From: Candidatus Kapaibacterium sp.
GTDB taxonomy: Bacteria > Bacteroidota > Ignavibacteria > Kapaibacteriales > UBA4661
Length of the DNA: 42,589 nucleotides
Reading direction: 5' to 3'
Assembly: GCA_004292595.1 (NCBI GenBank)
Contig: RDXM01000102.1
Location: 1-42,589, forward strand
This document shows, one piece after another, positions 1-42,589 of the stretch. The position numbers and the translations under genes were made by a program. Each line of letters opens with the position of its first letter. Positions within the stretch are counted from its first letter, which is position 1. The notes below the pieces were generated by a model. It saw only the letters and a program-made list of their open reading frames with translations. It was not told where the DNA came from and made no database searches.

Positions 1-128
1 AGATACAGGGCGTTGTAGTTCGCCCAGTATGCTGAGAGCTTTGGCTTGACCGTACAAAGTAACAGCTTGACACATTTGTCTATGCTTTTACAAACTATAA
101 GACAGGTTTCCTCAATGAGGTCGTTTAA

Positions 129-151
129 GAGTGGCACAGACAGTCTGTCTG
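129..151. repeat. degenerate half-copy of the double-hairpin palindromic element
   Basis: This short stretch just downstream of the yebC stop starts with the same AGTGGCACAGACA as the full elements elsewhere in the window and closes with TGTCTG, so it can form a small hairpin. The second arm is missing or unrecognisable. The rest of 1-182 shows no gene or other signal. Confidence 0.5.
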
Positions 152-182
152 CGCCGCTTGCGAAAATCCTACGAAGAAGTAT

Positions 183-896
183 CTATGCAATATTATGGAA
201 GACGTTTTGCACGTCTTCATCTTCTTCAATGCGGTCAATCAGCTTGGCAACATCATCCATTTGCTCGTCGGTGAGCGAAACAGAATTGTTTGGAATGCGT
301 TGAATTTCTGCGCTGCGCACATCCAAGCTCTTCTCTTCCAATACTTTTTGCATTTTTGCAAAACTTTCAAACTCCGTGAATGCCCGCACAATTTGTTCTT
401 CCTCGTCCACCTCAATATCTTCTGCGCCAGCATCAATTAAATCCATTTCTAGCTCATCCATCGCCTTGCCTTGAATGCCGATAGCAAATACGCCGCGTCG
501 CTGAAACATAAACTCCAACGCGCCTGCCGTCGCCATTGAGCCATTGTATTTGTTGAAATAGCTCCGAACATTCGCTACTGTTCGTGTGGGATTATCGGTT
601 GCTGTTTCCACAACAAGCGCCACTCCGTGCGGTCCGTAGCCTTCATATACCACTTCGGAAAGTTCGAGGGCATCTTTGCCAGAAGCTCGCTTAACGGCAG
701 CTTCTACGCGGTCTTTGGGCATATTATTCGCTTTGGCGTTCTGCATTGCTGCCCGCAAACGTGAGTTGTTATTGGGGTCGGTGCCGCCAGTTTTTACTGC
801 AATCGCAATTTCTTTCCCAATGCGCGTAAAGGTTTTCGCCATTTTATCGTAGCGGGCGAACATTTTATGTTTTCGTTTCTCAAAAATACGACCCAT
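183..896 (-). CDS. yebC: YebC/PmpR family (TACO1-like) DNA-binding or ribosome-associated regulator
   Basis: This 237-aa protein has the full length and typical start of the YebC/TACO1 family: MGRIFEKRKHKMFARYDKMA, followed by the conserved stretch around residues 26-45 (GKEIAIAVKTGG, then NNSRLR) and AKANNMPKDRVEAAVKRA. The YEGYGPHG segment near residues 85-92 marks the junction between the N-terminal helical domain and the two alpha/beta domains. Family members have been described as transcriptional regulators and, more recently, as factors that help ribosomes translate difficult (for example proline-rich) sequences; the sequence cannot separate these roles. The ATG at 894-896 matches the family start exactly. 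The stop of pruA lies only 42 bp upstream in the transcription direction, so cotranscription is possible. The identification is firm, the mechanism is not. Confidence 0.95.
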   Translation of the reverse strand: MGRIFEKRKHKMFARYDKMAKTFTRIGKEIAIAVKTGGTDPNNNSRLRAAMQNAKANNMPKDRVEAAVKRASGKDALELSEVVYEGYGPHGVALVVETATDNPTRTVANVRSYFNKYNGSMATAGALEFMFQRRGVFAIGIQGKAMDELEMDLIDAGAEDIEVDEEEQIVRAFTEFESFAKMQKVLEEKSLDVRSAEIQRIPNNSVSLTDEQMDDVAKLIDRIEEDEDVQNVFHNIA

Positions 897-938
897 GATG
901 TTTCAAAAAAGAATGATACGTTAGTGAAATTAAACTGC

Positions 939-2501
939 TTACGAAATTTTCTTCGCAACAGACTTGCCCTGCATAAACAGCAAGAGATAATCGCGGCTGC
1001 CTGCTTTGGAACACGTGCCGCTCATGTTGTAGCCGCCGAAAGGATGCACATCCACAAGTGCGCCCGTGCATTTGCGATTCAAGTACAAATTACCCACGAA
1101 AAATTCTTTGCGACCGCGCTCCAAGCGTTCTTCACTTTTGCTGTAGAGTGCGCCCGTCAAGCCGAACTTCGTGCCGTTGGCGATTTCAAGCGCATCATCG
1201 AAGTTTTTCGCTTTGATAACCGCAAGCACAGGTCCGAAAATTTCTTCTTGTGCAAGACGCGCCGTCGGCTGAACATCGCCAAAAATCGTGGGTTCGATGT
1301 AATAGCCGTTCAAACCATCCGCTTTTTTGCCGCCCGTGAGCAGCTTGCCTTCGCCCTTGCCGATTTCAATGTATTCCAGCACTTTCTTTTCAGATTTCAA
1401 CGACGAAACGGGACCAGCAATCGCGTCATCTTTCGCATCGCCAATCACCAACTTTTTGGTTGCAGCGACGAGTTTTTCGACAAATTCATCGTGAATTTTT
1501 TCATCCACAATCACGCGCGAACACGCCGAGCATTTTTGCCCTTGAAAGCCAAACGCCGCAGCAACAGTGCCTTTGACGGCATCGTCAATGTCAGCATCGT
1601 CGGCAACAATCGTCGCGTCTTTACCGCCCATTTCCGCAATCACGCGCTTCATCCAAATTTGCCCCGGATGCGTTTTTGCTGCCCGCTCATTGATGCGCAA
1701 GCCAATCTGCATCGAACCCGTGAACGTAATGAAGCGGGTTTTGGGGTGGTCAACCAAATAATCGCCCACTTCAAGCGGGTCAGCATTGATGAAGTTCAAC
1801 ACCCCAGCAGGCAAGCCAACTTCACGCATAATATCCGCAAACAGCCAGCCCATCATCGGCGTTTCCATTGCGGGCTTTAGCACGACCGTATTGCCCGTAA
1901 CAATAGGCGCGGCGGCAGTTCCAACCAAAATTGCAAAGGGGAAATTCCAGGGCGGAATCACAAAACCCGCGCCAAGCGGAATGTAGAAATATGAGTTTTC
2001 TTCACCCGCAATGCCCGTGAGTGGCTGGTTTCCAGCGTAGCGAAGTGCTTCTTGTCCATAAAATTCGAGAAAATCAATCGCCTCGCAGGTGTCGGCATCG
2101 GCTTCGAGGTAGTTTTTACCTGCTTCGGAAATCATCCACGCGTTAATTTCCAAGCGGCGGGCGCGAATAATGTCGGCAGCTTTGAACAAATATCCTGCGC
2201 GGGTTTCGACAGGAACATTCTTCCACGTCTCGAATGCCTTCCATGCGGCTTGCAGAGCGGCTTCTGCGTCGTCCTTGCTCGCAAGTTGAAATGTGCCGAT
2301 AACCTCACTCAGATTCGAGGGATTCAACGAATCTGTTTTCCCTGCGGTGTGCGACTCTTTTCCATCAATCACATTCGGATATTCCTTGCCAAATTGTGCG
2401 CGAACCTTCTCCAATGCTGCTTTCTGCTGGGCTGCAATGGCGGGGTCGGTGAAATTCAAATACGTTTCTGGTTTGTACGCGGGACGTGCTGCTGCGGACA
2501 T
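939..2501 (-). CDS. pruA: L-glutamate gamma-semialdehyde (1-pyrroline-5-carboxylate) dehydrogenase
   Basis: The product oxidises glutamate semialdehyde to glutamate with NAD+, the second step of proline breakdown. It is a 520-aa aldehyde dehydrogenase with the NAD-binding segment PPWNFPFAI (residues 183-191), the FTGS glycine motif (260-263), general base Glu290 in AEMGGKDA and nucleophile Cys324 in GQKCSACSR. These are the signatures of the stand-alone P5C dehydrogenase family. The open frame continues 31 codons further upstream, but the ATG at 2499-2501 is preceded by AAAGGAG at good spacing, one of the clearest ribosome sites in the window, and the longer reading only translates a 15-bp tandem repeat. 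No proline dehydrogenase (putA N-part) is adjacent, so that step must be encoded elsewhere. Confidence 0.95.
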   Translation of the reverse strand: MSAAARPAYKPETYLNFTDPAIAAQQKAALEKVRAQFGKEYPNVIDGKESHTAGKTDSLNPSNLSEVIGTFQLASKDDAEAALQAAWKAFETWKNVPVETRAGYLFKAADIIRARRLEINAWMISEAGKNYLEADADTCEAIDFLEFYGQEALRYAGNQPLTGIAGEENSYFYIPLGAGFVIPPWNFPFAILVGTAAAPIVTGNTVVLKPAMETPMMGWLFADIMREVGLPAGVLNFINADPLEVGDYLVDHPKTRFITFTGSMQIGLRINERAAKTHPGQIWMKRVIAEMGGKDATIVADDADIDDAVKGTVAAAFGFQGQKCSACSRVIVDEKIHDEFVEKLVAATKKLVIGDAKDDAIAGPVSSLKSEKKVLEYIEIGKGEGKLLTGGKKADGLNGYYIEPTIFGDVQPTARLAQEEIFGPVLAVIKAKNFDDALEIANGTKFGLTGALYSKSEERLERGRKEFFVGNLYLNRKCTGALVDVHPFGGYNMSGTCSKAGSRDYLLLFMQGKSVAKKIS

Positions 2502-2518
2502 GGTTGCTCCTTTGTTTA
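2502..2518 (-). promoter_or_regulatory. strong Shine-Dalgarno site of pruA
   Basis: On the minus strand the bases before the ATG read AAACAAAGGAGCAACC. The AAAGGAG core is about six bases from the start codon. It decides the start against the upstream in-frame extension and stands out because most starts in this window lack such a site. Confidence 0.8.
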
Positions 2519-2525
2519 GTCTATT

Positions 2526-2555
2526 GGTTACTTGGTCATTAGTTACTTGGTCATT
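2526..2555. repeat. 15-bp direct tandem repeat in the pruA leader
   Basis: Two adjacent 15-bp units (GGTTACTTGGTCATT and AGTTACTTGGTCATT), followed by a partial third, lie between the pruA ribosome site and the palindromic element. The unit is a multiple of three, so the frame stays open through it and reads as repeated NDQVT. I take it as untranslated leader. Confidence 0.7.
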
Positions 2556-2612
2556 AGTCGTTACCCATGCGGTGTGAATCTTGAGTTTTTGCACTATACA
2601 AAAAACTCAAAT

Positions 2613-2704
2613 AGTGGCACAGGCATTCTTGCCTGTGAGTGTTAGTGCGGGATTCAAGCAAAAAACACAGACAAGTTGAGGGAAACCCTCAGGTCTGTGC
2701 CACT
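2613..2704. repeat. double-hairpin palindromic element, copy 1 (diverged)
   Basis: Copy 1 lies between gltX and pruA. Its left arm has the stem CACAGGCA / TGCCTGTG around TTCT, where other copies have CACAGACA / TGTCTGTG, so both sides of the stem changed together. The right arm carries an extra small palindrome (GAGGGAAACCCTC) in its loop, which makes this copy 92 bp long instead of about 78. Confidence 0.85.
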
Positions 2705-2725
2705 AATATTTTTTGTGCAAATTTC

Positions 2726-4171
2726 TTATACAAACGCCACCAAAGCAGTATTGATGCGCTTCATGGACTCTTCTTTGCCAAGAATTTCCATCGTATGCAC
2801 CATGCTCGCACCCACCGCGCGACCCGTAATCATCAGGCGAAGTGTATTCATCACCACGCCCATTTTTAAGCCGCTTTCTTTGGCAAAATCCTTTGTAAGC
2901 GCGGTCAGTGCTGCCTCGGTGAAGTCGCATTCCTGTAATTTCGCGGCAAGTGTGGCGAAGGGTGCGGCAAGTTCGGGTGTCCAAATTTTCGCTTTGAACT
3001 CCTCTTCGTAGCTCTGAAGCGGCTTGAACATATACTCAGCAAACGGCAATGCCTCGTGCAGCTTGTTGATGCGGTCGCGGACAAGCTCAATCACGCGAGC
3101 TAAGTATTCATCGCTTGTTTCGATGCCTTGTTCTTTTGCACGTGGTTGAAGCTCTGCCGCAAGGTCGCTTGGAGACTTGAGTTTGAGATATTCGCCATTC
3201 ATCCAATCCAATTTTTGCGTATCGAAAACTGCGCCCGCTTTGTTCACTTTTTCCAGCGTGAAGGATTCGATAAGTTCTTGCATGGAAAAGATTTCGCGTG
3301 TCGCACTGGGATTCCATCCCAAGAGCGCGACGAAATTCACCAATGCCTCTTTGAAATAGCCTTTGTCGCGGTAATCTTCAACCGCAACATCGCCCTGACG
3401 CTTACTGAGCTTGGTTTTATCAGGGTTTAAGAGCAAAGGCAGGTGCGCAAATTTTGGACGCTCCCAGCCGAGTGCGTCGTAGAGCAAAGCGTGTTTCGGC
3501 GTGGAAGGAAGCCACTCTTCACCGCGAATAACGTGCGTAATGCCCATCAAATGGTCATCCACGATATTGGCAAGGTGATAGGTCGGGAAATCATCGGACT
3601 TGAGCAAAATTTGGTCATCCACATCTCGCGCCGGAACAGTAATCGTGCCGCGCACAAGGTCATCAAAACGAATTTCGCCCGCAAGCGGAACTTTCATGCG
3701 AATCACACGCGGTGCATTTTCCGCTAGAAGCCGCTTGGTTTCTGCTTCGCCGAGCGTGTACTGATTGCGCATTGTGGTGCGGTCGTATCGCCAAGCAATA
3801 CCCGCATCCTGCATTCGCTTGCGCATTGCGTCTAATTCTTCCGCCGTATCGAAGGCGTAGTAGGCTGCATCGCGCTCCAGTAGGTCGCTGGCGTATGTGC
3901 GGTACAAATCAAACCGCTCGGATTGAATGTATGGACCACACGCGCCGCCTTGCTCCGGACCTTCATCGAACTCAATTCCCGCCCAACGCAAGGTATGCGC
4001 CAGAGCGTCTGCTGCGCCCTCCACGAGCCGTGTGCGGTCGGTGTCTTCAATCCGCAAAATACACACACCGCCATGACGCTTGGCAAAAAGGTAATTGTAC
4101 AAGGCAGTGCGCAAGCCGCCGACGTGAAGATAACCAGTGGGAGAAGGCGCGAAACGAACACGAACTGACAT
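2726..4171 (-). CDS. gltX: glutamyl-tRNA synthetase
   Basis: This class I aminoacyl-tRNA synthetase charges tRNA(Glu). The 481-aa length is standard. The HIGH-type motif is PSPTGYLHVGG (residues 9-19), the ATP-loop KMSKS equivalent is KLSKR (254-258), and the conserved RIEDTDRTR segment sits at 40-48. The C-terminal part after about residue 320 is the helical anticodon-binding domain. The ATG at 4169-4171 starts the protein directly at the catalytic fold, as in bacterial GltX. Whether it is discriminating or also charges tRNA(Gln) cannot be told: no glnS or gatCAB is seen here. It is flanked on both sides by palindromic elements, so it may be transcribed on its own. Confidence 0.97.
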   Translation of the reverse strand: MSVRVRFAPSPTGYLHVGGLRTALYNYLFAKRHGGVCILRIEDTDRTRLVEGAADALAHTLRWAGIEFDEGPEQGGACGPYIQSERFDLYRTYASDLLERDAAYYAFDTAEELDAMRKRMQDAGIAWRYDRTTMRNQYTLGEAETKRLLAENAPRVIRMKVPLAGEIRFDDLVRGTITVPARDVDDQILLKSDDFPTYHLANIVDDHLMGITHVIRGEEWLPSTPKHALLYDALGWERPKFAHLPLLLNPDKTKLSKRQGDVAVEDYRDKGYFKEALVNFVALLGWNPSATREIFSMQELIESFTLEKVNKAGAVFDTQKLDWMNGEYLKLKSPSDLAAELQPRAKEQGIETSDEYLARVIELVRDRINKLHEALPFAEYMFKPLQSYEEEFKAKIWTPELAAPFATLAAKLQECDFTEAALTALTKDFAKESGLKMGVVMNTLRLMITGRAVGASMVHTMEILGKEESMKRINTALVAFV

Positions 4172-4245
4172 AAATTTCCGTTGATTGAAGAAAGTTGGGG
4201 AAAGAATTGCGAGATGGCTCAGTACACGATAACATTCTTTCTAAT

Positions 4246-4323
4246 AGTGGCACAGACATTCTTGTCTGTGAGTGCTGGTGCAGGGTGCAGGCGAGAAACA
4301 CAGACAAGAATGTCTGTGCCACT
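4246..4323. repeat. double-hairpin palindromic element, copy 2
   Basis: This is a 78-bp element with near-canonical arms. Each arm contains CACAGACATTCTTGTCTGTG or its complement, an 8-bp stem with a 4-base loop, and the two arms are inverted copies of each other around a spacer AGTGCTGGTGCAGG. It lies upstream of gltX. Confidence 0.9.
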
Positions 4324-4370
4324 GAAGCCTGATGTTATCTGCTGTTCAGCAATGTTGTCGTGTAGTAATG

Positions 4371-4391
4371 GCGTAGCTATTTCATCTACGC
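4371..4391. repeat. small inverted repeat upstream of gltX
   Basis: GCGTAG and CTACGC form 6-bp arms around a 9-base loop in the 250-bp gap between the transketolase and gltX genes. It may be a decayed member of another palindrome family. Nothing else is recognisable in the gap besides palindromic element copy 2. Confidence 0.35.
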
Positions 4392-4421
4392 AGTTTACAA
4401 AAATCCTAGTATTGAAGCGGC

Positions 4422-5444
4422 TTACAGGCTTTCGTTGTATGTGGGAACATCCTTCACCGCGCGGCGTACTTTCGTCGGTTTGTCGCGGCGGGCGATAACG
4501 TGCAGCGCCGAAGCATAGATGTCGCGCCAGGTCATGCCGAAACGCAGCATCAAATCTTTGCCGTCGCCACTTCCACCAAATACATCTTTCATGCCGACAA
4601 ATTCCATCGGCACAGGATAATTTTTCGCCAACACCTCAGCAACTGCGCCGCCTAAGCCGCCATGCACCTGATGTTCTTCTGCCGTTACGACCGCACCGCA
4701 CTCTTCGGCAGCCGTTGTGAGCGTTTCCACGTCAATCGGTTTGAGGGTGTGACAATTTATCACGCGAGCTTGAATGCCATGCTTCTCAGCGAGCTTTTCT
4801 GCGGCTTGCAGAGCTTCCCAGACGAGCAATCCACACGCCACCAGCGCGACATCATTCCCTTCCCGTAAAACCTCTGCCCGACCAAGCTGGAAGGGCGTTT
4901 CGGGTGTGGTGAACATGGCAGAATTATCGCGGCTGAAGCGCAAATACGCGGGTCCGTGCAGTTCGCCAATGGCAATCGTTGCGCGGCGGGCTTCTTCGTA
5001 ATCGCACGGCACAACGAGCGTCAGATGCGGTAAAGCGCGGAGCAGAGCTAAATCCTCCAACACCTGATGCGTTGCGCCGTCTGGACCGACGGTTACGCCT
5101 GAATGCGAACCAGCAATTTTCACATTTGCTTCGTTGTAGCAGACGGAAATGCGGAGTTGGTCGGCATTGCGCATGGTCGTAAATGCGCCGTAGCCCGCGA
5201 AAAATGGTATTTTTCCTGAAAGTGCCAGTCCAGCCGCAACGGTGGTTGCGTTCTGCTCGGCAATGCCAATGGAAAAGAAGCGGTCGGGGAATTTTGCTTG
5301 AAAAACAGACGTAAGCACCGAGCCAGTAACATCCGCGCCAAGAGCAACGACGTTATCATATTTTTCGCCAAGCTCTAAAAGCCCTTGTCCGAAGCCTTGG
5401 CGCGTAGCTTTCATGCCGGGTGTGGAAGGTATTGGTAATCCCAT
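4422..5444 (-). CDS. transketolase, C-terminal subunit (pyrimidine-binding half)
   Basis: The 340-aa protein corresponds to the C-terminal half of transketolase: a pyrimidine-binding domain followed by the C-terminal transketolase domain from about residue 205. The cofactor-activating Glu lies in IGIAEQN (residues 59-65, Glu63), and GPDGATHQ (120-127) is the family loop. Active enzyme moves two-carbon units in the pentose phosphate or Calvin-type pathways, but needs the diphosphate-binding N-terminal partner, which is not in the window. The ATG at 5442-5444 begins at the family start. The open frame upstream only translates palindromic element copy 3. No Shine-Dalgarno is visible. A 1-deoxyxylulose-5-phosphate synthase fragment is less likely because the fold starts cleanly and lacks the DXS N-part. 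Confidence 0.88.
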   Translation of the reverse strand: MGLPIPSTPGMKATRQGFGQGLLELGEKYDNVVALGADVTGSVLTSVFQAKFPDRFFSIGIAEQNATTVAAGLALSGKIPFFAGYGAFTTMRNADQLRISVCYNEANVKIAGSHSGVTVGPDGATHQVLEDLALLRALPHLTLVVPCDYEEARRATIAIGELHGPAYLRFSRDNSAMFTTPETPFQLGRAEVLREGNDVALVACGLLVWEALQAAEKLAEKHGIQARVINCHTLKPIDVETLTTAAEECGAVVTAEEHQVHGGLGGAVAEVLAKNYPVPMEFVGMKDVFGGSGDGKDLMLRFGMTWRDIYASALHVIARRDKPTKVRRAVKDVPTYNESL

Positions 5445-5518
5445 AATTGTTGAATGATGTGAAAATGAAGAATGTTTGCGATAGAGAAACAGGCAAAATA
5501 CTGGCTGAATTATTTGGC

Positions 5519-5596
5519 AGTGGCACAGACGTTCTTGTCTGTGTTTCCCGCCTGAAGCCAGCACTAACTCTCACAGACAAGAATGTCTGTGCCACT
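5519..5596. repeat. double-hairpin palindromic element, copy 3 (inverted orientation)
   Basis: This is a 78-bp element in the gap between the permease and the transketolase gene. The asymmetric spacer (here CCAGCACTAACTCTCACAG side) shows that it lies in the opposite orientation to copies 1, 2 and 4. Confidence 0.9.
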
Positions 5597-5646
5597 ATTT
5601 ATTTTTTTAGGTGATAGTAAGCGAATAATTTCTGCAAATCAAGCAT

Positions 5647-7143
5647 TTACGCTTCTTCTGAGGCATTTTTGCGCTGAAAATAAAAGTAAAACGGCAGCCC
5701 CAGCGCAACAAGGAACAAGCCAAACACCGAGTTAATAAGTGCTGATTTACCAATCATATACGCCGTTACGTCGTTGTAGAGCGTAATCACAACATACATT
5801 GCCGCAAACGCAACAAAAATTGCAGGAACAAACGGGTAGCCAAAAACCTTGTACGGACGCGGCGTGTCGGGCATTTTCTTGCGCAGCACAAACACGCCGT
5901 ACGCGCCCATTGCGTAGAAAATCCACGTTACGAAAATGAGCGTATCGGTGAGCATATCAAACGTGCCAGAAAGTACCAACACGCACGACCAAAATGCTTG
6001 CAAAAACAAGGCATTGCCAGGAGTTTGGAATTTCGGATGTACTTTTCCGATGGAGGTAAAAAACATCTTTTCCCGCGCCATTGCAAAATACACCCGCGCA
6101 CTAGCGAGAATCGTACCGTTGGACGTGCCAAAGGCAGAAAGCATCACGCAGGCTGCAATGAGCGAACCGCCGACACCGCCAAAGACTGCCGTTGCTACAT
6201 CCGCCGCCACGAGCTTTGATTTTGCCATCACTTCAACGGGCAAAATGTACAAATACGCAAGGTTGATGGAAACGTAAATACTAATCGTGATGAGCATTCC
6301 AATCAGCAAGCCGCGAGGAATGGTGCGGTTTGGCTCTTTGACTTCGCCCGCAATGTAGGTGATATTGTTCCAGCCGTCATATGTCCAGAACGCGCCCGCC
6401 GTTGCCATCACCACAAGGAAAATAAGGCTGGTACTGGGGTTTGCTGCCGCCGTTGGTGCCGATGTGATAAAATTTGCCGCATTGCCATGACCAAAGATAA
6501 AACTTGAGAGAACAAGAAAAACCATTGCCACAACCTTCAGCGTCGTGAACACGCCTTGAATCATGCCGCCAAAGCGCACACCAAGATAATTTACAAACGA
6601 CAAGAGGCAAATAATGAACATCGTGAGCAGCTTCACGCCGATATTTGCAAGCGGCATGAGCTTTCCGATAAACGGCAAATGAATAATGAACGACTGCTCC
6701 ACCTCAGGCGTGAAGCGGGGTAGCTGGATGAAGTATTCGGTATAAGTTGAGAAAATAAAGGTAATACTGGCAATCGAGCCTGTTTGAATCACGGCGAAAA
6801 TTGCCCAACCGTAGAGGTATGCGACGAAATTGCCGTACATACGCTGAAAGAACACGTATTGACCGCCTGTTGCGGAAATCATGCCCGCGATTTCGGCATT
6901 GGTGAGTGCGCCGATAAAGGTCAGCAAACCCGCGCCAATCCACACGCCGAGCAAAAGAAGCGGCGAACCCAGTTGCGAAGCCATGAGCGCAGGCTTCATA
7001 AAAATCCCCGACCCTACCATCGAACCGACAATGATAGCAACCGTTGTGTATAAGCCAAGTGTTGGAACAAGTTTATGTTCGCTTGCGCTGCCAATCTGCG
7101 CTTGTGCGTCGGATTTCTCCTGAGCTTGTACGTGTTTTGCCAT
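5647..7143 (-). CDS. APC superfamily amino-acid permease
   Basis: This 498-aa inner-membrane protein has about 12 hydrophobic segments. The first reads VAIIVGSMVGSGIFMKP (about residues 35-51), the hallmark GSGIF of APC transporters, and a short charged cytoplasmic tail precedes it. The C-terminus ends FYFQRKNASEEA. The pattern resembles the LAT-like branch that exchanges or imports neutral amino acids, but the substrate cannot be read from sequence. The ATG at 7141-7143 is chosen because the frame upstream (to 7314) is Cys/Phe-rich noise overlapping the end of the OmpA-family gene. It sits 145 bp downstream of that gene. Confidence is high for the family and low for the substrate. Confidence 0.9.
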   Translation of the reverse strand: MAKHVQAQEKSDAQAQIGSASEHKLVPTLGLYTTVAIIVGSMVGSGIFMKPALMASQLGSPLLLLGVWIGAGLLTFIGALTNAEIAGMISATGGQYVFFQRMYGNFVAYLYGWAIFAVIQTGSIASITFIFSTYTEYFIQLPRFTPEVEQSFIIHLPFIGKLMPLANIGVKLLTMFIICLLSFVNYLGVRFGGMIQGVFTTLKVVAMVFLVLSSFIFGHGNAANFITSAPTAAANPSTSLIFLVVMATAGAFWTYDGWNNITYIAGEVKEPNRTIPRGLLIGMLITISIYVSINLAYLYILPVEVMAKSKLVAADVATAVFGGVGGSLIAACVMLSAFGTSNGTILASARVYFAMAREKMFFTSIGKVHPKFQTPGNALFLQAFWSCVLVLSGTFDMLTDTLIFVTWIFYAMGAYGVFVLRKKMPDTPRPYKVFGYPFVPAIFVAFAAMYVVITLYNDVTAYMIGKSALINSVFGLFLVALGLPFYFYFQRKNASEEA

Positions 7144-7288
7144 GCGGTATTTCGGGAAAAGGGTGAAGAAGAAAATGTGGAATTGAGTGTGGAATTGTGC
7201 GCCAAAAAGAATGCAGCGAAGTTGTAGAAAAAATCGCATCTGACAAACAACTTTTTCGTAGGAAACGGCGCAGGAACAGATACAAAAA

Positions 7289-9592
7289 CTACTCCTGCAC
7301 GGGCGTTTCCACAATTATCGTTACCGTGCGGCAGTAGAAGCGTCCTTCGGGAAGGTCAGTATCGTAGAGCAGCACCGTTTTTCCCAAGCCTCGTACTTCG
7401 GCGCGTTTTGCCAAGTCCAGTGCTGATGCGGTTTCGCGGGCGCGAGACTTTGACAAACGCATGGAATAATCAAGCGGGTTTGTGTAATCGGTATAGCCCG
7501 AAATGCGCACGGTTGCTTGCGGAGCGATTTGGGTTTTGATATAACTCGCAATGCGATTTTGTGCTTGCGTGAGGCTTGCTTTGTCGAAATCGAATAAAAT
7601 CAAGCTGTATCGGTCTATTTCCTTGTCTTTAATGCGCTCGCGGCGTTTGCGCTGAATCGTGATTTGCTCCACTGGCGCAGAGCCATTGTGCTGCAAGCGA
7701 TTTCCTTCGGTGTCGGTCAGAGAGAGTGTAAAATCAAGCGGCGTGGGCGCACGCGGTATATTTCCTTGGCTTTCGGCAATATTCCAATCCAGCATTTTCG
7801 GCAGCGAGCCTGTTCCGCGAAACTCCTTGAGCAGCTGTCCGCTTTGCGAAACGCTAATTGTCCAGTCTTTCACTTCGCCTTGCGGCAAGGTTACACGCGG
7901 TCGGAAGCGGATAATTGGCGGCGATACCGTGCGCACGGTGTCCATTGTTTTTACGGGTTCGAGAATTTCCCACGTGTCGCTGGCGCATTCCACACGACGA
8001 TTTTCCTGCTGCACTTCGGCGGTGTACAGCCCCGTGTTGGAAACGGTCGCCATTTGCGGCAAGTTGCGGGTTTGAATGGGCAAGCGTGTGGAATCAATGC
8101 CCCAAACATTGCTCAAATAATCGCGCACTGCCTTTGCGCGACGGTACGAAAGCGCAGTGTTGGTGCGCTCTGCGGGCGTAATGTTGTCGTTGCAGCCTGT
8201 GAGCGTGAGCTTTGCTTTTGGATAAAGACGCATCCGTTTTCCGATGATATTCAAGGCTTGGTGATAGGTTTCCAGCATCTCGAAATTATGCAGCGTGTTT
8301 ACGTTGTACGCGCTTGTATCCCGCGTGGACAGACGTTCGTAGCGTTCGGGAATGTTGTCGCTGCCTTGCTCAAAAAAGACATACGGCAGAAGCGGACGCA
8401 AATTCACCGACAAAAATTCTTCAATGCGAAAGGTAACGTCGGGCAGTTCCCGTCCATCGCGCTCCACGCCTACTGCCGTGATGTTTGCGGTGAGTTCGTT
8501 GCCGCGCTTCATTGTGCCGTTGTCGCGGTCTGTTTTGACGATTTCTGTTTTCGTTGTTTCCGTGCGTGTTGGTCTCTCTGGCGGGCGCGTGATGTTTTGT
8601 GACGGCGGTTCTTGATTTTGTGCGGTCGGCGTGGGTGGTTGTTCTTCGGAAGAGGACGAATCCAGCACTTTTCGTTCGGGCGCGAATTTGAGCGCAATGC
8701 CAGCACGGATTTGATGCACTGTCCAGTAATCACGCGGATTTGCCCATGCCGAACCCTGCACAATCGGCGTAATCGGATAGGAATAAAACACTTCTGGCGT
8801 GATATAGACCGTGCGCTTTGCATTCAAGGGAATTTCCCACGAAAGCCCCGCTATGACTGAAACAGAGTATGGCGTAGAGCCTGGAATTTCGCCGCTTTGC
8901 TGATTGCGCAATTTGTTTTGTGTGTCGAGAAAAACAGCCCTGTCGGGCGAGAGTATGCGCTCTTCCATCGCAAAACTACGCTGAATTGCATAACCGACGT
9001 GTCCGCCCAGCATAATTGCCAAGCCGTCGTCGCTTTTGCTAAGTCCCGTAAAGGGCTTAATCGTCAGAAATGGCTCAAAACCGATGTTTCCAAGATTGGC
9101 AGCGATAGTATGCGCAACGTTGGCTGTCTGCGGCGAACCGTCGGGATTCACATTCCCAAACAACACAGTGGAATCAAGCGACTCCGACCACGACGGAACG
9201 CCTCCAAGCCGCACGTAGCCTAAGCGCAAGGACAATCCAACGACATTGCCAAGCGGAATATCGTAGAGCAGTCCTGCGGCGAAGTTATTGGCAATCGCGT
9301 CGCGGAAATTTTGGCAACAACTCGGCACACCCGGTAATTCCTTGAAGCTCGCATAGTGCGTGGTGTAGGCGTATTGTCCCCACACGCCGAAGCGTGTGCG
9401 CGGCGTGGAATCGAGCTTCTGTGCGTGTGCGGAAGTGCCGATGAACAGGAGCATTACCAGCAATAGTGGCACAGACATTCTTGTCTGTGAGTGTTGGTGC
9501 GCTTTGTGGGGATTCACAGACAAGAATGTCTGTGCCACTGGGGAACTCAGACTGTGTCTTTGTAGAAAATATTTTCGTAGTACATTTTTCAT
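7289..9592 (-). CDS. outer-membrane barrel protein with two OmpA-like domains
   Basis: The 767-aa protein has a signal peptide whose hydrophobic core is LLLVMLLFIGTSAHA, with cleavage expected after residue 57. Residues 60-305 look like an outer-membrane beta-barrel. A Pro/Ser/Thr-rich linker follows (310-365). Next comes a first OmpA-like domain (about 400-540, FFEQGSDNIP, then RTNTALSYRRAKAVRDYL), an Ig-like stretch (565-640), and a second OmpA-like domain (660-767, LILFDFDKASL, GYTDYTNPLDYSMRLSKSRA). OmpA-like domains bind peptidoglycan, so it probably links outer membrane and wall. Its ATG overlaps the stop of the upstream T9SS-substrate gene as ATGA, so the two are coupled. Oddly, residues 19-43 are encoded by a palindromic repeat element, giving a 40-residue n-region. 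An internal start at Met39 is the alternative. Confidence 0.85.
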   Translation of the reverse strand: MKNVLRKYFLQRHSLSSPVAQTFLSVNPHKAHQHSQTRMSVPLLLVMLLFIGTSAHAQKLDSTPRTRFGVWGQYAYTTHYASFKELPGVPSCCQNFRDAIANNFAAGLLYDIPLGNVVGLSLRLGYVRLGGVPSWSESLDSTVLFGNVNPDGSPQTANVAHTIAANLGNIGFEPFLTIKPFTGLSKSDDGLAIMLGGHVGYAIQRSFAMEERILSPDRAVFLDTQNKLRNQQSGEIPGSTPYSVSVIAGLSWEIPLNAKRTVYITPEVFYSYPITPIVQGSAWANPRDYWTVHQIRAGIALKFAPERKVLDSSSSEEQPPTPTAQNQEPPSQNITRPPERPTRTETTKTEIVKTDRDNGTMKRGNELTANITAVGVERDGRELPDVTFRIEEFLSVNLRPLLPYVFFEQGSDNIPERYERLSTRDTSAYNVNTLHNFEMLETYHQALNIIGKRMRLYPKAKLTLTGCNDNITPAERTNTALSYRRAKAVRDYLSNVWGIDSTRLPIQTRNLPQMATVSNTGLYTAEVQQENRRVECASDTWEILEPVKTMDTVRTVSPPIIRFRPRVTLPQGEVKDWTISVSQSGQLLKEFRGTGSLPKMLDWNIAESQGNIPRAPTPLDFTLSLTDTEGNRLQHNGSAPVEQITIQRKRRERIKDKEIDRYSLILFDFDKASLTQAQNRIASYIKTQIAPQATVRISGYTDYTNPLDYSMRLSKSRARETASALDLAKRAEVRGLGKTVLLYDTDLPEGRFYCRTVTIIVETPVQE
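9465..9539. repeat. double-hairpin palindromic element, copy 4, inside a coding region
   Basis: This 75-bp element with intact arms lies within the 5' end of the OmpA-family gene. Its length is 25 codons and it has no stop in that frame. It separates the charged N-terminus of the signal peptide from the hydrophobic core. Confidence 0.9.
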
Positions 9593-12500
9593 CGAATTAC
9601 CTCCAAGCGGCGTGTGATGCGCTCTGTGGGAGTTTGTAAAATCATAAAATACAGCCCTGATGGGAGCGACGCTGCGTCTGCGGTGAGCGAATACGTGCCT
9701 GCCTCCATTTCCGCACCCAACAGCTGCTTCACGGCTTGTCCCATCGTGTTGTAGAGCGTGAGCGTGGTGTAGCCGCGTTCCATGAGCGAAAGGTCAATCG
9801 TGGAAATATCGGTAACGGGATTGGGTTTTGCCGAAGCAAGTGCTGTTGCGGTGGTGGCGATTTGCACAAGGCGCGTTCCACCCGCCAAGCAAATACGGCT
9901 CGCAGAAGTTCGCGCCGATGCGGTGTCGAGGTTCAAACAAATGCCGCCCGATGCTGGATTGTCGAGAAATACTTGCGTTGCGGTGGTATTGCCGAGCGTG
10001 ATGCGAAAGGGGATTCGCGCAAGAACGCTATCGGCGGGAAGGGGATTCGGCAAGGGCAAGCGCAAAGGAATAATGCGGTTTCCAGCAGCATCCGCACTGC
10101 CTTTGTCGGTACCAAGTGGATACATGATGGTTCGATTAAAGCGCAAACTCGCGCTAAATTCCCTGATGCCCGCCTCGCGCAAAAAGCGCACATTTTCTAA
10201 GCGCAACGGCAAAAGCACGGTGTCGCCGATGCCACCAGAAACCGATTCCAAGCGCAGACGTGCCGTTGCGGTCAAGGTTTCGGCAAATGCGCTCACGGAC
10301 GAGGTTTTGGAGCAAGTGAAACCAAAATCGCGCAGAAGCGGTGTAAGCTGCGTTGTTAAGTAGCTGCGTCCGCACGGCGAGCCTGCATAGCGCATCGTTA
10401 CTTGTGCCATCGCGCCCGGCATGGTTGGATTAGGCGAAATACTTTCCACCGAAAACACGCTGTCCTGCCCGAAACGGAGCGGCACATTCCACTGAATGGG
10501 CAGATTGCCTGTGTTGCGCAGGGTGAGCGTTTTGGTAACGGGCGTGTTGGGCGGAACAGAGCCGAAGGTCGTAAATATCGGCTCTACGGCGTTTATCCAT
10601 TCAAAATCGCGGACGTTTTTTATGCCCGAAAGCGTTGTGCTGGTCGAGCCAGCAGCATCGCGGTTGATGGCATTGGAAAGGTAGCGGAAGGTCTGATTTG
10701 CCGCGCCCAGCACCATTGGCTGAAAGCGCACCGTGAGCGTGGTATCGCGCCCGCCCGCAATGCGAATGGGCAGCGACGACGCGCTACTCGCCGCATCAAT
10801 ACTGATGCTTGAGGCATTGCCGCTTTGAAGAGATTGAATGCTGGTGATAATCAAATCCTGACCGCCTGTGTTTTGCACGATGACCGACGAGATAGCACTG
10901 ACTTCGCAACTAAGCGGCGTAAACACACGATTCTCGGTAACAGCAATGCGCGGAGGCAAGATAGTTGCTTGCACAGAAAATGCTTGCACACGCCCACAGG
11001 CATCGGTGAATGCGCCCATGCTGCTTGCGTCGGTCGCGCTGCCGAGAAAGTTCACCGTTACAACCGATGTGCCGCCAACAGGCGTTACCGGCGGCGTAAT
11101 ATCCCGAATCGTGAATGCACCGCCGAGCGTGAAGCGTCCGCCCCAGGTGAGCGGCGTTGTGCCGAGATTGCGAATGGTCAAAGTGTCGGTCGCGCCGATG
11201 TTGGGGAAAATGTTCACAAAGCGAAGATTGGTGCGGGAGAGAGCAAATCCGACGGAATCTTTGCCGCCTTGCAGCACGACGTTGAAGGTCGGCGAATCGT
11301 CGGCATTAGAAATAAAGCGCAGTGTGTCGGTGGATGCGCCCGTGCGGTTCGGACGGTAGCGGACTTGGAGCGTTTGCGGCTGCCCCGAGCGCACCGAGAG
11401 CGGCACTGCGGGCTGGGAAACAAGCGAAAACGGACTGCTTGCGCCGCCCAAGAGCGTTATTTGGCTAATTATCAAATCTTGTCCATCGCTGCTGGTGTTG
11501 CGCACGGTGAAGCTGACGGTAGAATCATTCGCGCAGGTAAGGGTGCTAAAATTGATAGGACTCGCAACGCCAATGCCCGGACGCGGTTTGTCAATGTTAA
11601 TCCGCATGGTTACTGGGGTTTGGCGCGAGCAGTCGTCCACCATATTCCACACCGCGCTGAACTGCCCCGCCACGGACGTATTTGCAAAGCGCACCGTTAC
11701 TTGCGAAGTGCCACCTGCGGGCGTTGGGTTTGGCGTGATGCTTTCCACCACGTAGCCATTTGCGAGCGTTGCCGGAAGCAGCCAGGCTTTTGCGATTGTT
11801 CCCGTATTTGTGATAGTCAGTGTCCGCGTGAGTGCTGGTGCGCCGCGCGTAATTGTTCCAAAATCAAGGTCTTGCGCCGAAACGCTGAGATTGACCGAAT
11901 CTTTTAATGCCGTTACTGTTACGGTCGTGATGCCCGTTTGCGCATTAGAAAACAAGGTCAGACGCGCCGTGCGGTCGTTGGGCATGGAAATACGCGGTGT
12001 GTAGCGGACGATAATATCACGGCTTTGGTTGAATGGCACAAGCAACGGCGTGGACTCGGAGAGCATCGTGGGGCTGATAATTTGGTAATCTGGCAGGGTA
12101 AAACTCGCGCCCGTAACCCGCAGGGTTACTTGTCCCGAGTTATAGACGTTCAACGTGGTATCTTTGTAGGGCGCGTCGGTATTGGCACACGCAAAATCGC
12201 CGAAATCAATAGGGCGCGTGGAAATACCCGACGGCGTAACGGTGATGTTTGGCGGGTTTTGTGCGGTGCGAGCTTCGAGCGTAAAAAGAGGACCGACGAC
12301 GTTACAAATTCTATCAATAGGACTTGTAGAATAGGTGAGATATTGCCCTGCCATCGCACCCAGAAAGCGCACCGTTACAAATGAAGTATCGCCCGGCTGG
12401 AGAACGACGCGATAATTCGTCGTGTTTCCTGGTTCGACGACAGGTGCTGGGCGTATGCTCGTAATGCGAAAGCTGCCGATATCGACAGGAATTTGCCAAT

Positions 12501-13206
12501 CCATCGGAACTGTTCCATTATTGCGCACAAACGGCAAGGTAATATCAGCAGTAGCGTTGGGCGCAAGCACACCGAAGTCGTAGCCGCTTGAGAGAAGCTG
12601 AAAAGAACGCCGCTCGCGTCTGGTGATAATCGGAAAATCATTGATAATCGGTACGCCAATACTATCCACCGAATACACCCGCAATGTCGCACTACTGCTT
12701 GTTCCGAGATTGGGAGTCGTAAAGCTGGCAATAATCAAGGTGCGCCGCCCCGCAATCACGCCAACAGGCGAGGTGGGCGTGAGGACGCGAAACGTCGCGG
12801 CGGGTGGTGCATTCAAAATGCGCACACTATCGACGCGCCCGCTAATAGCACGCCGTCCATCGGGCGTCTGAGGTGTAATCGGCACATCTACTTCAAGGGT
12901 GGTTTCAACCGAATCCAGCACAGGTGAATCGCAGATTTGCGTACGGAAATTCCAGACTGCTATGCGGGTGGATGCTGCCTCAGATTGCTGCCCTTTCACC
13001 GAGCCATTTGGAGAGGCGTTTAGCGAAGTATTTGCTCCTAAACGCAAGAGTTGATGCGGCGAGCGAGGCGATGGCGCGGGTTCAGAGTAGATGTTCTGCG
13101 CGGTAAGGAATGCGGGCATTCCAACAGCAACGATGCAGAACAAACAAAGAGCGGCATACAAGGAATGATGCCGCCGTGAAGGTATTGTTGAGGGAACAAT
13201 CTTCAT
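9589..13206 (-). CDS. T9SS-secreted Ig-like repeat protein (choice-of-anchor D/ASH-like) with cohesin-like domain
   Basis: This 1205-aa secreted protein has a signal peptide (hydrophobic core about residues 17-35, cleavage after LTA). Most of the length is tandem Ig-like modules alternating between a form with FG...TLxIxNxGTxPxxW and VTVRF and a form starting at a conserved Cys (CANTD, CANDS, CEVS) with VxNTGGQDLIIxS. About four pairs are visible. Residues about 980-1105 resemble a cohesin-like domain (GDTVLLPLRLENV...FSASLRF). The last 85 residues (KPNPVTDISTIDLSL... to RRLEVIR) form a type A T9SS sorting domain, predicting export to the surface. No enzyme motif is seen; adhesion or scaffold is inference. 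The 3' end overlaps the OmpA-family start by four bases, suggesting the two act at the same surface. Confidence 0.88.
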   Translation of the reverse strand: MKIVPSTIPSRRHHSLYAALCLFCIVAVGMPAFLTAQNIYSEPAPSPRSPHQLLRLGANTSLNASPNGSVKGQQSEAASTRIAVWNFRTQICDSPVLDSVETTLEVDVPITPQTPDGRRAISGRVDSVRILNAPPAATFRVLTPTSPVGVIAGRRTLIIASFTTPNLGTSSSATLRVYSVDSIGVPIINDFPIITRRERRSFQLLSSGYDFGVLAPNATADITLPFVRNNGTVPMDWQIPVDIGSFRITSIRPAPVVEPGNTTNYRVVLQPGDTSFVTVRFLGAMAGQYLTYSTSPIDRICNVVGPLFTLEARTAQNPPNITVTPSGISTRPIDFGDFACANTDAPYKDTTLNVYNSGQVTLRVTGASFTLPDYQIISPTMLSESTPLLVPFNQSRDIIVRYTPRISMPNDRTARLTLFSNAQTGITTVTVTALKDSVNLSVSAQDLDFGTITRGAPALTRTLTITNTGTIAKAWLLPATLANGYVVESITPNPTPAGGTSQVTVRFANTSVAGQFSAVWNMVDDCSRQTPVTMRINIDKPRPGIGVASPINFSTLTCANDSTVSFTVRNTSSDGQDLIISQITLLGGASSPFSLVSQPAVPLSVRSGQPQTLQVRYRPNRTGASTDTLRFISNADDSPTFNVVLQGGKDSVGFALSRTNLRFVNIFPNIGATDTLTIRNLGTTPLTWGGRFTLGGAFTIRDITPPVTPVGGTSVVTVNFLGSATDASSMGAFTDACGRVQAFSVQATILPPRIAVTENRVFTPLSCEVSAISSVIVQNTGGQDLIITSIQSLQSGNASSISIDAASSASSLPIRIAGGRDTTLTVRFQPMVLGAANQTFRYLSNAINRDAAGSTSTTLSGIKNVRDFEWINAVEPIFTTFGSVPPNTPVTKTLTLRNTGNLPIQWNVPLRFGQDSVFSVESISPNPTMPGAMAQVTMRYAGSPCGRSYLTTQLTPLLRDFGFTCSKTSSVSAFAETLTATARLRLESVSGGIGDTVLLPLRLENVRFLREAGIREFSASLRFNRTIMYPLGTDKGSADAAGNRIIPLRLPLPNPLPADSVLARIPFRITLGNTTATQVFLDNPASGGICLNLDTASARTSASRICLAGGTRLVQIATTATALASAKPNPVTDISTIDLSLMERGYTTLTLYNTMGQAVKQLLGAEMEAGTYSLTADAASLPSGLYFMILQTPTERITRRLEVIR

Positions 13207-13360
13207 GGCGAAAACAAAAAGTGAATGGGGAGAGATGCTTCAAGCAGCGCGGTCATGACAAGTGCGGCTTTGGAGAGTCTCACGCAAAAATCACGCCAAA
13301 GGACGCGAAACTTGCTCGGTACGCAGCACTGCGAGCTTTCTTATCGAAAGAAAGACCGTG

Positions 13361-13368
13361 CAAAGCTA
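13361..13368 (-). promoter_or_regulatory. Bacteroidota-type -7 box (TAGCTTTG) of the T9SS repeat protein
   Basis: The minus strand reads TAGCTTTGCA, an exact match to TANNTTTG, 155 bases upstream of the ATG at 13206. No clear TTTG -33 box is seen at the expected distance. The box is the best promoter candidate in the 483-bp gap (13207-13689), which otherwise holds only a hairpin and no gene that I can support. Confidence 0.45.
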
Positions 13369-13586
13369 CGGATTTTTCGGGAATGTGAAGCACATTTGTT
13401 CAACAGATGTATCGAAGAGTAGTAAGATAATGCGTTTCGGTGCGGCACACAAATTGGTCTGTAGCTGTTTCAAAGTGATGAAATGTGCTATTTTGGGACA
13501 AGTGCGGAACAGCATCCAGCGCATTGTCGTTCTTGCAGGAAGCAAGCTCGGAAACGACCCCAAACGTCTTTGGAGAATCTATCGTT

Positions 13587-13615
13587 GTAGAGACAAGGCT
13601 ATGCCTTGTCTCTAC
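13587..13615. repeat. 13-bp-stem perfect inverted repeat near the gmd 3' end
   Basis: GTAGAGACAAGGC and GCCTTGTCTCTAC form a perfect 13-bp stem with a 3-base loop, about 75 bp beyond the stop of gmd. No T-run follows in either direction, so it looks like a dispersed palindrome and not a classical terminator. Confidence 0.65.
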
Positions 13616-13689
13616 GCTTTGTCTCTCTGTTGTATCTCTCCGTTTTCATCGCCAATAACCTGTACGGTTTTGTTAGGCACAATGGCGTT

Positions 13690-14709
13690 CTACACTTCCG
13701 ATTCCCGCGCAATTTTTCCGCTCAACTGCTCTTGCAAGAGCTGAATATCGGCATCCACCATAATGTGTACCAATTCTTTGAAGGATGTTTTCGGCTGCCA
13801 GCCAAGACTGGTGCGGGCTTTGGTGTAATCGCCAATGAGCAAATCTACTTCGGTGGGACGCAAATATCGCTCGTCTAATTTCACAAAGTCTTCCCAATGC
13901 AAGCCAACGTGCGTGAAGGCTTCCACCAAAAATTCACGGACGGAATGCGTTTCGTTGGTCGCAATCACGTAGTCATCGGCTTCTGCTTGCTGGAGCATGA
14001 GCCACATTGCTTCGACGTATTCTTTTGCATAGCCCCAATCCCGCTTTGCATCAAGGTTTCCGAGATACAATTCCTTTTGCAAACCTGCCTTGATACGCGC
14101 CACAGCACGAGTAATCTTGCGGGTTACGAAGGTTTCGCCGCGACGAGGAGATTCGTGATTGAACAAAATACCATTACACGCAAACATATTGTACGATTCG
14201 CGGTAGTTCACCGTCAGCCAATACGCATACACTTTCGCCGCAGCGTAGGGGCTGCGCGGATAGAAGGGTGTTGTTTCGTTTTGCGGAACAGCCTGCACCA
14301 AGCCATACATCTCGCTCGACGAGGCTTGATAGAACTTCGATTGCAAGCCTGTTTCGCGCATGGCATCCAAGATACGGAGCGTTCCTAAGCCCGTTACATC
14401 GCCTGTGTATTCGGGCGTGTCGAAGCTCACGCGGACGTGGCTTTGCGCACCTAAGTGATAGATTTCATCGGGTTCAATTTTCGTCAGAAGGCGGCTGATA
14501 TTCGACGAATCGGCAAGATCGCCATAATGCAAGAAAAGCCGTACTCCTGCGGTGTGTGGGTCGTTGTAGATGTGGTCAATGCGTGAAGTATTGAAGGTCG
14601 AGGCGCGGCGAATAATGCCATGCACTTCGTAGCCTTTTTCCAGCAGAAATTCTGCCAAATACGAACCGTCTTGTCCAGTAATGCCAGTAATCAGGGCTTT
14701 TTTTGCCAT
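13690..14709 (-). CDS. gmd: GDP-mannose 4,6-dehydratase
   Basis: This enzyme converts GDP-D-mannose to GDP-4-keto-6-deoxymannose, the precursor of GDP-fucose, rhamnose or perosamine used in surface polysaccharides. It is a 339-aa short-chain dehydrogenase: the Rossmann motif GITGQDG is at residues 9-15, followed by RRAS (34-37), the catalytic Ser-Glu in SSSEMYG (130-136) and the Tyr155-x3-Lys159 pair in [23 protein letters not shown] is the conserved GMD substrate loop. The ATG at 14707-14709 is directly at the family start. No fucose synthetase (wcaG/fcl) or glycosyltransferase lies beside it, so the final sugar cannot be assigned. A Wzz-type protein occurs 11 kb away but is not in the same operon. 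Confidence 0.96.
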
Positions 14710-14771
14710 TGGAATTGAAATGAGTGAAAATGAAGGAATACTTTCGCAGAGTGCTCATTGTATAGTCGTAC

Positions 14772-14797
14772 AGCGCAGACAAGAGTGTCTGCGCTAC
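14772..14797. repeat. single-arm variant of the palindromic element family
   Basis: This is a single hairpin AGCGCAGACA / TGTCTGCGCT around a 4-base loop, upstream of gmd. It keeps the GCAGACA...TGTCTGC core of the double-hairpin family but differs at paired positions on both sides of the stem. Confidence 0.55.
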
Positions 14798-14814
14798 CTT
14801 GGTAAAGATTTTTT

Positions 14815-15007
14815 GTAACTGGTCAGGTCTCAACCATGAAGGGGGGACGCAGATGAAGATGATTGGATTGATGAAGATGATATTGATAAAAAACAAGAGC
14901 GTGAATACAAACTTCATCCGTTGTTGATATTTTCTACATTTTCATCATCTTCATCCATTCAATCATCTTCATCTGCGTCCAAAAAAAATCATGACCTGAC
15001 TAGTTAC
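14815..15007. mobile_element. 193-bp MITE-like inverted-repeat element
   Basis: The element begins GTAACTGGTCAGGTC and ends GACCTGACTAGTTAC, 15-bp terminal inverted repeats with one mismatch. Inside, long subterminal arms (14845 onward and up to 15000) built around GCAGATGAAGATGATTG are near-perfect inverted copies. GATTTTTT flanks it on both sides (14807-14814 and 15008-15015), consistent with an 8-bp target duplication, although the run of T makes chance possible. It encodes no credible protein. An inverted second copy starts at 42484. It fills most of the 316-bp gap between the aminotransferase and gmd. Confidence 0.8.
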
Positions 15008-15025
15008 GATTTTTTTAGATGCACC

Positions 15026-16207
15026 TTACGCTAACGCTGTCATTGCTGCCGCGAAGCGTTCTACGCCTTTTTTCAAGGTTTCGTCCGATGCCGCAAAGGA
15101 AAAACGCAAGCAGCCCGGCGCACCAAAGGCTTCGCCCGGAACGACCGCCAAATGGTGCTTGTCGAGTGCTTCTTGGCAAAAATCAAACGAGGTTGTTACC
15201 TTCATCGTGGGCAATGCTTTGGAAATATCCACGAACATATAAAATGCGCCGTCGGGCATGAGAAAATCCACATTCGGAATAGCTGCAAACAAGGCTGCAA
15301 CCATATCGCGGCGGCGAGCAAATTCTTTGCGCATCATTTCCACATCCGCTTTTGTGTGCAGAAGTGCCGCCAATGCTGCCTTCTGCGCAATCGAATTTGG
15401 ATTCGAGGTGGATTGCCCCTGCACTTTTGCTGCTTCTTTCATCAGTGCCGCCGGACCCGTCATAAAGCCAACACGCCAGCCCGTCATCGAATACGCCTTC
15501 GATACGCCGTTCACCGTGATAACGCGGTGCGCAAGTTCGGCAATAGAGCCGATGCTGAAATGCTCCACGCTGCCAAACGAGATTTTTTCGTACAATTCAT
15601 CGCTCATAATAAAGCAATCATGCTTCTCCAATACTTTGCCCAGAGCCTTGATTTCATCAGGGGTGTACATCGTTCCTGTTGGATTGGAGGGCGAGTTCAA
15701 AATCACACATTTGGTCTTTGGTGTAAGAGCGGCTTCGAGTTGTGCGGGAGTCATTTTGAAGCGGTTTTCGAGTGTTGTTTCAATGATAACTGGCTTCGCG
15801 CCTGCAATTTGAATCATTGCTGGATAGCTCACCCAAAACGGCGCGTTCAAAATAACCTCGTCGCCTTCGTTGCACATTGCAAGCAGCGCATTGAAAATAG
15901 AGTGTTTGCCGCCTGTTGAGACAAGCACATTTTCTGGCTTTATGTCGGGCAAGCCATTTTCGGTCATAAATTTTTCAGCCACCGCTTTGCGCAAATCAGG
16001 AATGCCGTTGGCTTCGGTATAATAGGTAAAATTCTCGTTGATTGCTTTGATTGCAGCGTCTTTGACGACTTGCGGCGTAGGAAAATCAGGCTCTCCCGTC
16101 GCAAGGCTCACAACGTCAATTCCTTGCGCTTTCATGGTTTTTGCTTTTGCGTTGATAGCCAGTGTTTGCGATTCATTCGCCGAAAGAACGCGGGCGGAAA
16201 GATTCAT
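15026..16207 (-). CDS. class I pyridoxal-phosphate aminotransferase, aspartate aminotransferase-like
   Basis: The 393-aa protein belongs to the subgroup Ib aspartate/prephenate aminotransferases. It starts MNLSARVLSANESQTLAINA, has GEPDFPTP (38-45), the PLP-contact SPSNPTGTMY (172-181) and the Schiff-base Lys237 in VSKAYSMTGWRVGF. The Arg that binds the substrate carboxylate is expected in the C-terminal LRFSFA segment. It probably interconverts aspartate and oxaloacetate, with prephenate or aromatic substrates possible. There are two adjacent ATGs (16205-16207 and 16208-16210); I use the second because it matches family starts. The open frame further upstream is hydrophobic noise. A TATATTTG box lies 88 bases upstream. 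Confidence 0.93.
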   Translation of the reverse strand: MNLSARVLSANESQTLAINAKAKTMKAQGIDVVSLATGEPDFPTPQVVKDAAIKAINENFTYYTEANGIPDLRKAVAEKFMTENGLPDIKPENVLVSTGGKHSIFNALLAMCNEGDEVILNAPFWVSYPAMIQIAGAKPVIIETTLENRFKMTPAQLEAALTPKTKCVILNSPSNPTGTMYTPDEIKALGKVLEKHDCFIMSDELYEKISFGSVEHFSIGSIAELAHRVITVNGVSKAYSMTGWRVGFMTGPAALMKEAAKVQGQSTSNPNSIAQKAALAALLHTKADVEMMRKEFARRRDMVAALFAAIPNVDFLMPDGAFYMFVDISKALPTMKVTTSFDFCQEALDKHHLAVVPGEAFGAPGCLRFSFAASDETLKKGVERFAAAMTALA

Positions 16208-16294
16208 CATAGTCTGTAAAAAATAAAAAAGAAGAAAAAGGTGAAATTCAAAAAAAGTGGTAGCGCATTGCACAATAATGTTCATGTTGAAGTG

Positions 16295-16302
16295 CAAATA
16301 TA
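16295..16302 (-). promoter_or_regulatory. Bacteroidota-type -7 box (TATATTTG) of the aminotransferase
   Basis: The minus strand reads TATATTTGCA, an exact TANNTTTG match, 88 bases before the aminotransferase start. It lies in the 234-bp divergent gap shared with the dihydroorotate dehydrogenase gene. No clear -33 TTTG is seen. Confidence 0.5.
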
Positions 16303-16441
16303 CAGTTCCGCAAGCAATTCTCCACGCGAAAGTCTGCGGATGAGTATGGAATTATTGGTGTCGAACACTGTCCGTGCGTTGTTTTTTTGTAATTTGTCCT
16401 CGAAATGTCTTTTATGCACACAAAAAATATCTCCATAACTG

Positions 16442-17542
16442 ATGATAAGTGAAATAATTGCACGGCTCGACCACCTTGCACGCCCCATCGTTACGAGCCT
16501 CGCACCCGAAACTGCTACGCAAATCTACTCTGCTGGACGCAATGTTTTTCTCTCTGCCTACTTTGCCGAAAAGCCAGCATTTGTGCGCATTGCAGAGGAA
16601 CATAGCGTTACGTGTTGGGGCTTGGAATTTCGCAATGGTTTGATGAATGCGGCGGGGCTGTTCAAAAATGGCGAAGGTTACGAACTGTCCTTCCGACAAG
16701 GCGCGGGCGGCTATCTTGCTGGAACAACCACCACGCATCCACGCACCGGAAACACACGCAACGGCATAGCCAAGCCCTTTGCGCCCTACCCAAACTCACG
16801 CGCCGCCTCGAACTGGCTTGGGCTGCCGAATAGCGGTCATGCTGCCGTTGCGCATCGTTTATCAGCATTTCCGCACCATGCAGGCTTTCCCATTGGTGCG
16901 AGCTTGATGACTGCGCCAGAATCAAGCGGTGAAGCGGCATTGGAGGAATTGGTTGAAGGAATGCAGATGTACGACCGAGCGGGTGTCCATTTTTTGGAAA
17001 TCAACGAAAGCTGTCCGAATGTTGCGCATGGTTCATCCAGTTTTGAAGCCATTACTGAGCGATTGGAATTCATTGCCACTGCCTTTCTCAAAAAACGAAT
17101 GCGGCATTTGCCCATTGTTGTGAAATTCTCCAACGATACCGCAACGCAAGACGTAGCGCGGCTTCTGGACGTTTTGACAACACTTGGCTACGACGGCGTG
17201 AACTTTGGCAATACTTCCACGCAATACGCACAACACCGCCCGACGCTGAGCCCCAGAGATTATGCGGCATTCGACTATTTTACCTCAACCTTCGGCGGTG
17301 GCGTAAGTGGCGAGCCGCTCCGTGCTTGCTCGCTTGCACTTGTGCGCTCTGCACAGGAATATCTTGCGGCGCATTCGCCACGCACAGAGTTTCACATCAT
17401 CCGCACAGGTGGCGTGGCTGGTGCGTCCGACCTTGAAGAATCGCGCCGAGCAGGTGCGTCGCTTTCGCAGTGGTACACGGGATTATTTGAGCAGTTCGCC
17501 GAGCATGGACACGGCTTGTATGCACGTATTTTCCGCTCTTGA
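16442..17542 (+). CDS. pyrD: dihydroorotate dehydrogenase family protein with class 1-like catalytic Cys
   Basis: The 366-aa FMN-dependent barrel protein probably oxidises dihydroorotate to orotate in pyrimidine synthesis. Recognisable pieces are NAAGLFKNGEGYE (69-81, FMN-contact Lys75), the barrel strand INESCPNV (188-194), VVKFSND (226-232, Lys228), NTSTQY and GGGVSGEPL. The overall length, the N-terminal segment before the barrel and KNGE resemble the quinone-linked class 2 enzymes. Those have Ser as catalytic base in INISSPNT; here the aligned residue is Cys191, as in class 1. The usual GVGGI phosphate loop reads RTGGVAGASD. It could therefore be a divergent DHODH or a relative with another substrate. 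The ATG at 16442 is the first in frame; no Shine-Dalgarno is seen. It is divergent from the aminotransferase. Confidence 0.8.
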   Translation: MISEIIARLDHLARPIVTSLAPETATQIYSAGRNVFLSAYFAEKPAFVRIAEEHSVTCWGLEFRNGLMNAAGLFKNGEGYELSFRQGAGGYLAGTTTTHPRTGNTRNGIAKPFAPYPNSRAASNWLGLPNSGHAAVAHRLSAFPHHAGFPIGASLMTAPESSGEAALEELVEGMQMYDRAGVHFLEINESCPNVAHGSSSFEAITERLEFIATAFLKKRMRHLPIVVKFSNDTATQDVARLLDVLTTLGYDGVNFGNTSTQYAQHRPTLSPRDYAAFDYFTSTFGGGVSGEPLRACSLALVRSAQEYLAAHSPRTEFHIIRTGGVAGASDLEESRRAGASLSQWYTGLFEQFAEHGHGLYARIFRS

Positions 17543-17675
17543 GCATTTTTTATTGCAACTTTTTACACCTTTTTCCGTCTGGCTCATTCAAAGCAACACT
17601 AAGTATTTTGTATCTCGCGTTGGTATGCTTGCGCGAGTACATCATTTCCCCCATTTAATTTTGGAGCGTAAACGA

Positions 17676-18476
17676 ATGAAATCGTTTTCTTCTGTACAAA
17701 AAAACTCTCTACAAAAAACTCTCCTAGCAGGCGCGTCAATGCTTGTTCTTGGTGCATTCAATCTCACTGCGCAAAGTGTGGATGACGTTGTTGCGAAAAT
17801 CAACGACGCTGTTGGCGGCGTTGCAAAGCAAAAAGCGGTAAAGTCTGTAACAATGGAAATGGAGATGATTCAGGGCGGTGGCGCAATGAAAATTCCTATT
17901 AAAGTTGTGCAAAAGCGTCCGATGATGACCTACACAGAAGGTTCATTTCAAGGAATGACCTTCAAACAGGCATTTTCTGGTAAAGAAGGCTGGCAAATCA
18001 ATCCGTTTCAAGGGCAGATGAAACCTGCTGCCATGAACGAAGAAGAAATCAAAGAAGCTGAAGAGCAAGCAGATATTGATGGCGAATTTATTGATGGCGC
18101 AGCAAAAGGCTATAAAATCGAACTCATGGGCAAAGAAGACCTCGACGGCGCAATGGCATATAAACTCAAAGTTGTAAACAAACACGGCGACATCAAATAC
18201 CGCTTCTTCGATGCAGAAAACTATTTGCCTATCAAAACAGTTTCCAAGAAGAAAACCAAAGAAGGTGGAGAATTTGAAACGGAAACCTATTACAGCGATT
18301 TCAAAAAATTTGGCGGACTGACCTATCCATGCTCAATGGAGACAAAAGTAAAAGGACAATCTCAAGGACAAATGGTTGTTAAGAGTGTTGAACTTGATAA
18401 AACGATTGATGATAAAATGTTCGCGCCGCCAGCAGATGTGGCGAAAAAAGAAGAAAAACCAGCAACGAAAAAATAA
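17676..18476 (+). CDS. LolA-like / outer-membrane lipoprotein-sorting family protein
   Basis: The 266-aa exported protein has a signal peptide (basic start, core LLAGASMLVLGAFNL, cleavage near TAQ at 31-33). It then runs SVDDVVAKINDAVGGVAKQKAVKSVTM, the typical opening of the LolA/outer-membrane lipoprotein-sorting-like beta fold, with the usual KLKVVNKHGD...YRFFDAENYLPIKT strand pattern around residues 165-190. A Lys-rich tail ends it. Such proteins carry or sense lipid-linked molecules in the periplasm; the cargo is unknown. The ATG at 17676 follows GGAG (17663-17666) at good spacing, which decides the start against the long upstream open frame overlapping pyrD. A clear terminator follows the gene, so it is likely expressed alone or with pyrD. 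Confidence 0.82.
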   Translation: MKSFSSVQKNSLQKTLLAGASMLVLGAFNLTAQSVDDVVAKINDAVGGVAKQKAVKSVTMEMEMIQGGGAMKIPIKVVQKRPMMTYTEGSFQGMTFKQAFSGKEGWQINPFQGQMKPAAMNEEEIKEAEEQADIDGEFIDGAAKGYKIELMGKEDLDGAMAYKLKVVNKHGDIKYRFFDAENYLPIKTVSKKKTKEGGEFETETYYSDFKKFGGLTYPCSMETKVKGQSQGQMVVKSVELDKTIDDKMFAPPADVAKKEEKPATKK

Positions 18477-18495
18477 GGTTGTTTGAACATTTCAC

Positions 18496-18531
18496 AAAAG
18501 CCCTTTGTCCGCGAGGAACAGAGGGCTTTTT
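18496..18531 (+). terminator. rho-independent terminator after the LolA-like gene
   Basis: AAAAGCCCTTTGT pairs with ACAGAGGGCTTTT around a short loop, with one mismatch, and ends in a T-run, 20 bases after the stop at 18476. Confidence 0.85.
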
Positions 18532-18608
18532 GTCGAAGTGAGCGAGCGTCCGTTTGTAGAATCAAATTTTGAATTTTATTCTTTCCTCCATTTTATTCCC
18601 CTTGTCCC

Positions 18609-21600
18609 ATGAAACACTATCGTTTCTCCATTCTCAGAATGGCTTTGGCACTTGTTGTGATGCCATTTCTGGCATTTGCTCAAGCACCAGCTCCTATCAA
18701 AATTTCAACCTCAATGTTTGGCGACTTAAAAGCCCGCCAAATCGGTCCCGCCGCCATGAGCGGACGCATCACTGCGATTGATGTGATTGATAAAAAGCTC
18801 GACGAAAAAAATCCAAAATCGCTCGAACAGCGCATCGTTTGGGTCGGCACGGCGACAGGCGGCGTGTGGAAATCGCTCGACAACGGCACAACCTTCAAGC
18901 CCGTTTTCGACAAGCACACCCAATCCATCGGCGCAGTAGCGATTGACCACAGCACAAAAGGCGAAACCGTCTGGGTTGGCACGGGCGAAACCAACGTGCG
19001 CAACAGCGTTTCGGTTGGCGATGGCATTTACAAAACCACCGATGGCGGCGACAACTGGCAGCGCGTCGGCTTGGAAAAAGTGGAGCGCATTGCGAAAATT
19101 GCGATTCACAGCACCAACGCCAATATCATCTACGCTGCCGGCATGGGCGCACTCTGGTCGGACAGCGAAGACAGAGGCTTGTACAAAACGACCGACGGCG
19201 GCAAAACATGGGACAAAATCTTGTACACCGACGCAAAAACTGGTTGCGCAGACGTAGTGCTTGACCCCTCGAACCCGAATATCGTGTATGCTTCGATGTG
19301 GACATTCCGCCGCAAAGGTTGGGAATTCTCGTCAGGCGGCGAAGCAAGCGGCTTCCACAAATCCACCGACGGCGGCAAAACATGGAAAAAATTGGGCGCG
19401 TCGAACGGCTTGCCCGCAGGCTTGATTGGACGCACCGCGATTGCGATTGCGCCTTCAAACCCAGATGTGGTCTATGCTATGGTCGAATCCAAGCCGAGCG
19501 GCATTTATCGCTCCAACGACAAAGGCGAAACATGGAAGCTGATGTCCGACAAGGTGCGTATTACCTTGCGTCCGTTCTATTTCGCAACGCTCGTTGTGGA
19601 TCCTGTTGATGAAAACCGCGTCTATCGTCCGGGCTTGTTTGTGAATATTTCCAACGACGGTGGCAAAACCTTCGAGGAAATGGGCTACGACACGCACGCC
19701 GACCATCACGCGCTCTGGGTTGACCCCAAAAACCCAATGAATTTGCTGCTCGGCACCGACGGCGGTGTGTATCGCTCGCTCGACAGAGGCAGAAAATGGA
19801 TGTTTGTGCGCTCTTTGCCCGTTTCGCAGTTCTACCACGTGAGCTACGATATGGAAATGCCGTACAACGTCATGGGCGGCTTGCAGGACAACGGCTCATG
19901 GCTTGCGCCCTCGCGTACAAGCGGCTCGATGCCGAACAGCATTTGGAAAAGCGTTGGTTTTGGCGATGGTTTCTATGTTTTCCGCGATAAAGTTGATAAA
20001 AATTACTTGTACTTCGAGATGCAAGGCGGCAACAGTGCGCGTCATTACTTGCCCACAGGCGATATCAAAGCAATTAAGCCAATAGAAAAAGCAGGCGACC
20101 CGAAATACCGTTGGAACTGGAATTCGCCGCTTTTGCCAAGTCCGAAAAATCCGAAAGTTATCTACGCCGCATCACAATTCCTTTTCCGCTCAATGGATAG
20201 AGGCGATTCATGGGAAAAAATCTCGCCCGACCTCACCACCAACGACCCCGCGAAACAAAAGCAGGAAGAGTCCGGTGGGGTAACAATGGACAAATCTTCT
20301 GCCGAAAACCATTGCACCATCTATGCTGTGGCGGAATCGCCGTTGGATGAAAAAATCATCTGGGCAGGAACCGACGACGGCAATGTGCAAGTAACGCAAA
20401 ATGGCGGCAAAGCATGGACAAATGTAACGGCGAGCTTGCCTGGAATCCCGAAAAATACATGGGTTTCCTGCATCGAAGCAAGCCGCTACGACAAAGGCAC
20501 AGCCTACGTTACGCTCGACGGACACACGATGGGCGATATGAAAACCTACGTTGCAAAAACAACGGACTTCGGCAAAACATGGACACTCATCAATAATGCC
20601 GATGTGAAGGGCTACGCGCTTTGTGTGCGTGAAGATTTGGTCAATAAAAATATGCTCTTTGTCGGCACGGAATTTGGCTTGTTTATCACGCTGGACGGCG
20701 GTCAGAACTGGGCGCAAATGACAGCGAACTTGCCGAATGTTGGTGTGCGCGACATTGCGATTCACCCGCGCGACCACGATGTTATCTTGGCAACACACGG
20801 ACGCGGTGTTATCATTATTGACGACATCACGCCGCTTCGCGCCATCACCGCAGACCTCTTGAATGCTGATGTGGCGGTCTTGCCGAATCGTCCGAGCTTC
20901 CAAAGCTACGCGCTTGGATTCCAAGATTTTCCGGGCAGCGATGAGTTTAATGGCGACAATGCGACCGAAAGCGCGGTTATCACGTATTACATCAAAGACC
21001 GCGTGAGTTCGGGCAATATCAACCTTGAAATCTACAACGACAAAAACGAGCTTATCACGTCCGTTCCGGGCGGCAAGCGCAAGGGCTTGAACCGCGTTCT
21101 GTGGAGTATGCGCACAAAACCGCCGAAGTCGGCGAAGTCGGAAAGTGCGGAAACAGAAAACGGTTTTGGTGGCTTCGGACAAGGTTTGGTCGTGCCTGAG
21201 GGCAAATACACGGTAAAGGTGAAAAAAGGCGATAAGGATTATGCTGGCGCAATCACGCTGCAAAATCACCCAAGCGCACCATTCCCCGCTTCGGAGCGCG
21301 TTACCAATTACAAAGCCGCAAAGACGCTCTACGACTTGCAGGAACGTCTTGCCTACGTGATTGAAACAACAGTCCGCACCCGCGACACGCTGGAAACCCG
21401 CTTAAAAGTTGCAACCGATGACGCAACGAAAAAGAGCATTGAAGCCTCGCACAAGCAATTTGCTGATTTCTACAAAACGCTTGTGGCTGGCGAAGGCTTT
21501 TACGTGGGTGTGAAGGAAAATAAAATCCGCGAGAAACTGCTTGAAACCTACGGTTTGGTGCTGATTAGCGGTGGTGCGCCTTCCAAGCAACACGCCGAGC

Positions 21601-21761
21601 AGATTGCGCTCATGGAAAAAGAAGTTGGCGCGGCAGTAACGACGTGGGAAAAGCTCACAGGCAAGGAATTGCCGAGCGCGAACGAGATTTTGAAAGCAAA
21701 AGGTTTACCCACCGTTCCGATGATGACACGCGATGAATTTTTTGCCTTGCCGCAGGAATAA
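18609..21761 (+). CDS. exported BNR/VPS10 (sortilin-like) beta-propeller protein
   Basis: The 1050-aa protein has a signal peptide (MKHYRFSILRMALALVVMPF, cleavage after FAFAQ-type site near residue 25). About ten Asp-box (BNR) motifs follow, for example SLDNGTTF (89-96), TTDGGDNW (143-150), then TTDGGKTW, SNDKGETW, SNDGGKTF, SLDRGRKW, SMDRGDSW, TQNGGKAW, TTDFGKTW and TLDGGQNW, which fits one or two ten-bladed-type propellers over residues 40-760. The remaining 290 residues contain an Ig-like strand segment and a helical, charged C-terminus. Annotation pipelines call this family glycosyl hydrolase or VPS10-domain protein, but no catalytic residues can be assigned. No T9SS sorting domain ends it, so a periplasmic or outer-membrane-associated site is likely. 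The ATG at 18609 fits the signal peptide. Terminators bracket the gene, implying a single-gene unit. Confidence 0.88.
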   Translation: MKHYRFSILRMALALVVMPFLAFAQAPAPIKISTSMFGDLKARQIGPAAMSGRITAIDVIDKKLDEKNPKSLEQRIVWVGTATGGVWKSLDNGTTFKPVFDKHTQSIGAVAIDHSTKGETVWVGTGETNVRNSVSVGDGIYKTTDGGDNWQRVGLEKVERIAKIAIHSTNANIIYAAGMGALWSDSEDRGLYKTTDGGKTWDKILYTDAKTGCADVVLDPSNPNIVYASMWTFRRKGWEFSSGGEASGFHKSTDGGKTWKKLGASNGLPAGLIGRTAIAIAPSNPDVVYAMVESKPSGIYRSNDKGETWKLMSDKVRITLRPFYFATLVVDPVDENRVYRPGLFVNISNDGGKTFEEMGYDTHADHHALWVDPKNPMNLLLGTDGGVYRSLDRGRKWMFVRSLPVSQFYHVSYDMEMPYNVMGGLQDNGSWLAPSRTSGSMPNSIWKSVGFGDGFYVFRDKVDKNYLYFEMQGGNSARHYLPTGDIKAIKPIEKAGDPKYRWNWNSPLLPSPKNPKVIYAASQFLFRSMDRGDSWEKISPDLTTNDPAKQKQEESGGVTMDKSSAENHCTIYAVAESPLDEKIIWAGTDDGNVQVTQNGGKAWTNVTASLPGIPKNTWVSCIEASRYDKGTAYVTLDGHTMGDMKTYVAKTTDFGKTWTLINNADVKGYALCVREDLVNKNMLFVGTEFGLFITLDGGQNWAQMTANLPNVGVRDIAIHPRDHDVILATHGRGVIIIDDITPLRAITADLLNADVAVLPNRPSFQSYALGFQDFPGSDEFNGDNATESAVITYYIKDRVSSGNINLEIYNDKNELITSVPGGKRKGLNRVLWSMRTKPPKSAKSESAETENGFGGFGQGLVVPEGKYTVKVKKGDKDYAGAITLQNHPSAPFPASERVTNYKAAKTLYDLQERLAYVIETTVRTRDTLETRLKVATDDATKKSIEASHKQFADFYKTLVAGEGFYVGVKENKIREKLLETYGLVLISGGAPSKQHAEQIALMEKEVGAAVTTWEKLTGKELPSANEILKAKGLPTVPMMTRDEFFALPQE

Positions 21762-21783
21762 ATTTGCCGATGGTCAATACATC

Positions 21784-21827
21784 AAAACGCCCGTCATTGC
21801 TTGTGTGCAGTGGCGGGCGTTTTTTTA
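21784..21827 (+). terminator. rho-independent terminator after the BNR/VPS10 gene
   Basis: AAAACGCCCGTCATTG pairs with CAGTGGCGGGCGTTTT, with minor mismatches, around an 8-base loop and is followed by seven T. It lies 22 bases after the stop. Confidence 0.88.
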
Positions 21828-21936
21828 GCGGATAGCTTTTTTTCTTCTTGCAAGTTTTTTTCCGTATTATTTTCACCGTTTCAGTTCTACCATTTCTTGA
21901 GCATCATTGTTTTTTCACCAATCAAAGGCGTATTGT

Positions 21937-22914
21937 ATGGCATTCCTCCGCATTCCATCATCATTTGCCTCAGAAAAAATACGCCCAGCGCGGTTCGCTG
22001 GTAGCTCGTATCCAGCTTCAGAGCGTGCTGTAGAGCGGCTCTGTGGGAGTGTTATCCAAAAGCCGCATAGAACCTTGTTCTCCGAGCAGCCCGTTCGGCA
22101 AGGTGCAACAGCAATTATCGCGCCGCACATTGACTTTCGTGTGGGTGTGGATGTCTATGGACCAGCTTATTACGCTCTTCAGGACTCATCGGCAGAGGTG
22201 TTTGTGATTTTTGCAACATCGCATTATGCTTGGGGCAAGCAGTTTATTCCGACGTATCAGCATTTTTCTACGCCGCTTGGTGTTGTCAAAACTGACCATA
22301 GCCTTCTCAACGCGCTCTATGAGCGGCTGCCAAACCTTCCACAGGACGACGCGGCGCATCACGAAGAGCATTCGATTGAGTTTGAAACAGTTTTTTTGCA
22401 GTATTTGTTTGGCAGACGAGAACGAGCGCGGGAGTTTACCATTCTCCCAATACTTGTTACGTCCTTTTACCCGCATATTCAGCAGCATCGCTCCCCGCAT
22501 GAACACAGAGAATTTCAGCGTTTTTGCGAGGTCTTGGGTGAGGTATTGGAGCTGTCGCAAAAGCGCGTTGCTTTTATTGCCAGCGCAGATATGGCGCATA
22601 TTGGGCGTAAATTCGATGACCCCTACGATGCAGAGCCGATGCTTCCTGCCATGCGCGAAGAAGATACGCACTTACTTCGTGCGTTAGAAGAGTCCGATGC
22701 AGAAAGCTATTATCGTCGCATTGCGGCGGTGGATGATGCCTACAAAATTTGTGGTCTTCCGCCTGTGTACTCTATGCTGAAAACCGCTCCAAAGCACTGC
22801 ACACGAGGACAATCGCTCGCCTACGCGCAATGGAACGAGCGCGAAACACGTTCTGCGGTTACCTACAGCAGCCTTGCCTACTACGGCGCAGACACTGAGC
22901 AAACAGAAGCGTAA
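21937..22914 (+). CDS. MEMO family protein (AmmeMemoRadiSam system protein B)
   Basis: The 325-aa protein matches the MEMO1/YjjX-independent family of LigB-like dioxygenase-fold proteins. It has RPARFAGSSYPAS (residues 16-28, the family's RxPxxAGxxYP opening), IIAPHIDFRVGVDVYG (60-75, metal-ligand-type His64), FATSHY (about 92-97), HHEEHSIEFETVFLQY and SADMAHIGRKFDDPY. In many bacteria this protein sits beside an AMMECR1-domain protein and a radical SAM protein; neither is here, so the partner context is absent. Its biochemical role remains open in the literature. The ATG at 21937 is preceded by AAAGG and starts just before the family opening; the longer frame from 21907 uses a non-ATG start. 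Convergent with miaA. Confidence 0.88.
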   Translation: MAFLRIPSSFASEKIRPARFAGSSYPASERAVERLCGSVIQKPHRTLFSEQPVRQGATAIIAPHIDFRVGVDVYGPAYYALQDSSAEVFVIFATSHYAWGKQFIPTYQHFSTPLGVVKTDHSLLNALYERLPNLPQDDAAHHEEHSIEFETVFLQYLFGRRERAREFTILPILVTSFYPHIQQHRSPHEHREFQRFCEVLGEVLELSQKRVAFIASADMAHIGRKFDDPYDAEPMLPAMREEDTHLLRALEESDAESYYRRIAAVDDAYKICGLPPVYSMLKTAPKHCTRGQSLAYAQWNERETRSAVTYSSLAYYGADTEQTEA

Positions 22915-22940
22915 CCCGCCCAATGACCAACCCCCAATGA

Positions 22941-23939
22941 TTATCTGCTTTCCTCAGCCCGTCGTAATTTTCGTACTACTTCGCGGGCAAGCTCTTGCGG
23001 TGCGGCTTCCAGCCAATGAATGCGGTTATCGCGGCGAAACCACGTTCCTTGACGCTTGGCATAGCGGCGGGTGTTTTGAGCGGTGAGTTCTTGTGCGCGG
23101 TCGCGGCTTATTTCTCCGCGCAAATACGCGATACACTCTTTGTAGCCAACGGTATTGAGCGCATTCAACGTTGGTGCGTAGCCCATCTGCAATACCGCTT
23201 CGGTTTCTTCAATAATGCCCGTGCGAAACATTGCCTCGGTGCGCGTGTTAATGCGCTTGTAAAGCCGTTCTCGCTCACACGCCACGCCAATAAACATCGT
23301 CGAAAAGGAGCGTGTTTGGTGTGTTTGCTGGTGCGCTTGGGACAACGGTACGCCCGTTATCAAAAAATGCTCCAATGCTCGAATAATGCGGCGGGGATTG
23401 CGCTCGGCATATTTTTCGGCAGAAACGGGGTCGTATCGGCATAATTCGTCGTACAGAGGCGCAATGCCGTATGTTTCAAGGTCATCTTGTAAACGGCTTC
23501 GTATCTGGCTTTGTAGGCGGTTGTATTCGTCATTATTTTCTGTGGGCAAATGCGCCGATTCATCAAACATCCCATCGCATAAGGCTTGCAGATATAATCC
23601 CGAACCGCCAACAATGAGCGGAAACTTTCCGCGCAAACGAATATCGGCAAGGATTGAAGCGGCACGCGAGCCAAATTCTCCTGCGCTACAGGTTTCATCG
23701 GGATTCAAGCAATCAATGAAATGATGCGGGACAGACGCACACTCTGCTTGGCTCGGCTTGGCTGTGCCGATGCTGAGAAAACGGTAGCATTGGCGGGAAT
23801 CGGCGGAAATAACTTCACAGGAAATTCCCTCAGAAGCCAGTAATGAAGCTGTTTCGAGCGAACTTGCTGTTTTGCCAGCAGCCGTCGCGCCAACAAAGGC
23901 AATCGCGTCTGCCGCGTGAAAAAGATGTGGTAAATTCAC
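22941..23939 (-). CDS. miaA: tRNA dimethylallyltransferase
   Basis: MiaA adds an isopentenyl group to A37 of tRNAs reading UNN codons. The 332-aa protein has the Walker A motif GATAAGKT (residues 17-24), the substrate-site DSRQCYR (47-53, with the usual IGTAKPS following), the family GGSGLYLQAL and the RRIIRALE segment. The C-terminal ARRYAKRQGTWFRRD is the tRNA-binding end. The start is GTG (23937-23939); no ATG is available before the P-loop. Its product is the substrate of MiaB, also encoded in this window at 34434-35885, though not linked. It is divergent from the FAD oxidoreductase gene across 154 bp and convergent with the MEMO gene, only 26 bp apart with no visible terminator. Confidence 0.96.
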   Translation of the reverse strand: MNLPHLFHAADAIAFVGATAAGKTASSLETASLLASEGISCEVISADSRQCYRFLSIGTAKPSQAECASVPHHFIDCLNPDETCSAGEFGSRAASILADIRLRGKFPLIVGGSGLYLQALCDGMFDESAHLPTENNDEYNRLQSQIRSRLQDDLETYGIAPLYDELCRYDPVSAEKYAERNPRRIIRALEHFLITGVPLSQAHQQTHQTRSFSTMFIGVACERERLYKRINTRTEAMFRTGIIEETEAVLQMGYAPTLNALNTVGYKECIAYLRGEISRDRAQELTAQNTRRYAKRQGTWFRRDNRIHWLEAAPQELAREVVRKLRRAEESR

Positions 23940-23989
23940 GTCAGAGAATCAAAAAATGAGGAAAAGAAAGAAAAAAAGCTGCGGAAGTC

Positions 23990-24015
23990 TTTGTATATTT
24001 ACACGTATATTTACG
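23990..24015 (+). promoter_or_regulatory. possible promoter region with doubled TATATTTA motifs
   Basis: TTTGTATATTTACACGTATATTTACG style repeats (TATATTTA at 23993-24000 and again from 24006) lie about 80-100 bases upstream of the FAD oxidoreductase start. They resemble the TANNTTTG box but end in A, so support is weak. Confidence 0.3.
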
Positions 24016-24093
24016 CCGAGAGAAAAAATACTGCCACAGATTTTCAGCGCGTCATTTCTTATACACGCTCCATTACCTAAATATCTAAAAAAT

Positions 24094-25221
24094 ATGACCT
24101 CTTCAGCGTTCTCCGCTTCTGGTCTTGCCACCTCTTCCGTTTCTTCGCTGTCGTCCGTTCTCGTTATCGGTGCGGGCATGAGCGGGCTTGTTGCCGCCCG
24201 CACCTTACACAATGCAGGTGTGAAGGTAACCGTGATTGACAAAGGACGCGGCGTTGGCGGGCGCTTGGCAACGCGGCGGCTCGCACTTTCGGGCAAAGAA
24301 GGAGAACAAATTGAGGGCAAAGCAGACCATGGCGCACAATATCTCACCGCGCACGAGCCTGATTTTATCGCACTTGTGGAAGAATTATCTGCCAATGGCA
24401 TTCTCAAAGAATGGCAAACAACAAGCGGCGACCGCCCCGCAACACCGCGTTATTACGCGCCCGATGGCATGACGGCAGTAGCAAAATATCTTGCGCGTGG
24501 CATAGAAACACGGCTTGCAGAGCGGGTGCTGCGCTTAGAATGCAGTGAGGATTCTGCTACAAATACGGCACAGACTGAAGCAAAACACGGCTGGACAGCG
24601 CATACCGACAAGGATGCCGCGCTTGATGCCGATGCAATCATCATTACCTCGCCTGTGCCACAAACAATGATGCTCCTCGAAACGCTTGATGCTGCGCAGC
24701 TTTCAGCATTTTTGCCCGATGCCGCTCGGACTCTTCTTGAGAACATCGAATACTCTGCCGCGCTTGTGCTGATGCTGGCACTCAGAGAATCACCGCGCTT
24801 TCTTGGGCAGCCCCTCGCACCCAATGGCGGCATTCGCCTTGATAGCAAGCACGTGTGGTGGCTGGCAGATAATCAGCGCAAGGGAATTTCGCCGAATGTG
24901 CCGACCTTGACTCTCCACGTTACATCGGAAGCAAGCCGCGACCATTGGGAAACCCGCGAAGAAGAACTCATACCGCTTTTGCTGCGCGATGTCGGTGATT
25001 ATATTGGTATGCAAGAAATTGCCGCGCATTCGCTCCATCGTTGGCGATATAGCCGCGTTCAGAAACCCTTTCCTGAGCCGTATTATCGCTTAGAGAGCGA
25101 TGTTCCGTGCTTTTTGGCGGGTGATGCTTTTTCGCGCTCGCAGTGGCTTCCTACTCGCGCCGAAGATGCTGCGCTCTCTGGCTTGGCGGCGGCTCGTGCG
25201 TTGCTTCAGGAAAGAGGCTAA
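24094..25221 (+). CDS. NAD(P)/FAD-dependent oxidoreductase, renalase-like
   Basis: The 375-aa flavoprotein has the dinucleotide motif VIGAGMSG (24-31), the acidic end of strand 2 in VTVIDKGRGVGGRLATRR (45-62) and the family DHGAQYLTAHEPDF stretch. A C-terminal FLAGDAFSRSQWLPTRAEDAALSGLAAARALL supplies the second FAD-binding GD motif. This matches the renalase-like group of amine-oxidase-fold proteins (COG3380 type), for which bacterial members can oxidise dihydro-isomers of NAD(P)H. The substrate here is not proven. The ATG at 24094 precedes a short low-complexity Ser/Ala stretch and the Rossmann fold. The open frame upstream is Lys-rich noise. It is convergent with the Wzz-type gene, 28 bp apart. 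Confidence 0.87.
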   Translation: MTSSAFSASGLATSSVSSLSSVLVIGAGMSGLVAARTLHNAGVKVTVIDKGRGVGGRLATRRLALSGKEGEQIEGKADHGAQYLTAHEPDFIALVEELSANGILKEWQTTSGDRPATPRYYAPDGMTAVAKYLARGIETRLAERVLRLECSEDSATNTAQTEAKHGWTAHTDKDAALDADAIIITSPVPQTMMLLETLDAAQLSAFLPDAARTLLENIEYSAALVLMLALRESPRFLGQPLAPNGGIRLDSKHVWWLADNQRKGISPNVPTLTLHVTSEASRDHWETREEELIPLLLRDVGDYIGMQEIAAHSLHRWRYSRVQKPFPEPYYRLESDVPCFLAGDAFSRSQWLPTRAEDAALSGLAAARALLQERG

Positions 25222-25249
25222 AGGCTTACTCAAAATGTTCTCAACGCGC

Positions 25250-26467
25250 TTACCGCACTTCCTTCCAAAGGGCTTGGTAGGTGCCTTTCAGCGCATGGTA
25301 GCGGTCGCGGAGAATCACAAAAACGATCGCCAGAACGAGTGCGCCAAGTGCAGAACTACCAACAATGAGCGAGCGTTTTGGGCTATCTTTTTTGTCCGCA
25401 GGAACGGCGGGGTCGAGCATAATCAAAAATGGCTGGCGGCGTTGCAAATCCTGACGTGTCTGCTCCAGCGAGGGAATAAGAAAGGCTTTGATTTTGGTGA
25501 ATACTTCCAAATCCGCATACAACCTCATGTATTCCAGCGAAATTTCCGAACTCGCACCAAGCGCGAAATTGCCCACAAGTCCGGGCTGATTCTCTGCCCG
25601 CGAGGCTTGTTCGCCAATTTTTGCCAGTGCCTTGCGCTGAAGTTCGGTGCTGGCATCTTGCTCGCCGTAGATAGATTTTGCCATATCCACCGCTAATTCC
25701 TGACGGTATTGCTGCACCCGCAAGTCCGCAATCGCAGAAGCGGCTGCTTTTGCTTGGTCGAGCGGCGCGTAGAGCTTGTAGCGGCGCGAGAAGCGCGTGA
25801 GCGAGTCGCGTGTGGCGACAAGGCTAGAGTCATTTATCTGAAAGCGGCGTTCCATCATACCGAGCGCGGTTTTTGCTTCGATTTGCGCAATTTCATCGGA
25901 AAAATAATTTGCCAATTCAAAAATTTTAGTCGCAATTTCTGCTGCTTTTTGGCGGTCGGTGTGCGTGGCGGTAATCACGTAATTTCCATCGGTTTCGTTG
26001 GAAATAGAAATCCGCTCGTCATATGCTTTGCGAAGGTCAATCCGCTCGGTAGAATCCATCTTGAACACCGTGTGCAGCGCGTACATGGAAATAATCGTGT
26101 CTTTCATGCGGCGGCTATTCATCAGCACAGTGAAGGAATAGCTTTCGCCGCTTGTGCGCCCGCCAATTTTCGACAAACCTACATCTTTTAGCGCAGAACT
26201 CAAGCCGCCCGTAAGCGCGTCTAAGCCGCTTCCCGTGCGCTTTGCGGGAACAGCATTCACGGCAGAAGCATACCAATTCGGCATAAACACGTAGGCGATA
26301 ACGCCCGAACAGAGTATTGCCGCGAGCGTAACGCTTGCAATCAAAACGCGCTCCTTCACAAGCAGCGCGAGAATGCGCAAAACATCATGGCGAAGCGAGT
26401 TTTGATGCGGTGTTGTGTTGGCGGGAGACGTTACGGGGGAGGATTCTTGCGAAGGAGTTGTATTCAT
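25250..26467 (-). CDS. Wzz-type polysaccharide chain-length determinant / co-polymerase
   Basis: The 405-aa inner-membrane protein has two membrane helices, residues about 41-62 (VLIASVTLAAILCSGVIAYVF) and about 368-388 (IVGSSALGALVLAIVFVIL), with a large helical periplasmic part between them. The loop runs FMPNWYASAVN after TM1 and PAVPADKKDSPKR before TM2, the Pro-rich signature of Wzz/GNVR proteins. A Pro/Ser/Thr-rich cytoplasmic tail precedes TM1. Wzz proteins set O-antigen or exopolysaccharide length. There is no C-terminal tyrosine kinase domain. The ATG at 26465-26467 is used; an in-frame TTG nine bases earlier is possible. No polysaccharide cluster surrounds it: upstream is glyS, downstream the convergent FAD gene. 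Confidence 0.87.
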   Translation of the reverse strand: MNTTPSQESSPVTSPANTTPHQNSLRHDVLRILALLVKERVLIASVTLAAILCSGVIAYVFMPNWYASAVNAVPAKRTGSGLDALTGGLSSALKDVGLSKIGGRTSGESYSFTVLMNSRRMKDTIISMYALHTVFKMDSTERIDLRKAYDERISISNETDGNYVITATHTDRQKAAEIATKIFELANYFSDEIAQIEAKTALGMMERRFQINDSSLVATRDSLTRFSRRYKLYAPLDQAKAAASAIADLRVQQYRQELAVDMAKSIYGEQDASTELQRKALAKIGEQASRAENQPGLVGNFALGASSEISLEYMRLYADLEVFTKIKAFLIPSLEQTRQDLQRRQPFLIMLDPAVPADKKDSPKRSLIVGSSALGALVLAIVFVILRDRYHALKGTYQALWKEVR

Positions 26468-26562
26468 GGAAAACAAAACTTGGTAGAGGGAATTGGACAG
26501 AACAGGCTAGAAGGCGCGTACATACTAGACATTATGCAAATTAGCTGTTTTCGCTCTTCAAT

Positions 26563-26638
26563 AGTGGCACAGACATTCTTGTCTGTGAATATGCTCGAAT
26601 GCTCATCAAAACTCACAGACAAGAAGTCTCAAGCCACT
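26563..26638. repeat. double-hairpin palindromic element, copy 5 (right arm decayed)
   Basis: The left arm is canonical. The right arm reads CACAGACAAGAAGTCTCAAGCCACT, so its hairpin is broken by changes. It lies between glyS and the Wzz-type gene. Confidence 0.8.
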
Positions 26639-26676
26639 AATGCTGCTCTTTCCTTAATACGAGATGAGACTTATAA

Positions 26677-28104
26677 TCATAACAACGATTTCATCACATA
26701 TTCTTTCACGGAATCAACACTGACGCGGTGTTGCTGCATCGTGTCACGTTCACGAATGGTAACGGTGTTATCTTTCAAGGATTCACCATCGACTGTAATG
26801 CAAAACGGCGTTCCAATCTCGTCTTGACGGCGATAGCGGCGACCGATTGCTGCGGATTCATCGTACTGCACGTTGAAATTTTTCTGCAAATCGCGGTAGA
26901 GTTTATCGGCAAATTCGGGCATACCGTCTTTTTTTACAAGCGGCAGCACGGCTGCTTTCACGGGCGCGAGTTTTGGGTGGAATTTCAACACCGTGCGCTC
27001 TGCGTCTTCGCCGTCGGCATCGCCAACGGTTTCGACGTGATACGCATGGCACAAAAACGCCATGAACGAGCGCGACGCGCCAATGGACGTTTCAATCACA
27101 TATGGCACAAAACGGTCGCGCGTAACGGTATCAACAAATTCTAATTTCTTGCTGGAATACTCCTCGTGCCGCTTCAAATCGAAGTCCGTGCGCGAGTGAA
27201 TGCCTTCAATTTCGCCCCAACCGAACGGAAATTTATACTCAATATCCACCGCAGCATCGGCGTAATGCGCAAGTTTATCGTGGGGCTTGAAGCGGATAGA
27301 ATCTGGGTTCATGCCCAAATCCAAAAACCACTGAAAACGCTGCGCCCGCCAGTATTCAAACTGTTCGGTGTGTGTGCCGGGCTGCACAAAATACTGCATT
27401 TCCATCTGCTCGAATTCGCGGGTGCGGAAAAGAAAATACTTTGTGTTAATCTCATTGCGGAACGCCTTGCCAATTTGCGCAATACCAAAGGGAACTTTCT
27501 GGCGGGCTGATTCCATCACGTTTTTGAAATTGACGAAAATACCTTGCGCGGTTTCGGGACGCAAATACACAACGCTGTTCGTGTCTTCGACGGGACCGAC
27601 GAAGGTTTTGAACATGAGATTGAAATAGCGCACGGGAGTCCAATCTTTCGAGCCGCCAACGGGGTCGGTGATTTCTTCTTCCACGATGATATTGTAAAAA
27701 TCCTCTGGCTCACGCGCTGCGGCGAGTTTTGCGGCAATAGCGGCAGCTTTGTCGGTTTTACCATTTTTCTCCAGCTTTGCGATAAAGTCTTCGATGAGAT
27801 TATCGGCGCGGTAGCGGGCTTTGCTGGTTTTATTGTCAATCATAGGGTCGGTGAAATTTGCCACGTGTCCGCTTGCTTCCCACACGCGCGGGTGCATGAG
27901 AATTGCGGCATCTACGCCTTCAACGTCATCGCGGTAGGTCATTGCTTTCCACCACGCATCTTTGAGGTTGCGCAGCAGTTCTACGCCGAGCGAACCGTAA
28001 TCCCAGCAGCCATTCAAGCCGCCGTAAATTTCTGAGGATTGAAACACGAATCCGCGCCGTTTGGCGAGCGAAACGATGGTATCCAATGTTACTTCTTTTG
28101 CCAT
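26677..28104 (-). CDS. glyS: glycyl-tRNA synthetase (dimeric, single-chain type)
   Basis: This class II aminoacyl-tRNA synthetase of the alpha2 type (Thermus/eukaryote-like), 475 aa, charges tRNA(Gly). The N-terminal segment RRGFVFQSSEIYGGLNGCWD and YGSLGVELLRNLKDAWW is diagnostic. Other motifs are YLRPETAQGIFVNFKN, GKAFRNEI (motif 2 region), FLFRTREFEQMEMQYFV and GASRSFMAFL (motif 3 region). The C-terminal alpha/beta anticodon-binding domain starts at about residue 375. The ATG at 28102-28104 matches the family start (MAKEVTLDTIVSLAKRRGF). The longer open frame only translates palindromic element copy 6. The end GTGATGAAATCG plus stop is intact. Elements on both sides suggest a single-gene transcript. 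Confidence 0.96.
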   Translation of the reverse strand: MAKEVTLDTIVSLAKRRGFVFQSSEIYGGLNGCWDYGSLGVELLRNLKDAWWKAMTYRDDVEGVDAAILMHPRVWEASGHVANFTDPMIDNKTSKARYRADNLIEDFIAKLEKNGKTDKAAAIAAKLAAAREPEDFYNIIVEEEITDPVGGSKDWTPVRYFNLMFKTFVGPVEDTNSVVYLRPETAQGIFVNFKNVMESARQKVPFGIAQIGKAFRNEINTKYFLFRTREFEQMEMQYFVQPGTHTEQFEYWRAQRFQWFLDLGMNPDSIRFKPHDKLAHYADAAVDIEYKFPFGWGEIEGIHSRTDFDLKRHEEYSSKKLEFVDTVTRDRFVPYVIETSIGASRSFMAFLCHAYHVETVGDADGEDAERTVLKFHPKLAPVKAAVLPLVKKDGMPEFADKLYRDLQKNFNVQYDESAAIGRRYRRQDEIGTPFCITVDGESLKDNTVTIRERDTMQQHRVSVDSVKEYVMKSLL

Positions 28105-28166
28105 ACTACAAATGTTTGAAAGGGAAAGAATTGATTGCTGTTTTTGGTGTCCTATAAAAAAACAAC

Positions 28167-28244
28167 AGTGGCACAGACATTCTTGTCTGTGCTTCCCACC
28201 TAAAACCTGCACCAACACTCACAGACAAGAATGTCTGTGCCACT
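28167..28244. repeat. double-hairpin palindromic element, copy 6 (inverted orientation)
   Basis: A 78-bp element with canonical arms. Its spacer reads in the same direction as copy 3, opposite to copies 1, 2 and 4. It lies between the giant adhesin-like gene and glyS. Confidence 0.9.
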
Positions 28245-28294
28245 ATATGAATGATACGTGATGGCGGAGAAGGCAGTGTTATTTTAATATGCTA

Positions 28295-28338
28295 TAAAAA
28301 ACAAACGGCAGTCCGCAAAAATACACGGAACTGCCGTT
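28295..28338 (-). terminator. rho-independent terminator of the giant T9SS protein gene
   Basis: On the minus strand AACGGCAGTTCCG pairs with CGGACTGCCGTT, with one bulged base, and is followed by TTGTTTTTT. It lies about 55 bases after the stop of the 1947-aa gene at 28393. Confidence 0.85.
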
Positions 28339-28380
28339 GTTATCAAACGTTTATTTTACCGAACTGTCAAATACTTCTTC

Positions 28381-28408
28381 AGTATTTCACAATTAGTATT
28401 TCACAATT
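28381..28408. repeat. 14-bp perfect tandem duplication at the stop of the giant gene
   Basis: AGTATTTCACAATT occurs twice in a row. One unit encodes the last codons and stop (IVKY, TAA); the other lies just beyond the stop. The sorting-domain C-terminus is intact, so the duplication did not alter the protein. Confidence 0.75.
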
Positions 28409-31400
28409 TTTTGTACCATACGACGCGCTCCATCGCTGATTTCAACGATATACGCGCCTGTTGGCATATTGCTCATGTTCACCGTGCGGTTGTACGCGCC
28501 AGAAGCCTTATCGGTAAAGCTCATCACGCGCTGACCAACAACGTTGGTAATGGTTACCTGCAAGGTGACAGGTGTTGCAAAACCAGCCGTAATGGTCATG
28601 TTGTCAATCACTGGGCTTGGGTACACGCTAACATCTGGCAATGTTTGGATAGTAACCTTATTGGTAATCGCGTACGAAATAGGTGGTGTTACTTGACCAT
28701 CGCCGTTCAAAACTTGAAGTGTGTATGCACCCTCAACATTAGTCGGTACAATCGCACGAAGTTCTGTTGTGCTGGTAGAAACAATTTGAAGCGGTGTGCC
28801 GTTCAGCAAGATAACCGCATCAGGCGTAAAGTTTGTACCACGAATGGTAATTGTAAACGGACGCGGTTGCAAACTTGCTACCGTTACCTGCGGGAATATC
28901 GAACCAAGTGCTGGCGCATTCAAGCGGTCGCCAATACGCACGGTTGCAGAAGTAAACTGCAAGTCAGGATTTTGGAGAACGACTTCGTAGGTATTGGTTG
29001 TGGTGTTCAAACCAGCGGGAATCTCCAACGACAAGCCAGTTGTGCCTGTGCGCGAGGTAACAGTTACAAGCTGACCAAGCACGGTTACAAGCGCACTCGG
29101 ATTGAAGTTTTCGCCCGTCAAGTTCACGCTGAAAGCACGGAACGAAGCGGTCGTAACGCTCGGCGAGATAGCCGTAATGTTCGGCGTAGGACCAAGCGGC
29201 GCACGCTCAAGCACGGTGAAAACGTGTCCGATATTTTGCAAGTCGGAGTTGCTCAGAAGGATACTTGGATTACCGACAACGTTCAAGAGGCTTGCTGGAA
29301 TCGTTACCACAACTTGCGTTGAGCTAACAACGCGCACTGGAATCAACGACGCACTGTAGAAAGCAGTAATGAATCCTTGACCAAAGAAGCCTGTACCGTT
29401 GATAGTTACTTCTGTATCAAGACTATTCACAAATACCGCACGCGGGCTAACACTCGTAATGAACGGACGATTTGGCGGAGCAACGGTGTAGGTAGCAGAG
29501 GTTGCCAAGTTATTTGCATTGCCGATGACAATTCGTACCGTATTCGATGTAGCGTTGAGGTTTGCGGGGAACTCTATGACTGCGGAAGTCGCGCTGGTTG
29601 CACCCAAAATACGTGCTGGAAGCCCACCGATGCTAATGGTTGCATTGGTAAAGAACCCTGTACCAGTGATATTCAAAGCAAACGAACGACCACTTGCTGT
29701 TGTTGCGGGGCTAAAGCTGGTGATAGTTGGCGATGTTACTGGCGTAATCGTGATATTTGCTGAAGTAAATGCCAAGTTCGCACTGGTAATCATGATGTTC
29801 ACTGTTCCTGGAACGTTGCGAATCACACCAGGGAAAATAAGCGACAAGCGTGTGCCGCCGGTAAGCGTAGCATTTGTTGTCGCACGAACCGTTACGCCAC
29901 TTACAAGGTTGCGAGCAGTAACCGTTACGTTATTTGGCGCAGGAAGGTTCAAATTTGCACCGATGAAATCCATCAAGACTGGATCGTTGCTGGCTGGGAA
30001 GGTTGAAGGGCTGAAGGATGCAATCGTTGGTGCGAGCGGATTGACTGGCGCAACAAATGTAGGACGGCGTGAATACACCAATATCGAAATATCAGAGTAC
30101 GCAAGCGGCGGGATATTCCCAGAAACAGACAGCTCACCGTTTGGACCAATACTTGTGCCTGTGGTAGCCGATTGCAAATACACGCTGGTTGTTGGAGCAA
30201 ATGCCGCCAAACCAACAGAATTACGCGTGAACATCAGACGTTCCAAATTCGCTGCCCATTGTGCATTGAAGCTCATACCACGCACAACGGTTGGGGTATT
30301 GCTGCTTACCAACCACTCACGCGCAACAAAGCCATCGAACTGATTCGGAGAGAGTGGGAGCGGCGTGTTGGTAGGAGTAACAATCTCACGAACACGAGCG
30401 ATGTAAATATCTGCCGTGCCAGAAGTAGAGCGCACGGTAAAGGGCGTGTAGCTCGCGCTTGTTGTGCCAATCGGGAAGAACACACTCGTCAGAGTCGCAT
30501 TGCTGACAGACATCGTGCCGATGCCATTGGTAACGACAAACGACGTTGCTGATGTGCTGAGAATAGGATTCACAATAGCGAGGTTGTGATTACCGAGCGA
30601 AAGTGGATTGCCATTACCACCCAAATCCAACTGCCCCGTTGCATTACGCAAAAGCAAAGCACTGGTCAATGACATCGGAGAACCTAACTGAATCTGACCT
30701 GCAAAGTCCCGAAACGCAGCACCAGGAAGCAAGCGGTTATTGAGGTTGCTGCCAAGAATAATACGTGAGTTTGCTGTGCCAGTAAAGATAGCATTATTGG
30801 TTACCACAAAGCTGTTCGTATCTGTTTGCTGCATGGTCAAAGCCGTTGAAGCGGGAATGCTCATGTTGCCACCCAATGCCAAACCACCAGTATTGCCAAT
30901 CGTTAATGCGCCAACAAGGTTCATCGGACCACGCGTGTCCAAAAAGCCATTGAACGGCGAGCCGAAGCGTGAAGCCTGAAGCGTTGTACCATTGAAGCCA
31001 TTGCCCAAGATAACGCGCCCACGATTGTTTGAACCATTCAAAACGCCTGCACCTTGAACCGTATTCACACCGCCATCAAGCTGCAAGGTTGCGCCAGCAT
31101 TCACGTTCAGGTTGTTGTTCAGCGTCAAAAGGCTGGTTGCGCTCATGCGAAGCGAATCACTCAATCCAATGCTTGCATTCACAACAAACGAACCATTGAA
31201 CGGATTTGCAAACGACCGCCCTTGAATTGGACCAGTCAAAATAGGAGCAGTGTTTGAACCCATAGCCACAATCGCCGTGTTATTTGCGCCTTGAATGATA
31301 CCACTGTTTGGACCAATCATTGGGCTGGTGCGAGTGTCGAAAAGAATACCTGCACCTGCGCCAATGGTTAATGTCGCATTGGTAACAAGGTTCAACGTTG

Positions 31401-34236
31401 CGGGGTCAGAAATAGTGAGCGGCGTACCAGAAACTTGTGGCGGAGGACCCACTGTCAAACTTGCTGGATAATTCGCCGAATTGACACTGAAGCCAGTACC
31501 GATTGTTAAACGTCCACCAAACTGCGTTGCAGTGTTGCCAAGCGACAACCGTGCAGCACCAGGAATAACACTCGCAAAGGCATTCGTTGAGATAACAAGC
31601 TCAGGCGTGTTTGTGCCTGGCTGTCCGACAAACCTTCCAGGTGCTCCCAACCACGATGCAGTTTCTCCAGCCGTCATTTGAAGACGGACGAGCGATGTCT
31701 GTGAAAGAGAAATGTCATTTGCAAGGTCAATGATAGCATTTGGACCGATATTCAAATTGCCCGTCAAATTACGCGTAGCACCAGCAGCGACGTTCAAACG
31801 ACCATTAAAGGTATTGACGTTTGCAGAAGCATTCGGATTGCCGAAGATGTTCGCGCCAGGAATGACGTTATTATTTGCTCCGTTGGCGAAGCTCAAGATT
31901 GCTGTGTTGTTCACACCTTGAATTGTTCCTACGCCCGTCAGCGAGTTAGCGGCGACGTTATTCACCGTAAGGGTGACACCACCAGCAATTTCCGTCGGAC
32001 CATTCAACTGCAAAATCATATTTGCAGGAAGAGGAGTATTGGCAGTGAAGCGGATGTTATCGCCCACAATCGTGCGCCCAGAGAAGCCCGCCAAAGGAGT
32101 GGTCGGATAGACCGCACCTAAAGCATTATTGCCAAGAAACACGGTGCCGTTACCACTGAATGTACCTGGATTCACCAAGCCGCCCGTTGCTGTTGGGTTC
32201 AAGAACAAGGTATCGTTCCGCACTGGCGGTCCAGCATTGTTATTGATGGTCATTGCGGCACTTGCCATATCTAAAATACCGTTTGCGCCAATACGAAGAT
32301 TGCCCGCAAGAGTACGCGCTCCAGCAACTCGTAACTGACCGTCGAAGTTCGGTGTGCCAAAAACTGCACCTGGAATGTTTGTTGCCGCACCAGTGCCAGT
32401 GTTGTTATTGAAGGTTGTCGTATTCAAAATAACAACGGCGGTATTGTCTTGTCCGTTGATACGTCCCATTCCTGTTGATGCCGTCGGCGCAGGGATGCTT
32501 TGGCGTGCAAGGGTTCCAGTAATATCAATAGTTTTTCCTGTTGCTACCGTCAAAACTGCTGCTGGCGCAAGCTCCAAAATACCACCAACGGTGTACGTTG
32601 CCGCAGCATGGTTCAATGTAGAAGAACCAAGCAAACGCAGAATGCCATCTCCAGCAGCCCACGTGTTTGCTGCTGCACCAAGTTTATCCGCCGGCAAGAA
32701 ACCAGCAAAGGTATTGTTGCCAATTTCTATAGTGCTTGATGCCGCCGCGCCCGCAATGCGTCCTGTGCCTGTGATAGCTGTCGCAACGGGATTTGAACAG
32801 TTCAGTGTCAATGTTTGGTTTGCCGCAACCGTGAAATTACCACTCAAAGCCAGAATGCCAGGTCCGCCGACCGTCATGCTGCTCGAAAGACCCATCGCAC
32901 CTGCGATATTCAGGGTGCCATTCCAAGGATTCGAGAAGTTTACTCCAGGAACGTTGCCAGCATTCGCCGTATTTGGATTGAACTCAACCGTAGAGCTTGC
33001 CGCAGCTGCCGCAAATGTGCCAGAGCCAGTAAGCGCACCAGCCGATGTTCCAGCAATACGTAATGTTTTACCAGAAGCAATGGTCAAGGTTCCCGTAAGA
33101 TTCAACACGCCATTTCCTGCATTGCCAATGGTCGCAATCGGCGTAGCAGCACCATCGGCAATAAGATTGCCACCAGTATTCAACGTTCCCACAATTGGCG
33201 AAACAAAGCGGTCGAAGTTCACGGTGCCGCCGTTGAAGCCAGGACCGAGAGTAACGTTACTCATGTTAAGCATATTCACGGTGCCTGAACCTGTGAGCGA
33301 ATTTGGTGCGCTATTATTCAAAATTAAATTTGCAGCAGCAGCAATGTTGAGCTGCGCACGCAAATCCAGAAAACCCGTTGCACCAACAGTCATCGTGCCT
33401 GAGAGCGTAGAGGTTCCACCACCAGAGCTTTGGAAACGACCATTAAAAGGATTGGCAAACCACGTACCGTTCACAGCTGTCGGACCGCTCGTTGAGAAAT
33501 CAACAAGACTTGTTGCGGTTGCACCTTGAAAATTTCCTGCCGTGCCTGCAGGGTTGATAGCCGTCGAGGCATTATTCCGGATATCAAAGGTAACATTGTT
33601 ACCCAAAGTCAGCGTACCAACAAGATTGATAGCACCAGTTCCACCAATAATTAAGCTCGATGTCAAATTTGCCGAGCCGCCAGTATTGATGACACCTGGG
33701 AAAGGTATCTGGAAAATCGCACCGGGAATAGACGTAACAGCAGCACCAAACTGCACATTATAGTTTGGAGCCGTTGCTGGAGTTGTACCATTAATAATAC
33801 CACCGCCAGAGATTGGTCCGTTGATTTGGAGACGACTGGTTGCTGTATTAACGGTAATTGTACCGTTCAGCGTTGTCGTACCGTTCACAATCACCGTTGC
33901 CCCTGCTGGAATATTCAGTGTCGCGCCGTTTGCAACACTCAGATTACCCGTGATAATAAGCGTTCCTGCGCCAACACCAACGACGACGGGAGTATTGACA
34001 GACAACGACGATATTGGGTTCGCGGGTGTTGCTGAGAAAGTGGCTGCCACGCTGATAGTAACGTCGCCGTTATTCGCAACTTGACCCGGATAGCCAGAAG
34101 CACCGCCAGTGGCAGTCCAATCGGGACCATTATTCCACGTCAGTCCGGGACCGCTAAACCCGAAGGTTTGCGCCTTCGCTATCCCCGCCGAAAGGGCAAA
34201 GAGCGCGACAAGCAATACAGAAAATCTTTTTAACAT
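28393..34236 (-). CDS. giant T9SS-secreted adhesin-like protein: beta-repeats, five IPT/TIG domains, sorting domain
   Basis: The 1947-aa protein has a signal peptide (MLKRFSVLLVALFALSAGIAKA, cleavage before QTFGF). Residues about 150-1230 contain around twelve degenerate units of roughly 90 aa with the pattern IPGAxFxNPFNGxLxVxGxxxL, then SLxIGxxGxLxLxGNLTVxxGxTLxL, rich in Asn, Thr, Gly and Ala, probably a beta-solenoid. A non-repeat segment follows (about 1245-1405, including FDGFVAREWLVSS). Five IPT/TIG Ig-like domains begin near 1412, 1500, 1594, 1687 and 1780, each opening with a form of PxITSxSP and GTGF. The last 80 residues (PDVSVYPSPVIDNMTI to QKIVKY) are a type A T9SS sorting domain. 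It is probably a cell-surface adhesin; ligand unknown. The ATG at 34234-34236 fits the signal peptide, and TATTTTTG lies 109 bases upstream. Confidence 0.9.
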   Translation of the reverse strand: MLKRFSVLLVALFALSAGIAKAQTFGFSGPGLTWNNGPDWTATGGASGYPGQVANNGDVTISVAATFSATPANPISSLSVNTPVVVGVGAGTLIITGNLSVANGATLNIPAGATVIVNGTTTLNGTITVNTATSRLQINGPISGGGIINGTTPATAPNYNVQFGAAVTSIPGAIFQIPFPGVINTGGSANLTSSLIIGGTGAINLVGTLTLGNNVTFDIRNNASTAINPAGTAGNFQGATATSLVDFSTSGPTAVNGTWFANPFNGRFQSSGGGTSTLSGTMTVGATGFLDLRAQLNIAAAANLILNNSAPNSLTGSGTVNMLNMSNVTLGPGFNGGTVNFDRFVSPIVGTLNTGGNLIADGAATPIATIGNAGNGVLNLTGTLTIASGKTLRIAGTSAGALTGSGTFAAAAASSTVEFNPNTANAGNVPGVNFSNPWNGTLNIAGAMGLSSSMTVGGPGILALSGNFTVAANQTLTLNCSNPVATAITGTGRIAGAAASSTIEIGNNTFAGFLPADKLGAAANTWAAGDGILRLLGSSTLNHAAATYTVGGILELAPAAVLTVATGKTIDITGTLARQSIPAPTASTGMGRINGQDNTAVVILNTTTFNNNTGTGAATNIPGAVFGTPNFDGQLRVAGARTLAGNLRIGANGILDMASAAMTINNNAGPPVRNDTLFLNPTATGGLVNPGTFSGNGTVFLGNNALGAVYPTTPLAGFSGRTIVGDNIRFTANTPLPANMILQLNGPTEIAGGVTLTVNNVAANSLTGVGTIQGVNNTAILSFANGANNNVIPGANIFGNPNASANVNTFNGRLNVAAGATRNLTGNLNIGPNAIIDLANDISLSQTSLVRLQMTAGETASWLGAPGRFVGQPGTNTPELVISTNAFASVIPGAARLSLGNTATQFGGRLTIGTGFSVNSANYPASLTVGPPPQVSGTPLTISDPATLNLVTNATLTIGAGAGILFDTRTSPMIGPNSGIIQGANNTAIVAMGSNTAPILTGPIQGRSFANPFNGSFVVNASIGLSDSLRMSATSLLTLNNNLNVNAGATLQLDGGVNTVQGAGVLNGSNNRGRVILGNGFNGTTLQASRFGSPFNGFLDTRGPMNLVGALTIGNTGGLALGGNMSIPASTALTMQQTDTNSFVVTNNAIFTGTANSRIILGSNLNNRLLPGAAFRDFAGQIQLGSPMSLTSALLLRNATGQLDLGGNGNPLSLGNHNLAIVNPILSTSATSFVVTNGIGTMSVSNATLTSVFFPIGTTSASYTPFTVRSTSGTADIYIARVREIVTPTNTPLPLSPNQFDGFVAREWLVSSNTPTVVRGMSFNAQWAANLERLMFTRNSVGLAAFAPTTSVYLQSATTGTSIGPNGELSVSGNIPPLAYSDISILVYSRRPTFVAPVNPLAPTIASFSPSTFPASNDPVLMDFIGANLNLPAPNNVTVTARNLVSGVTVRATTNATLTGGTRLSLIFPGVIRNVPGTVNIMITSANLAFTSANITITPVTSPTITSFSPATTASGRSFALNITGTGFFTNATISIGGLPARILGATSATSAVIEFPANLNATSNTVRIVIGNANNLATSATYTVAPPNRPFITSVSPRAVFVNSLDTEVTINGTGFFGQGFITAFYSASLIPVRVVSSTQVVVTIPASLLNVVGNPSILLSNSDLQNIGHVFTVLERAPLGPTPNITAISPSVTTASFRAFSVNLTGENFNPSALVTVLGQLVTVTSRTGTTGLSLEIPAGLNTTTNTYEVVLQNPDLQFTSATVRIGDRLNAPALGSIFPQVTVASLQPRPFTITIRGTNFTPDAVILLNGTPLQIVSTSTTELRAIVPTNVEGAYTLQVLNGDGQVTPPISYAITNKVTIQTLPDVSVYPSPVIDNMTITAGFATPVTLQVTITNVVGQRVMSFTDKASGAYNRTVNMSNMPTGAYIVEISDGARRMVQKIVKY

Positions 34237-34344
34237 AAACCTACCTAGAAAATGTGAAAAAATTAGAGTTGTATAGTCAGAGTATTTTTAGCGATACTGT
34301 CGTATTTGTGCGGTATGTACAAACGACAACACTACCTTACCATG

Positions 34345-34352
34345 CAAAAATA
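34345..34352 (-). promoter_or_regulatory. Bacteroidota-type -7 box (TATTTTTG) of the giant T9SS gene
   Basis: The minus strand reads TATTTTTGCA, an exact TANNTTTG match, 109 bases upstream of the ATG in the 197-bp gap to miaB. No TTTG is seen at the -33 distance. Confidence 0.5.
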
Positions 34353-34433
34353 GCTCTTTTTTACTCCCCGTGTTAGTAGCTTGAAGTAAGAATCTTTTAT
34401 GACCAAAAGTCATAGTCGGATGCTAGAGATGTT

Positions 34434-35885
34434 TTAGATAATTTGCCCATACAAGATAGCCGCCGATGCCCGCTCTACGTGAATGTTTATCATATCGCCG
34501 ACCACGTAGCCCGCATGAGTGCTGGTGTTTTTATCGGTGAGATGCGGAAAAATAACGATTTTATTCGTGTCGGTGCGTCCTTGCCATTCGGTTTCAGGAT
34601 TGCGGCGGCTCGGACCTTCGACGAGGACGTGCTGCACCGTTCCAAGTTCTATTTGGTTAATTTCACCCGCGATGCGTTGTTGCTGCTCAATAATTTCATT
34701 CAAGCGGCGTACTTTCTCGTCGTGTGAGATATCATCCTCCATTTTCCATGCTTTGGTGCGCTCTCTGGGCGAATACAAAAACATAAACGCACCGTCGTAG
34801 CGGACTTCTGCCATGAGGTCGAAGGTCATGCGATGTTCTTCGACGGTTTCGGTCGGAAAACCAACGATAATATCCGTCGAAAGGGCGCATTTCGGCATAT
34901 ATTCTCGAATTTTGCGAATACGCTCTTTGTAATGTTCCACCGTATAATGCCGATTCATCGCCTGCAAAACGCGGTCAGAGCCAGACTGCACGGGCAAATG
35001 AATATATTTACAAATGTTATCGTATTCCGCCATCGTGGCAATGAGTTTATCGCTCATATCGTAGGGATGCGACGTGGTGTAGCGAATGCGCATTTGCGGC
35101 ACAGCGCGGGCGGTTTGGCGCAGAAGGTCGGCAAAATCTATGTTTTCGGCTTCGTCCTTGTAGCTATTGACGTTTTGCCCCAAGAGGCTTATTTCCTTGA
35201 AGCCCGCATCGTGGAGGCGTTTTGCTTCATCCACAATCAGGTGCGCAGCGCGGGAACGCTCGCGTCCGCGTGTGAAGGGAACAACGCAAAAGGTGCAGAA
35301 TTTATCGCAGCCGCGCATAATCGAAATCCACGCGCTGATGCCTTCGGTGCGGAGTGGTTCAATATCGTCGTACGTTTCCACCCGCGAAAGTTTTACCGCA
35401 ATGCCTTTTGTTCCGCCACCAGCGCGTTCGACAAGTTCTGGCAAACGGCGATATTCGTCTGGACCGACGACCAAATCAACGATTTGCTTTGTTTCCATCA
35501 GTTCATCGCGCATCCGCTCTGCCATACAGCCCAAAACGCCCACAACGAGGTCTTTACGGCGTTTCTTGAAATACTTCAAGTGCATCAGGCGTTCATGGAC
35601 TTTCTTTTCGGCATTGTCGCGGATAGCGCACGTATTCACAAAGATTACGTCTGCATCGTCGGGTTTGTCCGTCATTGCGTAGCCGCTTTGATTCATCACG
35701 CCTTTCACGATTTCCGAATCGCTGACATTCATTTGGCAGCCGTAGGTTTCCACATACAATTTTGGTGCGTTTGCGCTTGCAGCATGAGCGTTCATGCTGC
35801 TTGCAAGCACATTGTCATGTAAACGTGGCGTAAGAAAATCGCTCGTGAGCGAGGGCTGTGGCGCGAGAACGGGTAAGTCAAACAT
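34434..35885 (-). CDS. miaB: tRNA-2-methylthio-N6-dimethylallyladenosine synthase
   Basis: MiaB adds the methylthio group to i6A37 made by MiaA. It is a radical SAM methylthiotransferase: the N-terminal UPF0004 domain has cluster ligands Cys50 (YGCQMN), Cys86 (NTCAIRD) and Cys120 (LGCMAE); the radical SAM triad is Cys193-x3-Cys197-x2-Cys200 in RGCDKFCTFCVVP. The segment TSHPYDMSDKL and HLPVQSGSDRVLQAMNR is family-typical, and a C-terminal TRAM-like region from about residue 410 binds tRNA. The 483-aa length assumes the ATG at 35883-35885, which adds about 40 residues before the fold. An internal ATG at 35793-35795 gives 453 aa and is equally plausible; neither has a Shine-Dalgarno. Confidence 0.95.
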   Translation of the reverse strand: MFDLPVLAPQPSLTSDFLTPRLHDNVLASSMNAHAASANAPKLYVETYGCQMNVSDSEIVKGVMNQSGYAMTDKPDDADVIFVNTCAIRDNAEKKVHERLMHLKYFKKRRKDLVVGVLGCMAERMRDELMETKQIVDLVVGPDEYRRLPELVERAGGGTKGIAVKLSRVETYDDIEPLRTEGISAWISIMRGCDKFCTFCVVPFTRGRERSRAAHLIVDEAKRLHDAGFKEISLLGQNVNSYKDEAENIDFADLLRQTARAVPQMRIRYTTSHPYDMSDKLIATMAEYDNICKYIHLPVQSGSDRVLQAMNRHYTVEHYKERIRKIREYMPKCALSTDIIVGFPTETVEEHRMTFDLMAEVRYDGAFMFLYSPRERTKAWKMEDDISHDEKVRRLNEIIEQQQRIAGEINQIELGTVQHVLVEGPSRRNPETEWQGRTDTNKIVIFPHLTDKNTSTHAGYVVGDMINIHVERASAAILYGQII

Positions 35886-35952
35886 GGTGAAATGGTAAGA
35901 ATGAAGAGAGTGCGAGAGTACGTGAATGCGACAATCGGGACAGGTGAAACAC

Positions 35953-35967
35953 GATGCTGTAAAGCAT
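35953..35967. repeat. small hairpin between dedA-like gene and miaB
   Basis: ATGCT and AGCAT form a short stem around GTAA in the 113-bp gap. It is too weak and has no T-run, so it is not called a terminator. Confidence 0.2.
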
Positions 35968-35998
35968 TAGAGACAATTCTAAGGTGAAAAAGCAGTCA

Positions 35999-36640
35999 TC
36001 ACGACGATTTTTTCATCCGATGCCGCACAAATTCTATCACGCCCGGCAACACGGACACAATTAAAATACCAACAATGACGAGCGAGAAATTGCGCTTGAC
36101 TATCGGGATATTTCCAAAGAAAAAACCCAGCACAATAAACGACGCAACCCATGCCAAGCCGCCCACAATGTTATACGCCAAAAAGCGCGAATAGTTCATT
36201 GCGCCAATACCAGCAACAAAGGGCGCGAAGGTACGGACAATCGGGAAAAATCGTGCGAGAATAATGGTTTTGCCGCCATGTTTTTCGTAAAATTTCTGCG
36301 TGTATTCGATATGTTCTGGCTTGATGAAAGGAAACCGCTTCAATACGCCGAGTCCAAAAGTCTTGCCGATATAATAATTGAGCGTATCGCCCAAAAACGC
36401 CGCAAGCCAAAGCAGAAGAATCAAGACAACAGGGTTCAAAACGCCAGTAGCAGCCGCGAGCGCACCTGCCGCGAAAAGTAGCGAATCGCCAGGAAGGAAA
36501 GGCGCAACGACTAAGCCTGTTTCAGCGAAAATGATGGTAAAAAGAATAGCGTATGTGGTTGTGCCGTATTGCCCGATAATTTCTCCTAAGTGCTTATCCA
36601 AATGGAGAAAAATATCAACGAGCGAGCGAAGTGTTTCCAT
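35999..36640 (-). CDS. DedA/SNARE-associated (VTT domain) membrane protein
   Basis: The 213-aa inner-membrane protein of the DedA family has several hydrophobic helices. The family motifs are FAETGLVVAPFLPGDSLLFAAGALAA near residues 39-64 (acidic residue, Pro-Gly-Asp), GDTLNYYIGKTFG, and ARFFPIVRTFAPFVAGIGAMNY, with its Arg pair and Gly-rich turn. DedA proteins act in membrane homeostasis, and some flip undecaprenyl phosphate or phosphatidylethanolamine. The basic C-terminus (FVRHRMKKSS) is cytoplasmic. The ATG at 36638-36640 is chosen; the frame extends to a TTG at 36661. A TTTG-N20-TATTTTTG promoter lies 37 bases upstream and overlaps a triple 13-bp repeat. It has its own transcription unit, with miaB downstream after a 113-bp gap. 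Confidence 0.92.
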   Translation of the reverse strand: METLRSLVDIFLHLDKHLGEIIGQYGTTTYAILFTIIFAETGLVVAPFLPGDSLLFAAGALAAATGVLNPVVLILLLWLAAFLGDTLNYYIGKTFGLGVLKRFPFIKPEHIEYTQKFYEKHGGKTIILARFFPIVRTFAPFVAGIGAMNYSRFLAYNIVGGLAWVASFIVLGFFFGNIPIVKRNFSLVIVGILIVSVLPGVIEFVRHRMKKSS

Positions 36641-36676
36641 GATAGATGCTTGGTACAACAAAATTTAAGCAAGTCA

Positions 36677-36708
36677 CAAAAATACGGACTTTTTTGTTTG
36701 TACGCAAA
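36677..36708 (-). promoter_or_regulatory. complete Bacteroidota-type promoter of the DedA gene
   Basis: On the minus strand TTTG (36705-36708) is followed after 20 bases by TATTTTTG (36677-36684). This matches the TTTG-N19-TANNTTTG consensus of Bacteroidota housekeeping promoters within one base of spacing. The -7 box is 37 bases before the ATG. Confidence 0.6.
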
Positions 36709-36738
36709 GTTTGTACGCAAAAACTGTTTGTATGCAAA
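36696..36738. repeat. three copies of a 13-bp motif overlapping the DedA promoter
   Basis: GTTTGTACGCAAA occurs at 36696-36708 and 36709-36721, and GTTTGTATGCAAA at 36726-36738. Each has TTTG/CAAA dyad ends. The first overlaps the -33 box of the DedA promoter, so the array may be an operator. The surrounding gap 36641-37050 holds no credible gene; besides this array it contains only the palindrome at 36951. Confidence 0.6.
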
Positions 36739-36950
36739 GAATCCGTGCGATTTGCGAGGACAATCGCAGGAAAAAAAGGAGGAAAAGGACAAAGCCGCGT
36801 TCTCATACCGTAAGGCAAGGATTATACGCCATATCCGGAACAGAAATGTGTATGACCAAAGAAAACTGACAAACAGCAATGTTTGCAGGAAGATGAAAGC
36901 CGCCATGTTGCATCAAAAAAAGAAATATACTAATAAAGGTTTGTGGCTTC

Positions 36951-36983
36951 AGATGTAGTCCACCTTGAAGGTGGACTACATCT
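36951..36983. repeat. 33-bp perfect palindrome in the gap upstream of the DedA gene
   Basis: AGATGTAGTCCACCTT and its exact complement are separated by one base, giving a 16-bp perfect stem. A T-rich stretch follows on the plus side, but no plus-strand gene ends here. It is probably a dispersed palindrome, with a transcription-stop role for the 92-aa gene (minus) possible. Confidence 0.75.
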
Positions 36984-37050
36984 CATTTTTTCACTTTTTG
37001 ATATGCAATTTTTACCCATTTTTAGTATAACAAAGCATGACGGCTTCGTG

Positions 37051-37329
37051 CTATTTTGCTCCTACTTTCGCCAATGGGCGCAGCATAATAAGACCAAGCG
37101 TGTAGCGTTCTAATTCCTCATTTTTCGCGCCAAGCCGCACCACGCGGGCTTTCTGCTCTTCGGCAAAAATTTCTTCCACCCGATACCGAATTGCAGACGG
37201 ATTTTCTACTGCCGCTTCGATGACATCACCAATGCGAATCGCTTTCCATTGGTCGGTATTTTCGTGGCTGCTGCGCTTCCAGGCAACGGGGCGGTTCAGC
37301 GTATAGACAAAGCGTTGAAAGATGTTCAT
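37051..37329 (-). CDS. small conserved-looking protein of unknown function (92 aa)
   Basis: I do not recognise this protein. From the ATG at 37327-37329 it is 92 aa, soluble, mixed charge, with a short basic start (MNIFQRFVYTLNRPVAWKRS) and alternating beta-like segments such as GDVIEAAV, IRYRVEEIFAEEQKARVVRLG and YTLGLIMLRPLA. No signal peptide, membrane helix or zinc motif is present. A CTTG-N20-TATTTTTG promoter lies 30 bases upstream. This supports both its expression and this start, since the longer frame (to 37527) would run through the promoter and is Cys/Tyr-rich. It is divergent from rsmB. The segment with GD, RYRV and RVVRLG recalls small beta-barrel proteins, but that is only an impression. 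Confidence 0.65.
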   Translation of the reverse strand: MNIFQRFVYTLNRPVAWKRSSHENTDQWKAIRIGDVIEAAVENPSAIRYRVEEIFAEEQKARVVRLGAKNEELERYTLGLIMLRPLAKVGAK

Positions 37330-37358
37330 AATTCTACACAAGATGCGTGGAAAATGCT

Positions 37359-37390
37359 CAAAAATAGTGTAATTTTGACGTGCGCACAAG
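37359..37390 (-). promoter_or_regulatory. Bacteroidota-type promoter of the 92-aa protein
   Basis: On the minus strand CTTG (37387-37390) is followed after 20 bases by TATTTTTG (37359-37366), the same architecture as upstream of the DedA gene with one mismatch in the -33 box. It lies 30 bases before the ATG. Confidence 0.5.
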
Positions 37391-37553
37391 TGGACGTACT
37401 TGTCGCAATTCGTGGAGTTATCACGTATTGACACGTGTTGCAGACAGTATCGCACAAAATATTGTACAAAATATCGCAGACGCACAACACTCTCAAACAT
37501 ACAACTTTTAGCACTTTTCCGAAGCACATTTTTCCATCTCTCGAAGAAATTTT

Positions 37554-39614
37554 ATGCCGCACCAGAAACATTCCCAGCAACCGCGACCTCAGAATCCATA
37601 CCGCGAGCAATCAAAGCAGCATCCACCAAAAGAACCAAAAGAGCAAGATAAACGAGATACTCCGCCACAAGCCGAGCAACGATCTGACACGCGAAACAGC
37701 ACACGAAGTGAGCAAAAATACGAATCACAAAATGATAATCGCCCACACGAAGCACGGCAACACGAACAACGTCCGCGCAATGACGGACCAAGAAATGACA
37801 GGCGGCGTGAGCAGCATCAGGATATTCACCAAAATACTCGTCAAGGTGTTCGCTCGGAGCCGACACGCGAAAGCCACGCAGATACTCGTTCTCATAATCG
37901 TAATGAATCGCGTAACGAACCGCGTAATGAGCGTAGTGAACAGCACCGAGAGCCGCAGTATGAGGCTCGACAAGAGCGTCCTCGTCAGGAATACCGCCCC
38001 GATTCACGCCGTGACGGGCGTTCTGAGGGACGCGATGAGCGAGGCGGAAATGAACGAAGTGGCGGACACGACCGTCGAAGAAGCGGCGGCGGTGGTTCCC
38101 GTTCAACGCCTCATACCCCTGATTTTATCCCTATTGGTGGCGGCTTCGACCGCCCCGAGCAGTTTGCCGAATTTGTTGCAAACCGCAAGGAGTATGAGGT
38201 TGAGAAGTACGAGCCATATGTACCGAAAACTCCTGCGCGTGGGAGCGACAATATTTTTTACAATGATTTCGACCCGTTGTATAAAGGCGCACGTGGTTTG
38301 GCAATCAAGATTTTATGCCGCTTGGAGCAAAGTGATTCATACTTGGACAAGCTCTTGGAATATGAAATGGCGCACAGCGAATTAAAGCCGCTTGACCGCG
38401 CTCTGCTGACAGAAATTGTGAACGGCGTAACGCGCTGGCAAGGTCGCCTAGACTGGGTGCTGACGGGCTTTTATCATGGCGAATTTGTGAAATGTATTAT
38501 GCCCGTAAAAAACGCAATGCGCATTGCGCTGTATCAAATTATGTTTTTGCAGAAAATCCCTCCCTTTGCGGCGGTGCATGAATCGGTAGAATTGGTAAAG
38601 CGTTTGAAAGGTCCGCGCTCTGCAAATCTCGTCAATGCTATCTTGCGGAACATTTTGAATAACATCAACAACATCCGCTATCCAAATCGCCACGAAGATG
38701 CGTCGCGGTATTTTTCTGTGTATTATTCGCATCCCTTTTGGCTCACCAAGCGTTGGCACGACCGCTACGGCGAGCAAGAAACCGAAGCCTTGCTGAAGGT
38801 AAATAATGAGCGTCCGAAAATTACGCTGCGCCTGAATCAAATGCGCTGCAAGCGTGAAGAATTACTGAAATTTTTAGAATCGCAGGAGGTGAAATATTGG
38901 GAATCAACGCTGGATAAAGAAGGCTTGCTGCAAGTCGGTTCGCTCTCGTCGGTGCGAGACTGGAAGCCGTTCCAAGACGGCTGGTTTACCATTCAAGACT
39001 CCAGCGCGGCAATGGTCGTGAAACTCGCCAATCCGCAAGCAGGACAACGTATTTACGACGTTTGCGCGGCGCCAGGCGGCAAAACAATCGGCGCAGCAGA
39101 ACGCACGGGCGACAAAGCAACCATTCTCGCAATGGACAAATACGGCGGAAAGCTCCATTTAATTGAAGAAACTGCGGCGCGTCTGGGCTTGAAGTCCATC
39201 ACCACACAAGCGCAGGATATTCGCCATTTCAAAACCAAAGACCTCGCTGACCTCGTTCTGGTGGACGCGCCATGTTCTGGCTTGGGAACATTAGCAAAAA
39301 AACCCGATATTAAGTGGAAGTTTGATTTGACGGGCTTTCCAGCATTGGTGAAAATACAACGCGAGATTTTATCCGCCGCCGCACGTCTGGTCAAGCCAGG
39401 CGGGACGCTCGTGTACAGCACCTGTACCATCGAGCCAGAAGAGAACGAAAAGCAGGTAGAATGGTTCTTGCAGCAATTTCCCGAGTTCTCGCTCGACCCC
39501 GCCGATGAGTACATTCCAGCGGAAATCTGCTCGGATGGTTTCTTGCGCACATTGCCGCATAAACACTCGTGCGATGGCGCGTTTGGTGCGCGTTTGGTGC
39601 GGAAAACGTCTTAA
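37554..39614 (+). CDS. rsmB: 16S rRNA (cytosine-5)-methyltransferase RsmB family, with disordered N-terminal tail
   Basis: The 686-aa protein has the RsmB architecture after a long extra tail. Residues 1-190 are almost free of hydrophobics and rich in Arg, Glu, Gln, Asn, Ser and His, ending in an RGG-like Gly/Arg stretch (153-183). A NusB-like RNA-binding domain follows (about 245-375, ARGLAIKILCRLEQSDSYLD). The SAM-dependent methyltransferase domain (about 390-686) has VCAAPGGKT (503-511), DAPCSGLG with Cys574 and STCT with Cys623-624 as the two catalytic cysteines. RsmB makes m5C967 in 16S rRNA. Usual length is about 430-450 aa, so the tail is exceptional. No Met lies between residue 1 and 272, supporting the ATG at 37554. 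Divergent from the 92-aa gene; thrC follows after 129 bp. Confidence 0.93.
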   Translation: MPHQKHSQQPRPQNPYREQSKQHPPKEPKEQDKRDTPPQAEQRSDTRNSTRSEQKYESQNDNRPHEARQHEQRPRNDGPRNDRRREQHQDIHQNTRQGVRSEPTRESHADTRSHNRNESRNEPRNERSEQHREPQYEARQERPRQEYRPDSRRDGRSEGRDERGGNERSGGHDRRRSGGGGSRSTPHTPDFIPIGGGFDRPEQFAEFVANRKEYEVEKYEPYVPKTPARGSDNIFYNDFDPLYKGARGLAIKILCRLEQSDSYLDKLLEYEMAHSELKPLDRALLTEIVNGVTRWQGRLDWVLTGFYHGEFVKCIMPVKNAMRIALYQIMFLQKIPPFAAVHESVELVKRLKGPRSANLVNAILRNILNNINNIRYPNRHEDASRYFSVYYSHPFWLTKRWHDRYGEQETEALLKVNNERPKITLRLNQMRCKREELLKFLESQEVKYWESTLDKEGLLQVGSLSSVRDWKPFQDGWFTIQDSSAAMVVKLANPQAGQRIYDVCAAPGGKTIGAAERTGDKATILAMDKYGGKLHLIEETAARLGLKSITTQAQDIRHFKTKDLADLVLVDAPCSGLGTLAKKPDIKWKFDLTGFPALVKIQREILSAAARLVKPGGTLVYSTCTIEPEENEKQVEWFLQQFPEFSLDPADEYIPAEICSDGFLRTLPHKHSCDGAFGARLVRKTS

Positions 39615-39743
39615 AGAACACTCATAATCTCCAATAGCTCCGATGTACGCTTCTGCTCACGCCTCTTTGCGGAAATCTTCGTATATTATGGCGCGGTCGC
39701 AATAATTTCTCCACGCACTTTTCTTCTCACAAGCCCAGTATTT

Positions 39744-41099
39744 ATGCTCCTTTACAGCACAAACTCTGCTCAATTACAGACAAATTTTCTTCATGCTGCC
39801 GTGCAAGGTCTCGCTAATGACGGCGGGCTGTGGATGCCCGCACAGCTTCCCACGCTCGCGCCTGAATTTTTCCGCGATTTGCCGACCATGGATTTTCCAA
39901 CAATGGCAAATCACGTCATGCAAGCCTTTATCGGCGATGAAGTTCCTGCGCAGGATTTAGAGCCGCTTGTGCGCGATGCCTTTGATTTTGACTCGCCGCT
40001 CGTAAAAATTACCGATACAACCTACGCTCTGGAGCTGTTCCATGGTCCGACGTGTGCGTTCAAAGACTTTGGCGCCCGTTTTATGGCGCGGGCATTGAGC
40101 TATGGACGCAAGCAACGCACTATCGCCAATGACGGCAATCACAGCACCGCGCCAAATGAGCCAAGCGGCGATTTATACGTGCTTGTGGCAACCTCTGGCG
40201 ACACAGGCAGCGCAGTAGCGCATGGTTTCTGGAATGTTCCTGGCATTCGCGTGGTGATTTTATATCCAAAGGGCAAAGTGAGCGAATTGCAGGAAAAGCA
40301 GCTCACGACGATGGGCGGGAATATCGCGGCACTTGAGGTAGAAGGCACATTCGACGACTGCCAAGCTCTTGTCAAAACTGCCTTTCAGGACAGCGACCTT
40401 ATGCAACGTCTCGCGCTCACCTCAGCAAATTCTATCAACATTGCGCGGTTGCTGCCGCAGAGTTTGTACTATTTTCGTGCGGTCGCGCTCTTGCCCAAAG
40501 AAGAGCGTGAACGGCTTGTATTCTGCACACCGAGCGGAAATTTCGGCAATATCACCGGCGGGCTGTTTGCAAAAAATATGGGTTTGCCCATTACAAGGTT
40601 TATTGCGGCTTCCAACCGAAACGATACCTTCCCGTTGTACCTGCAATCGGGCGTGTACACCGCAAAGCCGTCGGTTGCAACGCCATCCAACGCAATGGAT
40701 GTGGGCAATCCCAGCAATTTCGCTCGCATTGAAAAGCTCTACGGCGGTAGTCTTGAAGCCATTCGCAAGGAAGTGTTGGCGTATAGCATTGCCGATGAAG
40801 CAACGCTCGAAACAGTCCTTCGGGTCGAGAAAGAGCATGGATACGTGATGTGTCCGCATACTGCCGTTGGCTATGCGGCGGTCGAGCAGTATCGCACGGA
40901 AGAAAACGACCACGACTCAAGCGCGATTGTGCTTGCAACAGCGCATCCAGCCAAGTTTGGAGAAGTGATTGAGCCTGTGTTGCACAAAGCAGTCGCCGTG
41001 CCAGAACGCCTTGCCGAATACGCCCGCAAAACCAAACATTCTACGGTTATTCCGCCCGTCTATGAGCATTTGAAAAGCTATTTGCTGAAAGGCGCGTAA
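39744..41099 (+). CDS. thrC: threonine synthase
   Basis: This PLP enzyme converts O-phosphohomoserine to threonine. The 451-aa protein starts MLLYSTNSAQLQTNFLHAAV with the family's GLANDGGLWMP (22-32). The Schiff-base Lys107 is in HGPTCAFKDFGARFM. The phosphate and cofactor loop ATSGDTGSAVAHGF (149-162) and SANSINIARLLPQ are typical of the longer bacterial class of ThrC. The ATG at 39744 fits, with no Shine-Dalgarno visible. The other homoserine-pathway genes (thrA, thrB) are not in the window. A TATATT sequence about 60 bases upstream could be a -7 element, but it is not a clean match. Confidence 0.96.
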   Translation: MLLYSTNSAQLQTNFLHAAVQGLANDGGLWMPAQLPTLAPEFFRDLPTMDFPTMANHVMQAFIGDEVPAQDLEPLVRDAFDFDSPLVKITDTTYALELFHGPTCAFKDFGARFMARALSYGRKQRTIANDGNHSTAPNEPSGDLYVLVATSGDTGSAVAHGFWNVPGIRVVILYPKGKVSELQEKQLTTMGGNIAALEVEGTFDDCQALVKTAFQDSDLMQRLALTSANSINIARLLPQSLYYFRAVALLPKEERERLVFCTPSGNFGNITGGLFAKNMGLPITRFIAASNRNDTFPLYLQSGVYTAKPSVATPSNAMDVGNPSNFARIEKLYGGSLEAIRKEVLAYSIADEATLETVLRVEKEHGYVMCPHTAVGYAAVEQYRTEENDHDSSAIVLATAHPAKFGEVIEPVLHKAVAVPERLAEYARKTKHSTVIPPVYEHLKSYLLKGA

Positions 41100-41162
41100 A
41101 TACTGGATGAAGGAGATAAGTATTTGTGCAGTAAATCATTTTTTTGCTGCACAATCTTTTTG

Positions 41163-41170
41163 TATATTTT
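41163..41170 (+). promoter_or_regulatory. possible -7 box (TATATTTT) of the REC-histidine kinase gene
   Basis: TATATTTT lies 108 bases upstream of the ATG, with TTTG 16 bases before it. It differs from TANNTTTG in the last base and the spacing is short, so it is only a candidate. Confidence 0.3.
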
Positions 41171-41277
41171 CCATTCTCAAGCCGCTTTGAACCTTTCTCT
41201 CCAAAAGAGTTTATGGTACGTTTACCCTTTTCGCTTGTGAAATTTTACCATCGTGCGCATTATTTGAAACAACTGCT

Positions 41278-42447
41278 ATGCTCAAAATACAAGCCGCCAG
41301 CGTCGAAACCACTGCCAATGAGATATCCGATAGGAGGCTCTTGATTGTGGACGATGAGCCAGATTTGGTAAAAACGCTGGAACTGCTCTTTATGACGCAT
41401 TACACCGTCAAAACAGCAACGTCGGGCGAAGAAGCATTGGCAATACTCGCGCAAGGCTTTATTCCGCAGGTGATTCTCGCCGACCAGCGTATGCCCGGTA
41501 TGTCGGGAACGGAGTTTCTTGCCCAGTCTATTGGCTATGTGCCGCAGACCGTGCGTGTTGTGCTGACGGGCTACACCGACGTGCAGGATATTACCGATAG
41601 CATCAATCGCGGCAATGTGTATCGCTTTCTGACCAAGCCTTGGCGCAATGCCGATTTGCTCGAAATTATTCGTGCGTGCTTCGACCACTTCGACCTTTCC
41701 GAAGAGAAAGTTGCATTGACAAAAACATTGGAAGAATTGCAAGCGGCGAACCGCGAAAAAAGTGAGATTTTAGATATTATCGTGCATGACTTGAAAAATC
41801 CGTTGAATGCAATTATTGGTATTGGCGATATTATTCAAAGCGGAGAAGAACTGAGTTTTCAGCATGAAGATTATCGTAAATTTGGACGCGAAATCACCAA
41901 TGCGACATCGCGCATGAGCAATCTGATTCGCAATTTGCTGAATATGCACGCGCTGGAATCTGGCAATCTCGAAATCAACATTATTCCCTTCAATCTCTCG
42001 GCATTGGCAGAGCTTATTGCGGCGAATTTTCGCCTCCGTGCCGAAGCAAAACAGATGACGCTGCAGGTTACTGAGCAAATACAAGATATGATTTGGGGCG
42101 ATGAAGTATTTTGCCATCATATCGTGGAAAATCTTCTTTCCAATGCGATTAAGTACAGCTTGCCCGCAACAAATATCTGGGTCGAAACCGTGCGCAAGGA
42201 CGACTGCATCTGCCTTTTCGTCCGCGACGAAGGTCCAGGAATTAGCAGCGAAGACCAAGCGCGGATGTTTCAAAAATTCACTCGGTTAAGTGCTGCCCCG
42301 ACAGGCGGCGAAGATTCTACGGGGCTTGGTTTGTCTATTGTGAAAAAATTTGCTGAGAAAATGAATGCGAGTGTGCGCTGCGAAAGCGAACTGGGAAAAG
42401 GCTCGACATTCATCGTTACGTTTCCCCTGTATCACGAACACGAATAA
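41278..42447 (+). CDS. response regulator-histidine kinase hybrid (REC-HisKA-HATPase)
   Basis: This soluble 389-aa signalling protein has no membrane segment. An N-terminal receiver domain (about 20-140) has the acidic pair Asp25-Asp26, phospho-acceptor Asp69 in LADQRMPG, Thr97 and Lys120 in LTKPW. A short coiled-coil linker (143-165) leads to the HisKA domain with His170 in IVHDLKNPLNAIIG. The HATPase domain shows the N box (HHIVENLLSNAIKYS), DEGPGI and TGLGLSIVKKF. The receiver in front means it probably takes phosphate from an upstream kinase, or is controlled by it, before signalling on; its partner is not here. The LTGYTDVQDITDSINRG segment resembles receivers of the RpfG/HD-GYP type. 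The ATG at 41278 fits. Confidence 0.93.
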   Translation: MLKIQAASVETTANEISDRRLLIVDDEPDLVKTLELLFMTHYTVKTATSGEEALAILAQGFIPQVILADQRMPGMSGTEFLAQSIGYVPQTVRVVLTGYTDVQDITDSINRGNVYRFLTKPWRNADLLEIIRACFDHFDLSEEKVALTKTLEELQAANREKSEILDIIVHDLKNPLNAIIGIGDIIQSGEELSFQHEDYRKFGREITNATSRMSNLIRNLLNMHALESGNLEINIIPFNLSALAELIAANFRLRAEAKQMTLQVTEQIQDMIWGDEVFCHHIVENLLSNAIKYSLPATNIWVETVRKDDCICLFVRDEGPGISSEDQARMFQKFTRLSAAPTGGEDSTGLGLSIVKKFAEKMNASVRCESELGKGSTFIVTFPLYHEHE

Positions 42448-42483
42448 ATACTGAGCTTTTTCGTTGTTTTTCATTGTTTTTTC

Positions 42484-42589
42484 GTAACTGGTCAGGTCAT
42501 GATTTTTTAGGACGCAGATGAAGATGATGGAATGGATGAAGATGATGAAAATGCAGAAAACATCAACAACGGATGAAGTCTGCATTCAC
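42484..42589. mobile_element. second MITE-like element, inverted and cut by the window edge
   Basis: It starts GTAACTGGTCAGGTCATGAT, 37 bases after the histidine kinase gene, and follows the reverse complement of the 14815-15007 copy for all visible 106 bases with only a handful of differences by hand alignment. Its far end lies outside the window. Confidence 0.8.

Follow-up and report, generated by a model that had tools for sequence, protein, structure and literature searches.

An in-frame REPIN in the n-region of a predicted OmpA-family signal peptide of Candidatus Kapaibacterium, and a candidate REP-associated transposase inside recG

A 75-nt palindromic element lies, without breaking the gene, in the coding region for the predicted signal sequence of an OmpA-family protein in Candidatus Kapaibacterium sp., which raises the question of what the element is, whether it is translated as part of a secretion signal, and how it came to lie there. 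The locus was studied in a stretch of 42,589 nucleotides (the window), corresponding to contig C60 in a draft assembly of 4.6 Mb and 199 contigs (G000), and in comparison with the other genomes of the genus (G001 to G007). The gene, of 767 codons, occupies positions 7289-9592 on the minus strand; it matches PF00691 (E = 2e-13) and has orthologues in all eight genus genomes. As the earlier note had described, the element (9465-9539) contributes 25 codons without a stop, read from the minus strand as codons 19-43, and the open reading frame continues through it. According to the translation, it is preceded by residues 1-18, the basic start of the n-region (9539-9592, minus strand). Hydropathy places the hydrophobic core and cleavage region behind it, at residues 44-57 (9422-9463, minus strand), with an expected cut AHA/QK after residue 57. 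The same note had given the core as residues 43-57; as a small correction, the most hydrophobic 10-residue segment (3.20) starts at residue 43, right at the end of the element. Six K or R residues and no D or E precede the core, and an A-Q-K junction is common to the eight orthologues. From hydropathy, this junction and homology, the N-terminus is predicted to be a Sec signal peptide.

The element is built as an inverted pair of REPs flanking a variable spacer (A-GTGG...CCAC-T). One arm, GTGGCACAGACATTCTTGTCTGTG (9466-9489, plus strand), shows no mismatch to the family pattern, and the second, inverted arm (9515-9538, minus strand) is its reverse complement; head and palindrome read GTGG followed by CACAGACA-TTCT-TGTCTGTG. 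As described for REPINs, their anatomy comprises a GT(A/G)G head, a palindrome, an inverted doublet and a REP-associated transposase (RAYT) flanked by REPs (PMC2817692, PMC3116915), and this copy has both such a head and the palindrome. Allowing up to three mismatches, we found 298 forward and 291 reverse matches to the REP core in the genome, as compared to none in either direction for a reversed-pattern control, indicating that the repeat at 9465-9539 is not due to chance and that the family has the high copy number typical of REPINs. Among 81 REP clusters in the stretches examined from this genome, 52 were inverted doublets (+-), most commonly (36 of the 52) with a span of 78 nt including the flanking A and T; the copy in the OmpA-family gene is 3 nt shorter. 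Inverted doublets of near-constant length, largely extragenic (2 of 77 clusters translated, see below), are likewise a REPIN property. The window itself contains seven REP clusters, in agreement with the dispersed nature of the element claimed beforehand. In addition to the copy in the OmpA-family gene, they comprise two intergenic REPINs (4247-4322 and 5520-5595), a third REPIN (28168-28243) and two REPs (2614-2637 and 26564-26587, both plus strand), as well as a REP-like sequence with up to three mismatches to the family pattern (14774-14797, minus strand).

The start codon Met1 is part of an operon junction. It overlaps the stop codon of the upstream gene in an ATGA (9589-9592, minus strand), and a Shine-Dalgarno motif GGAGG (9600-9604, minus strand) is kept in all eight genus genomes. 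Based on a domain search, the upstream gene (9589-13206, minus strand) encodes Ig-like/HYDIN domains and a C-terminal sorting domain. The overlap between the two genes reported by the earlier note is therefore real, and the GGAGG is present in addition to it. The arrangement EVIR-stop / ATGA / GGAGG is identical in place in the eight genomes, indicating that Met1 is the conserved start; given that the three genomes without REPs in the gene use the same Met1, this start is independent of the insertion. Shine-Dalgarno pairing was predicted against a general anti-Shine-Dalgarno sequence. For Met1 in the window gene it came to -10.7 kcal/mol, within a range of -10.5 to -15.0 kcal/mol across the eight orthologues; the background averaged -2.2, with its first percentile at -9.2. 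For the internal Met39 (9476-9478, minus strand), which lies in the second REP, the value was +0.2 kcal/mol, and a start at this codon would give an n-region without K or R.

Orthologues free of REPs have 5 (G002), 10 (G004) and 17 (G003) residues before the hydrophobic core, i.e. a normal signal peptide lacking residues 19-43, as had been anticipated if the segment was inserted. The nearest relative, G005, carries the same REPIN in the same place within an intact frame of 763 residues (contig JAAFIV010000031.1). In G001 and G006, a REPIN with GTAG heads is read in a different phase, as STDILVC...TDKNV, and this phase contains no ATG. In G007, the leader from Met1 to the core extends over 495 nt (165 codons) with five REPs and internal duplications; no stop interrupts its frame, as compared to 6, 13, 2, 6 and 5 stops in the remaining frames, and a stop-free frame would be expected by chance in approximately 0.2% of cases (rough Poisson estimate, mean 6.4). 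The REPs in the n-region are GTGG-headed and read as VAQTFLSV in G000 and G005, and GTAG-headed and read as STDILVC in G001, G006 and G007, and the elements begin 37-54 nt past the first base of the start codon. The earlier note had held that so long an n-region would be rare; within the genus this is not supported, as REPs sit in the n-region of five of the eight orthologues. These five genomes are exactly the REP-rich ones (matches with at most one mismatch: G000, 545; G005, 538; G007, 234; G001, 162; G006, 82), as compared to two matches in G002 and none in G003 and G004. Across the order, 10 of 123 genomes contain any REP match, with counts of 62, 12, 5 and 1 outside the genus.

Based on these data, we consider it probable that a GTAG-type REPIN with GTGG heads, mobilised by a RAYT, entered the n-region of the OmpA-family signal peptide, is read through from Met1 and is tolerated. 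As a short non-autonomous element, the REPIN would be mobilised by the transposase, and its entry would predate the divergence of G000 and G005. Translation would begin at Met1 at the operon junction and proceed straight through the element, giving a pre-protein in which some 42 residues precede a hydrophobic core of the usual kind and the AHA/QK site, and the residues encoded by the REPIN would leave with the cleaved signal peptide. Tolerance of the insertion may be explained by the fact that an n-region needs little specific sequence and that the REPIN, a short element, can be read without stops in several frames and mostly has a length divisible by three. Judged by sequence, the lengthened leader presumably still supports secretion, and the insertion is presumably near-neutral. 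The open frame, the conserved start and the REP-free relatives all support the central proposal of the earlier note, a mobile palindrome inside a secretion signal.

Alternatively, the REPIN could belong to the 5' untranslated region, with translation starting at Met39 or another internal codon and residues 1-38 never being made. We regard this as quite unlikely, even though the in-frame ATG in the second REP lies just before the core, a situation also found in two paralogues on contig C88 (see below), and translation of NH2-terminal REPs is doubted generally in a published survey (PMC3733652). Moderate internal pairing was moreover detected in G007 (GTG codons 95 and 97, -9.3 kcal/mol) and in G001 (ATG40, located 3' of the REPIN, -6.7 kcal/mol), so that shorter products are possible in these two species. 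However, Met1 is kept together with GGAGG and ATGA in all genomes, including those without REPs, Met39 lacks both pairing and preceding basic residues, the phase used in G001 and G006 offers no ATG, and the 165 codons of G007 are stop-free from Met1 onwards. Of the two outcomes that had been envisaged, Shine-Dalgarno strength, reading phase in relatives and the conserved junction favour the long n-region over the Met39 start. An assembly artefact or a dead gene is very hard to credit. The assembly is indeed a fragmented draft and repeats may be joined wrongly, but G005 has the REPIN at the same place in an intact frame, and the mature part of the protein is under purifying selection (pN/pS about 0.16).

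The REPs of this gene may derive from one insertion or from several. At least two insertions in this gene are likely, because both phase and head differ between carriers (VAQTFLSV/GTGG versus STDILVC/GTAG). A single insertion early in the genus, passed on with later phase shifts and rearrangements and with loss from some species, is less probable. Carriers do not form a clade in either the OmpA or the RecG tree, both of which were midpoint-rooted with G003 on a long branch: G001 and G006 group with the non-carriers G002 and G004, and in the OmpA tree the carrier G007 groups with the non-carrier G003. With one fork left open, the OmpA tree takes as many steps with three gains as with a single gain followed by two losses. 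The RecG tree, with G003 drawn outermost, takes two steps if the element was gained once and then lost (G002/G004), compared to three if it was gained separately. The distances of 37-54 nt between start codon and element also fit a single event. Against it stand the different phases and heads, the fact that carriage tracks the present REP richness of the genomes, and the REPs that additional paralogues bear on their own.

These paralogues were evaluated in a set of 30 N-termini of the window genome, consisting of the window gene and 29 matching genes with a readable N-terminus; four of them match only the N-terminal domain of the window gene, the one on C135 is cut by a contig end, and the weak matches C188:10030, C189:1795 and C28:201 lie outside the set. 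REP-derived n-regions were found in five of the 30, the window gene included. The paralogue at C88:8527 has a GGAGG, an ATGA overlap of the same kind as judged by eye, and a frame that stays open for 812 codons or more, up to the edge of the sequence examined. At C88:1833 a later ATG pairs like the first (-6.5 versus -6.1). The paralogues at C13:9865 and C139:10830 each have one diverged REP match, and start pairing is absent in the latter (+1.3). The starts of C139:10830 and C88:1833 are less sure. Both C88 paralogues have an in-frame ATG in the second REP just ahead of the core. REPs at a like place in orthologues and in several related genes indicate that n-regions of this family take up REPs more than once, and the occurrence of similar palindromes at the same kind of site in relatives and sister genes suggests a tolerated landing site.

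REPs in other reading frames were rare. A pattern search of the window genome for GGAGG and ATG followed after 46 to 76 bases by a REP retrieved only the window gene and C88:8527, and the same search with 15 to 45 bases retrieved no place. Both patterns together gave 12 places in the eight genus genomes, five of them in OmpA-type genes; at the seven others (in G005, on C115 of G006, and on C72 and at C114:29932 of G007) the frames end within 2-68 codons, and we did not count them as genes. In a contig-ordered sample, two of 77 REP clusters were translated (1 of 70 without the window), as called by eye without a gene caller; both lie in OmpA-type n-regions, one being the window's own. This sample was drawn from the first 100 of the 589 matches listed, 94 of them directly and the six on C60 via the window, and equals the 81 clusters minus four from loci chosen otherwise (two at L143, one each at L152 and L156); the places C1:56742, C30:69, C45:200, C45:252, C55:47 and C57:65 were left unclassified. 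With 2 of 77 clusters translated, we rejected a genome-wide wave of in-frame REP insertions. The simplest account of their rarity elsewhere compared to OmpA n-regions is purging elsewhere and tolerance in n-regions.

The REPIN was also compared with the mature part of the gene. Between G000 and G005, the REPIN differs by one synonymous and four nonsynonymous changes with one codon gapped (pS 0.06, pN 0.07), as compared to pS 0.41 and pN 0.06 for the mature part; the one-codon alignment gap at its 3' edge may inflate the difference count of the hydrophobic part. Between G001 and G006, the corresponding values are 0.15 and 0.06 for the REPIN and 0.40 and 0.06 for the mature part. Similar and low pS and pN (G000/G005) indicate that DNA or RNA is conserved rather than specifically the peptide, and they offer no support for codon-level selection on the REP peptide. 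This conservation could stem from protection within a reading frame, from copies homogenising one another, or from a function of the hairpin.

The last of these would mean that the REPIN is kept for a useful RNA hairpin, which might slow elongation or serve as an RNase or protein site and so set the amount of product relative to the upstream gene. This appears unlikely to us. The predicted hairpin is highly stable (-45.5 kcal/mol), G000 and G005 diverge less in the REPIN DNA than at the synonymous sites of the mature part, and two nearby intergenic REPINs failed to stay intact in G005, that at 4247-4322 being missing from the matching interval and that at 5520-5595 being reduced to a degenerate single REP. 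On the other hand, the reading frame would itself hinder loss through frame-breaking deletions, homogenisation among REP copies would likewise lower divergence, and element-free relatives retain an identical operon junction. Moreover, the predicted unpairedness of positions -20 to +15 is 0.38 with and 0.37 without the REPIN. Occlusion of the start by the hairpin was rejected on this unchanged predicted accessibility, which likewise does not support the tuning of translation suggested in the earlier note.

The single match of a REP-associated transposase query in the window genome fell within the recG open reading frame on C139, which comprises 1060 open codons with helicase domains on either side of the transposase. 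Inverted REPs flank the transposase on both sides inside recG, so that the genome contains the RAYT between inverted REPs expected of a REPIN system. The recG of G006 (997 codons) has the same arrangement, and so has that of G007, although there the gene extends across two contigs with a common end. The corresponding loop is short in G001-G004 and contains a different palindromic repeat, in frame, in G005; its interpretation as a deleted REPIN was rejected by eye given that the repeat differs. Of the recG genes in 123 genomes of the order, 108 run through across the loop and four are broken (G000, G005, G006 and G007), five were found in pieces only and six as weak matches only, in a search to which REP-sized insertions are invisible. 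Against NF047646, a curated model of REP-associated tyrosine transposases with a cut-off of 80 bits, the copy of the window genome scored 79.8 bits, just below this limit, and those of G006 and G007 scored 80.4 and 96.5 bits. An HVH motif at residues 55-57 and Tyr117, i.e. the HUH and tyrosine signature, are invariant in six aligned RAYT copies, and weak sequence matches were obtained to IS200-type structures and to TnpArep 4er8 (E = 1e-4 and 0.011). Between species, dN is about 0.4 and dS near-saturated or saturated, indicating that the protein sequence is under constraint. From sequence, the recG-borne RAYT is the likely mobiliser of the REPINs, although a genome search revealed no match to it in G005 or G001, which are REP-rich. 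A Y1 transposase on C19 was set aside as mobiliser, being a fragment with two stops.

Transposases of the Y1 type were also found in other long frames. In G073, one lies between parts of an Eco57I/MmeI-type methylase; in G091, one lies ahead of an Eco57I domain on a contig that ends approximately 60 residues before the transposase; in G012, one follows a DUF1156 domain, and the sequence beyond it has no match in Pfam; and in G001, where a gene of the Eco57I/MmeI type is split, one stands at the end of its first half. We put forward, as a tentative and rather doubtful generalisation, that in this lineage the RAYT/REP system may be a mobile element able to live in reading frames. Its transposase would be translated as part of host enzymes that process DNA, inserted in frame (RecG in three species, the methylase of G073, perhaps the methylase-like frames of G091, G012 and G001), resembling an intein nuclease with no sign of splicing, while its REPINs would repeatedly lengthen OmpA-family signal peptides, with n-regions acting as a landing pad and leaders of up to about 165 residues still being exported.

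REPs within genes, as well as a signal peptide derived from a repeat, have been published before. As far as the text available to us goes, a 2013 survey (PMC3733652) describes GTAG REPs within genes of several species, often repair genes. They lie at NH2- more than at COOH-termini, many of the former possibly untranslated, and intragenic GTAG/GTGG palindromes are often dimers coding for 20-30 residues; most GTAG-20 elements of Opitutus terrae, which has the most intragenic GTAG repeats, are GTGG-headed. The loci described here resemble these in having GTAG/GTGG-tagged palindromes in open reading frames, NH2-termini included, but differ in that all eight genomes conserve a start 5' of the element; the terms 'signal peptide' and 'recG' are both absent from the survey's main text. 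Inverted GT(A/G)G doublets in many copies and a RAYT between inverted REPs are shared with REPIN/RAYT systems in the parts of PMC3116915 and PMC2817692 consulted, where the RAYT is its own gene between REPs; here, it lies in frame within recG, and a few REPINs form in-frame parts of predicted signal peptides. The Rickettsia palindromic elements, as described in PMC3733652 and PMC2229807, are likewise palindromic repeats in frame in protein genes, in another lineage. The Yersinia RU-2 repeat in YPO1552 (PMC2759123) concerns one putative exported protein, whereas here the REPIN lies between a conserved start and the core of an OmpA-family protein, and orthologues and paralogues have REPs in the corresponding region. 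According to an excerpt of PMC6006769, a few unexpectedly long transposases were discarded as gene fusions or annotation errors, and the accessible part of PMC8049555 held nothing further on coding copies. By title and abstract, with incomplete coverage, we found no report that REPs had inserted repeatedly into one n-region or that recG harboured a RAYT, which is weak evidence of absence. What the present locus adds is a REPIN in a reading frame for which translation through the element is unusually well supported, accompanied by REPs at the corresponding place in orthologues and paralogues. The RAYT in recG is more surprising than the 75-bp REPIN itself.

REPs at NH2-termini have been suspected as misannotation, and a start conserved upstream of the element in eight genomes makes translation through a REP hard to avoid. 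The five species with three kinds of REP leader constitute a natural experiment on the length and oddity that an n-region can reach. With a RAYT in frame in recG and its active-site residues kept in three species, a selfish gene persisting as an inserted domain of a host enzyme becomes a testable idea.

In the 24-nt core of the REP, a short palindrome represented in the window at 9466-9489, and in the family to which this core belongs, GTGG takes the place of GTAG, which removes the TAG and leaves all three forward frames open, a change that might favour copies within genes. A degenerate REP lies directly behind the OmpA-family gene of the nearest relative, G005 (stretch L070, position 3962 in window orientation), and comparison of G005 with the window revealed no counterpart in the latter.

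The recG reading frame contains an in-frame RAYT, a REP-associated tyrosine transposase, with REPs on both its sides, in the window genome G000 (contig C139, 5982-8828; L143) and in its congeners G006 (C10) and G007 (C20/C58). HUH and Tyr are conserved in the recG-borne RAYT of all three genomes. G085, from another family of the order, yielded 62 matches to the window REP core, and no match was reported when this genome was searched with the recG-borne RAYT as query.

Long open frames of G012 (L215), G091 (L216), G073 (L217) and G001 (L218) likewise hold Y1-type transposases, located beside or between methylase-type domains and surrounded by repeated peptides. The methylase frame of G001 falls into two parts, the break following the transposase. 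Within the methylase frame of G073 (C8; L166/L217), the peptide NYTLQGVG and its variants form long in-frame arrays behind the transposase.

For G008 (C296) and G071 (C114), the recG match ends no more than 3 bases from the contig edge, at the loop that bears the RAYT in G000 (query residues 457 and 458); repeats at this site may have broken the assembly. At the recG loop occupied by the RAYT in G000, G005 (C78; L144) carries a different palindromic repeat, also in frame. On this basis the recG loop appears to tolerate insertions.
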